DNA from: Bolinopsis microptera
Taxonomy: Eukaryota; Ctenophora; Tentaculata; Lobata; Bolinopsidae
Direction of reading: 5' to 3'
NCBI RefSeq assembly: GCF_026151205.1
Contig: NC_087074.1
Span: 5,332,001-5,396,000 of the forward strand
DNA: 64,000 nucleotides
The notes beneath the pieces were generated by a model. It did no database searches and had not been told where the DNA came from. It was given only the letters and a program-made list of their open reading frames with translations. Below, one piece after another: positions 1 through 64,000 of the stretch. A program made the translations under genes and the position numbers. Each line of letters opens with the position of its first letter. Position 1 is the first letter of the stretch.

Positions 1-1740
1 TGTGCAACCTGACCCTCTATAATTACCTGTCATACCGATTCATGTAATTAAGCAGTCCTCTAAAATAGTTACTCCTTTACTCACTGTACTGTATAACGAA
101 TGTATGAAAGATGGCATATTTCCAGATGACCTTAAAGTTGGAAGGATTAGTCCCATTTACAAGAAAGATAACCAGGAACTCCTTGAAAACTATAGACCTG
201 TATCAACACTAGCTGTGTTTGGTAAAATATTTGAAAAGATTATATTCAATAGATTATACAGCTTCTTTCATTCACAGAACTCCTTATATGAAAACCAGTA
301 CGGATTCCGTAAAAATTACTCGACCAGTTATGCCCTAAATTACTCAGTGAACCACGTAGAATCTTGCCTCAAGAAAAAACAACACGTTCTTGGAATATTT
401 ATTGATCTTAGTAAAGCCTTTGATACAATATCACATGAAAAGTTACTGCATAAGTTAGAAAATTATGGAATCCGTGGAAATGCAAATAACCTTATAGCAA
501 GTTACCTGTCGAACAGATACCAGTATGTCTCGGTATTAGGTGAAGAATCCGAGAAACTTCCAGTAGTCTATGGAGTGCCGCAGGGGAGCTGTCTTGGTCC
601 CTTACTTTTTATTATTTATATTAATGACATCCGTAACTCATCAATTATAGGAAAGTTTATACTATTTGCCGACGACACTAACATATTTATAGAAGACACA
701 TGTGTCAAAAGACTATACGAAAAAGGAAATGAAGTTCTATCATTTGTGTACAAGTATATGAAACTAAACTTATTACATATTAACATTAAGAAATGTTGTT
801 TTATTCATTTTAAACCCTCACGGGCCAAAGAGGAAGTAGAAAATGACGAGAACATACTAACTTTAAATAATGTAGTTATTAAAAGAGTTCAAGAAGCTAC
901 ATTTCTAGGCGTTATTATTGACGACCAACTTAACTGGAAATCACATACGCAGTCACTTAACTCAAAACTTAAATGCGAAGTAGGAAAGCTGTGCAGAATA
1001 CGACACATTGTCCCAAAGCAGTATTATAAGGATTTATATCATACTCTATTTGAATCACATTTAGGATTTGGAATATCTGTGTGGGGTGGTATTAGCAATA
1101 ACCGACTTGAACCTATCTTTAAAACACAGAAAAAGTGTATAAGAATTCTGTTTGGGGATAGAGAAGCTTACCTAGAGAAGTTTAAAACGTGTGCCCGAAC
1201 ACGACCTGTTGATAAGCAAAGACTGGGGGTGGACTTTTACCAAAAAGAACACTCCAAGCCCTTGTTCAAAACCCACAGGTTGTTGACGGTCCACAATCTG
1301 TACAAGTACACTTGTCTCTTAGAACTATTCAAAATTAATAAGTTAGAGGAACCATTATCACTGTACTCATCATTTAACAGGTCACCACGACGAGAGGATT
1401 ATTTCATTACATCACAACCATCCTCACAATTCATCTACCAATCATCCTACATGTGGAACAGCTGTCGACAAACATCAAGTAAGATTAGTTTTAATACTCC
1501 GACAAACGGGTTTAAGAATATATTGAAAATTGCCTTACGAGAATTGCAATTCAAGCATGATACACTTGATTGGTGTGAGCTTAATTTTGCCACAAATGAG
1601 CTCAAGTTCTGATTTATGTGAGTTACTAAAATGACCATATATCTTTTCTCATACATATAACCACTGCACTCCAACCAAAAACATTACTTACACCATACTA
1701 CACAAATGATATATATATATATATACACAAACACACTAGT
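1..1740 (+). mobile_element. Non-LTR retrotransposon C, 5'-incomplete (reverse transcriptase part and 3' end)
   Basis: A LINE fragment entering from the left window edge. Everything visible is the reverse transcriptase and C-terminal domain plus a short 3' UTR ending near a TA-dinucleotide run at about 1709-1725. Coding similarity continues upstream of the ATG at 104 (IKQSSKIVTPLLTVLYNEC), but an in-frame TAA at 20-22 interrupts it, so the copy is either frameshifted there or ends in decayed sequence. No endonuclease is in the window. CR1/Jockey-like by motif style; the clade is uncertain. Confidence 0.85.
104..1612 (+). CDS. Reverse transcriptase fragment of LINE C
   Basis: About 502 residues of LINE reverse transcriptase, which copies element RNA into DNA at a nicked target (target-primed reverse transcription). 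Visible RT blocks in order: YRPVSTL (finger), QYGFRKNYSTSYAL, catalytic block A in FIDLSKAFDTISHEKLL, block B YGVPQGSCLGPLLF, catalytic block C FADDTNIF, and the thumb ATFLGVIIDDQLNWKSH. A C-terminal region of the usual LINE type (MWNSCRQ...) follows to the stop. The ATG at 104 is internal: RT homology extends upstream in the same frame to the TAA at 20-22, so this is not a natural start. No stops occur across 1.5 kb, so the insertion is fairly young. It is part of a mobile element, not a host gene. Confidence 0.9.
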   Translation: MKDGIFPDDLKVGRISPIYKKDNQELLENYRPVSTLAVFGKIFEKIIFNRLYSFFHSQNSLYENQYGFRKNYSTSYALNYSVNHVESCLKKKQHVLGIFIDLSKAFDTISHEKLLHKLENYGIRGNANNLIASYLSNRYQYVSVLGEESEKLPVVYGVPQGSCLGPLLFIIYINDIRNSSIIGKFILFADDTNIFIEDTCVKRLYEKGNEVLSFVYKYMKLNLLHINIKKCCFIHFKPSRAKEEVENDENILTLNNVVIKRVQEATFLGVIIDDQLNWKSHTQSLNSKLKCEVGKLCRIRHIVPKQYYKDLYHTLFESHLGFGISVWGGISNNRLEPIFKTQKKCIRILFGDREAYLEKFKTCARTRPVDKQRLGVDFYQKEHSKPLFKTHRLLTVHNLYKYTCLLELFKINKLEEPLSLYSSFNRSPRREDYFITSQPSSQFIYQSSYMWNSCRQTSSKISFNTPTNGFKNILKIALRELQFKHDTLDWCELNFATNELKF

Positions 1741-4700
1741 ACCGAGCAATCGCACTGTAAAACATGCTCACGATACACTCAAAATTGGAAATATTCAACG
1801 GCTTGTATATGAAACTTACACTTACACTCAGTGTACACCCAGTGTTAACTAGTATTACACACTGGTAAACTCTACGTAACGCGCGAAAATAATAATTTTA
1901 TGGCGTTTTCATTGTCACATCTCACGTCGACGGGATTAAACGCGCGCGCGCGTAACATCTTATCTTACTGCTATCTCAACGAATAAACACACAACGACTT
2001 TGACAATTGACCGACGACTTAACGATTGTGAGTTATGACGGACTTAACTGTATGGGTCAACTACTAAAACTGCATTGTATACTATCTTAATCATTATACT
2101 GGACATTAGATGACGAAGTATCTTGAGCAGCACTTTATACCTCCACTTAGAACTTGATTAGTCACGAACAATAGAATCATTATAAATCAATACAATAAAA
2201 CATCTTGATCAATAAATGCCTAGCAGCACCAGACAGCAGCCGTGTACCTATTTCGACTCCACGGAGTCCCTGATGGACTTTTGTTTACTTTTGTTAATAA
2301 TTTGACCGCAACCTTTCTTTCTCGAAACACAAATCCTACTGTACTTCATTACAGTATTAAGATAATATAAAGCAAATCATGTGAATATATGACTACGAAA
2401 TAGATCTATAGATTTGTCCTTGTAGCGCGATGCACTACTGGGTCGCGCGCGCGCATCCAATAATGCTTCTCGCAACCACGTATGCAGATCGGCGAAATGC
2501 GAAGGATTGACATCGTGAATTAAGATTTGTCCATAATATTTAATACCGTATTGATGGTTTTGAATTTTGTAAATTGAATTTTAATGTGAAGCGTTTACTC
2601 TTCCCCCTCGGCAATTAATTAGAAAGTTAGATTAATGACAATAATTGCCAAATGACGTAGTAGATATAAATGTTCAATGTTGTTGAGTGATTTCAAGAGT
2701 AGTGGTCCACAGGGGTCCGAAAAAGCCGTACAGGCACTTGGGTCCTTATCATTGTCACTAGTCCCAATTGGATTAACTTTACACAAAACATGAACGTTTA
2801 CAATTTAGACGTACACATTGGCACGATATTTATTAGAAAGCAAACAGTATAAAATAATACGTGCGTGCGCGGCTTGAGCCGCGCCGCATAACAAGTTATG
2901 CGTTTAGGGGCTGGAGTACGCGTGTTTACAGATTAATGAATTGTTGCATTGTAAATATTTAAAGTTGACGATATATTATGATTTAATAGTAAATTTTTCA
3001 AAGCTGGCTTTGGACTTAGGTAAAATTATAATTTATTTATTTAAAAGAAAAAACCACGGATAGTTTTAAATTTACATAGTCGTATAACTATAATCAAGTT
3101 AATCCTGTTTTCAAGAATGCGCGGCTTTGGCGGCCAGTTATTGACTTGTACATAAAATTGAATTTTAAATAGAAATGTGAATGTATTAAAATTTAAAACT
3201 TTCAAAACGGAGGCTTATAAATATTATTATATTATGATTGTAAAATAAAGGATAAAATTTTAAATTTGTTTCGCTAAAAAATTTGTTTCGCTATAGATAC
3301 TGCATCTGAAAGTTTTGTAATCATGTCGAGGTAATACATTTTTATTTATAGATGAGCAATAGCAAATAAGAGCTGTGATCAAAGATTGCCATGATGCCTG
3401 TAAGCTACATGATACACATGCATAATCCATCTTTATAGCCTTATTTTCCTTAATTGTGTCCTCCCTGTGGTACCAAGACAGACTCATCTTTATAAAGATC
3501 CTTAGGATACAAGGATACAAAATGGAAACTACTTTTGTTAAATTAAACAATACGTGTAAACTTGAAAATAATTTACGCCAATTAAATAGAATTTGTGGGG
3601 TTCAATTTGATTATGCACTTGCTAATATTTTAATTAAAGGCTACAAATCAAGGTTGCAAAATGCAACTGTGATGACAATAAGTTAGTTTCATCACTGGGC
3701 AATACTCTTTCTGCAGTCTACTGTATTGTCCAGCTACTTGATTCCTTACCTGTAAAAAAAATTTTGAATACAAAAATCGTCATCATCCTTTTAATTTACA
3801 AAAAGACTAATTTAAGATTTCAAATGTTTCACAAAGTCTAAGTGTGAAATTGTAACAAATGTGCTCATTTTTTTCCAATTCAATATTTTTAGAACCTAAA
3901 GCAACCGCTAGGTTGCCTTTAAATATCAAATTGGATTCTTTTTATTCTAGCTTCGTTTATGCTGTAATAAATTGCATGAAATTTAAATTTTTGCTTTGAC
4001 TTCCCTTCCCGCCTTCTGGCTCACATATACCACTTCAATGACAATTATTTGCAACACTCCCAACAGAGTCTCCAAGCAGCTAGACAATATAAAAGTACAC
4101 TCTCTTTGAAATAACTCACTCAACTATTAAATTAATTTGTTTGTTCTTCTTGTTTTAGATTCAGGATCTTTATTGTTCCTGTTTTGATGTGTGACTGCTG
4201 CAATTTGATTGTTTAAAGTGAGATGACAGTTTCCGCAAGTAAACGAAGCCATACCATACGGGATCACTGAGTTAGGGATTGAAGCCATGTTCAGGATATA
4301 ACCTGGGCTCAGTTGAAAGCTGTAGTATACAGTATATATATATGTTTAGTACACTAAATCATTTGGGTACTGTAATTTATTTAATAATAAGGACCCCAAT
4401 TATGCGAACAGGAAGTGGTTATTGGGCAGGGAAAAGTAAGTGGAATTCCTGGGCTAATCTGTTGTTATTTGGGTAATTTGCATGGTGAAGTCCTCCATAG
4501 TCCATATGTCAAGAGTGCAACTAACGTGCATTATTAATTTAGTATACACACACCACGCTCATGTTGTTATGGACACAGATTCAGTTGTTGCACTCCATGC
4601 ACTTTACTTTAACACCAAAACTCATTGACTCAATAAGCTAACGAGTGTTTAATGGTTTCCCAACTTAACATCAAGGTTTGATTCAATTGTAACTTATTAC

Positions 4701-6589
4701 GATTTGCACTGTTGCTCCTGTTTAATTCATTGCAGTGAGGTGTGACAGTGGGGTGTACAATATAGAATAGAATTACACACAAGAGGGTTTCCTTGTTCAG
4801 TATCATGGGATTAATCCTATGTTGTTAAATATTCTACAATTACACAACACTCCGGATATATTTCCTTATTTTGTTCAACAAATATCGTGCATTACCAGCT
4901 GTATGTTTCGTGTGCCCCTGTTTGCTATGTAACCCGTCACAAAAGTGACCAGGTTATAATATTATATCATGTCAGGTTCTGTTTAACAGGTCAACATGCA
5001 CGTTACCAGGTACTTGTTTTTAAAGTGACACATTATTCGGACACGGCAGATTAGTAGTTTCAAACGACTAACCCTCCTTTACAACTTTTGACAGCTTTAC
5101 TTTGACAGGTTAATGTTGGTTGCTCTTTCACTTGTACGGGATTTTAACCCTGAGGTTGAGAAACTGTAATCGCATAAAAACACTAGTCTATAATCGGACT
5201 AGGCACTGAGAGGTTTACAGTTAGGATACCACAAAATAGGTTTTATAAAATAGTAATCGTTTAACATCCGACATTCAGTGTACTAGACTAATTTACTATC
5301 CAGCTGTATAAAGTTATAAGATTATATTTTATACATTACTTTAATTAGGTCCTTATTCTCCTGGAGGAGTCGGTTTCCTCAGTTAGATACATGTTAAATG
5401 TACATGCCAATAAATGCCAGTTACCTCATTATCTCAGTTACCGCGGTAATGGGTATACATTGCTCCAAGTCAGAAAGTTAGAAGTACATACGCAGCCCCC
5501 ACTAAGATGGCCTATTTCCAATTCTCATAGGATCTATCTGAATTAAATAATGAATGTCCCAGTGAGCCAGGGGGCGTTGCAGATTATGTTATAGTAAGTA
5601 AGAATTATGGGTACTGAGTACTCCAGAGTGGGTACTCCAAAGTGCATATTAATTTAATCTGCCTCATGAAGTGCTGAGCTGGTTACACGCCTTGTCGGGA
5701 AACGTACTCAGGATCAGAGTAGTGATATGTCACCTCCTGATATTCAGGAAGCCTTAACCATGCGGAACTTTTATTTTCGAAACCCTCCTTGTGGGAAATG
5801 ATTTATTCACGACAGGAAGTTAGAGTCCATTTTTCTGAGGGGAAATTCAACAGCTCCAGAATCGCAGGTATACAATTAACAAGTTGAGAATATTTAATAC
5901 CCTAATTTAGCTATCTCTGAGTCCTAGTATTGTTATTAAACTAAAATCAGAAACTAATCCCCTAAAAGTAATGTAATGTTATTGACAGCAATGTTTAAAA
6001 GCCTATTTAAGAACTTATTTATAACTGAAAACTGAAAACTGATTTTGTTGTCCCCAGCCGCCCGGATTAGATTCAGATTCCAATCCATTTGTAGAACACT
6101 TTACATTGTTACAACACCTATCTTTCGTTGGGGGCACATGATTTGAGTTGACAAGTTGTAGCTGCATGTAATTTGAGATGGTAAAATCACTCATACACCC
6201 TTCCCTACTATTTCGCTATTTGTATTGTATACGCTCATTGTAGGGCCATTTGTCGCCTCCCTTCAAATAGCATGTTTTGAGTTTGGGATCGTTAGTAGCC
6301 TCAAAACCTTTGAGTAGGTACATTACTCTCTTTAGGCTACTTTGTTTTGTATAACTTACTTTAGGATATCATGTGTTGTCATAGTTGAATACCCCAGTGT
6401 TTGTTTAAAGTGTGGTATAAAATTCAGTAAGATTAATTGGACCATAATATTACTACATATGTACAATAGTCGGTGGCCACGATTGAGTATATTTCCAATA
6501 ATAAACATGCACACGCAAAATAATAATATGACGTGATTTACCGTGATTTTGACCGCATATTTCAAATCCGTACATTGCGTAATATGGGA
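1741..6589. other. Non-coding stretch; short CG-rich runs and a hairpin
   Basis: No convincing gene. Short frames here lack splice context or recognisable motifs. Local features are alternating CG runs at about 1942-1955 and 2443-2453 in otherwise AT-rich DNA, and a perfect 8-bp-arm hairpin at 2867-2884. Confidence 0.5.
2867..2884. repeat. Perfect GC-rich hairpin
   Basis: GCGCGGCT, two bases, then AGCCGCGC: an uninterrupted inverted repeat with 8-bp arms in an AT-rich background. Function unknown. Confidence 0.6.
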
Positions 6590-6864
6590 GATTGTAACAG
6601 TCCGAGGAAATGTCTGGATTGTAACAGTCCGAGGAAATGTCTGGATTGTAACAGTCCGAGGAAATGTCTGGATTGTAACAGTCCGAGGAAATGTCTGGAT
6701 TGTAACAGTCCGAGGAAATGTCTGGATTGTAACAGTCCGAGGAAATGTCTGGATTGTAACAGTCCGAGGAAATGTCTGGATTGTAACAGTCCGAGGAAAT
6801 GTCTGGATTGTAACAGTCCGAGGAAATGTCTGGATTGTAACAGTCCGAGGAAATGTCTGGATTG
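6590..6864. repeat. 27-bp minisatellite, about 10 near-identical copies
   Basis: The unit begins GATTGTAACAGTCCGAGG and continues AAATGTCTG. Ten consecutive copies appear identical. Because 27 is divisible by three and the unit has no stop in several frames, long open frames appear on both strands (for example repeating DCNSPRKCL). These are repeat artefacts, not genes. Perfect homogeneity suggests recent expansion or gene conversion. Confidence 0.95.
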
Positions 6865-8643
6865 GTCACGTGATCAGGAAACTACAATAACAGCGCTATC
6901 TTTAGTAGTGTTTCAATTGTTGGAGTCCTCCTCTAAACAGCGCTATCTTTACCAGTGTTTCAATTGTTGGAGTCCCCCTCTAATTTTGGTATAAATAGGA
7001 CTGCAGCACTACAATGTTGCAATATGTATGACATTGTGTACTCTCACTGCAGAGGGAAGACACTTTGCCTGCCATTTTGTGCATCGTAAAGTACAAATGT
7101 CTGGCTTCACCTCGTACGAAATTAATAAACTACAAATTTTGAGTGTGTAAGAAATAAATTGTACGTAAAATGGGATGACAAAAAGAACCATAAAATGTTG
7201 CTCTATTATAATACTGTTACTTGGTGCGCCAGTTTAATCAAATTAACGATTCTGCAATATCGTCCCCAGCTTTTATGAGCTTTTCTTATTGCAAAAGTTA
7301 CAGCACTTCTTGGAAGAGAGAGTAATCAGCTAATAGTAATGTAGCTATATAGTTATACTAGTTTTGTGAGGCACTTTCTGCATCTTTCTGCCACTTGCAA
7401 CAGGTTGGCATTGTGCCGCAATGATTCTAAACTTGCTCTATAATTGTTACTGTACTATATACGAGTCCCCTGCACATGACAATCATGAAACTGTACTTTT
7501 ATAACAGGGGTTAAAATTTTCCTGTTTAAGATTAGTGCGATTGGCATGATATAAACATAATATTATCACGTTTCTTGGCAACTTGCCCTAAAGTTCCATG
7601 AGCATGACAAACATAGTAATTCAGGTGGCTTCTTCCCTATTTTGCGGCATACTCTATTTGATCGTTTGTAAAGTAAAGGTTTTAAACTGTGAATGATAGC
7701 TAGACTCTTGAGACAGACTTTGGTGGCACGAATGTTAGCGCCACTTACTGACATGATGAATCACTATGTTCCTCACTTACTACTACTTTACTTTATTTAT
7801 AATCCCATTTAGCTGTGTAGCTGATGGGCTTGCAGTTTGATAAATGATCCCTTTTACATTCCCATCATGCTCCAGACGTCAGAGTTTATTAAGCTAATAA
7901 TACAGGATTGTTTCATTATCAGACATAAGACTATGCAGACATGTATATTACACATTTCGTTAGTATTTCAGACATTACTACTGTAGTACGTCAGTACTTT
8001 GTTGAATCTGCTTTCCGTTTATTATCAAATCGTTTAGTTTACCATTTCAAAGGACAGCGATTAGAATTTAAATGACTGCATAACCAAAGTAAAACATAGA
8101 TTCAGCATGTTTTGTTATGTTTTCTATTGATTGTGTTGGAAGTAACAGTTATTTATCAATAACTACAATGTTTAATTTAAAACGTTTCTGTAAATAACAA
8201 TGGTTACTGTATTACTTTAAACTTTCATTAACAAATGAGCCGCCAGTACCTACTTGTAGACATGTACCATGAAGCACAACTTCTATGGTATTATGGTTAA
8301 ATAATATGACCTTTAATCAGGTCCTGATTGTTATTGATAATAATATTACAACTACAGATAACATAGACGGTTCACCTCAAATACCGTTTGTAAGGTTAAA
8401 TTTAGTTCCGATATCTGTTATCGTACAGACATATAAGTACAGACATAATACAGATATAATTACAGACATATAAGCACAGATATAGTACTGATAATTAGTG
8501 CAACTATACAGAAATCAGTTCAGAGCTGATATGTTGACTTGTAGTGACCAAGTGTAGAAGCTTGTAACTGTTGAGAAACCTGCCAAATGAACAGCAGAAT
8601 AACATCACGCCATGTGTTCGTCATTCACTTCCTTCATTTTGCA

Positions 8644-8657
8644 GTTGTCATGACAAC
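8644..8657. promoter_or_regulatory. Candidate X-box (RFX-type) site
   Basis: GTTGTCATGACAAC is a perfect 14-bp palindrome and fits the RYYNYYATRRNRAC X-box consensus at every position. It lies 1.3 kb upstream of the first coding ATG of the coiled-coil gene. RFX factors typically drive cilium genes. About two matches to this loose consensus are expected by chance in a window this size. Confidence 0.3.
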
Positions 8658-9351
8658 ACACGTTGTTGTTAAACAGTGAAATGAACAAGGAATGTGTTTC
8701 CTGGATACAAGATGACGTGTCATGTGACGGCGTTATGTCTGTAGTACCCTGTATAACTGGTACAGTACCAGTAACTGGTACATGTTACTCAGTGTGGGTG
8801 TATATCGGGGAGACTGGCGAGGTTGACAGAGGATACCCTCTAACTTTAGTTCCATATCGCACCAACTCTTTACTCTTTTGGCTCTTAGAAACCTGCAAAT
8901 TTGGTACTTTAGTTTGCTGTCGTGCTGTTAACTTGATTTGATATGTCTCGTGTATATCAGGAGGTGTAGAGGAGATAAGAGAAGCTAGAGCAGGAGAAGT
9001 GGGAGAAGTGGGACATGACGAAATATATTATTTTTAAAGTCGACATTTTGGGGTTTAGTTTTTTAAGATGGTTAAATCATAACACTATAATAACTTTTAC
9101 CTGTCGTATTTGTTGGGTTACTCAGTTAATATTACACTTGTAAGTATTACCCGCTAATCTTGGTTTCGTTGCATCATCCACTGTAATGCTGTACAGTACT
9201 GCTACTCCTTGTACAATGTACAAACTGATAAGGAGGGGTTATTGTTAAAAGCATTATAACTTTGCGTGGGAACCTTTCAGTTTTGTCTAGATTTGTTGTT
9301 GTCATGGTACCATTTTGACAAGTAGTTGCCATGGCAGTATGTTCTAGCGTT

Positions 9352-9365
9352 GTTGCCATGACAAC
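9352..9365. promoter_or_regulatory. Candidate X-box (RFX-type) site
   Basis: GTTGCCATGACAAC fits the X-box consensus fully, 0.58 kb upstream of the ATG at 9941. Two imperfect relatives (GTTGTCATGGTACC and GTTGCCATGGCAGT) lie within the preceding 60 bases, forming a small cluster. Confidence 0.35.
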
Positions 9366-9940
9366 CCATAAATCTTGACATTGTCAATAATGCGTTACTG
9401 CATCTGCTACCTGCTTTCCGTCGCTATTTTTACTTACTGTCCTCATTACAAAGGGGGCTTGATACTTTACAAGCTCCAAGTAAGATATAATTATCATACG
9501 CTGTTGTTGTTTACAGTTGTCTGTGTGTTATTAACAGTTGTATTTACTGCTGGTATCTGTTGATAGCTGAAATATAGCTACCAGCTACTTTATGATAGCT
9601 ACCAGCTACTTTATTATGTGACTTGTGGTATTTATTGGGTGTTACTAAAACTTGCTAATGGTTCGTAAAGTGTTTGTAAATTTGTAATGCTCTTTGTTAT
9701 TTTCAGCTACTTAAGAGTTAGGTATTTTGGTATTTGACGCTCACTGCTCGTAGCTTTTCAGTGCATTACAGTCATGTTTTTCAGTATTATCTACTCAGAA
9801 ACATGATTCACATTCTTATTGATACACTTACTGATTTTATGGTAAAGACTGTATCTGTAAATAACCAATTGTGTTAAAAAAGAAAGGATACTTTAACCAA
9901 ATTATTAAACCTATTTGACTAATTCTCTTATTTTTATAGC

Positions 9941-12900
9941 ATGCCACGAAAAAGAGATAGCAACTCAGTTATGAAGCCTAGAAAGCATTCAAACAGGTGA
10001 GTTACTAGATATTTTAAAGTTACCAGCTAAATTATACCTATATTATAGCTAGATTATACCTGGATTTGTCTGTAGTAAGCAGTATATTGTATGTGTGTTC
10101 ATGTTTAAGAAAGTGTTCATGTTGAAGGTTTCTGAGAACCCAGGAATGTGCGCTGCAGGTGTTGATAATCTGAGAACTTTCCCTCATTTGACATGGCCGC
10201 AGTTTCTAGACGCCTTAACCTTACCTAGTGACCTTATGAAACGGATATAGTTGACCACATTATCACAGTCAAATTTCCATCGCCGCATATTTTCTGCGAC
10301 TGTTCACTTTTCGCTGAGAACAATTTCCTGGATAAATCACGGATACCTTTGAATAGAAGTTCCTGCTCGAACAGTCTGCGCGGGTTTTAGTGTAATAATC
10401 TTAACAGCTGTGTGGAGGGTACTTTCAGCCGCACCCTTAGTTACACCTGTACCTATTTAAAGAGTTGTCACGCACGTGCTGCAAGTAGTAGCTAATCTGT
10501 TGTGTTATGTAACATGTAGAGATTATTATGGGGGCTGTTCCCAACTGTTAATATTTTAGTAAGCAATAATATGTTGTTATGTTAATGATATGCTGTTATG
10601 TGTTGTGTAAAAATAACGCATTTTGTGCATCTTGTCTCGTACTCGGCTCACTGTGCGACTACTAACTTAGTATGATTGGGTTGTTATAGCTATTTACGTG
10701 TCTCAGTGCTATGTCACTTTGTTTGATGTCTTCCTGTCGTTTGTTTTCAGTTCGTTTGTTTTCAGTTTGTTTGTGGTTTTTTCGTGTGTTTTGAACTTAG
10801 TTTCGTTCGCCTGTCTTGTTAAAGTCCTTTTTAGTGTGTATAAAGTTCGGCAGACATTTCGGCAGACATTTTGGCTGCCGCTTATCAAACAGCAGTCATT
10901 TTACCCATAAGAAATGAGACGCTGTATTGATTGTATTACTTTCCGTAAAATTTGATTTTCTAATAAGATTACATGACGGTTATTATGGGGTATTTAAGGA
11001 GATTACATTTACATTTATTCGTATTTTGTTGTCGCCTATAACATGATATGAAATACACATACCCACGCACGTTCTAACTTTGATAAAGTTCCAACTTGCA
11101 ATTTATAATCTGGTTTTGTTTCCCTAGATTGAACTGTATGCCTGGCCAGTCACCAACTTGCTTGTTACTGTTATAGTTACTGTTGGTTTTGTAAAAATCA
11201 AATGACTATTCAGAAACGATTCTCACCATTGTTGCGGAAACTCTTGTAATTCTAAAACTTTTTAATAACTCGTAATTTCTCTGATAATGCATGTCATGAG
11301 ATTAGTTATTATAAATCGCACAATAGAAAATAAATATGCGTCAAAACTTGGCCCATGTCCACTGTCCAGTCTAGTTGTTTAAGTAATCCTCACAAGGTTG
11401 GCTCATATCCAGTGCAGTTAGTTTCTGTATTCAGTTAACTACAGTTGATGAGAAGCTTTCTACCATTAATGAATAAAATAATAAAGTATAGATGGAATTT
11501 AATAGTATACAGATAACACTAATAATGAATCTATACAAACACAGTATTGAGTACAATATCAAATAATTACATTAATATGGGAAGATAACATCATGCGTAT
11601 AGCATACTTGTCAATACTTGCACAATGTACAGACAATACCCCCTTATCACTACACTATACATTTGCAGCTCCAAGATAAGTCAACTGTTGACAGAATCTA
11701 CTGTTCAAATGTGTTAAAATGTTCACGATCAGAAATTCACGCCATTATTTGACCGCTGAAGATGGGGCCTCTATGCTTCAATAAGCTGAAGGGATCTGAT
11801 ATCTGCTATATGAGGGTACAAGAATAAGAAAGTGATTGTATTGGTATATTTATATGTAACCGAGCTTGCAGCTGTAGTGACTAGTGGTTTAAGGCACCCG
11901 GCCAGTATTATAATATATGTGGATATGTGGATATGTGGATATGTGGAAATGTGGATATGTTGAAATGTGGATATGCAGCACATTATCTCGCCTCAGGGAT
12001 CTGTAAAGTTGTGAGATGTAAGTGTAGTTAGTAATTAAGTTACATTATCCGTACCAAATTAGAACGTCTTGAGTCAAGTTTGAAGTTAATCATGACATGA
12101 GCTTAAGTTTAGCCCCTTCTACTTTCTAGTCCATGGCTGGATATGTGGCTGAATCAACGAAGGACAGATCTGGAGATTTGTAAGTTGGTTTAATATCGGA
12201 TATGGCAGGGGTAAAACCGAAATGTGTGGTCGCAAATAAGAATTGTTGACATCTAAATATGACAACACTTCTGCTCTGCGTAACAGTGCCTTTCTGATTA
12301 ATCGTTTCCATTTTACGACACTCTTAAACCTCACACGATCACTTCATTTAGGACATGCATCTCAGAATAAAGTAGTTCTAAATGTGTTATAATTTTTCAC
12401 AGTTGTTACGATTGATGCTTCTTCTGCTGTTACACTTAGGAATGAATCTGGAAAGAATTGGTGTACGAACAATAGAAAGAATATTATAGAAGAGCAATAA
12501 AAAAGTGGAACGGACCACAAGATTGTTTGTAGCGCGCGTTATCAAAATACAAATATAAAGTTATAAAAAAGCATCCAGTACGATAAATAAAGTGTGCGCG
12601 CGCGGGTCCAAATTGACTGGCTCTCAAAACAACGCATAATCGCGTAATGTCTTCAAATTGGGCGCTGTAAGCGTAGAAAGTGTGGTCCACAAATTCCAAT
12701 TATGTCATTTATTATGAGCATAGGTCTTGTAATATGCTGCTGTTCTTTGTGTAATTACCTCCGTTAATCATTATTAGGCTGTATAACGATGTATTACGCG
12801 GTCCTCTACGATATTGGGCCATTAAAACTATCTCTGCTTATTATAAATGGAGCCCTTTTGTTTTGTATGCTGTCTGGTTTTGACTGACTTTCATTTTATT

Positions 12901-15900
12901 CGAGTGTAATGTCATAAAGAGTGAAAACTGCAGGATCATTTCGGTAGACATTTTCAGAATTAGAGTTACTCGTTAAATTTAAACTGAAAGCGGCACTGTC
13001 TTCCCGAAGCCTAAAAGTAAACATAGAAATAGCATTGCTAAACAACGAGTATTAATATCATACCCACATTTTACGTTTTGTATAACAAGTAGTTAACCTT
13101 TGAGCTCGCCTAAGGATTCTTGAAGTTGTCCCGCCTTTGTGCCTTTTGTCCGCTGTCCTTTGTCGCTGTATATTTTGGGATCTTTTGTCTGTCTTCTGAC
13201 TTCTATTCAGTTTGTCTGTTGTTTATATTGTGAAAGATAAGAGTTGTTACGTCTGTTATTATTATCTAATGTGCAGTTCACAGTAATTACATCTGCAAGT
13301 TTCAGATATCACAGGTGCCCATTCCATTTCCCTGACGTATTTTCACGCCTCTTAGAATCACGTGACCAAACACTAATCTACAGTTGACAGGCCAGGAATG
13401 ATCGTTGTGTTGTTGTGTTATAGCTGTGAGCTCATTGTTCGGAACACGGTACAAATAATACAATACACCATCTTGTTAACTGTTAATGGTATTAGACATA
13501 TTATATTATAATAGAAACATGTCATGGTACTGTCACGGTGGTATTGACTGTTGTTGTTGTACGGTTCAATGTTATGTTGTAGTCCGTTTTATTTTCGTGT
13601 GTGGTAAAGTCTGAGCTCTGTTAAAGTTGAGATGGTGTCAACTATTTATATAGCTGTTTCTCTACAAGTACAAACATGTACAGTTTTAAATAACTAGCAG
13701 GAACCCGTATAATATAACCCTAAACGGTGTCAAGACTCAAGAGACTAAAATAATTATTACCTATTTAATTGGCATTTTTGACACCACTTGGGGGTCCAAA
13801 TTTTGGGCTCTAAAATCATTATTTCTTGGCCAATTTTTTATTTGTTCATGCTGATTTGAAGGCCATTAAAGCATTTGACCCAGTCAAAAAAGTGTCAGTT
13901 GTATATCTTTTACGGGTTTTGCAGAAAGTCGCGTTAAAGTTGATGCCGTGGTGTCAGTAAAATGGCACAGATAAATATATATATATTTCATGGCTGGACT
14001 TCTACACAATAAAAGAAAGCGGTTGTGATTAGATCTTCGAAAGTCTTTGCATCGTTTATTTACATCAATTCTCAAATTATTTGTTATATAGTAGTGTTGA
14101 AAGTATTAAAAAAAGTATATATATATCGTCTCGCTTTATATATAGTAAGGTGAACATTTTCTGACATATTTGTGTAGCGTTTGTTATTTTTGGAGGCTTT
14201 GTGTCCCTTGAAACCCTTATAAAAACACTGTAACGGAAATTCAAACATTTTCAGGCTGAATGTTTCTCTCATATTCAGTTCGGGCGATACTGATGACTTC
14301 AAATCGTAAGTTGTTACTTTTGCACCTTTAGTTTACCATCCAATTTGCAGTTTTAAGGCAATTCTATCTGTTTTCTTTTACTGCGGCCGAAGATATACTA
14401 TATTTTCTTTGTCAGAAAATATTTAGCTCCGTTCGGCTGGTGTCAAAAGTTAGAGCACGAGGTTTAATTACAGAATTGTAGTGATGACAGTTGCCGGTCC
14501 CTCATGTTCTGTAGTTATTGCTTCGAAACTTGCACACTTCGGATATGCAGCAAACATACAACATTGAACATAGATACAAAACCCCACACCCAGAGAGATG
14601 GCAGATATAATCTGCGATGAAATTGTGGATTTAGGAAGAAATTTGGTGCCAAAAGGTTATTTTTAGAAGAGGGGAAACACTGATCTGCGAGGAAATTGAA
14701 AACTTTCTGGATGTGGGTACAAAACACACACTTACCCACGTTCTATTATAATATCCTACAAGATATTCACACCCAAATTATTAACAATGAACTATTTTCA
14801 GAGAGCAGGATTTCAGCGATGCTCTGAGCTCGTGTAGCCGCAGCACTGCTAACACAGACACTCTCCGCTCCGGAGTATCCTACATCTCAGAGGGCCCCTA
14901 CAGTCCCTCACTCCCACCCACCCCCACAACCCCTCGTACCCAAGCTTGGGATACACGGTGTTCCAGTGACCGTAGTGAGAGTATCTACGACTCTCTGATC
15001 CCAAGGAAGGAGTCAATCAGCGAGATTAGTATCATTAGCGCGTCAAGTGATAACAGTTCCCTGTTCCTAAAGAACCCCAGTGATCTAGATCCAACTACTC
15101 CCACTAATTTGCATACCCAGCATAAACCAGCTCTGGATTGGGAAACTACTGAAAACATGAAACTTAAAATGAAGAACAAGAATAAAAACACCCCCGAGGT
15201 TATGAAGCCTCAGAGGATTGAGCAACCCACTGACCAATCCGAGTCCCCATTCTCCAAACTCCAACGAGCGAGCATGAAAAAGCGGAAGAACCGCAAGAAC
15301 AGCGAGGATCTGACAGTAATGACCCCGCGGAGAGACCATCTGAACAGTAGTCCTGGTGACACACCCCCAGGTAGCAGACACAACTCCCTCTCAAGGAGTG
15401 ACGAACTGATAACTCCCTGTAAAACTAGAACCAACTCCGGATCTAGCCGGAACTCTGAGGAGTTCAAGTCCCGGACCCTGCCCCGGAGGATGCCCGACAA
15501 TATGAAAGTTGAGCAGCCTAAGGTTCTCCGGAGTACTTCCGAGATGCCAACCGCTCCTCCAAGGACTGTTTCTAGAACCTCTTCATCAAGAACCTCTTCT
15601 TCAGACTCCAAGACCAGAACTTTGGAGAGACCTGGCAAACAGAGCCGACAAAGTAGACCTAACTCTATTATGGAAACTTCAACTAATCCTGTTCCTATTA
15701 TAAATGTTCCTAAGTGAGTCTCTTGTAAATTAATCCAAAAGAATTCAGCAAATTATTATCTTCCTCGAAGTATTTATATAGGGAGTCTAACCATTTTCCA
15801 GTTTAGACCGGGGATTTCAATTCTAGAAATGCTAACGAAACTTCTCCCTTATCAGCGGTGATAAGCATGACAGAAAGAGCTCAATAGATGCGCCACCTTC

Positions 15901-18900
15901 TCCTCGTGGTACCCTTAAGAGAAACGGTACTCTTAAGAAGAAGAAAAAGTAAGCATATTTTGTTTTCATAATGATTTCGGCGGTTTGGTAATGTGTCGGG
16001 AAAATATGTTGAAATATGGTCGGATACTACTCAGTTAATTAGTGGGGGTTATTTTGGATGAAATATTGACGAATCGTTATTTTTGTCGCTAACCTGTTTA
16101 ACTCGCAGGGTACAAAAAGAGGAAACACCAAAGAAGAAGAAAGCAGAATCTTTAGAGAATTTAAAGAAAGATGGAACTCCTAAGAAAACGAAATCAGAAA
16201 CTTTAGCAAAATTGAAGAAACTAACTCCTAAAAAGTTGAAATCAGCATCTTTGGAGAATCTGAAAAAAGACGGGACTCTTAAAAAGCAGAAATCAGAATC
16301 TATTGAGAATTTGAAAAAAGATGAGGCTCTTAAAAAGCAGACTTCAGAATCTATTGAGAATTTGAAAGAAAAGGAGCCCGCAAAGAAAGAGGAACGTGTC
16401 AGACTAGAAGCACTTTTAGCAAAGAAACAAGAATTATTAGAGAGAGAACCTGAAAAGAAAGAAGAGCTTCCATTAATAATGAAGCCCAACTTTAATGTGG
16501 AAAATGAGAAGGAGAATGATATAAACCTAGTTAATGAGCAAATACCGGATAGGAGAGAAGATGAGGAGGAAGAGGAGGAGGTCGCACATTTCATTAAGAG
16601 ATGTGACTCTAAAGTTATCTACAGTAAGTATATTTCTTTAGTTATCTGAATTCTAGGCTTTAAATAAATGTTATATTGACATTATTTATTGAGGTGGCCT
16701 CAAAAAATCATCGATTATCATTTATCAACGATAAACAGATCCAATTTTCCAAAAAAGTTCAGGATTGTTATAAAATAAATCCGAACAATTTTACCGATTC
16801 TCTGACTCTAAACATGATGTTACTTTTGTAGATTACTAAAATTCGCTCCACCAGATGATTTCGAGGAGATGGAGGCTCTGTTGATGGAGCAGGAGAGACT
16901 GGTGGACAACCTGGAGCAGGAGAGACAGGAGAAGGAAGAGTTGGAGAGGATTAAGACAGAGCAGGAGAAACAGCAGGTGGAGATGCAGGACACTATCAAG
17001 ATACTGGAGGAGGAGATTGTTACTGTGAGTCAGACCCTTACTCTAGTGACTATTAGTGACTATTAGTGACCCTTAGTGATTCTTAGTGACCCTTACTCTT
17101 AGTGACCCTTACTATTAGTGACCCTTACTAAAGTCCTGTTAAGTAAAGTTGGTACCTGTTCCACACTAGCTTGTTTTCTTAGTAAAATGTTTGAGTGAGG
17201 ATAGAGTTCAGAGGTCAGTTTGATTTGGCAACACGCCAACACTTATTAAACTATTGACGACACTTGAAAACACGTGACGACAACTCTTAAAAAGTGATTA
17301 TAGTTAAGGAACTCAGAGAAGTGTTTTGCTGCCACATTTGTATTGTTACTAATGACGTCAGTAATCTAACAAGTTTATAACGTGGACATGTTGTTCAGGT
17401 TGACTGTCAGATGGTTAAACTAAGCATGAAGGTAGCAGACGAGGATCAGTACGATGAACTTGAGGATCAGAAGAGGTCGCTCCACGCCAAGCTGATACAA
17501 GAGAGAGGGAAGGTCAGACAAATGGACGATCTCATATCCTTGTCCGGGATGAGTGTGTACTCAGAAAACGGACTCATGCTTAACCAGGTGATTTATTGTT
17601 TTGTGTATTGTCAAACACTAGGAAATATTTTGTTTTATTGTACTGTCAGAGCTGGAGTCTGTATATGTATCGGCTATCACCCTCCTTAGTCAATTTTAGA
17701 TTCGAGTACTCACTGTCGCATTTTAAATTCCTGGTAAGTTATGCTGCAGGTCTGATGTTTCCATACATACGTCCTATTTATTTTGTTCAAAACTTGGCTT
17801 GCTGCCAATAAGATATATGCAGAGCAACTCAACGAAAGACTTCGTGACAGGAGTTGTGAAATCTGATCAACTCGGGCTTATTTATACGGAATGCAAAGTG
17901 TAATCTTAATCTCACTATAAGATAGAAATCTGAGAGATTGAGATATCTCCACGCCCTTCTGTCGTCACTCCTAAGTGAGCATTGAGAAGATTACAACCTT
18001 GTAAGACAGGTATAGTCTGGGTTAATCTGGTCGCAGGTGGTTGCTGGTCTTGTTTCCTTAATTTTAAGTGAAAAGTTTTTACAAAATTCGCCGTCGTCAC
18101 CACCCCTTACATAAGTAAGAGCTCGGGTGCCTGAGGCTGAAAATGGATACTTCGTTAGTCGCGAGTTAATTCCGCGCAGATCCTTGAGCGACAGCGCTGC
18201 AAATTGCAGTAAAATACAATTGGTTAGGTAGCAGTACTAGTGTAATTAATAAGTGGAGTATCATATAACAGAGAGAGAGCTGCAGCTAAGAGGCGGACTA
18301 CTCTTTACCGGGCTCATATTTCACTCCACTGCAGTTAACATGTGTCTTTAAGACTAGTGTTTTGTTGTAGAACACTGCAAAGTAGCAGTAGGACGATGAC
18401 AGGGCCGTAGTTGGGAGGTCGCCAGTGTGTGTGTATCTTTAGAGCTCACGTAATATGGCAGCCCGGACGTTATTAGGGTTCGTACCTAGTGCGCGGACTT
18501 GTCAAAAATATTGGAGTAATCCGCGGATATAATGAACTAATGGACGTGTGACGGAAACTGTTGTGTGTCTGCTAATTTCTTATCTCACTAGGTGCAGTTA
18601 GACACTTTTATAGCTTCCTTTTGTGGCCCAATTAGTGTCTAACTGTATTGTGCCAAACATTAGGGAATCCAAGTTTAGGTACCCAGTATTGTAAATCTAG
18701 AGTTAAGGTAGTCCAAGTTTAGGTACCCACAGTAATGTAAATCTAGAGTTAAGATATTCCAAGTTTAGGTACCCCCACAGTATTGTAAATCTAGAGTTAA
18801 GGTATTCCAAGTTTAGGTACCCCCACAGTATTGTAAATCTAGAGTTAAGATATTCCAAGTTTAGGTACACACAATAATGTAAATCTAGAGTTAAGATATT

Positions 18901-20031
18901 CCAAGTTTTAGCTACTTTAAATTCGCTCTGATAGCTCAAACTCTCATTATCGTAAGATTATACTTAACTGATATTTACATGCAATAATGTTGTAATCATT
19001 TTAATCATGCACCCTTCCACCAGGATATAAGCGACTACAGTAAGCGCGAGCTACTAGACCAGATCAAGAATCTAAAGAAAGAGAAGACAGAGTTGGAGAC
19101 TACAATCAAACAGTTCCGTTGTGACGGAGCCAACGAGAAGAGGAAACAGGACAAAGTCATCAAGGATCTGATGACGCAGATAAGGGGCTTCCATAACGTT
19201 CCTGTAAAGAGACAGGACTCTTCAGGTGGGTGCTTGGTTTATGAAGGAGTAAGAGTTAGTTGATGGTGTTTTGCTGAGCCGCGCAGATGGGTCCATTATC
19301 AATGTTTTTAAAATCTGTAAAGTTTGAATTAGAGTGCTGAGATAATGAAGAACTATGTTTTCAGTTGTAATACGTTTTGCCCAAAGATTTTTGTAAAGTG
19401 TTGAAAGTTAAATATTTCTTTTAGCAGCTGCTTTGTTGAATGAAATTATACACCGGATATAATGGAGATAGGTTGCCTCAAGATTTTTGTAATGACAGCT
19501 TTGTTTTACCAGGTCTGCAAGAAACGATGGCAATGATAACAGATCTACGTTCTCAGTTGGAACAGATGAAATCTCAGAATCTTTCCCAGACCAAACTGAT
19601 AGAGAGGTAAAGTAGCTGTTCAACCTATAAACAGTAAACACTAGCATAGCTTGTTTAATTTCTACAGAAATTCTGCACGTGCAAAACACTGATTTACCGC
19701 ATGTGTTGTGTCAAGTGGTGATTTTTTAAATGGTGTGACCTAGTCGACCGTGTCGCAGAGGTCCCCAGACCTTTTTATCATGTCTGATTGCATTTTATTT
19801 TCTCCAAACTGTTACTTTAGACCATTCTTCAGAATTCACTTTTACCGTTGCTGTTATAACTTGGTTATCTCTATCCTTTAGGTTTTATATCTATTGTCAG
19901 ATTTAATATACCTTATCTAACTCTTATCTATTCCTAGATTGGTGACAGAACGAAACCAGCACTTAGTGGAGATGGCTAGATTGAAGGGAAATGTGGAGGA
20001 GTCGATCCATCTGAAAGAAGAGGTGTCATAG
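9941..20031 (+). CDS. Ser/Lys-rich coiled-coil protein, nine coding exons, family unknown
   Basis: Coding exons: 9941-9996, 14802-15713, 15856-15948, 16109-16627, 16832-17024, 17399-17587, 19024-19225, 19513-19606, 19938-20031 (stop TAG). All introns are GT-AG, every phase joins, and the total is 2352 nt (783 residues). The start ATG (MPRKRDSNSV) lies one base after an acceptor, so a 5' UTR exon exists upstream. The order is: a basic N-terminus; a Ser/Pro/Thr-rich, probably disordered stretch (~20-320); a Lys-rich stretch with about five degenerate repeats around K-S-x-S-L-E-N-L-K-K-D-G-T (~355-450); an acidic E-run; then a heptad-type coiled coil to the end (~525-780), beginning LLKFAPPDDFEEMEALL. 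There is no signal peptide or membrane segment. Composition suggests a cytoskeletal or centrosome/cilium scaffold; this is inference only. The exon 4 donor is ambiguous (16623 or 16627). Confidence 0.8.
9997..14801 (+). other. First coding intron of the coiled-coil gene (4.8 kb)
   Basis: GTGAGT donor at 9997 and TTTTCAG acceptor ending 14801, joining phase 2 to phase 2 (AG|A, Arg). I saw no further exon inside. It contains an 8 x 8-bp tandem array at 11915-11978 and an alternating CG run near 12596. Confidence 0.6.
11915..11978. repeat. 8-bp tandem repeat (ATATGTGG), eight units
   Basis: Eight consecutive 8-mers; the first four are identical and the rest carry one or two changes. Intronic. 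Confidence 0.85.
17037..17131. repeat. Short imperfect TTAGTGAC-type tandem repeat
   Basis: Repeated TAGTGACTAT and TAGTGACCCT units begin only a few bases after the exon 5 donor (GTGAGT at 17025). The repeat could have grown by slippage from that intron start. Confidence 0.7.
17588..19023 (+). other. Intron of the coiled-coil gene (1.4 kb)
   Basis: GTGATT donor at 17588 and CACCAG acceptor ending 19023. It holds the 48-bp minisatellite; otherwise nothing recognised. Confidence 0.6.
18667..18907. repeat. ~48-bp minisatellite, about five copies, intronic
   Basis: Each unit starts CCAAGTTTAGGTACCC, continues through GTAAATCTAGAGTTAAG and ends about 44-48 bases later. Copies differ by small indels in the C-run and at the unit ends. 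Confidence 0.9.
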
Positions 20032-21295
20032 TAATTTAAGGTGTTACAGCAACTACAATCGCCGTTATAGCAACTGCACTCTATGTTATAGCAACTATAG
20101 CAACTACTTCACTCGATGATTTGCCGTGTTTCTTAGCTGATGCTCACAGTTTGACAAGAGATGTTGCTTGTAACCTGCAAATTGAAGGACATTCGTGAGT
20201 CTCAATGATAACTCTCGTATCGTCGATCTCTTTTGCCGCAGACTAGCATGCGGACAAACTGAGCTGAATTGCCTAACTTCAAATATGTCTGCTGTTGAAT
20301 TGTAGACACGAATTCCACAGTTATTGATTAGAAAGATAAAGGCAAAGAAACCTGTCAACAATTTCCTGTTGTTGAAAAAGAAGCTCTATTTATACGATTG
20401 TCTACTTTTAAAAGTGTGACTGTTTGCCACCTCGAATCAGAAAACAGACGATGAATTAGTTTTGAAGACTAACATGCTATTATGGACGGAAATAGTAATT
20501 CGTCTGGAGGAAGCCGATAACAGGAGATCATACGATATTGCTTCGCATGAAAAATAATAACCGAATTGTTGATTGGGGCCAAAAAGTTCACGTTTCTCCA
20601 GATTTGATCGAATCTTTAAAATTTTCATGTTGGAATAATTCCAGCTGACCTTCCATAATTTTGTCTTCAAATGAAATGATAAAATCATTTGCAATCAACA
20701 ATGCTGATTTAGTTATAGCTGGGCAACTGTTTTGCTGTTTTTCAATCATAATTAACGTCAAATTTGCTCCGTAATTAACAAATTATAAATGAGTAAAATA
20801 ATGCTTTGAAATTTAAATAATATTGATTATTCTTTTCCGCGAGTTCCCGTAATCAGTATTTGTCCATAAATTAAGTTTTATAGATTCTGCTTTTTGTAAA
20901 ATGTAAATACAGTGATATTTTATAAGATTCAATTTTATTTGTTTTTAAGTTTATTTTATTATCAGACAAGCTGTTTTTCTTTGTTGTTACACGGATTAAA
21001 ACTAGCATATTTAAGAAACATCATCGACTTAAATAACAAATAGTGATAACCCCAAAAGAAGTGAAAGTGAAATGCAATGAGCTCAAGTAATACCTTTTTA
21101 ACTGTGGTAGGTAATAATTATTGGTGCAGTTAATGTTATGATGTTTGCTTCGACCAACTATCAACTTATCTGAATCAGAACAGAAAAATCAATAGATTAA
21201 GGATTCTCTAAATTTGCTGTGAAAACATCGCCTAATAGATAACGGTAGCCGTGTGGAGTTGATCTGCAGTTGGGCTAGGAGAAGTGTAAAGAAAT

Positions 21296-21338
<43 letters not shown>

Positions 21339-22263
21339 GAGAGAGAGCGAGAGAGCGAGAGAGAGAGAGGTGTAAAGAAATGGAAAGTTTGGAAAATATT
21401 CAGAGTAGCCTTATTTATGAAGCAACAAATGTTGTAAATGCTCATTTTATCTTATGTGCGAACATTTAAAGAGTTATTTCAGTTTTGTAGGGAGTTTTCT
21501 GTGGTCAGTGGTCACCCCACCTCAGTTACCGTTATCTAATGGCAACAAATATAGTTAAGTTATACTAATCGGTATTGAGCCATTGCCTAATCTTTCATAT
21601 TATATATCTTGAGCAATCTCGAAATCAATGCTTATTGAAATGACTAAATGAAGGTCCATTGGGATCGGAGGTTATAGAAAAAAATGTCGTAATGAAGATT
21701 CAATCCTACTTTAAACTTAAATTATTAAATTATTAATCAAATCACTAATAAAATCATGCAATTTTTTTGCAGTTCTACAAGAAGAAATGCAAAATTGAGG
21801 AAAGCTCTGAAAAATGAACCTTATATTTACAAGGCAGCTAAATATTTTATGGCCATAAGTTTGGTTCCTGTTTTAAAGTTGAAGACGAATTCCACAGGCC
21901 GTTCGGAAATAAAGACGACGGTCACTTTCCAGAGCTTTTGTAAAATACCCTTCGAAGGCAAAAATAAATAAAACATAATTTAATCTCAATCCAGTTCATC
22001 AAATAGATCACTCAATGGCATTGCCATGATTACAGTTGTCATAGCAACAGTTACTATAATAGTAACCGTTACCATGACGGTGTCATTGGCTGCTATAAAT
22101 CACAAGCTCTGTCTTGTCAAGTTTTGATTGTTAAAGAATCACATGTACAGTCCTCTTCCCAGATTGATCTTTGAAACTCGAAGCAACAGCTGTAATGAAG
22201 AAGTAGCGAGAGAGAGGTGGCAAGCGTCCATGGGAAGCAGGTCAGATGCTGTGCAACATCCTC
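20032..22263. other. Intergenic stretch between convergent genes
   Basis: It lies between the stop of the coiled-coil gene (+) and the stop of the zinc-finger gene (-). Just after the first stop, TATAGCAAC occurs three times (20064-20105). A poly-G tract is listed separately. An X-box-consensus match, GTTGTCATAGCAAC, is at 22035-22048. No gene seen. Confidence 0.5.
21296..21363. repeat. Poly-G tract (~42 G) followed by GA-rich run
   Basis: An uninterrupted G homopolymer of about 42 bases (21296-21337) runs into (GA)n with a few GC interruptions. The true length is uncertain, since sequencers misjudge such runs. Confidence 0.85.
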
Positions 22264-23175
22264 TCATCTGACATTGCACTCGCTCTGCACTATCTGCTTA
22301 GGTCTGTCAAACCCCTGACACTTTGAGATGTGATCCTTTAACTTGTCCACATCATCAAAGGATCGGTTACACTTGAGACAGCTGCAGATAGCGAGCACTT
22401 TCTGGCCCAGGACCAGGTTTCTAGGGAATGTTTTACAGTTGGAAGGGGTGTGTCCGGCTGTTCCGCAGAGGGAGCACTTGTCACGTGCCTTCCTGTTGGC
22501 GGTGGAGTAGCTTTTGGTTCCGTGAGTTGTGCTGGCTGATTTGCTGATTCGCTTCTCTTGCTGCTGGATCTGGAGTTTGCCTTGTTGTTCGTATAGTCGG
22601 GGATCTTTTAACTGGTACCGCACCTCTGAGGTCCCAATTCCGCCTTTGTTCGTGATGGGGAACTGTCGGGGAGTGGTTCTGACCTCGTCTCCGTCTCGTC
22701 CATTCTGCACGTGTCTCGCCAGGTGACGGTTGAGTGAACCTTTGAACATGAAGCCCTTGGAGCAGATATCACAGGAATAGTAGTAGTTCTCTTTAGTGTG
22801 CCTGTCCTTGGAGTCACCGCTCTTGGCATCCAGGAAGTTGGGAAGCATGTTGTGTTCTATTATCTCTATCCTAGGAATGAAACTGGAGATTTGGGGCTGT
22901 ATTATCGGGAAATATCGCGTTACCGCTGCCTGCTCGTCTTGTGGAGATAAGGTCTTGTTTGGTAAGTTAGGGGGTGACGTCATGTTGTCTCCGGATGACG
23001 TCATAGATGTTACTCCGCTATCAGGAGAACTTAGGTTCAGGCTACTGGGAGGGGCGGCTATTATCTCTGTTTCTCCTGCTTCCCTCAGTTCTTGGCAGTG
23101 GAATGTGATTGTGGAGTTTTGTACGTCTCCTCCCGCGTTCAGTGTAGCTTGCATGATGCTCGAACTCGAGCCCAT
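22264..23175 (-). CDS. Zinc-finger protein: C2H2 + CCHC knuckle + C2HC
   Basis: 303 residues in one exon, starting with ATG (MGSSSS) eight bases after a good acceptor (CTATTTTAG ending at 23184 on the minus strand), so 5' UTR exons lie further upstream. Residues 1-130 are Ser/Thr/Pro-rich and probably disordered. A classical C2H2 finger follows (C135, C138, H151, H155; spacing 2-12-3), then a Gln/Lys-rich linker, a CX2CX4HX4C zinc knuckle (C234, C237, H242, C247) of the type that binds single-stranded nucleic acid, and a C2HC finger (C266, C269, H282, C286). Likely a nuclear nucleic-acid-binding protein. The G+C is higher than in the flanks, as expected for a real exon. I cannot assign it to a named family; a domesticated transposon origin is possible because of the knuckle. 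Confidence 0.8.
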   Translation of the reverse strand: MGSSSSIMQATLNAGGDVQNSTITFHCQELREAGETEIIAAPPSSLNLSSPDSGVTSMTSSGDNMTSPPNLPNKTLSPQDEQAAVTRYFPIIQPQISSFIPRIEIIEHNMLPNFLDAKSGDSKDRHTKENYYYSCDICSKGFMFKGSLNRHLARHVQNGRDGDEVRTTPRQFPITNKGGIGTSEVRYQLKDPRLYEQQGKLQIQQQEKRISKSASTTHGTKSYSTANRKARDKCSLCGTAGHTPSNCKTFPRNLVLGQKVLAICSCLKCNRSFDDVDKLKDHISKCQGFDRPKQIVQSECNVR

Positions 23176-23276
23176 ATCGCCTAAAATAGTGGTTTTTTGG
23201 TTAGTTAAAATAGTGGTTTAAGTTAGCTAGAATATTAGTTGTCACTTGTTTTATTTAGTTGTTATGGCGATTTTAT

Positions 23277-23322
23277 GTTTAGAGTTCATAAAAAAATAAT
23301 CAAAAATTGTGAACTCTAAACA
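23277..23322. repeat. Perfect 13-bp inverted repeat, 20-base loop
   Basis: TGTTTAGAGTTCA at 23277-23289 and its exact reverse complement at 23310-23322, enclosing an A-rich loop. It lies about 95 bp upstream of the acceptor of the zinc-finger exon, inside its presumed 5' intron. Confidence 0.85.
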
Positions 23323-26300
23323 TTACAACAATGCGACTCATAAATAATGTTCCTATCCGGATAATACATAGTGATCTTATTTAGTAAGTTGTTTTATGAG
23401 CTGCATTTCTATTTATTCGTCTGAAAGTTAGAATCTTTTCCGTTTCGTGCCAAGTAAAGGTCTGTTGACAAATAAATGTAGAAAAAAAGCGCTTCGAAGT
23501 CCACATTTATTATCGCACTTAAGTCAGGAAATATACTACTATTTCAACACTTGTATTACAGTTATAGGACACGGCTACGAGTATTAAGATTGCTAGAACC
23601 AGTGGAGATATCACAAGCCATATAATATGAGTCTTATCTGTTGCAACAGTTGAAAATTACGTCTTACCCTTACTTGTTGGTACAGAGGTGCTGTTAGAAA
23701 CATTTGGTTTTAGGCTCAACATTTACAAAATTCGGATCAATATGATCGTCCAACTATGCTATAATCCCTTTAATTTATGCAGTTAAGTGTATACATTACA
23801 AGTTCGGGGTTCAAAATACCAATGATTTATGATCTTGCAATGATCAAAACGTCAAAACTAAAATACAGGAAAATTCAAAAGGTGTATTGTCGTTTCGTAA
23901 TTGGAGGAACCTCCCAAGATTTACAAGGTCTCGAATGGTAAAAATTAGCCTCGGTGCAAAATTACACGGGAACCATTTGGTACCATTTGCCTCAATAATT
24001 GTAAGTTTGATCTTGAACCACTTCTGCGATAAAATTTACAGTAAGATTTGAAGTTCAAACAACAAATTGGTGCTATCGGAAACTCTATCCGCAAATTAAC
24101 CGTTAAATGTGATTTTGGCGAATCCTATTGGGTTCACGGCCCACCAATTACTCGCACCACGACCACTATCTGTCGCAACTTGATATGATCATATCGGATT
24201 ATACCTCCTCCGGAAGAATCACTGCTAAACAAAGAAACTGAGACCTTATGTTAGAATAAGGAGGTGTGTCAGAATGAGGCTGCAGCTGTTTCCTAAAATT
24301 CAATTTCCTTTAAATTTTGTCTCATAAAACTTTAACAAGTCCCTGCTGGTTGCTCTACTGAGATTACGACGGGTTCTAAAAGTATAAAGTCCTCCAAAGT
24401 AGCGCGGGTTATTAAAAGCGAGATGGTGGATACCACCCTGCCGAGGAGAAGGGGAGCGGGTTATTCAGGAAAATATTGACGAACGGAGGCTCTTGAAATG
24501 CTATGAAACTAATTCGAGTAAAATATATGATATGATATACGACACTGTAAACTGAGCCCGCAATGCTCGGGCAGCCAGCTCAAATATCACTCAACTACTG
24601 AGCTCAGAGTCAGGATTGGAGGATAGGGAGTCACGTGGTTATGGCTCTAGGATCTGATAAAAATCATTCGTATTGGGTTGCTGGCTGAGGGGTTGGTGAT
24701 CGAGGGATGCCTCTAACAGGTGTTAAAGAGAGATGGCCACCTAACAGGCTGATGACAGAGAGGAGGTCACACCACTGGGGGACCACCACCCTTGTCTCCC
24801 TTCCCCGCTCAGGGGGGGGGGGGGGGACTTATCAGGAATAGGATAGACTGATGAACGTGTCTCACGTGATCCACCTGTGGGAGATTGTGAGACTTGCTTT
24901 TTACTGAACACACAGTTTCGTAAAACTAGGTTAAGTCAGCTACTACTAAAGGTGTGTTATAGCAATGCAGCTATCACATTGGCTATCACAGCAGCTATCA
25001 GAGAGAGCGGCAACTAAAGACGTTAGTAACCCGACACGCAGCTTGACGGAATTGCTGAATTTTTGTCAACAAGTGTAGGCAAGAACCTCTACATTTTCCT
25101 ATTTCTACTCTGAACCGCTTGTAGGGCTTGCAGCTCAAAGGAATCCAAATTGGCCACAGTCAGTAACAGTTCGCGTATGCCGTGGATAACGTCAGAGGTG
25201 GAGATATAACTGCGTGACCAAATTACGAATTTCGTTCTGTGACTGGAATAAATATTTTACAAAATGTAAAAATACCACGCAACCAAAGGTCTCGTACTAT
25301 GAACTTGTAATAAAATGTGGACGAAAAGTTTAACAACTGTTACACAGGAGCTACCGGGCGGAGGAATACAGAAATCAATTGTCAACTTTTGGTTTTGTAC
25401 AGCCTAAACATGTGATGAGTGTAATTTTATACTCAAATCAATCAGTAAAGTCACCTTAAATGAAAAATATTAAACGGTCGTTGTCTTACAAAATTCTCAA
25501 ATCCAGGAAGGGTCGTTTTGAGATAAAATCTGATAATGTTTGTCGTTTATGAAAGGAGTTTAGGAACCAAAATTAAGCGTGTTCAAAACGCTTAAAGAGC
25601 TTTTTTTCTCTTACTTAGCTACTTCAGTAAGTGTAAAAGGAAACAAGTTCATTCTGTCCCTTATATTTCAACTCAACAAATCTCTAGCACTTCACCTCGA
25701 TTACAAGACTATAACACGTCGCTTTTTAAACCAAATAGTGACCATTCATCAACCATAATGATACACCAACGTTGACTTTAAAGTTTAAAAAATGTTGTCT
25801 GTAAATCTAGGCAATGACAGTAAATATTAGGATTAATTTCAAAAGTAATTAATAAAATAAAGCATTACGTTGAGTAATTGCCCGACCGTAAAACGCTTAG
25901 ATATCAGAATTCAATACAAACAAATCTTACTGACAGATCAGCGGATCAATACTGAGCTTCTGAACTCTGTAGTCTAGACATTTGATCATGTGTGTTCTTA
26001 CAGTTTAATATCCAATGTAAGAAAACAGAGAATTAATATTGTATAGAAAAGTCGTTGGTCCTCTAGTTTAGTAAAACATAGTTTATCTATTGTTAATTCC
26101 TCATTGAAGAAGAAACTGACAATTTCAAAAGATAGCTAATGTTACTTTATTGAACTGAGAATAATACCTTACTTAAAGTTCAATGAGTAGATAAATGGAA
26201 GACGTAAGGACTAAAGGGGCGAGTTTTTTGTTTTAATGACATACATGTTTTCATTAACTATTTGTCTGTTCAACTATTTTGATATTAGCAGAACTCAAAA

Positions 26301-26958
26301 TCTGTGTATAACATCCCATCAAAATATTGGACACAAATCTAACATAACAGTGAAACGTGTCGAGCCAAGAAATTAAATACAAGGTTATCCGAAGTTTTCC
26401 TTGAAGCTCATAACTTCTGAGAATCTTGCTGCTCAGCAACTTAATGCTTATCTAATGAGTATTAGACATTAAAGGTATAACGTTTGTAGTAAATCAGCAT
26501 ACCTAGACGTAGCACGTGATACACTCACTTCAGGAAGGAGTCCTCTACTAAGACTAAGAGATATACTCGTGAAGTTATACTATTTGAGCAGCACTCTTAG
26601 AATCTTTAGAGGATGACTCTCAACTTCAAGGTCAGACTTCTAAGAGTAATACTTTATATACCCTATGTATCAGCCTTAACTTTTACGGCCCAAAATTTGA
26701 CTGGCCAGGAAATCTGTCAGGCCCTAAGCATGACGAGTGGCCACAGGAGCTGAAGTTGACCAAATTAGGGCCGCGGATATTGTTATATATAAGACTCTCA
26801 CGGGCAAGACAGCGGGTCTTTGAGCAGGAATCCAAAGAGCTTGATTATAGAGTAGACATATATAATACAAGAATCTCAGAGTACTTTTTGATAAAGCTAG
26901 ATTCTCAGAAAAAGTAGAAATTATTTACTTGGGAGGGTCGTGAACCGCAGATCTATGA
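23323..26958. other. Non-coding stretch
   Basis: No supported exon or element. It probably includes the 5' intron and upstream region of the zinc-finger gene. A shorter G-run lies near 24813-24826. Confidence 0.4.
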
Positions 26959-29032
26959 TCTGTGAGGTGGATCCTAGAGTTTAGCTGTGATGAATTGTGA
27001 GGTAGATCCTAAATCTCAACATATATTGGGTCATCACCTCAGAGTTTAGCTGTGATGTGAGGTAGATCCTAAATCTCAACATATATTGGGTCATCACCTC
27101 AGAGTTTAGCTGTGATGTGAGGTAGATCCTAAATCTCAACATATATTGGGTCATCACCTCAGAGTTTAGCTGTGATGTGGGTAGATCCTAAATCTCAACA
27201 TATATTGGGTCATCACCTCAGAGTTAAGCTGTGATGTGAGGTAGATCCTAAATCTCAACATATATTGGGTCATCACCTCAGAGTTTAGCTGTGATGTGAG
27301 GTAGATCCTAAATCTCAACATATATTGGGTCATCACCTCAGAGTTTAGCTGTGATGTGAGGTAGATCCTAAATTTTCAACATATATTGGGTCATCACCTC
27401 AGAGTTTAGCTGTGATGTGAGGTAGATCCTAAATCTCAACATATATTGGGTCATCACCTCAGAGTTTAGCTGTGATGTGAGGTAGATCCTAAATCTCAAC
27501 ATATATTAGGTCATCACCTCAGAGTTTAGCTGTGATGTGAGGTAGATCCTAAATCTCAACATATATTGGGTCATCACCTCAGAGTTTAGCTGTGATGTGA
27601 GGTAGATCCTAAATGTCAACATATATTGGGTCATCACCTCAGAGTTTAGCTGTGATGTGAGGTAGATCCTAAATCTCAACATATATTGGGTCATCACCTC
27701 AGAGTTTAGCTGTGATGTGGGGTAGATCCTAAATCTCAACATATATTGGGTCATCACCTCAGAGTTAAGCTGTGATGAACTGTGAGGTAGATCCTAAATC
27801 TCAACATATATTGGGTCATCACCTCAGAGTTTAGCTGTGATGTGAGGTAGATCCTAAATCTCAACATATATTGGGTCATCACCTCAGAGTTAAGCTGTGA
27901 TGTGAGGTAGATCCTAAATCTCAACATATATTGTGTCATCACCTCAGAGTTTAGTTGTGATGTGAGTTAGATCCTAAATCTCAACATATATTGGGTCATC
28001 ACCTCAGAGTTTAGCTGTGATGTGAGGTAGATCCTAAATCTCAACATATATTGGGTCATCACCTCAGAGTTTAGCTGTGATGTGAGGTAGATCCTAAATT
28101 TTCAACATATATTGGGTCATCACCTCAGAGTTTAGCTGTGATGTGAGGTAGATCCTAAATCTCAACATATATTGGGTCATCACCTCAGAGTTAAGCTGTG
28201 ATGTGAGGTAGATCCTAAATCTCAACATATATTGGGTCATCACCTCAGAGTTTAGCTGTGATGTGAGGTAGATCCTAAATCTCAACATATATTGGGTCAT
28301 CACCTCAGAGTTTAGCTGTGATGTGAGGTAGATCCTAAATGTCAACATATATTGGGTCATCACCTCAGAGTTTAGCTGTGATGTGAGGTAGATCCTAAAT
28401 CTCAACATATATTGGGTCATCACCTCAGAGTTTAGCTGTGATGTGGGGTAGATCCTAAATCTCAACATATATTGGGTCATCACCTCAGAGTTAAGCTGTG
28501 ATGTGAGGTAGATCCTAAATCTCAACATATATTGGGTCATCACCTCAGAGTTTAGCTGTGATGTGAGGTAGATCCTAAATCTCAACATATATTGGGTCAT
28601 CACCTCAGAGTTTAGCTGTGATGTGAGGTAGATCCTAAATTTTCAACATATATTGGGTCATCACCTCAGAGTTTAGCTGTGATGTGAGGTAGATCCTAAA
28701 TCTCAACATATATTGGGTCATCACCTCAGAGTTTAGCTGTGATGTGAGGTAGATCCTAAATCTCAACATATATTAGGTCATCACCTCAGAGTTTAGCTGT
28801 GATGTGAGGTAGATCCTAAATCTCAACATATATTGGGTCATCACCTCAGAGTTTAGCTGTGATGTGAGGTAGATCCTAAATCTCAACATATATTGGGTCA
28901 TCACCTCAGAGTTTAGCTGTGATGTGAGGTAGATCCTAAATCTCAACATATATTGGGTCATCACCTCAGAGTTTAGCTGTGATGAATTGTGAGGTAGATC
29001 CTAAATCTCAACATATATTGGGTCATCACCTC
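26959..29032. repeat. 60-bp satellite array, about 34 copies
   Basis: The consensus unit contains GAGGTAGATCCTAAATCTC, ACATATATTGGGTCATCACC and TCAGAGTTTAGCTGTGATGT; the period is almost exactly 60. Variants include GTCAAC or TTTCAAC for CTCAAC, AGAGTTA for AGAGTTT, TTAGGTC for TTGGGTC, and a longer GATGAACTGTGAGG junction. Some variants recur 720 bp apart (27361/28081, 27601/28321, 27721/28441), which shows multi-unit duplication. The period is divisible by three, so long open frames on the minus strand (SQLNSEVMTQYMLRFRIYLT) are artefacts. Unit ends GAGGT...ACCTC can pair. Confidence 0.97.
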
Positions 29033-32000
29033 TGTCCAGGAAACCTTACCCTCTAATATTAATATTACCCAGTCTTATCTCCAAGTACGCAGTCACATCA
29101 GCTACCGCACTGTGAAATCCGATCATTGTAAATTCTCTATCCTAATCTCTGTTATCGGTTTATCTCCATGTTTCCAACTAGAGGCTATTGAAGTGTTACG
29201 ACATCTCCTGTTCACAACTCAGATCAGTCCTATTTCTAGTGACAAATGCAGTGGTTTTGACGTGATACGTTTAAGAAAAAGTCGTGATCAATAAAATCAA
29301 AGTACAGGTGGATATCACGAGATGCAACATATGGTACAAGTGGAAATTCAAATATCTGGGGCCAGTAACAAGAACATAGTGAAACTCAATCGGCCAATTT
29401 ACACCGGGTATTGCTACAGACAAAAGTAATTGAAACCTTCTGACGCGCTTCCCGGTATACCGGGGCGTTAACTTCCAACCCTGGAGATTTGGACCAGTTG
29501 GTTAGGTGCTACTTTATAGGTCCTATATGAGCAGATTAATGAGAGTCGGACCTATTTCCTGCTTGAAATCGCTCAGACTAAAATGATACGAGCATCCAGT
29601 CGCAACGACGACACTCAGATATTTTGTTCGTGTAGAAAAGTGGAGCGATTTTAACAAACTGAAAAAAGAGATCGTTTGTTCGTTCGACCATGATTTTAAA
29701 ACAAACGTGTTCTTTACAGCAAAAAACCTCATCAATAGTAATACGCAAAAAAATAAACTGCACCTGCGATATTTTACCAAAAAGACCAGCAGTTTAAGAA
29801 TGTCATTTGGCAGTCCAAATATAAAAATAATAATCTGCTTTGACGGTGGAAATAGAATAGCTCAAAGAGGTACTGAGATTGAACAGTTTATAGCAGGCTA
29901 CAAAAGCGTTTATATGCTCATGTGCCCCAACACGGACAGTTAAACATTTGTTTAAACTCAAGACTTGCTGATCCCCCACATTTGCCTTTCTTGTGGAGAG
30001 GAACGTTTATTCCTGCAACCGCTATCAACAAACACACGAATGTGGCTACAAACTGGCCGCTTTGTTAGCCGGCTGAAAACGCGACCAAGAGAATATAAAG
30101 GACAAGATTCTAAAAGTCAAAGATCTGGTAGTCACTCTACTCGTCAGGTGTATAGAAAATGATCGGCCCCCAAAGATAAAAACATATCACATTACCGGGC
30201 CCGGAGCGGGCAGCTACAACTCTAACAAGCTAGCGAAATTTAATTGTAAATCACCATTTGTTTGGGCCGCTAGCGATCTGCAATGTCGCCAGATCGTGAG
30301 GATCCGATGACGACAGTTTTGAGCTGAAACCCTCCTTCTTCTCCTCCACGAGGCGAGAGGTGGAGAGCAGGAGGAGAAGTGTGAATCTGGTTCCCTCAAC
30401 CCAGAACTTAACTCGGTACTGGATATCAGATTTTATTGCTACATCAATTTAATTTATACCTCCCTCGGTTAACTTTATCCCTGAGAGCGTTGCGGCGGAC
30501 TAAACGGAGTATCAAATGTACACACTTGGCGTTTCTTTAGCGCTCGTCATTGCCCCCAAAGGGGGAGGAGGATAACCTGATACTCTAACAGCCTCAGAGC
30601 AGGTCCTTCTAGAGCCGTCTCAAATGTCGGATGATCGCTGAGCCGGTTCATGATCGGGGGTGGAGGAGGTTGTGGTGCAGGTGGGAGCCGCGTGGAGCGC
30701 TCTCACACCACCGCCGCTAGGACACCTCTAGTTACAGCTCAACAGATGGTTTACTCGGGCCACTCTGGTCGGGTAATGGGACACCGGCCTTACCTGGTAC
30801 CCTCCCAGCAGACCACTGGTACTTTCTCTCAAATCTACCACTGCACTAGATTAACCGCATTAGTAAACGTATGGTAATCGGAGCCATGACTCAGGACTGT
30901 CATTTCGAATTCAAGCGAGATTAAGCGTGAAATTTAGAAAAAAATATCGAGATTATTAGTAAATAGAATTGGAACGATTGTGGAGTTTAAAATTTTTAAA
31001 AATTATTAGTGTTATGTGAAATAAGTGAACCCAACCTCCCTATCTACTCATTGTTCATCAAGGGCAATATAATTCATCTGAGAAGTAATAATTACTATTA
31101 CTATTACATACTACAACTCTTTCGTATTATCCACTAGTACTCCGCAGAATTAATTATCACATACGATGATTATGAATAGGCTACAATTTCAAAGCCGCGA
31201 TTAGATGACGGGAGTTGCAGGGTTAAGTGAGCAGTGAGCACTGAGCTTGTCATTCACTATTGAACTAATCTAACGAGGTCAACACGGGTTTCAACGACTG
31301 TTCCACTATCTTTCCTCGGTTCATACTTCATACCGTCCTATAACTGATTCTGTCGGTGCATGATCAGTGAGATATAAGTAGTATTCGTTATTTATAGAGG
31401 CGTGAACCATCATTCTCCTTGACTTTATAAAATACTTGTAACACTAAGACATTCTGGTAATAATATTGAAACGTATTGCTCATAATCTAGCGGTTTCCGA
31501 GGCACTTCAGGTGATTGCCGTATCATCAGCGTTTTTAATGAAAGCAAACCCTTTATATAAATATAATATAATATATTATGCATCATATTTATTTTGGGCA
31601 ACATATTAACTATTAGTATTAAGGCGATGATTGGAATCTCTTTTTGACAACTCGTCCAGGAAATATTTGCACATTTGACATAAACTTCTGTCACAGATTT
31701 TTTGTTAATATTATCCTAGTTTCACTTTCGGACCATTTGAGTATTGTGGATCGGATCACAGATATATTACAAAATTATTCTTATGACCAGCGCGATCAAA
31801 TAAAAACACCGGTGATTTCATTCCAAATCTTAAATTTCAACATCGATGAAAAAATCTGAACAAAGATTTTATGAAAACTGTGTCCATGTCGACATTTCGT
31901 ATAATACCATTGATAAGTGAATTCATCAGAAAATAGCAATATGAGCTATAGAGTATAGTCACACTCAACTAAGATCTCAAATCAAAATTCAATATGACAA

Positions 32001-35000
32001 TGGTCGTTGAAGCGTCAAACTTATCCACAAGAAATAATAAATAATCCAAACGGCCGCAACTTATCAGGCCTGTAATAATTTTGAATGGCGATCAAAATAA
32101 TTTGTAATAAAAAAGTAACTTAAGCCTAGGAAAGTGTGTTTTGTAATACTATAAGGGCTCATGGAGAATATCGAATTACTATACCAAGCTTCAATTGTCT
32201 ACTTATACGGTAAACACAAAGTTGGTATGCACAGCACATATCCTGTATCTTCTTGTCAACAATTGGCCCCTGTAACTCCCATCATTTTAAAGTAAAAACA
32301 AGAATTTAAAATAACGATTCAACGTGATCACGGCACACGGAGAGTAACCACATAGGTTAGAGATTCGGAGAGGAATAAAAACAAAAACTAGTTGCTCAAG
32401 TTGAGAACAAGGAGCGAACATTTGGAAGTGCGCTAACTACTGGCTAGCCCACGTGACCATCCCGTTGACAGCCCGTAACTTTATCCCCCAAATACCACGC
32501 TCCGATTATCTAATATTACTTGGAAAACACATCCTATATAACAAAGTATAGCTGCTTTCCGGGGAAATGCTTGCAAGCGGGAACTAATCTCTGGGGAATT
32601 GTTGGGCGCTGATAAGATCAGATAAAGGTTTTGCGGGACGAGTTTTCGAACGGTACGGTTTGCGGCACTTAGCAGAGCATTAAAAGGTGATAGGAGAGTC
32701 AGAACGGATATTGGATCGAATAACAGCTGGGTGTCGGATGTCAGATAATTTTACATGGCCGTACTAAACATGTTTGCGATGCTCGTTGAGTGATATGTAG
32801 TCCGCTGACAGGGTCAAAGGAAGCAACCCCAAACCGGCACAACCAACCAATGTGTTGATTCCTCAGATCAGCCAGACAATGGACACGGCACTTTGTTTTT
32901 CTAATGTGGCAAATAACCCGTCCGACTGTTGTGACTCAAGATAATACAACTATTGCGTGAAATTAAGAAAATTACTGATGAGCTTTACAGTTAATATGTA
33001 TTTTTATATATTTATATGTGGTACGTTTTCCCAAAAGAATCATGTTATTCTATCCATATAATTATAAATGGCTAGATGTTTCTAAAATCCCCGATATCTC
33101 TCGATTTCCCTACAAATAGCTAAATACTCCCAAACATCTTGATAATATCTACTTCCAAGCCTGAGGCTGTTACTGCTTCAAACATTCCTTGTGTCTCAAA
33201 GGTACACCCGTACTTTTTGTGTTGCCAGGTAAGAGTGCACGGTTGCCAGGTAAGAGTGCACGGGTTTCGTTGGAGAGGAGGTGATCTCTACAGGTTACTC
33301 TCTTATCGGGTGAGGCAACACAATTGAACTCAGCCCTTTTATCACTGGCTCTGTTTTAGTTGTCCCGGAGGTAAAAAAAGCAGATGTGGTCGAGTGAAGC
33401 CGTCAGTTTCAATAATTCAGAGATCTCAACTTCAAATGAGAGCCCTACCTTAACACTAACTCCCGTGGTTTAGGAGAAGGTGAAGGACTCGATGGTCTTC
33501 TTGAACACTGCAACCATTTGCTGCTATGTGAAGTTGTGCTCTCCAGACTGTTTATTGACATGTGAGTGAAGTCGGAGCGTGAAAATTTATCATCTACTCC
33601 TTTTCAGATCGTAACATTCGTCCCCATCTATTCCTTCCTTGCAGGAGCATATAACACACAAATTTCTACAAAATTTTTCAGATTCAAGCAAATTGGGGAC
33701 GTTCAAAGGGTGCAAGATATTCAGCTTGACAAAATACCGGTGAAAAAAAATTTCGCAGGCCGTAAATTGACTCCTCCAGATCCAGTCTTAACCTTCAATT
33801 AGGCATAACTCACTAGCTGAAGTAGCTCCGATACATCCGATTAGAACCTATAAGACTGGCCTCCAGCATGCCATTTTTCAAATTCAAGCAAATGAGAGGG
33901 CTGTTACTTTCAGCATTGTACCATGATATTGATATTGATATTGATTTAGGATGCATCACTGATCATATTAGAAATGATAGCTATCTGTATTAATATCATC
34001 ATGTGACGTTATATGGCATCATAGTGTTTTCATTTTCTGTAAAAGTATAAATAAAAGTGTGTGTGTATAATTCTCGTTGATGAGACTTGGGAGTAATATT
34101 GTTTTTTCGCTGAATTAGCGACGGATTAAAGAAACTGTCTCGACTAATACAGAGTGTTGACTCTAACATTGATATTGTCAGTTGTTCCATTGTTCAGGAA
34201 TTATTAAATGTTGTTCCATTGATCAGGAATTATTATAAATTGTTCAGGAATTATTAAATGTGTTCTCTACGGAATCAATGTTATTTCTTTTCAAGTTAAT
34301 TCTATTGTTTCAGATAATTTGACCATGAATATTGCACAGCTAGACTGAAGGCTGATGTGTTGTGTGAGACACGACTAGTGCCTGTCATGCTCTACTTTAC
34401 ATTTGGTAGCCAGTCCTGAGTCCACAGTGTACGATACAAATAATTCATAATTTGTCACATCTTACTTTCACATTTTCCCTAAAGAACGATGTTCTTCTAT
34501 TGTTCAACTGATCAGTGCAGAGACGGCGTTACTACTGCAGGAGGCGGTTTGATAAAACAGCATTTTATATTGCCTTTACGTCTTGAATAAAGCTTTCCAT
34601 TGTAGTGGCTGATCCACGAGACACTGCCTTATTATAGTATTGAAATAAAGAGCACTCCTGCACTCGTTATTACCGGGCAGTGCTGGTTTTATGTCATTTG
34701 CTTTTGTTCTATGTTCTATGAGTATATTTGTGGTAAACGTAACGGCTTACCTTAAATCTTTTGCATAAAGTAAGTAACTTAAGGAGAAAAACTGGTAATA
34801 TCCTTTAAGTAAGGTCTAAACGGTGAAACAATTTATATATTTTATTATAAGAGGAATAGCCTGAGCGTGCTAAATCACTCTACACTCGATCTTCGAGATT
34901 AAAAAAAAGGCCCCCTACAGTTGAAATAGTCGGGTTTCAAATAGTCGTTCAGGGCCAGCTAGAGAACGGGTTGGAAAAGTCAAGTGACAGTCAAGTGTAC

Positions 35001-35889
35001 AGTGATTATTCATCACCCAGAATAGCCTACATTAGCAGGGTATATGAATATCTAGAATGCAGTCATGCTACACCTTTTGGCTTTTTCTATCCGACAGTCT
35101 CTACGAAATAGCTCCATGTTCAAAAGCGAGTTGTTGTTGGGTATTCCAATGGCCGAACAACCGGGGTACAATTATAAATCATCATATGAAGTGACGAGTA
35201 TAGGATATTACGAAGTGATCATTTTATTTGAAGCCAAGAATCATAATTTTTGAGAGTTGTTTGTCCCATTCCCAAGGAAGAAATGAAACTAATTGTAAAA
35301 AATCTGTAATTGTAAAGAAAGTAAGAGAAATGCCGATGAACGTTGGGGTTGACAGAGGTCGGAATAGTTTAGGACACATAAACCTGGGAGCTCGGATTAA
35401 GTCCAAGACTATTACTAAGATCAAAACGAAAGGAGACAATGCCCGCGAAGAAAATGAAAAAGTCAATTTGCGGAAGAAGAGCCTGCTGTGGCGGGGAAGC
35501 ATGGTCGAGGTAATGTGTTATTATTTATTGTTTTTATTTTTATTTAGTTTGGGGAAACAGTTAAAAATAAAGGATACAAGATATCTCAGGTAACTAAAGA
35601 GTTTCACCAAATATTTGTAATGGTATAAATGTAGATCTAAACTAGTTGAAATAATCGATAGAATCTTAAATTTCAAGTCCATTGACGTGCCATCTATAAG
35701 TCTGACATCACGACATATTATGCATATTATTATGTTGTTATGGCAACCTCGTGTTTACATTATCAGTTTCTTTGGAGCTTATCTTTTACTTCGCATTTTT
35801 GAAAGCTACGGGGAAAAAAGCGGCGTAATAAGACCGTGTGTAGTGACGACCAAATTCAAGCAAAGCTCAGGGCTTATAATTTACATCAT
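29033..35889. other. Non-coding stretch, small repeats only
   Basis: No gene that I can support across 6.8 kb; short open frames have no recognised motif or convincing exon borders. Small repeats are two copies of GGTTGCCAGGTAAGAGTGCA (33216-33261, each with a perfect splice-donor-like CAGGTAAGAGT), a GATATT run near 33926, and three copies of TTGTTCAGGAATTATTA-type units at 34189-34262. Confidence 0.4.
34189..34262. repeat. Short direct repeat, three copies
   Basis: Three copies of a unit around TTCAGGAATTATTAAATG, spaced irregularly at roughly 25-30 bp. Confidence 0.7.
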
Positions 35890-36895
35890 ATGGTAGTCAG
35901 GTGTGGCTGCCCTATACCAACATTCTCAGCAACATCTGTCAGAAGAAAACACAGTCCGACATAGACACACTCACACAATTAGCAAATGACAGCATCGAGC
36001 GCCTGCATCTCTCGGTGCTAAAATGGACGACCGGGGTCAACAAGAGAACTTCAAATATCCCGATATGGGGAGACACAGGACGATATCCCCTTGGAATACA
36101 GCTGAGTTAGCTCTTTCTTGATTTCCACAACAGGCTAGTCCTCCTTGACAGAAAAAACTCACCACAGATTGTTCGCCATGCATTCGTAGAGCAAAGAAAC
36201 CTAGAGCTGACCTGGTTCCGAACATCGAGAGCGCTGAGTGCTGACCGACGCATTTGACCCAGGAGCAATTAAGCGCACAATTGTCTCGAAGAATGTTCCT
36301 ATGCCGAACAGCCAACTCGTTCAGAGTAGACTAAGGGATTGGTTTCAACAAAAGTGGGAAAAAGCTCGAATTGAAAACAAAAAGCTTGCATTATACAACG
36401 AAATCAAAAGCAGCTTTAAATTAGAACCGTACTTATCTCTACCCAATCACAAGAAAACCCGATGTACCACATGGCTGAGGACAAGCTCCCACAAACTTAA
36501 TATCGAGACGGGGCGATATGGCTGGAAAATTCAAGCATCTTCTACAGAGCTTGCACCTTCTGCTGCACCTCAGGCAGAATCACCTTAGACCTCCTGAACA
36601 AGCTCCCTTTAACTTTGAGTGACATCATTAAAGAAGACGAAGTCCATTTGCTTAAATAATGTCCAGTCTACAAGGAGATCAGACAAAGAAACAGCACAGA
36701 ACTTCACAACATGCTCACAAATAGTCAATTCAATAAATTATTTAATGAGAATTACATTCTTGAGACTAGAAATTTTGTTTATAATTTATTTCGTGAAAGA
36801 TTTCCTAAAAGTAAGCTAGGTGACTTAATATCCATATTCCGTGCACACTTTGAAACCATTTCTTTATTTATGATATTATGTTTTTTGTTTGGTTG
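35890..36895 (+). pseudogene. Decayed LINE D: C-terminal part of a reverse-transcriptase polyprotein
   Basis: A broken remnant spread over three frames. Frame segments: 35895-36110 (VWLPYTNILS... IERLHLSVLKWTTGVNKRTSN... WGDTGRYPL); about 36238-36588 (LRDWFQQKWEKARIE... NHKKTRCTTWLRTSSHKLNIETGRYG); then DEVHLLK, a stop, and CPVYKEIRQRN continuing to FRERFPKSKLGDLI (36640-36893). The order LKWTLGV, TSNxAxWGDTGRYPL, HKLxIETGRY, EDExHFLxxCPxYxxxR is the usual C-terminal tail of one class of invertebrate LINE RT proteins. At least two frameshifts and several stops make it non-functional. The 5' part (endonuclease, RT core) is missing. The 3' end runs straight into the (TAATTTC)n array. Confidence 0.8.
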
Positions 36896-36945
36896 AATAA
36901 TTGTCATTTAATTGATTTGGATCTGACACATGTAATTTTGTAATG

Positions 36946-37262
36946 ATCTTTTTAATTTCTGATTTCTAATTTCTAAAATATCTAATTTCTAATATCTAAT
37001 TTCTAATTTCTAATTTCTAATTTCTAATTTCTAATTTCTAATTTCTAATTTCTAATTTCTAATTTCTAATTTCTAATTTCTAATTTCTAATTTCTAATTT
37101 CTAATTTCTAAAATTTCTAATTTCTAATTTCTAATTTCTAATTTCTAATTTCTAATTTCTAATTTCTAATTTCTAATTTCTAATTTCTAATTTCTAATTT
37201 CTAATTTCTAATTTCTAATTTCTAATTTCTAATTTCTAATTTCTAAAATTTGTAATTTGTAA
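36946..37262. repeat. (TAATTTC)n microsatellite, about 43 units
   Basis: A near-perfect 7-bp tandem array with a few AAAT or ATAT interruptions. It begins about 50 bp after the LINE D coding remnant and probably grew from that element's 3' tail. Confidence 0.95.
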
Positions 37263-37698
37263 TTTTTAATTTCATATGGCCGTGTTATATTAAATTGTTG
37301 CAACTCTGCTCAGAATTGGATTTGTGACCCAGTTGAGAAATAGAAGTATATTTCAGCTAAAGTATGGGCTCAGGGCTTATACTTTGCGTATTACGGTTTA
37401 TGAATTTGATGATTTGTGACAATTGCATGTGTTCCAAATGGACTACTAAATGTGTTTTGTAATAACGTTCCTTTTACGTAAAGCGCCTAAATTGACAAAA
37501 TCACGAAATCTCAGTACCTCTACTTGTTTTTCCAACTATAACAGTTTAGGTTACTTGAGAAGTTTCAATAACAAATGGTTCAATCAAGACGTTTATCAGT
37601 TCAATGTATTGCAATTACAGTTACTACTCGCCAATTAAAGCAGCGTATCGTTTAATAGTAAACTGTCTGTAGTGAGCTGTGTGTTGTGAGTGTTGACT
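37263..37698. other. Non-coding spacer between arrays
   Basis: No gene seen; the short open frame here has no supporting motif. Confidence 0.5.
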
Positions 37699-39443
<1,745 letters not shown>

Positions 39444-39953
39444 CACTCGGCAGACTCTGATGTACACTCGCAGCAGACTATGATGTACACTCGGCAGACT
39501 GTGATGTACACTCGGCAGACTCTGATGTACACTCGGCAGACTATAATGTACACTCGGCAGAGTCTGATGTACACTCGGCAGAGTCTGATGTACACTCGGC
39601 AGACTCTGATGTACACTCGGCAGAATATGAAGCACACTCAGCAAAATCTAATGTACACTCGGCAGACTCTGATGAACACTCGGCAGACTCTAATGTACAC
39701 TCGGCAGAGTCTGATGTACACTCGGCAGACTCTGATCATGTACACTCGGCAGACTCTGATGTACACTCGGCAGACTCTGATCATGTACACTCGGCAGACT
39801 CTGATGTACACTCGGCAGAATATGAAGCACACTCAGCAAAATCTAATGTACACTCGGCAGACTCTGATGTACACTCGGCAGACTCTGATGTACACTCGGC
39901 AGAGTCTGATGTACACTCGGCAGACTATGATGTTCACTCGGCAGACTCTGATG

Positions 39954-40241
39954 CAGTGGCGTAACGTTGCCTGTTGGCGCCCCCCTGCCGAAAAAAGCGC
40001 CCCCCTGTTGGCGCCCCTCCCCTTTTGGTGCCCCTCCCTAAAATTGAACAAATTAGGTGATTTTAAAGAATACACCGGTAAAATCTCTAAAAAAGTGTGT
40101 ATCTAGAGCAAAACGCGCAGTTTTGCTAGTACTTTAGTTAAGTTTTCGAAATTGTCCCACATTCAAACGACGATTTGGCGCCCCCCTAAGACGGCGCCCC
40201 CCTGCACAGCGGGGTCAGCAGGGCCTTTCGTTACGCCACTG
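39954..40241. mobile_element. hAT-type MITE, copy 1 (288 bp)
   Basis: It begins CAGTGGCGTAACG and ends CGTTACGCCACTG, perfect terminal inverted repeats, and is flanked on both sides by CTCTGATG. That gives an 8-bp target-site duplication, the hAT superfamily signature; the flank is also part of the satellite unit, so the duplication is consistent but not independent proof. The interior is rich in GCGCCCCCCT motifs and encodes nothing, so it is non-autonomous. Confidence 0.88.
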
Positions 40242-41058
40242 CTCTGATGTACACTCGGCAGACTCTGATGTACACTCGGCAGACTCTGATGTACACTCGG
40301 CAGACTCTGATGCACACTCGGCAGACTCTGATGTACACTCGGCAGACTATGATGTACACTCGGCAGACTCTGATGTACACTCGGCAGAGTCTGATGTACA
40401 CTCGGCATACTATGATGTTCACTCGGCAGACTCTGATGTTCAATCGGCACAACCTGATGTACACTCGGCAGAACCTGATGTACACTCAGCACAACCTGAT
40501 GTACACTCGGCAGACTCTGAAGTACACTCGGCAGACTCTGATGTACACTCGCAGCAGACTATGATGTACACTCGGCAGACTGTGATGTACACTCGGCAGA
40601 CTCTGATGTACACTCGGCAGACTATAATGTACACTCGGCAGAGTCTGATGTACACTCGGCAGAGTCTGATGTACACTCGGCAGACTCTGATCATGTACAC
40701 TCGGCAGACTCTGATGTACACTCGGCAGAATATGAAGCACACTCAGCAAAATCTAATGTACACTCGGCAGACTCTGATGAACACTCGGCAGACTCTAATG
40801 TACACTCGGCAGAGTCTGATGTACACTCGGCAGACTCTGATCATGTACACTCGGCAGACTCTGATGTACACTCGGCAGACTCTGATCATGTACACTCGGC
40901 AGACTCTGATGTACACTCGGCAGAATATGAAGCACACTCAGCAAAATCTAATGTACACTCGGCAGACTCTGATGTACACTCGGCAGACTCTGATGTACAC
41001 TCGGCAGAGTCTGATGTACACTCGGCAGACTATGATGTTCACTCGGCAGACTCTGATG

Positions 41059-41346
41059 CAGTGGCGTAACGTTGCCTGTTGGCGCCCCCCTGCCGAAAAA
41101 AGCGCCCCCCTGTTGGCGCCCCTCCCCTTTTGGTGCCCCTCCCTAAAATTGAACAAATTAGGTGATTTTAAAGAATACACCGGTAAAATCTCTAAAAAAG
41201 TGTGTATCTAGAGCAAAACGCGCAGTTTTGCTAGTACTTTAGTTAAGTTTTCGAAATTGTCCCACATTCAAACGACGATTTGGCGCCCCCCTAAGACGGC
41301 GCCCCCCTGCACAGCGGGGTCAGCAGGGCCTTTCGTTACGCCACTG
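41059..41346. mobile_element. hAT-type MITE, copy 2 (288 bp, identical to copy 1)
   Basis: Same sequence, same CTCTGATG flanks and same position in the satellite block as copy 1, 1105 bp downstream. It arose by duplication of the whole block, not by a second insertion. Confidence 0.9.
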
Positions 41347-41765
41347 CTCTGATGTACACTCGGCAGACTCTGATGTACACTCGGCAGACTCTGATGTACA
41401 CTCGGCAGACTCTGATGCACACTCGGCAGACTCTGATGTACACTCGGCAGACTATGATGTACACTCGGCAGACTCTGATGTACACTCGGCAGAGTCTGAT
41501 GTACACTCGGCATACTATGATGTTCACTCGGCAGACTCTGATGTTCAATCGGCACAACCTGATGTACACTCGGCAGAACCTGATGTACACTCAGCACAAC
41601 CTGATGTACACTCGGCAGACTCTGAAGTACACTCGGCAGACTCTAATGTTCACTCGGCAGACTCTGATGTACACTCGGCAGACTCTGATGTACACTCGGC
41701 AGACTCTGATGTAAACTCGGCAGACTCTGAAGTACACTTCATGGCAGATTCTGAATATGTACAAT

Positions 41766-42685
41766 CGGCAGACTCTGCACAAAAACTACCACGAACTATA
41801 ATCTTATATTTATATAATGACTATGACAATAAGGGCTGATAAAGCAAGCTCCTGTGAAATTCTTCGCTTCGAACAGTGACCCTGTGACCAGGCCTCCAGT
41901 ACTATACCTCCCCCGCGCTGGGGTAATAAGTAAGAGGCGGTAAATTATGTACAACTTTGATAAGGACTCACCCTACATAAACAGCTAATTTATATACTAT
42001 AACTTATGCCAATTGCCACGCCTCACAGATTTGCTTCAGCAAAATATGAGTGGTCAGTATAGGGCCCATTGATCAATTATTGTTCATTCCTTGACCATAT
42101 AACTTCGTCTAATCATAATTGGAGTTACTTTGTGATGCAATCGATTATTATTAACGATTTCAAATCTCATTTATTATCAACTATTTTATTACTTCCTGAC
42201 TTTTACTTTTGATTATTATAAACAATCTGAAATCTCGTTAATTTATTACCCTACCGTTTATAAGGGGTCATGTTAGGCTACGTATTACGAAATCACTGAG
42301 GGGGAGGGAGGGGTTTATAGTAGTAAACTACATACTAGCTAATACGTATTACGTAATCACTGAGGGGGAGGGAGGGGTTAGTAGTAAACACTAAACTGTA
42401 AAGATGTGGTAGCTATACCTTCTAGAACGTTCGAATATTGTGGAAACAGTGAGACGATCAGTGTTCTAAATATTCTTAAATCGCTTAAATTCGACCAGTT
42501 TTCGTGGGGTGGATAAATATAAGATCATGGTGTTGCTGAATATTTAGAACGTCTCTCTTCCCATATCTCTATCATATCTTTACAGCTACATGGGGCTTTT
42601 AATTTATTACAGTGTAATTGTAAACTATAGCTATGTGTAAAACTGATTACGGAGAAGGGGGTATAAATTGACCGACAAATGATTC
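41766..42685. other. Non-coding spacer with a 64-bp tandem duplication
   Basis: No gene. Two copies of a unit starting TACGTATTACG and containing ATCACTGAGGGGGAGGGAGG lie at about 42279-42332 and 42343-42392. Similar TTACGTAATCAC sequence recurs at 57056, suggesting remnants of a small interspersed element. Confidence 0.5.
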
Positions 42686-45600
42686 CGTAATATAATAAAT
42701 AATAAATAAATTCTAACATTTATTACACGCTTCGACATTAAAATATACCCAACAAAGATGTACATTAAAGTCATTCAAGCGAGACTTAGTGTTGAAATAG
42801 CAAGATTATGGACTTTTTAAACAGTTCAGATTTTATGAACAAATATTTGTATGAAGTTACCAAAATTATGCACTTTCATATCAGTTCAGACATTATGGAC
42901 AAATATTAGAAATATTATCAAAAGCTAGTTGGAAATAAAACGTCTTTAGGGCATTTTTAAAACATTCTACAGATGATAATGATCTCACTGAGTAGGGTAG
43001 TTCATTCCAAATTTTTGGTCCACAAAACATAAATGCAGCATCTGTTCGTCTGAAATGAGGAGCAGGAGGAACTTTCAACAAATAAAAGTCATCATCTAGT
43101 CTGGAACTTTGTCTTCGTACTTCCCTTAGATTGATGTGTCCTTGTAAGTACTGAGGGGCTATGTTATTTAGACACTTGAAGACCAGAAGTGATATTTTGA
43201 ACTTAATTCTGAACCGAACAGGCAGAAAGTGGAGCTTTTTGAGGTAAGGCATGATAGGTTCACGTATCTTTTTTCCGTAAAGACCAAAGATAAATCTAGC
43301 AGCATTGTTCTGTATCTTTTGTAGCTTATGAAGATTCTTTTCTGTTACTCCATAATAGACTGAGTTGCAGTAGTCTATGAAACAGAGGATATTGGAGTGA
43401 ACTAGCTGAACTTTTAGGTCATGGGAAAGCTTCGAACCGATTCTTGCTAAGTCCCTTTGATTCAAATAACATACTTTGGAGACAGCATTTATTTGAGAGT
43501 CCAGATTCATTTGGTGATCGAAAAGGAATCCCAGGTTCTTGGCCTTGCTAACAGGGCAGATTGAGAGGTCTCCTAAATCCATTGTCTGGATTGGGCTGAC
43601 ATATGGTCCTATATCAATGAACTCTGTTTTTTCATCATTCAGTTTTAGGAAGTTAACTGTCATCCATTGCTTTATCTCCAGAAAGCAATTTTTCACAGCT
43701 GTTAAATCAGGATTAGAACTGTGAACATCAAAAGTAAAGTACACCTGTGTGTCATCTGCATACAAATGTATCGAGAAACCATATTTTGTGACAATTTCTT
43801 CAAGATCTCTGGTATACAATATGAACAGTAGTGGTCCTAAAATGGATCCTTGAGGTACACCAATATCCAGATAGCCTTCAGAAGATGTGGCTTTTTTTAC
43901 TTTAACCTTGAATGTGCGATTATTAAGGTAACATTGTAACCAGCTGAGTGCTAGTTCTGTAATACCATACGCATTCTTGAGTTTCGTAAGAAGGAGGTTA
44001 TGGTTTATGGTGTCGAAAGCAGCTGATAGATCTAAGAGTAGAAGCACAACATTCGATTTGCTGTCAATCATCATTAGAATATCATTATGTATTTTGGTAA
44101 CTGCAGTTTCACAACTATGGAATTTTCTATAGCCTGATTGATATGGGGAAAACAGGTTGTTGACATCAGCATATTCATTTAATTGGCAATGAACTACTTT
44201 TTCTAGTATTTTGGACAGATAAGTTAGATTGCTAATCGGTCGATAGTTTTTCAGCTCATCAACATCTAAGGTAGGTTTCTTGAGTCCAGGCCTAATAGAT
44301 GCTTCTTTTAGGGCAGATGGAAACTTTCCGACTCTTAGTGATTCATTCACGATGTAATGGATGATTGGGAGAAGCTCGGGTAAGCAGTTCTTGAAGAGCC
44401 ACATTGGTATGACATCGAGTACGCTTGATTTATTGGGAAGACTCTTAATTAAGGTTTCAAGGTCTGATAATGAGACTTCCTTAAACTGATTAAGTCTACA
44501 CTTTGCATTATCTATCGAAGTAGAGTCCTTGGTACCTTGACCGTTTAGGGAAGTGTTTTGAATTTCCTTCTCAATATTAGAGTAAATGGTCTTTACTTTT
44601 TGATCGAAGAAAGTCTTGAGTTTGGCAGCCACTTCGATATCTTCACCATTTGGCAATTTGTTGGAGCCATATTCCTTATCTAAAAGTTTATTTATGACTT
44701 TATAGGTCCCTTTCGAGTCTCCTTTGCAAGAACTGAGCTGTTTATCATAGTAGCCATCCCTAGCTCGATTGATAGTGATTTCTGCGTCAACACATTTTTC
44801 AAAATGAGTAGTTTTAAACTCATCATTCTCTGGATACTTTTTGGCTTTTCGTTTTGCCCTTCTCCTCTCTCTGACAGCAATTTGACATTTATTATCCCAA
44901 AAATCAGACTTTTCAGCAGTAAATCGTTTCGTAATAAGTGGGGCATGTTTGTCTAGCACCTGTTCAAGGACATTTTGATAAAGGTTCACAGTCTCGTCTA
45001 AGGATTGATATTCAGAAAGGTTAAGCTCTGAACAAAACAGATCTTCCCTGAACTTATCGATGTCAATTTTGCTTAGCTCTCTGACATCTTTTTCTTCATA
45101 TGTACGAGCTTTATGAAGATCGAATGTGACTGGGACCTGAAAACTTACTAGATAGTGATCAGAGCTGGTTCCAGTGCTTGTCTCTACCATCATATCTGTT
45201 ACAGACAATGAGTCACTTACACAGCCTAGAGTAAATAACAAGTCCAGTGTCCCGCCGGAGATGTGAGTAGGAGAGTCGACATGCTGAAGGAAGCCTTTGC
45301 TCTCACAAAGAGCAATAAAGTTCTGGGCAACATTATTGTTCAGGTCTTCAACATGGAAATTAAAGTCACCACAAATAATTGGAGATCCAGTTTTAAGCAG
45401 AAGATTGTCCAGGTATCCATCAAAGTCATCCATAAACTTAGATATTTTTGTTTCATCATATTTCGCTTTGGCCTGAGTGCTGCGATAAACTACACATAGC
45501 CTGATAATCTCACCAGCAGTTTTAATGACACATTCAAGTACTTCAAAAGATGAATATTCAGTAACATCATTGCGTACAGGCGATATCATTTTGGGGTTGA

Positions 45601-45865
45601 AGAGAAAACCAACACCACCTCCCCTACCTCTTCGAGGGGCACTGATAATATCGAACCCAAAATCACGGATTTCGGCAAACTTTGCCCGATCATTAGTTTT
45701 TAGCCAAGTTTCCGTGATACAACAGATAGAAATCGAGTTATCTTTAAGCATTTCTAGTACGCCACAAGTTTTGTTGCATAGAGACCTTGCGTTGAAACAA
45801 CCAATAGAAAGCTGTGATTTCTGTCGATTAGCACCTAATTTCACATTACGTTTTTTGAAATAAAA
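42686..45865 (-). mobile_element. Non-LTR retrotransposon B, 5'-truncated, intact EN-RT frame
   Basis: The element reads on the minus strand. Its 3' end is a TTTATTTATTATTTATTA-type tail at about 42686-42717; its 5' edge abuts the (TTTA)n tail of element A at 45855-45893. Only the endonuclease-reverse transcriptase frame is present and no ORF1, so it was probably truncated on insertion. A 59-bp imperfect direct repeat (42803-42849 and 42862-42908) spans the stop codon and 3' UTR. The frame is open for almost 3 kb, which argues for recent insertion. Confidence 0.85.
42893..45844 (-). CDS. LINE B endonuclease-reverse transcriptase
   Basis: 983 residues. The N-terminal APE-type endonuclease nicks target DNA: SIGCFNARSL (Asn), CCITETWL (catalytic Glu), ICGDFNFHVE (Asp/Asn) and SSDHYLVSF (Asp-His). 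The reverse transcriptase (~470-760) shows YRPISNLTYLSKILEKVV, SGYRKFHSCETAV, block A LLDLSAAFDTINHNLL, block B GVPQGSILGPLLF, block C LYADDTQVYF and the thumb KNLGFLFDHQMN. A C-terminal domain with PKIWNELPYSVR follows. All catalytic residues are visible and there is no stop or frameshift. The frame stays open upstream into the flanking T-rich repeat and the first codon is GTG, so the natural start is missing; this copy is probably not self-sufficient. CR1/L2/Rex-like in style; clade not certain. Confidence 0.92.
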   Translation of the reverse strand: MKLGANRQKSQLSIGCFNARSLCNKTCGVLEMLKDNSISICCITETWLKTNDRAKFAEIRDFGFDIISAPRRGRGGGVGFLFNPKMISPVRNDVTEYSSFEVLECVIKTAGEIIRLCVVYRSTQAKAKYDETKISKFMDDFDGYLDNLLLKTGSPIICGDFNFHVEDLNNNVAQNFIALCESKGFLQHVDSPTHISGGTLDLLFTLGCVSDSLSVTDMMVETSTGTSSDHYLVSFQVPVTFDLHKARTYEEKDVRELSKIDIDKFREDLFCSELNLSEYQSLDETVNLYQNVLEQVLDKHAPLITKRFTAEKSDFWDNKCQIAVRERRRAKRKAKKYPENDEFKTTHFEKCVDAEITINRARDGYYDKQLSSCKGDSKGTYKVINKLLDKEYGSNKLPNGEDIEVAAKLKTFFDQKVKTIYSNIEKEIQNTSLNGQGTKDSTSIDNAKCRLNQFKEVSLSDLETLIKSLPNKSSVLDVIPMWLFKNCLPELLPIIHYIVNESLRVGKFPSALKEASIRPGLKKPTLDVDELKNYRPISNLTYLSKILEKVVHCQLNEYADVNNLFSPYQSGYRKFHSCETAVTKIHNDILMMIDSKSNVVLLLLDLSAAFDTINHNLLLTKLKNAYGITELALSWLQCYLNNRTFKVKVKKATSSEGYLDIGVPQGSILGPLLFILYTRDLEEIVTKYGFSIHLYADDTQVYFTFDVHSSNPDLTAVKNCFLEIKQWMTVNFLKLNDEKTEFIDIGPYVSPIQTMDLGDLSICPVSKAKNLGFLFDHQMNLDSQINAVSKVCYLNQRDLARIGSKLSHDLKVQLVHSNILCFIDYCNSVYYGVTEKNLHKLQKIQNNAARFIFGLYGKKIREPIMPYLKKLHFLPVRFRIKFKISLLVFKCLNNIAPQYLQGHINLREVRRQSSRLDDDFYLLKVPPAPHFRRTDAAFMFCGPKIWNELPYSVRSLSSVECFKNALKTFYFQLAFDNISNICP

Positions 45866-45893
45866 AATAAATAAAATAAATAAATAAATAAAG
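45855..45893. repeat. (TAAA)n microsatellite at the A/B junction
   Basis: Plus-strand AAATAAATAAATAAA, that is (TTTA)n on the sense strand of both LINEs. It is best read as the 3' tail of element A, into or beside which B inserted. Confidence 0.8.
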
Positions 45894-46483
45894 TCAATTT
45901 TTACAGCACAGCAATATATATCTAAATATCAGATCCTCTGTAATCATAATGTATAAAAAAAGGAGCTTTTCTCTGTGCTGAAGGATGAATCAAGGCAGAT
46001 CATGGTTCTGTTAGCAGGCCACCCTAGTTATGGACAATACATATATATAAAATAATTAAATTATAATTTTAAAATTGTGTCAAGATTGAACTAAAACATA
46101 ACTCAGGGTAAAATAGACGTATTCCCTTCGTCAAATTAACTATTTACAATACTAAACTTAAACGAACTCCGGGTAAAATAAACGTAATCCCTTTGTCAAA
46201 CTTGCTATTTACAATAAGTTAATAAATTAATACGGTTGAAAATTATTTCATATTCAATAACAATGTAGCATCAATATAATTGATACAAATGAGGAGCATA
46301 CAGTGAGAATTGCACATAACAGGAGGACTGGAGGTATGGAGCAATAATGATTGACAGTGCACCTTTCCACTGATGTTCCTAATTTCCTGTAATAGCTTAA
46401 TAGGCATGGAAATACTTTGATTGCAGGGGATAGATTGGATTCACTTATGTACTGAGATAACTTATCCGAAATAACATAACTGC

Positions 46484-49414
46484 CTAGATACATTGGCTAG
46501 TGTTGGGTGGGATCATGAATTTATCGTAAGAGTTATCCCCTTGGTAATTCTCATCAGTTAGCAACATATTCATAAGAGTTTCTTTGTATAACTTAGAAAA
46601 TTTCTTAACGTCGTCACACTCTCTAAGGGACTTTGGTAATATGTTCCAGGCCTTAGTTCCTAGATAGTTAAACTCCTTGTGAGATCTTGATTTAGGAGTA
46701 TAAAGATTGCAGTTTTCTGCCTCACGTGATCCACCAGAAATATACGAGAATTTCCCGATAAAATGCTTTGGACATGTTTCATTGATTATACGGTACATAT
46801 ATGAGCTAAGATGAACCTGTCGTCTCAAATGGAGAGGAAGCCATCCCATATTTTTGTATACATTAACCGACCTCTCTCTGATGTTTACATCTAGGGCTAT
46901 TTTAGCAACCTTTTTGTACATGATATCTAACTCTCCTAGTCGTTTTTTATATGTTCTTGACCAGATGGTGTCTAAGTAGTCAAAATGTGGCAACATAAGT
47001 GCATTAGCAAACATCTTCCTGAACTTAAGAGGGAGAAGTTTTTTTGATCTATACATAGCACCAATTCTTTTGGATATCTTTTTCTTAATGTTATCAATAT
47101 GTTCATTAAATGTCAATCTGCTGTCAACTATAAGTCCAAGGTACTTATGGGATTTAGTTTCACAGATTACCAAAGTAAGGTCATCACAAATTTCAACAAG
47201 GATAGCATCAAGGTTAGGCTTAGAGTCAAGGATCATTAGTTTTGTTTTTTCATTATTCAGGGATAGTTTATTAGCCTGAAGCCATCTGATAACTAATTTC
47301 AACTCTTGTTTGATGTTACCATAGTTTCCTCTAGATATATTGTCAAAATATAATGCACCGTCATCAGCAAATAGATAAGGTTTAGAAAATAGGCATGCAT
47401 TAGGCAGGTCATTGATAAAAATGCTGAATAGAATTGGTCCTAATATACTTCCTTGAGGCACTCCAGAGTTCAATGAATGTAAATTGCTTATCCTACTCCC
47501 AACTCTAGTTTGCTGTAATCTATCTGTGAGGAAGCTCCTAAACCAGCTCAATGCAGTATCTTTTATTCCATAATGCTTCAGCTTTTGAATGAGAATATCA
47601 TGGTTAACAGTATCAAATGCCTTTCTGATGTCCAGGAAGATAATTGCAGGATGCTTGGCACTGTTCTTAGCAGTAAATATACGATCAAACAGATCTAACA
47701 TGAGATAAGTTGTAGAGTGATCTTTACGGAAACCATATTGATGCTCTGAAAGTATTCCCTTTTCATCAAGATATTGAGTCAGTTGGGAGTTCACACAAAA
47801 TTCGATGCACTTTCCAAGAATCGGTAAAATTGAGATTGGTCGATAATTACTAGGATTCTCAGTATCACCATCCTTATGGATTGGGGTGACTTTTGCAACC
47901 TTGCAGCTGTTTGGCATGATGCCACTGGATAAACTCAAATTTACAAGATGTGTTAATGGAGCAATAAATGCAGGTAAAATTTGTCTAAACACTCTCAATG
48001 GTATATGATCATTAGTGGATTTGCTACAAGGGATACTTGCCACATAGTCTAAGATATTGGACTCAGTTATTTCAGTAAAGCTATTCAAGCTGGTCTCGTT
48101 GTCAATCTGCTCATTTTGTAGATAAGATAGAAATTCATTTTCATTTTCCAGCTGCACTTCTGCTTGGATCTTTGGACCTATTTCAGCAAAATATTTATTG
48201 GTGGTTTCAGCATCAAGATTGTTATTGATATTGTTAGCTTTAACAGGCAGATTTGATGCTGTCTTTATCGTTTTCCATACACCCTTTAGATCATTCATGG
48301 CACACTTGGCTTTCAGTTCTGTTGCTAAGTTAGTCTTCCTATTAATTCTAGACAAATAGGTTGAATAGTTTCTCTGCCGTTTATATGCCATCCATAATGA
48401 GTCACATTTATTACAGTGTATAAGACCATTTGGATGTATACGTCTGTTCTTGTTGTGTGTTAAAAATTTACGGTAAAGTTTCCCTTTCAATTTCTTACTT
48501 TCTAAAAATTCTGGAGATGGCTTATGGATGTAATCACTATGGCACTTAATTTGTTTAATTGGACAGAAGTGATCATAGTAGTGATCAATATGTTCGTTTA
48601 AACCATCAACTGCATCATTCAGACTAGTTGAATCTATTATTGGTCTATAATCACAGGTTTCCAAAAATTCTTTAAGAGCAGTAACATTCATTTTGCTGTG
48701 ATCTCTTATTAGTAACTTCTTGAATTTTGAGGCCTTATGCACATTGAAATCGACAATGAACTTTACGACCTGATGATCTCCTATACAATCATCAAGGACT
48801 TTGCAGTCAAGAAACTTGGAGTAAGTGTTTGTTATGACAACATCGATTGTGGTCTTTGTGATTCTGTTTCCTAGTTTAGCAATGCGGGTAATATCCTGAA
48901 CTACCTGTACCATTCCAAACATTTTCATTGTAATGTCTAATTTCTTATAGTTCATACTGCTGATGTTGTTTTGGTCTACATTTACATCACCCAGCCAAAT
49001 AACATTCTTACTTCCTATACTCATCATGCAGTCTGTCATATAATCTAAAAATTTGTCAAGAGGACTAAACAACTCAGATCTGTAGAAACAGCAGATGAAA
49101 ATATTGCAATCTGTAAGATGGATCCAAATAGCCTCGATTTGGTCATATTGCAAAACTAAGTTTAGTTGAATCATTTTAAACTTTATGTGCTCACTGATGA
49201 GAATGCCACATCCCCCATGACCATTGTCGTTATGACGGTCTTTGCGGATAAAAGTAAAATTCTTGGGTAGGTTTAGACTGGCTGAGTCAATATCCGACTT
49301 AAGATTTGTTTCATTCAGGCATAAAACATCTAATTTCTCTTTCCAGATTAGATCTTGGATTTCAAGACATTTTGGCATACCTGTTAGTCCTCCCTGCATG
49401 TTGCAATGTCCCAC
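46484..49414 (-). CDS. LINE A ORF2: endonuclease-reverse transcriptase
   Basis: About 976 residues. The APE-type endonuclease starts at GHCNMQGGL (Asn) and continues LCLNETNLKSD (catalytic Glu), WLGDVNVDQN and GDHQVVKF (Asp-His). The reverse transcriptase shows YRPISILPILGKCIE, YGFRKDHSTTYLML, block A FLDIRKAFDTVNHDIL, block B GVPQGSILGPILF, block C LFADDGALYF and the thumb YLGLIVDSRLTFNEH. The C-terminal domain has NYLGTKAWNILPKSLRE. Catalytic residues are all present. The first listed codon is GTG; the frame is open further upstream to a TAA near 49503 with no in-frame ATG before the conserved endonuclease start, so initiation is unexplained. It nicks DNA and reverse-transcribes element RNA. 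Confidence 0.93.
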   Translation of the reverse strand: MGHCNMQGGLTGMPKCLEIQDLIWKEKLDVLCLNETNLKSDIDSASLNLPKNFTFIRKDRHNDNGHGGCGILISEHIKFKMIQLNLVLQYDQIEAIWIHLTDCNIFICCFYRSELFSPLDKFLDYMTDCMMSIGSKNVIWLGDVNVDQNNISSMNYKKLDITMKMFGMVQVVQDITRIAKLGNRITKTTIDVVITNTYSKFLDCKVLDDCIGDHQVVKFIVDFNVHKASKFKKLLIRDHSKMNVTALKEFLETCDYRPIIDSTSLNDAVDGLNEHIDHYYDHFCPIKQIKCHSDYIHKPSPEFLESKKLKGKLYRKFLTHNKNRRIHPNGLIHCNKCDSLWMAYKRQRNYSTYLSRINRKTNLATELKAKCAMNDLKGVWKTIKTASNLPVKANNINNNLDAETTNKYFAEIGPKIQAEVQLENENEFLSYLQNEQIDNETSLNSFTEITESNILDYVASIPCSKSTNDHIPLRVFRQILPAFIAPLTHLVNLSLSSGIMPNSCKVAKVTPIHKDGDTENPSNYRPISILPILGKCIEFCVNSQLTQYLDEKGILSEHQYGFRKDHSTTYLMLDLFDRIFTAKNSAKHPAIIFLDIRKAFDTVNHDILIQKLKHYGIKDTALSWFRSFLTDRLQQTRVGSRISNLHSLNSGVPQGSILGPILFSIFINDLPNACLFSKPYLFADDGALYFDNISRGNYGNIKQELKLVIRWLQANKLSLNNEKTKLMILDSKPNLDAILVEICDDLTLVICETKSHKYLGLIVDSRLTFNEHIDNIKKKISKRIGAMYRSKKLLPLKFRKMFANALMLPHFDYLDTIWSRTYKKRLGELDIMYKKVAKIALDVNIRERSVNVYKNMGWLPLHLRRQVHLSSYMYRIINETCPKHFIGKFSYISGGSREAENCNLYTPKSRSHKEFNYLGTKAWNILPKSLRECDDVKKFSKLYKETLMNMLLTDENYQGDNSYDKFMIPPNTSQCI

Positions 49415-49675
49415 TGCAAGCTTTTTGGCATGGTATGAAACTGTGATTTTACTAATGCACGGGTTAATGCAAGAACTGCTGTGAGAGCATGAAAATTTTT
49501 ATAATTTATGCTGCTATAAACTTGTCAGAATAAGATAAATTGCAGAACTGGCAAATTTGTATGAGATAATAACAAAACTTTCTAAAACTTCAATAAACAT
49601 GAGGAACAATGTGTAATTATCCCTTATCATATCTAGAATCTAGATGAAATAAATGTTAACAATCTTTCTGAAAAT

Positions 49676-51049
49676 TCAAACTTGCTTATGGGCCCAATAC
49701 TTCAGAAATTTAGCAAGTCGAATAACACCGCTTGTATTGAGGTGACAGTTATCAGATATTTTTGCAGATGGTCTGGCAAAATAAAATTCTTTCCTGAATC
49801 CACTTCTATTATAGTTAAATAAATTATGGGTGCTAATGTAATTAAAACAAGAATCTTTGCTACACATATCCTTAATAACCTTATTCAGCTCTGCCACAAC
49901 ATCATTGCGGCCTTTTGTACTCCTGGGAAGAATATTGAGAACATTAATTGTTGCATTCGGATACACTGACTTGAGATAATTTAAGAGATTACTAATGTCA
50001 CCCGCTGCATCCTTCAGTGACTTTGAGCCAAAATAGACTGTGTTCACATTATTAGTTCCTGTCATAATATAAATAATAGATGGGGATGGAACGGAGTGTA
50101 GGTCAGTTTTTAGTTTATTTAACATTACTTTGGCATCAGCCCCAGGATAAAACAGTTTACTAGCACTAACAGTGGACGATGATAACTTGTCCGCATCAAG
50201 AAACCTGAACATAGAGCTGCTTATGAATAGGACAGACTTTTGTGAAGCTTTGGCTGGCTGTTTGCAAACTGAGAGTGCAGGTGAAGAAGAGTCTGTCAGT
50301 TTGTGTCCTGAATGAGGGATGGATGGGGGCGGTGAACGCAGACCAAACTCAGTTGACTGAGTGATCCTAGGGGGCTTCATCAGTCTTAGGGTGATGCTGA
50401 TCCGGGGTTCATCACACATTTCGTCTGGCAGTATCTCATGTTGAAAGTCAGCCTGAGACAATTTGGACATGATGAAGACATCTCCATGCTGAAGTTGCAC
50501 AGAGCCCACAACTTCATTGCTGCCGTTTGATCTAATTTGCAGTGTTCTCGTCGCACCAAGTGAAATGGTTACAATATCAGAGTGTTCTACAATACATGAT
50601 TCAGAATCGCTATGAGCTGGCATGAACTCTGCTCCAGTTTCATATAGATTGACGAGAATACTATTGTGTCTGAAATTGGGTAATATCACATTAATGTAGG
50701 AGCTGAGTTTAGCAAGGTAGGAATCATTGTGTACACTTTTTGGGTCATGTGTTGCACCTGAATACTCATAGGGAAAGTCACCAAAATAAACCGATTTCCT
50801 GTTTTTAAAACCGTGACTGAACTCAAGTTCTTCCATTAATAGATCAAGTGAAAATTTAGAGAATGGACCATCATCTAGTAGGGTAACTGGTTTCACTGGT
50901 GATGGGGAACAAGTTACAGATATATTCATTGGCCCCGGTGTTATAGGATCGTAGACAGGGGCAGGGACCAAGTTTGGATATTTGTCTCTGGGCTTAGGGG
51001 TGTTGATCCGTGATTCACCAGTAGCAGTAGATACAGGGAGATCAGACAC
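49676..51049 (-). CDS. LINE A second frame: AlkB-like dioxygenase + SGNH esterase-like protein
   Basis: 457 residues. Residues ~60-225 fit the AlkB family of Fe(II)/2-oxoglutarate dioxygenases, which oxidatively remove alkyl groups from nucleic acid bases: N134-x-Y136, iron-binding H146-x-D148 and H204, and R216-x5-R222 for 2-oxoglutarate, with SLGATRTL and LQHGDVFIM strands between. Residues ~271-455 fit an SGNH/GDSL hydrolase: FISSSMF (Ser block), PGAD (Gly), TGTNN (Asn block) and D433-x2-H436. A Pro-rich N-terminus joins ORF1, with which it overlaps in the -1 frame. The first codon is GTG, the frame opens after a TGA only a few codons upstream, and the first ATG is M41. It may be made by frameshift from ORF1, or a one-base indel may have split a longer ORF1. 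Host function is unlikely. Confidence 0.88.
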   Translation of the reverse strand: MSDLPVSTATGESRINTPKPRDKYPNLVPAPVYDPITPGPMNISVTCSPSPVKPVTLLDDGPFSKFSLDLLMEELEFSHGFKNRKSVYFGDFPYEYSGATHDPKSVHNDSYLAKLSSYINVILPNFRHNSILVNLYETGAEFMPAHSDSESCIVEHSDIVTISLGATRTLQIRSNGSNEVVGSVQLQHGDVFIMSKLSQADFQHEILPDEMCDEPRISITLRLMKPPRITQSTEFGLRSPPPSIPHSGHKLTDSSSPALSVCKQPAKASQKSVLFISSSMFRFLDADKLSSSTVSASKLFYPGADAKVMLNKLKTDLHSVPSPSIIYIMTGTNNVNTVYFGSKSLKDAAGDISNLLNYLKSVYPNATINVLNILPRSTKGRNDVVAELNKVIKDMCSKDSCFNYISTHNLFNYNRSGFRKEFYFARPSAKISDNCHLNTSGVIRLAKFLKYWAHKQV

Positions 51050-52593
51050 ATAAAGTCAGTGTTAGCAGCAATACGTTTAGTTTCTCTTACCAACACAGGA
51101 CAATCGTAAGCTGCCGCATTATGTGTTCTTGAATTCTCGGCATCATTAGTGTGTGTTGAAGCCAAACATCGAGCACAGGCATGTTTGTCCTTCTTCTGCT
51201 TAAATTGGCATGCTGAAGACCGGTGACTTCCCATACAGTACATGCAGGTAGGATGTTTATTTGTTTTGACTTCATTACAGTCAACAGAAGTGTGTCCAAT
51301 CATTTGACAATGATAACACTGTTTGATGTAGAAGCGATCAGTTACTTTGTATCTGCGACTACCTAAATAGAGAGATCCTTGTTGTTGGTTAAAGAGGACT
51401 CTATAGACAGATGGTGATAGTTTGATTCCAATAGTGAGCTCTATGCGTTCCTGCTTATCGTTGGTGAAACGTTTTATCTTATTGAGATAGACAATACTGA
51501 TAGTGTGCCCTGCTTCATACAAATCTTTGATGGACGAGTTTTTCTTCACAATTTGGGCGACTAAGTGGTTCTTTTCAAGATCCCTAAGTTTATCGGCATC
51601 ATTCCCTACAGCTGTAGTGTCTATATCGTCAAGAACTTCAGAAGAAACACCATAAATAGTAACTTTTGGCAGCATTTTGTTGCCATTCTTAGACTGATAT
51701 CCATACGAATCTAAGGTATTTCCATCATTGAGAAGTGAAGTAGCCTTATCACGAATTTCAGCATTAGGGAAGCCAATTGAAACTTTCTTATTGTTTTCAT
51801 TACATCTGAGAAATACTACTTGACTGCTCTTTAATTTATCAGTAGCAAATTTTTTCACATTTGTCATTGTTGCAGCATTTACCGATTGTTCTTCTTTCGG
51901 GGACAGAATTAGAATCTCGGGTGATGAAGGTTGTGTACGTGTTGGAGCGATTGGAACATGTGGTGGTTGAGCAGATGGTGTGGAACTGTTTGAGTCGGTA
52001 AACAAGCTGGAATAGAGAACGTCCTTTGTATGAGAAACAGTACCAGATTTTGTTACAACAGTGTTTACTTTATTGTCAATAACATCATTGATATTTTTCG
52101 TGAGGTCTTCTTTTAAAGATGAAAACTGTTCAGCAAATTGTTTCATAAAATCAACCTGATCTGAGGATCGCTCTTGAGCTCTCTCAGGTTTCTGGGACAG
52201 TTGTTCCTTCAGCAAGGTTTTAAGTTCAGACATCTCTTCCCTGAACTCCAAATTTATGGCATCTATTTTATTATCTAACAATCCTACCCGATCTACGGTA
52301 GTAGCAGCCCTCTTTTCCTCCTCAGCAGTACTACAATCATTACAGATAAATAGAAAGCGACCAAATCGTTTAGCATAAGATGAAGTGTTGTTCACAGCAT
52401 GAGACAGGTGAGCAGTAAAAACCGTGGGCGCACTGACATTGCAAGTTTCATCACAGTTGATAGCATGAAAACTGTCCTTACACCAAAAACACTGTACAAT
52501 GTCGGTACTTTTGACAACCTCATCATTCGAACAAGCTTTACATAAACCGTTGACGAGAAGATTCTTTGCAGAGTTATGAGCAGACTTTTCCAT
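50941..52593 (-). CDS. LINE A ORF1: gag-like nucleic-acid-binding protein
   Basis: 550 residues from the ATG at 52593 (MEKSAHNSAKN); the frame is open 16 codons further but has no earlier ATG. N-terminal PHD-like zinc finger: Cys pairs CKAC, CFWC and CNDC with His and Cys in FHAINC, which fits C4HC3 apart from H-x3-C. A coiled-coil segment follows (DNKIDAINLEFREEMSELK), for multimerisation, then a ~150-residue middle region that may be an RRM-like RNA-binding fold, then zinc knuckles: CYHCQMIGHTSVDC (canonical CX2CX4HX4C), CMYCMGSHRSSAC, and a third Cys/His cluster (CARC...). The last ~35 residues (MCLISLYLLLL...) look like an out-of-frame reading of the next protein, so the true product may continue by -1 frameshift. 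Expected role: packaging element RNA into a ribonucleoprotein. Confidence 0.88.
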   Translation of the reverse strand: MEKSAHNSAKNLLVNGLCKACSNDEVVKSTDIVQCFWCKDSFHAINCDETCNVSAPTVFTAHLSHAVNNTSSYAKRFGRFLFICNDCSTAEEEKRAATTVDRVGLLDNKIDAINLEFREEMSELKTLLKEQLSQKPERAQERSSDQVDFMKQFAEQFSSLKEDLTKNINDVIDNKVNTVVTKSGTVSHTKDVLYSSLFTDSNSSTPSAQPPHVPIAPTRTQPSSPEILILSPKEEQSVNAATMTNVKKFATDKLKSSQVVFLRCNENNKKVSIGFPNAEIRDKATSLLNDGNTLDSYGYQSKNGNKMLPKVTIYGVSSEVLDDIDTTAVGNDADKLRDLEKNHLVAQIVKKNSSIKDLYEAGHTISIVYLNKIKRFTNDKQERIELTIGIKLSPSVYRVLFNQQQGSLYLGSRRYKVTDRFYIKQCYHCQMIGHTSVDCNEVKTNKHPTCMYCMGSHRSSACQFKQKKDKHACARCLASTHTNDAENSRTHNAAAYDCPVLVRETKRIAANTDFMCLISLYLLLLVNHGSTPLSPETNIQTWSLPLSTIL

Positions 52594-52700
52594 TGCAATT
52601 GTGTATTTGTACTTGTATAGATGTACAAAGGTAAAGTACAAACACCGTGCAGTAGCAGTGCAGTGGCAGTTAAAATTTCCGATTAAACAGAGATAAGGGA

Positions 52701-53920
52701 GCTCTGTTTTTCAACACGTAACAAAACTACAAACATACATATCTACAAACATACATATATTATGTGAACTTCAAATTTTCAAATCTTATAACACATTCAA
52801 CTTCGTTAGAGTTCGGTTAGAGTTTGGATAGATCCGAGGGTGTACCTCGAACTATATGTATTTTACATAAAAGCAAGCCCGTGTCACGGTTTAGATTTAA
52901 CACACGACTGGGCCAAGTACTCGACATTTTTGAGAAAAGTAATAGTTAGTGCTCCAACACTGTCACTCGTCCAAGTTGATGAAGTGTTAATGAAATTTTG
53001 ATTACATTTGGTCGTTCAGGCTAAACTTAATTTAGTAATTTATCCGAGTATGACTTTAAATTAGAATCGAAGTTGATATCATCATCCACAGAAATTGCGT
53101 TCAAGATTAAATTTGTGTCGCCCCAAAAGTTAACATTTCCGTTTCTTCCCCTCGCTAAGTTGTCATTGAAACCTTTCTGGAATAATTGCAATTTGAATGA
53201 TCACTTTTCAGGCTTATTTCTAAACCAATAAGAATGTAAAGGCAATAAGAATAAAGGGAGAGCAATACCTCCTATAATTTCGTTACTTCTTACTTCTTAC
53301 CTTTGCTCTCTTGCGGCACTTACTTTGAGACATGTTTTCCTTATTTAATCCTTATTTAATCGTAGCGCTTTCAATCGCTTGATACTTTCCTACGTCTCGA
53401 CGAATTGAACTCAGCCCTGCTTAGTTCTTGCAATTTCTGCACTTAGTCCTGCTTATTCTGCTTATTCCTGCTTATTCCTGCATATTCATGCTTAAGGAAT
53501 TAGTATACGAGGTTTTGTATAATCAATCTTTATAAGATTTTATTATTTTGTATCATATTTATACCACTGGCACTTAGCACTACCAGCTTTGCCAACTTTT
53601 AAGTTTTAACTAAATAACAAATACTTTGAGAAAATAAATATGATACTGCACGACACATTGAAATGTTGAGACTTCCTACCTAAACGGAATTATTTTTCTA
53701 GCTGCATTTCTAGCTCTATCATCATAGAGTTATAATAATATAATACTGCTTTTTCGTGCATTCCTTTCTAGAACATCCCCCTCATAAAATAAAAAAGTGT
53801 AATTTGTTCAATCTTATAACGACCCGCGTTATATCTAAACATCAATAATCAAACTGGTTTCGTTAAATTTGAGCAATAAATATTGATCCCCTCCAAAATT
53901 ACCCAGCTCCAATATTTCAG
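52701..53920. other. Non-coding stretch between LINE A and the Kv gene
   Basis: No exon recognised. The missing 5' coding exon of the Kv gene may lie here or upstream of the LINEs; I could not find an ATG exon that joins in phase. Confidence 0.4.
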
Positions 53921-56900
53921 GTACTCTTAGGAAGGGATATACCTGAGCGAGTGCCAATAGAAGTTCGACTTGACTGCAAGAACGCTAAACTAGTCAAGAT
54001 TGACTGCGGAGGAGAGATGTTTATCACAACTGAACAATCTTTGTCTCGATATCCCAATACCTTGTTAGGAGACCCTGACGTAAGACTCTAGTTTCTAACC
54101 TGGATTCAACTGTTGCTTTGACCCAGATCCTAAAATGAATATCCAAAACTTACTTAACTTTTTCTTTAATCTTTATTTTTTATCAAATAATTCACGACAA
54201 GTTAATTATATTATTATACATCTCAAATTTCAGAGACGAGCTGCTTTTTATGATGCAAAGACAAGCATGTACTACTTTGACAGAAATCAGGATCTGTTTA
54301 ATGCAATCCTCTACTTTTATCAGTCACCCGGAACCTTCCGGTAAACTAACATTATTTTTTTACTCTTTTTACATATTAACCTGTACTACTTTCACATATT
54401 AACCTGTGTCATTGTCTCTCAAGTTACGATGAATATTGAGAATCCACAGTGGCAACAATCAACTATTCTAGAATGCTTCCAAGTGCCAACTTGAGGTTGT
54501 AGTTGAGATATAACAAAAATTATATATAACAAATTATATATATATAATTTGTTATATATTTTGTTGTATATAACAAAAATACAATAGTCCCCCAGAGATG
54601 ATGGATCCTGTAGTTGTTGAAGAAGAATTAGATTTCTTTGGTATAGATCTGGACCTCATGATAAAAGAATACGACAGAATTTATTTAGAACTTCACCCCG
54701 AACTTCCTCCAACTCTAAAAGAGACTATAAACAAAACGGTAGGACTCAGCTATGAATAGATGAATATCTACTTTTTAGTTTTTTACTGTAAATTTAAGAA
54801 GAATATCTAAATTATATTTAAATTCATGTGATTGGATAGAAATCCCGTGTTGAGCTCTAAAATCAGATTCCGTCGGACTATCTGTAATTCAGCAATAAAT
54901 CAGGCTTATGAAATGACAAACTGATTAATGTATTCAAAATGATAAATATATCCTAGATGAATGTATCCAAAACGCAGGAAATTTCACTTATATTACTATA
55001 TCCCGCAGATTACAGATCCGAGCTATAACAAAGCTGGAATGGTATGGGGCTTCATGGATCTGGCGTGCATCATAATGACCATATCCTTGTTGGTTATAGA
55101 GACAATCCCAGCGTTCCATGATCACTTTAAGAAACCCTTTGCTAAAGATGAGATAACGGGACAGATCCAGCCGTACAAGATGGCCACCTACATGTTGGAT
55201 GTGGTTATCAACTTGTTCTTCACGGTTGATCTTATCATTAAGTTAGTTAGAGTTTACTTCTCCACAGTCGACCCAATTTAGTCAAGTTATTTAATGTTTA
55301 GTTTGCATTATCGCACACTTGCATACATTATTTACTTTTGTAGGATATTTAGTCAAGTTATTTAATGTTTTGTTTGCATTATCGCACACTTGCATACATT
55401 ATTTACTTTTGTAGGATATTTCTGATCATACCTTTGCCCTATAAAGTCATAAACCACAAAATCTCGTCGCCAAGGTTTTTATCCTCGAAGAACAGGAAGA
55501 GGTTCTTCTTGAACACAGTCAATGTAATGGATATCCTGGCAGTATCCCCGTTCTACCTCGAGCTCCTCGTCTTCATCGCTACTGGAGGGGAACCTTCTCC
55601 GCATTTTTTTGCGCTCAAGGTGATTATTAATATTTTATACGTAATCATTGTAATCATTGTAATCATTGTAATCATTGTAATCATTGTAATCATTGTAATA
55701 ATTGTAATCATTGTAAAATGTAATCAATGTGATCTTTGTAAACATCAAGACACAAGATACTAAGATACCAAGTGTTCATTCTAACCCTCTTTTTGTCAGG
55801 TGTGTAGGATAGTTAGAGTCGTCCGAGTATTGAAGCTGGTTAGACACAGTAGACAGTTGACGGAAGTACTTGAGGTATATAGCAAAATTTAGAATTTGTT
55901 CGCTAATTTTTTGTTACGTTGATTCTGAAAAAATGCAAAGACACTGAAAAATGCAAAGCCATAAGGTTTAGAATCAAGTCACTTTTAGATCTTGTAGTTT
56001 AGACCTAAATAAAGCTGGTTTCATATTGATATCTAACCAATTTATCGGCATAAAGGTAATTGATTTTTAGCTTAACCCATTAGGGACGACGAGTTTTAAA
56101 GTTTGCCGATTTTGATGCCGTTTAACACACTAGGTCACTTTACAGCAAAAATGAGATATCCAAAAAAGCTAATCTGTATCTCGTTTACTTTAAAAGATAC
56201 AGCTATGGTCGCATACGACCCACTCGTCCGGGTCGCAAACGACTCATCACTGTTTTTCGGCTTTAACTTCTGAAACAAAGACGTTAGGATAGAATAAAAA
56301 CTGTAGCATAAGTTAAAAATATAAGGTCAATACTGTGTGACTCTAACTTTTAAAAAATAGAGAATTCGGGTCATTAACGACCCACTCGGCTCACTTGCTT
56401 ATCACTACATATGTCCATGTAACTTCTTGAATTCAGCCTAAAACATGACATCATAAGTGCAAACTTGCCTCTCAGCAAGTGATTATCATAATAAACTGCG
56501 AAAAATCGGTTAAATGGGTCATTAGCGACCCACTAGGATCACAAAATTGATTAATTAAATATAATGTTGTCAAACTTTTATAAATATTAGTATAAAAACA
56601 TGTTATATCTTGGTCATTACTCCTGTACGTTGATTTAACTTCTTAAATCGATCAACTGGGTCAATAACGACACACTCGGAAGTTGAACCACGTCATTAAT
56701 TATCAGTATCATGCCGTTCCACCATCAAGAAAGACACTCGTAGGTCTTAACTCCACGCAAACCACGGGTGGATGACCACTAGCCCTCATGAGATCTGGAG
56801 TCTCAAGGTGATCTGCAGATCACGTCACCCAATCACTGACGAATAATGAGCAGAATTGGATTGATAGGTAGGTGAGTTTATCAGCTGTTAGTACACGACC

Positions 56901-59900
56901 GTAATGTCGTGAGACGACAAACAACGTGCCTATCTTTTCCCGATTCCTAAAAAGTCCAAGAAGAACTATATACAACTGCTGGATTCAGATTTCAGATGGC
57001 TGCTTCTACTCATTTCGCAGCCTCCTTTCTTTACTTCTTAGAGGCCGTTCACATATTACGTAATCACTTATTGGACAATTTTTACCCCCCGGCCCACCCC
57101 ACTACATAGCTATTATGTCAAAATTACACTAGCGTAATCATTTGGAAATCCCTCTCCCTCTCGGCCGATTACGTAATACTTGGTTTCGTTTTGAAAGCTG
57201 CCTCGTTGTTGCGGGGTTGTTACCCAAAACGGAGTAGTTGTCTGAGAGATTGCAGGTTGCAGCACCGCCAGCCAGATGGGGGGGGGGGGTGCTTTTTCCT
57301 TGTCCTTCTTCACAGAGCTGTAGATGTAGCCATCTGAATGCAGCAGTTGTTTAGTTATTCTCGTACTTTCTAGGAATGTCAAACAGATTGGCATGTTGGA
57401 TTAGAATAATATGTAATTTGACCGCTCTTCTTTCAATATTTACCCGAGGTTACAGGATATCTCGTATACTTCGTTCAGGGTATTTTTCTTGAGTGACATG
57501 ATCTGATCACCGTGGGACCCTGGGTCTCAAGCGGTTGTAGCAGGTCGTTTACCAAGATTCGAAATTGACGAAAAAAGTGACAGAATTTAAAAAGCAACAA
57601 CAACAGTATGGCTATTACCTAGCAAGTTAGGAACGAGGGCCGATCTCCTTTTCTTTTGCGACACGGCCACGGTCCTTTCGGTACAGATTTCCACGGCCCA
57701 CGCACCATAGTCAGGACGCAACTCCAGGCATATGCAGTCTTGTTATTCTCGCAGCTTTTTGATGAGTGATGACGGCCCTTCAGTTGGCCATGGATCTCAG
57801 GAGGGCTAGTTGTCAGCCACCGTGGTTTGTGTGGAATTAAGACCTACGAGTGTCTTTCTTGATGGTGGAATAGCATGATAATTAATGACGTGGTTCAACT
57901 TCCGAGTGTGTCGTTATTGACCCAGTTGATCGATTTAAGAAGTTAAATCAACGTACAGGAGTAATGACCAAGATATAGCATGTTTTTAAACTAGTATTCG
58001 TAAAAGTTTCACAACATTGTATTTAATTTATCAATTTTGTGGTCCTAGTGGGTCGCTAATGACCCATTTAACCGATTTTTTGCAGTTTATGATGATAATC
58101 ACTTGCTGAGAGGCGAGTTTGCACTTATGATGTCATGTTTTAGGCTGAATTCAAGAAGTTACATGGACATATGCAGTAATAAGCAAGTGAGCCGAGTGGG
58201 TCGTTAATGACCCAAATTCTTTATTTCTAAAAAGTTAGAGTCACACAGTATTGGTCATATATGTTTTTAACTTATGCTACAGTTTTTATTTTATCCTAAC
58301 GTCTTTGTTTCAGAAGTTAAAGCCGAAAAACCGTGATGGGTCGTTTGCGACCCGGACGAGTGGGTCGTATGCGACCGCAGTTAGTAAACAGCGTCTAGAT
58401 CTGTTTGTGAACATTTGATTATCACGGGCTTTTCATTTGTCTCAAGGAAATCGTTGCCCGCAACTATTTTGTTCTCAAAAAATAAGCCTACATAAAGTTT
58501 AAATGTCCCAATCAAGGCAAGAAGTTAAGTGAAATATTTTCCAATTATGACGACTAATTAGTCTAATTATTTAATTGTTAGTGATTAATTGGGTCTCGAC
58601 TGGAAAGTCAATAATGTAGCCCAATAAATTTTGAGCATATGTGCGAAAGATTCGTGGCGTTTAGTATTTTGGTTTGTCCTCTATAGCCTCTAGAAAAGGT
58701 GAGTCGTAAACGACCCTATCGTCCCTAATGGGTTAATTGAACTCTCCTCAATTTGAGCAGGTTGAGAAACACTAATAAAAGCTGCATTTTATCGCACATA
58801 TATTGTGTACTCTGTAAATTATAAAACATTTTAAAAATTTTAAAAATCGCCTTATTATATGTCCCTTTCACAGCTACTTCAGGTGGTATCGTCAGCAAAA
58901 CAAGAGTTCATAGTCCTGATCGGAGTGGTGGGGGTTGTTATCCTCCTTGTGGGCACCATTATGTACTTTGTGGAGTTCCAAATCCCTGATGTATGCTATA
59001 TTATAGCAGTTTATCAGCAGTTTCTGTGTTTCTTCCTTCTTATCTGTTTCTTTTGTTCCTAATTGGAAATAGCGCTTGTTTGAAGTGATTATGCCTGTTA
59101 ATATTGCACATGTGCCATGTACAGTTCCGTCAATTTTCTTTGAAAATAAAATCGTTGTTACACGATTATTTAAAGGAAAACATAACACTTATCCTTAGCA
59201 AACTAAGCTAAGAAAAATAGTTCATGAATTATTTATCCTCAGGAAGGCGACGAAAACGTTGATTTTAAATCTATTCTACACGGTTGCTGGTGGGCCATCG
59301 TTACCATAACAACAGTCGGTTATGGAGACCTTTTTCCGAAGTAAATGAAATACCTGATCAATTCGTATTGAATCACCACAATTAGCTTGGATGTTTTTTC
59401 ACAGACCCATATTCTCTGAAAATATCCCAATCTCTTCAGAGATTTCAATTCTTTTACAGTGTTACAATGTGTTACAAATATGTTTACTGACCTCATCAAT
59501 TCTGGGGTCCCATTCTTTTCAGAGACTTCCATTTTGATATCCTCCCTTTCAGGTCTTCATTAGGCAAGTTGACGGGAAGTTTTGTTGTACTGTTTGGAAT
59601 CGTGGTCCTCGCATTCCCCATGACCATCATCATCTCCAAGTTCCAAGACTCCTTCACCATCAAGAAACTGATCGCCAACAAGGAAATGACCCGAAAGCTG
59701 CGTGAAATGGCCATCAGTGGTTACTTGAATAGTTACAACTCATCCCAAATAATGAACGGGAAACCGAAAGCTCATGTCCCTCGAAAATCAGTTCTTAAAG
59801 AAGGCTCTCTGGAGACACCAATCGAGGAGGCAGAGGAGTCACCAGCACCAGAATATCAGCAATCTATTGGACTGCCTCAATCTAGCACTCAATCAGAATA

Positions 59901-59919
59901 TTCAGGGCCGTATAAATAA
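53921..59919 (+). CDS. Voltage-gated potassium channel alpha subunit (Kv, Shaker superfamily), N-terminus missing
   Basis: Exons: 53921-54079, 54234-54340, 54588-54738, 55009-55241, 55415-55619, 55800-55874, 58883-58990, 59243-59340, 59553-59919 (stop TAA). All borders are GT-AG and all phases join, giving ~500 residues. T1 tetramerisation domain: VKIDCGGEMFITTEQSLSRY, NTLLGDPD, YYFDRNQDLFNAILYFYQS. No C-x20-CC zinc site, so Shaker-type rather than Shab/Shaw/Shal-type. S1 ~150-172; S2 with an acidic residue (FTVDLIIK); S3 with Asp (NVMDILAVSPFYLELL). S4 (exon 6) has six basic residues at every third position (RIVRVVRVLKLVRHSR). S5, then the filter TTVGYGD (~369-375), then S6 with AFPMTIIISKF. 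The S6 hinge is P-M-T instead of P-x-P. A plasma-membrane tetramer that repolarises excitable cells; possibly a modulatory subunit. The first exon starts at an acceptor with no ATG, so the gene is partial. Confidence 0.92.
54522..54559. repeat. Perfect 38-bp AT-rich palindrome in Kv intron 2
   Basis: Arms ATATATAACAAATTATATA and the exact complement meet with no loop. Related ATATAACAAAAAT sequences flank both sides. It sits 28 bp before exon 3 and could extrude as a cruciform or form an RNA hairpin next to the acceptor. Confidence 0.9.
55276..55417. repeat. 71-bp tandem duplication carrying the exon 5 splice acceptor
   Basis: Units 55276-55346 and 55347-55417 differ at about one base. Each contains the acceptor TTACTTTTGTAG|GATA (exon would begin at 55344 or 55415). 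Only the second gives an open frame; using the first adds 71 nt and reaches a TAA within a few codons. Confidence 0.92.
55625..55722. repeat. 9-bp tandem repeat (GTAATCATT)n, Kv intron 5
   Basis: About ten units right after the exon 5 donor (GTGATT at 55620). They keep the reading frame open (repeating VII) but are intronic, since the next exon (S4) joins directly at the donor. Confidence 0.9.
56076..58732. mobile_element. piggyBac-like non-autonomous foldback element in Kv intron 6
   Basis: It is flanked on both sides by TTAA (56072-56075 and 58733-58736). It begins CCCATTAGGGACGA and ends with the reverse complement, TCGTCCCTAATGGG. TTAA target duplication with short C-rich termini is the piggyBac signature. 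Internal to these lie very long imperfect inverted arms, about 56205-56805 pairing with about 57795-58380. The arms carry a spaced palindrome of the form GGGTC(N)6GACCCACTCGG, at about 56207, 56230, 56368, 56516 and 56658, mirrored on the right. The centre (56806-57794) has no transposase. Removing the element leaves an intron of ~347 bp, normal for this gene. Confidence 0.88.
57049..57190. other. Possible small insertion inside the foldback element
   Basis: CCGTTCACATATTACGTAATCA and GGCCGATTACGTAATACTTGG are roughly inverted copies around a palindromic ATTACGTAAT core, ~140 bp apart, with C-rich sequence between. It resembles a tiny MITE; no target duplication was confirmed. Confidence 0.35.
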
Positions 59920-60740
59920 ATTTATTAAACGGTCAAGTAATGAAGGTACAATGAAGTAAAACCCAATTTTACGGGCCTGTTTTTTATGCGATTTTAAAAC
60001 CATTCGACTATTCAGTATTCAGTTCCCACACAACATACGTCTATCCCGTATTAAACTAATTACAACACTGAAAATCTATTACATTTATTAAGGATGTTAC
60101 AGAAGGAATGTATTTAATGTAGTTTGAGGAGTCCTAACGTCCGACAATGGCGTTTCTCTTGTCGCTAATATATTCAAACAGAAATTCTCACCGCAATATT
60201 CCGGCGATTCTTACACATATTTTAAATCCGGACGTTGAGTACACTGTATTTAGTACCTGGGGCTGTGTTTTTTCACCAACAATTGGTGTGTTCCAAGAAT
60301 TGATGAGTTTTCTATAAATAGTAAGTTCATTACTTCATTTTCCATTCAGCTGTATAAGTATTGTATGTGTTTGAAATGTGTGGTTCATGGTTGTAGTGCA
60401 ACCAAAACAGTAACACTTTGCTACCTTCATAATGTGATCGTAACATATTTATTGCAGATTATATTGAGAATTCAGATGTTCCGATTTAGAAATTTGTCTA
60501 ATTCGTTTTTGTTCTACTAAGTATTTTAAAATCTTCCAAAATGTCCCTTCAATTCTGATGATTTTCCGTTTATCAAATTTTTCTTCGTTAATTTAGAATC
60601 CAGTACCTCAATTGCTTCTTGTGCCAACTACAGTGTAATTAACTGATTGGTTATTGGCCAGTCAAACCTGTCGAATTTTAGTCCAAGAGAGCATATTATA
60701 TATTTGAGTAGTACCCAAAAATTGTATCGTAACTCCTCTC
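59920..60740. other. 3' flank of the Kv gene
   Basis: AATAAA overlaps the Kv stop codon (59916-59921), too close to be the usual cleavage signal. No other gene seen before the tandem duplication begins. Confidence 0.4.
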
Positions 60741-60744
60741 AAGA

Positions 60745-61520
60745 GTTTAGAGTTGACCGCACTCCAGGACCATCAGCCAGATCAGATCCGCGGCAGTGGG
60801 ACCCCCAGACACATAGCTCCACTTGAGAAAATATGTGTCTGTTCCAGAGAAAGAGGTCGCTCACTATTTTACCAATCTCGACCTGCTTCCCCGGACATGA
60901 CTAGAGTCATGGGGCTGGCACAAGGAGTCAACTACTCCTCCCACTGTGACCCCCTTAATCATAATGTAAGGGAGATCGTCTAAAATCGTCCTTAGTGGTG
61001 TAAAATCGAAGGGATGTGGTAGTGACGTTCCTTAATATAATGGAGATCGTCGAAAGTGGTTTAAAATCCCCATCCTTGGTGTAAATTGTGATGGTTGTCC
61101 AAAGTCCACGATCCACTCAGCCACTACTGATGGGCAGTACAACGTCGCCAGAAAGAGCCGGTCGCACCATGAGAGGAGGCAAGCTGTTCTTCCTTTCCAG
61201 ATCAGTCTGGCTTTCTTCGTCTTGTGTTTGGAGACCAAGCTCCAAATCAGGTTCGTAAGTCTGTGTCCAGTTATGGAACCTTTTCCTTCGGGTTTGCATG
61301 AACATGAACTTCATGCTTTGATCCAGGTAATGCTGGAATTCTCCGAAGGTTCTTTCGGTGGCATTGTCCAGCCTCTGGATCATTATGTTATAGGTCCTAA
61401 GCCGGTGGTGGCGGTCCTGCTGTCGGCCTTTACTGTCCAGTACCTTAGTGGCGTGTTGTAGATAATTGTTGAGATCAAATTTGATCAATCAAGCGGATTC
61501 GAAATTTAACAGATTGTTGA
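60745..61520. repeat. Tandem segmental duplication, unit 1
   Basis: It matches 61957-62805 over its length with roughly 85-90% identity by eye: the same CCGCACTCCAGGACCATCAG block, the same coding region and the same 5' flank (GTTGAGATCAAATT... TAACAGATTG). The offset is about 1.2 kb. It includes the damaged copy of the membrane-protein gene. Confidence 0.9.
61117..61488 (-). pseudogene. Damaged paralogue of the membrane-protein gene, transmembrane segment deleted
   Basis: The frame encodes RLRTYNIMIQRLDNATERTF, FGEFQHYLDQSMKFMF and the C-terminus SQTDLERKNSLPPLMVRPAL, matching the intact copy at 62313-62726. About 95 bp that would encode the start methionine and the membrane segment are missing; upstream of the shared region it reads unrelated residues, and the first codon is TTG. 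The first in-frame ATG falls in the middle of the conserved region. Either a pseudogene or a shortened soluble product. Confidence 0.7.
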
Positions 61521-61956
61521 GCTGAGGATAAAAATATAACGAACCAAGATGCGAAAGAATTAGTAACGGTATACGGCATTGAATTTAGAAGTAAACATTA
61601 TACTCCTTTATCAACTAAGACAATGACATAGGAAAACTGGCTGAAAATTGTGAACTGAAAAGTGTCCCATACACTTTTGCCGTTAACAGTTAAAGAGTGA
61701 GACTTTTATTTAAAAAGTTGAGTAAATAAGCGAGAATAAGCACAAAAGTATAATCCTGGTAGAATTTTCATGTAAAGGGAATGAAAGTAAAATGAAAAAG
61801 AGAAATTATGACTGATCTGACTGAATAAATAATTTAGATCGGCCAAAATACGGATTCTCTAGGAGCTGATGATATAAGTACATAAGGAAACATTCAATTG
61901 AAACAACCTGCCAAAGTTAAACCCAAAAATGAACAGCAATCCCCTTCCCAAATTTG

Positions 61957-62805
61957 GAGTTAACCGCACTCCAGGACCATCAGCCAGATCAGATCCGCGG
62001 CAGTGGGACCCCCAGACACACATCTCAACTTGAGAGAATGTGTCTGTTCCAGAGAAACATGTCGCTAACCAATCTCGACCTGCTTCTCCGGACATGACTA
62101 GAGTCATGGGGCTGGCACAAGGAGTCAACTACTCCCCCCACTGTGACCCCCCTTAGTGTAAGGGAGATCGTCTAAAATCATCATCTAATTTGGTGTAAAA
62201 TCGTAGGGTCGCTGTAGTCCAATCTTCCTTAACATAAGGAACTGAACTACAGTCGACAGTGGTATAAAATCCTCATCCTTGGTGTAAATTGTGATGGTAG
62301 TCCACGATCCATTTAGCCACTGATGGGCAGTACAACGTCTCCAGAAAGAGCCGGTCGCACCATGAGTGGAGGCAAACTGTTCTTTCTTTCCAGATCAGTC
62401 TGGCTTTCTTCATCTTTTGTTTGGAGACCAAGCTCCAAATCAGGTTGGTCAGTCTGTGACCAGTTGTGGAACCTTTTGTTGCTTCGGGTTTTCATAAACA
62501 TGAACTTCATGCTTCTATCCAGGTGGTGCTGGAATTCGCCGAACGTCCTTTCGGTGGCATTATCCAGCTGCTGGATCATCATATTGCAGGTTCTAAGCCT
62601 GGTGGTGGCAGTCCTGCTGTCTGCCTTCGTGGCCACCAACAAGTGGACAAAGAGTCCGAGTAGGCAGGACGTCAATATCAGAGTAAATATTGCCGCCACT
62701 AACATGGAGTCTTTGTCAAGTACCATATTAGTGATGTGAGTTGGATGATCAAAGTTGAGATCAAATTGCGAATCGAAGCGAATTCAAAGAGAGTTCTAAC
62801 AGATT
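61957..62805. repeat. Tandem segmental duplication, unit 2
   Basis: Partner of 60745-61520. It contains the full-length gene copy and about 350 bp of shared downstream flank. Confidence 0.9.
62313..62726 (-). CDS. Small single-pass membrane protein, family unknown
   Basis: 137 residues from an ATG. After a short N-terminus (MVLDKDS) comes one long hydrophobic segment (~8-33, MLVAAIFTLILTSCLLGLFV), a signal anchor or uncleaved signal. A charged, probably helical region follows (RLRTCNMMIQQLDNATERTF, HHLDRSMKFMFMKTRSNKRF), then an acidic/polar tail with DEESQTDLERKN and a hydrophobic C-terminus (LPPLMVRPALSGDVVLPIS). No Cys-rich or known domain. A TATA-like CTATAAAACC lies ~110 bp upstream of the ATG. 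The neighbouring tandem copy shares sequence throughout except the membrane segment. I do not recognise the family. A real short gene is likely because the frame, start, TATA-like box and duplicated copy agree, but no splice evidence helps. Confidence 0.6.
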   Translation of the reverse strand: MVLDKDSMLVAAIFTLILTSCLLGLFVHLLVATKADSRTATTRLRTCNMMIQQLDNATERTFGEFQHHLDRSMKFMFMKTRSNKRFHNWSQTDQPDLELGLQTKDEESQTDLERKNSLPPLMVRPALSGDVVLPISG

Positions 62806-62829
62806 GGCTGCTGTGCAAACGTGTTGCTA

Positions 62830-62839
62830 GGTTTTATAG
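62830..62839 (-). promoter_or_regulatory. TATA-like box of the small membrane-protein gene
   Basis: Minus-strand CTATAAAACC, about 105-113 bp before the ATG at 62726, leaving room for a ~75-nt 5' UTR. Supported by position only. Confidence 0.4.
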
Positions 62840-63486
62840 ATAAAACTGCACGTGCGACACTATTTTCATCTGTGCTTGCCAAAAAATAAAAGTCGTGCGT
62901 GCAATTACTAATTTTACGGCTTGTCGCCTAGCGACGTATCTTCAAGGTATCCTGACGAGTTTGTGGGTGGATAAAGAGGAGTTGGGTGATATTTATGCGG
63001 ATTTTTGGATAGACGCGGAACCACTCTATCGTATTATATAATACACTCTAGCTTTAGAAAACTTTAGTGTAATTGATCAATAAAATAATTAATTATGACG
63101 CCGCGCCATCTTGTATATATTGGATGCGTATGGTTCCCGCGCTCAGCCGACCTTTTTTCGAATTCCCAATAAGAACACCATGTCGTGGGTAGAAAGTAGA
63201 AACATAGTCACGTTTGGACTAGTCGGAGTACATATTGTATAAAACAACTTTTTATCCTTTAATTGACGATGCACGCAATACCCAGATTTAGGTCGAGTAC
63301 TCTTAGAAGAAGAGTTTATTTTTAGAATCCTTAGTTTCAGAGAGAGTATTCGGTAAATTATTTTCATGAAGGTGACACAAAAGGATCTTGCACCCCGGTC
63401 CGCAATTGTTAAATTTTTGCACCTGTATTTGTTTATGAGGGATTCTCTACTTATTTAATCTAGGTACCGAAGTAATGTCCTCTAGC
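62840..63486. other. Non-coding stretch
   Basis: No supported gene or repeat. Confidence 0.4.
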
Positions 63487-63787
63487 CAGTGGCGTAACAA
63501 AGGGCCCCGCCGACCAGCTGTGTTGGGGGGGGGGGGGGGGGGGGGGACATATGGAGACAATTTCGAAAAACTTAACTACGGTACTAGAAAAACTGCGCGT
63601 TTTGATCTAGAAACACACTTTTTTGAGATTCTACCGGCGTATCCTCTAAGATCAACAAATTTGTTCAATTTTAGGGAGTGGCGCCAATAGGGGAGGAGGC
63701 GTCAACAGGGGGGGGGGGGGGGGGGGGGCTTTTTCCGTGGGAGGGGGGCCGGGGGTGGGGGTGCCAATAGGCAACGTTACACCACTG
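63487..63787. mobile_element. hAT-type MITE, copy 3, inverted and diverged, with expanded G runs
   Basis: It starts CAGTGGCGTAAC and ends GTTACACCACTG. It is the reverse complement of the 39954 family (shared interior AAAATTGAACAAAT, AAAACGCGCAGTTTT and TTTCGAAATTGTC in complement). Flanks are CCTCTAGC and CCTCTAGG, a 7/8 match as an 8-bp target duplication. Two G runs of about 20 (near 63524-63546 and 63710-63728) sit where the other copies have short G6-G7 runs. Confidence 0.87.
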
Positions 63788-64000
63788 CCTCTAGGCCAAT
63801 TAGTGGGGCAGAGTAAATGGTATTTCATCACAGCTGCTGTACAATATTATGTAACCAACAAAACAGTAAATTGGTTATTCTTTGTGGAGCAATGGTATTA
63901 ATCTTTGTTCTTTTCTATAGTCGTTTCAAGCCCGGCGAAGCTTTCTGCCGACTGAGGTATAGGCACAAAACATCCTCGATCACTAATACCAAACAGATTT

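Follow-up and report, generated by a model that had tools for sequence, protein, structure and literature searches.

Nested LINEs in the window

The stretch of Bolinopsis microptera DNA that was analysed (64,000 nucleotides of contig NC_087074.1, hereafter the window) contains two LINEs on the reverse strand (-), one of which, LINE A, is inserted in the other, LINE B. The features of this region, in window positions, are as follows:

42893..45844 (-), LINE B ORF2 with endonuclease and reverse transcriptase (RVT_1 2.1e-33, Exo_endo_phos 3e-8)
45868..51051 (-), LINE A copy, 5'-truncated and inserted in LINE B (99.69% identical over 5184 columns to positions 4037-9214 of L037)
45868..45892 (-), 3' tail of LINE A, approximate, of short (TTTA)n-like repeats (L037 and L038 end in a tail of this type)
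46484..49498 (-), LINE A ORF2 with endonuclease and reverse transcriptase (Pfam, PDB)
49676..51051 (-), 3' part of LINE A ORF1, approximately 457 of 624 residues
49676..51055 (-), open frame of 459 residues with an AlkB domain followed by an SGNH domain
49679..50242 (-), SGNH esterase domain, residues 272-459 of the frame (PF13472 E 4.9e-5, below the cut-off; profile against PDB)
50384..50770 (-), AlkB (2OG-FeII_Oxy_2) domain, residues 96-224 of the frame (PF13532 E 2.2e-18; ALKBH3 in PDB 5.5e-15)
51052..52593 (-), first part of LINE B ORF1, with PHD-like Cys/His and CCHC-like motifs seen by eye; not part of LINE A

When the two flanks of the LINE A insertion were joined, they formed one element, LINE B, and the insertion site was uninterrupted in all five of the other LINE B copies that were read (L040-L044). 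The flanks overlap by 3-4 bases at the insertion site, which is consistent with a short target-site duplication. LINE A has the hallmarks of a LINE, namely an ORF2 with endonuclease and reverse transcriptase (RT), a 5' truncation and a 3' tail of short repeats. Its ORF2 was matched by RVT_1 (7.9e-37) and, under the Pfam cut-off of that family, by Exo_endo_phos (1.3e-4), and it matched LINE-1 ORF2p at 2.9e-13. The truncation has removed from the window copy the start codon and approximately 167 N-terminal residues that the ORF1 of full-length LINE A copies contains.

It had been proposed from the letters of the window that the AlkB domain is encoded by a second frame of LINE A, behind a PHD-like first frame of the same element. 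This part of the sequence-only reading did not stand: the upstream frame (52593..50941) belongs to LINE B as far as position 51052 and is uninterrupted in the five LINE B copies, none of the other genome matches to this 550-residue frame extended past residue 530, and ORF1 is one single frame in full-length LINE A copies. The overlap of the frames and the change of frame near 51050 are therefore due to the insertion junction, and a -1 frameshift from a PHD/CCHC-like ORF1a into the AlkB frame was ruled out. Since LINE A is inserted in LINE B and its full-length copies have a single-frame ORF1, the ORF1 of LINE A is without a PHD or CCHC part. In the upstream frame, zf-CCHC was matched in Pfam only at 0.038.

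Full-length copies and LINE families

A search of one genome (264,652,675 bases in 232 contigs) with the AlkB-SGNH frame as the query gave at least 102 matches. The domain pair was without a stop codon in 22 further copies that were 99-100% identical to the window copy, and in 19 of these (L002-L020) the open frame has 630-632 residues. The many near-identical, stop-free copies suggest that LINE A may have been active recently. Two full-length copies, L037 (5907 bp) and L038 (5908 bp), are 99.85% identical to each other and are composed of an ORF1 of 624 residues from the first ATG, which is a single uninterrupted frame, an ORF2 with endonuclease and RT, and the (TTTA)n-like tail. The order within ORF1 is an N-terminal part with CxxC and a heptad-like stretch (both seen by eye), a variable linker, the AlkB domain, a second variable linker and the SGNH domain.

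The same AlkB-SGNH order was found in the ORF1 of at least five LINE families (F1-F5). Both domains were present in one frame in each of the 15 ORF1 frames read (2, 3, 3, 4 and 3 per family), which were taken from 18 loci (L021-L038) after three truncated or interrupted ones (L026, L027 and L033) were left out; even L033 has both domains, in a frame of 396 residues. Neither an RRM nor a CCHC domain was found by Pfam in the AlkB-SGNH ORF1s. A scan of the genome for PF14529 covered 150 of 1695 candidates, and the known endonucleases of the LINE A type were not among the matches listed.

The relationships of the families differ between the two ORFs. For F4 and F5, the ORF2 proteins are 97% identical with a dS of 0.07, and the dS of ORF1 is saturated or near saturation. 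When L031 and L034 were compared at the DNA level, the identity was 0.85-0.90 immediately upstream of ORF1, fell to 0.46-0.81 between the beginning of ORF1 and approximately 5,970, and was 0.96-1.00 thereafter, with the step at oriented position ~5,970 of L031, near the start of ORF2. It seems from this pattern that ORF1 has been exchanged between LINE families, and such an apparent exchange fits the modular evolution of ORF1 that has been described (PMC4120745).

Identity of the AlkB domain

The AlkB domain was recognized from the single window sequence, in which PF13532 matched residues 96-224 with an E value of 2.2e-18 and 67.6 bits, the curated cut-off being 31.2 bits. The top PDB matches of the single sequence were ALKBH3 (5.5e-15), followed by ALKBH2 (1.2e-6) and E. 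coli AlkB (0.0019). PF13532 also matched all six rows of the family alignment, which represent the five families, and the profile made from the five families matched ALKBH3 at 1.3e-20, ALKBH2 at 2e-17 and ALKBH5 at 0.0097. This overall similarity suggests the ALKBH2/3 side, rather than the ALKBH5/9-like side, as the probable place of the LINE domain. Two single-sequence AlphaFold models, one for the complete frame and one for the AlkB domain, were of low confidence (mean pLDDT of 34 and 47), and when the low-confidence model of the AlkB domain was used for Foldseek, none of the 304 matches had an E value of 0.001 or lower and no AlkB was among the best 50 of the 304.

The AlkB ligands and the SGNH blocks named in the sequence-only reading are all present in the window frame, at an offset of two, as residues had been counted there from the GTG at 51049 and the numbering used here is higher by 2. 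The AlkB residues are N136, Y138, H148, D150, H206, R218 and R224. In the alignment of the five LINE families, R86, Y96, Y98, Y138, H148, D150, E152, H206, R218 and R224 are invariant, and the H-x-D-x-E motif, the distal H and R-x5-R are invariant in all 16 AlkB domains that were aligned, i.e., those of the five LINE families, eight other repeat-like frames and three probable host genes. Within LINE A, each of the 15 catalytic residues checked was present in each of the 20 copies read, the window copy included. Other copies of the family that lack the domain or have randomised ligands would have spoken against the sequence-only reading, and neither is the case. At the N-x-Y motif, the Tyr is invariant, and the Asn found in families 1-3 is Thr in families 4 and 5, in which the position of ALKBH3 Leu177 is Met. 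The Asn-to-Thr change weakens the description of a full ligand set for the group, not for LINE A.

Residues Y143, E195 and R131 of ALKBH3 have been discussed as substrate-side residues (PMC10816986, PMC3985658). In structure-profile alignments, positions of the LINE AlkB match all three. The LINE domain keeps the tyrosines of the YxY motif, the Arg of NRL and an acid two residues beyond the metal-binding Asp. However, the YxY motif and a nearby acid or its equivalent have been described also for ALKBH5 and FTO (PMC3985658). These residues therefore do not fix the substrate, and the reading of m1A and m3C as substrates rests on the overall similarity.

The AlkB domain could mainly supply nucleic-acid binding to an esterase-type ORF1 protein, with catalysis being secondary, for several reasons: the esterase ORF1 proteins in RepBase have been described as being without an RRM or another structural RNA-binding domain (PMC3905857), the AlkB domain lies between the N-terminal region and the esterase, and the replacement of Asn by Thr in families 4 and 5 lends this view slight support. 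However, the metal ligands and R-x5-R are invariant among domains that are as little as 35% identical (35-84% between families), which binding alone would not require. We consider a mere binding role quite unlikely, and a catalytic role as a demethylase is the reading followed below.

SGNH domain

The SGNH domain was less readily recognized from the single sequence, with GDSL/SGNH scores in Pfam of 24.3 and 21.7 bits, under the curated cut-offs of 32.9 and 23.6; the E values were 4.9e-5 over residues 324-442 and 2.4e-4 over residues 312-449. PF13472 was matched by five of the six family rows at an E value of 0.01 or lower, and the five-family profile of this domain matched structures of the PAF-acetylhydrolase type in PDB (2hsj, 4.5e-6; 1fxw, 6.9e-4) and, at 0.041, the ORF1 esterase of zebrafish ZfL2-1 (4c1b). 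The residues S279-281, G305, N335 (of GTN 333-335) and D435-x2-H438 are invariant in the five families. With the five-family profile, the assignment as a putative SGNH esterase is sound, and the proposal made from the window that a LINE carries an AlkB domain fused to an SGNH domain is borne out by both the PF13532 match (2.2e-18) and the SGNH profile match (4.5e-6).

Selection on ORF1

When ORF1 was divided into the N-terminus, AlkB, linker and SGNH, the lowest dN was that of AlkB in all six comparisons. Between F4 and F5, AlkB had a dN of 0.106 and a dS of 1.20 (ratio 0.09; 0.11 for a second pair of copies), while the dN was 0.235 for SGNH and 0.588 for the N-terminus, with the dS saturated in both. 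Between F2 and F3, the dN was 0.224 for AlkB (dS 2.0), 0.267 for the N-terminus and 0.428 for SGNH. The dN/dS of AlkB was 0.09-0.11 for families 4 versus 5 and 2 versus 3, and the dS was near saturation in most of the family comparisons. By these estimates, the constraint within ORF1 is strongest on AlkB, with a dN/dS of about 0.1. AlkB is not slower than the RT: the dN of AlkB and of the RT was 0.70 and 0.38, respectively, for F1 versus F4, and 0.37 and 0.34 for F1 versus F2. Among 19 LINE A copies, from which L018 was left out due to its different length, the AlkB-SGNH piece had 19 replacement and 19 silent variants (pN/pS 0.29), distributed in small counts as 3 replacement and 9 silent in residues 60-230, 8 and 8 in residues 272-459, and 8 and 2 in the rest.

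The expectation that selection would be seen on the ligands across copies thus agrees with a dN/dS of about 0.1 and with the invariance of the HxD...H...R residues in five families, and purifying selection on the AlkB ligands, across copies and families, is supported by these comparisons. The window copy is itself truncated, as might be expected if a host AlkB gene had been picked up once and had been drifting since as a dead passenger. Five families, many stop-free copies, the low dN/dS and the invariant ligands make such a passenger extremely improbable. A lone captured pseudogene was ruled out on the stop-free copies, the five families and the dN/dS.

AlkB in Helitrons and other frames

In the whole genome, PF13532 gave 151 matches from 587 candidates, 150 of them listed. 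Besides F1-F5, AlkB domains recur in frames of approximately 593, 676, 707, 749 and 777-884 residues and in giant frames of 2225-3388 residues. One probable host gene (L046) matched ALKBH3 at 7.3e-39, and the LINE AlkB domains are 23-29% identical to those of three probable host genes. The domains of the 777/843 frames are only 21-31% identical to the other aligned AlkB domains. In a tree, in which long branches were flagged and the root is arbitrary, the LINE domains together with six other repeat-like ones were separated from the three host-like domains and the 843/777 group (95/96).

Six of the giant AlkB frames also hold Helitron_like_N, as judged from the shared contig and strand and the identical length of the frame:

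Helitron frames with AlkB, 2225-3388 residues long: C10:16875843 (+), C12:8338315 (-), C3:14441692 (-), C9:15868177 (+), C12:2469580 (+), C9:11092850 (-)

By the presence of Helitron_like_N in the same predicted frame, these six are Helitrons. A part of one giant frame (L056) had no match in Pfam or PDB; its repeats suggested a Helitron, which the search for Helitron_like_N confirmed. A short AlkB match at C10:4302388-4302702 (+), in a frame of 142 residues, is followed 3.9-4.1 kb downstream by two Helitron_like_N fragments and is thus probably a decayed Helitron and not a host gene.

The co-location of domains was analysed with 150 of the 151 AlkB matches, all 41 Helitron rows and 25 of the 150 SGNH rows, which were picked by eye. 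Helitron_like_N was located 3.6-4.3 kb downstream of AlkB in eight AlkB loci in all, and matches to the SGNH profile were located 1.25-1.8 kb upstream of AlkB in at least eight loci. In three of the latter, which are Helitron frames (2459, 3321 and 3226 residues), SGNH and AlkB are in the same frame; of the other five, one is a fourth Helitron with SGNH behind a stop codon, one has a Helitron Rep 4.3 kb downstream, and three have no listed Rep. For the Helitron AlkB frames of 3388 and 3366 residues, no SGNH was among the matches listed. In the 676-like group, SGNH was instead found approximately 540 bp downstream of AlkB and in the same frame in at least four loci, comprising two of the five frames of 676 residues and two shorter frames. 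As far as the predicted domains show, the AlkB/SGNH pair is therefore present in both orders and in two unrelated classes of elements, LINEs and Helitrons. Many SGNH frames were also found with recurring lengths of 478-485 and 502-526 residues, which may be esterase ORF1s without AlkB. No relatives were found in viral and prokaryote contigs with the few peptide patterns used.

Proposed function of the AlkB domain

In the mechanism that we propose, the N-terminal CxxC/coiled-coil-like region would probably serve for multimerisation, and the ORF1 protein would accompany the RNA and the cDNA of the element. The AlkB domain would strip methyl groups from the Watson-Crick face (m1A and m3C), whether these are chemical damage or made by an enzyme, which would otherwise stop the RT or stay as lesions in the single-stranded intermediates. 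Like the sequence-only reading, we infer that the AlkB domain may protect RNA or cDNA; the simplest form of this is that the element would supply an AlkB of its own so that its RNA template and single-stranded cDNA can still be read. The R2 RT, for which relevant results are available, is itself from a LINE. It has been reported that RTs in common use are impeded by m1A and m3C and that, for the R2 RT, treatment with AlkB raises the capture of tRNA fragments bearing m1A (PMC12140624). ALKBH2 has been described to act on m1A and m3C in double-stranded DNA, and ALKBH3 in single-stranded DNA (PMC3985658). The esterase would handle lipid binding or membrane contact, as has been proposed for ZfL2-1 (PMC3905857). 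We give an even chance to this explanation, in which an ALKBH2/3-like demethylase would clear m1A and m3C from the single-stranded nucleic acid of the element.

Helitrons move through single-stranded DNA, and the occurrence of AlkB in Helitrons as well thus fits a job on single-stranded intermediates and not on one step of reverse transcription. The AlkB and SGNH domains might then constitute a portable cassette that takes care of single-stranded intermediates, arranged as AlkB-SGNH in the LINE ORF1 and as SGNH-AlkB-...-Rep in Helitrons; we regard this broader reading as plausible but somewhat less likely than not to be correct. If it is true, transposition would in general be hindered by methylated bases in single-stranded intermediates, and elements would meet this barrier with demethylases of their own. 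The recurrence of the pair in Helitrons also suggests that transposition in this host may be limited by methyl groups on nucleic acid, whether as damage or as marks.

The AlkB domain might instead serve counter-defence by erasing a mark with which the host silences or sequesters the element, either m6A in the RNA of the element or a base modification in the DNA of the insertion. Host-mark removal is a serious rival by analogy, since the AlkB protein of an orchid Ty3/Gypsy element has been reported to be an m6A demethylase in vitro, for which a role of this kind has been proposed by the authors (PMC9289625). Host-mark removal would also agree with the YxY motif and the acid, which are common to ALKBH5 and FTO (PMC3985658). 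However, the orchid protein is ALKBH5/ALKBH9-like, and the LINE profile was best matched by ALKBH3 and ALKBH2, with ALKBH5 at only 0.0097. On balance, we consider counter-defence unlikely, if worth serious attention. Another alternative is that the protein acts on host molecules, by demethylation of host RNA or by repair of the host's DNA at the site where the element integrates. The ALKBH2/3-like similarity fits DNA repair too, but the element would gain more from acting in cis, which is an argument and not a result, and we consider an action on host molecules very unlikely. The clearing of methyl groups from the element's own intermediates remains our preferred reading.

Relation to known elements

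The nearest known elements differ from LINE A in what is joined to what. The esterase ORF1 proteins of the ZfL2-1 type, in CR1/L2/RTEX LINEs, likewise have an N-terminal coiled-coil-like part, a linker and a C-terminal SGNH domain (PMC3905857, PMC4120745), and in the LINE A type an AlkB domain stands between the N-terminal part and the esterase. Such esterase ORF1 proteins were described in 2013 as "unique among ORF1ps in harboring an enzymatic function" (PMC3905857), and Table 1 of PMC4120745, a study that analysed 448 elements, contains no AlkB. The Ty3/Gypsy elements of Phalaenopsis orchids are likewise retroelements with a captured AlkB, whose enzyme is active in vitro (PMC9289625). In those LTR elements, however, AlkB is a separate ORF2 and an ALKBH5/9-like m6A eraser, whereas the AlkB described here is ALKBH2/3-like by overall similarity, is fused to SGNH, and is found in a LINE ORF1 and in Helitrons. 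In plant RNA viruses, as cited in PMC9289625, AlkB is likewise carried by a replicating RNA element and repair of RNA has been proposed; these are RNA viruses of plants, and the parallel is drawn from their description. ALKBH3 and ALKBH2 have HxDxE, the distal H, R-x5-R and YxY in common with the LINE AlkB, which differs in belonging to the ORF1 of a transposon. The GDSL esterase that forms ORF3 in LTR elements of bdelloids indicates that esterases have been captured by retroelements more than once; these bdelloid elements are without AlkB as far as the main text of PMC5408684 goes, in which the term is absent.

It is thus already known that AlkB occurs in mobile elements, in the sense of the orchid Ty3/Gypsy elements and plant RNA viruses, and that esterases occur in LINE ORF1, the orchid element being the nearest case. 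In agreement with the sequence-only reading, no earlier description of a LINE or a Helitron with AlkB, or of AlkB fused to SGNH, was found in the literature searched, with preprints, Repbase reports and most subscription journals lying outside it. In PMC11294593 and PMC12768352, "AlkB" refers to the host gene alkB2 and to a laboratory reagent. What ORF1 proteins do in LINEs is poorly understood, and the LINE A type adds to the esterase a second enzyme that is well understood and simple to assay in vitro, so that the question of how an ORF1 protein acts on RNA or cDNA becomes directly testable.

Other features of the window

A third LINE has its RT frame at 104-1612 (RVT_1 5.1e-36), and this RT is approximately 31% identical to those of LINE A and LINE B. 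The region 36000-38250 has a strong GC skew of -0.33 and long overlapping frames on both strands at 37635-38246, and is perhaps a simple or tandem repeat. The frame at 54961-55281 resembles, by eye, an exon of a membrane channel and had no Pfam match, and the frame at 55353-55763 ends in a long run of Ile and Val that is probably a microsatellite.
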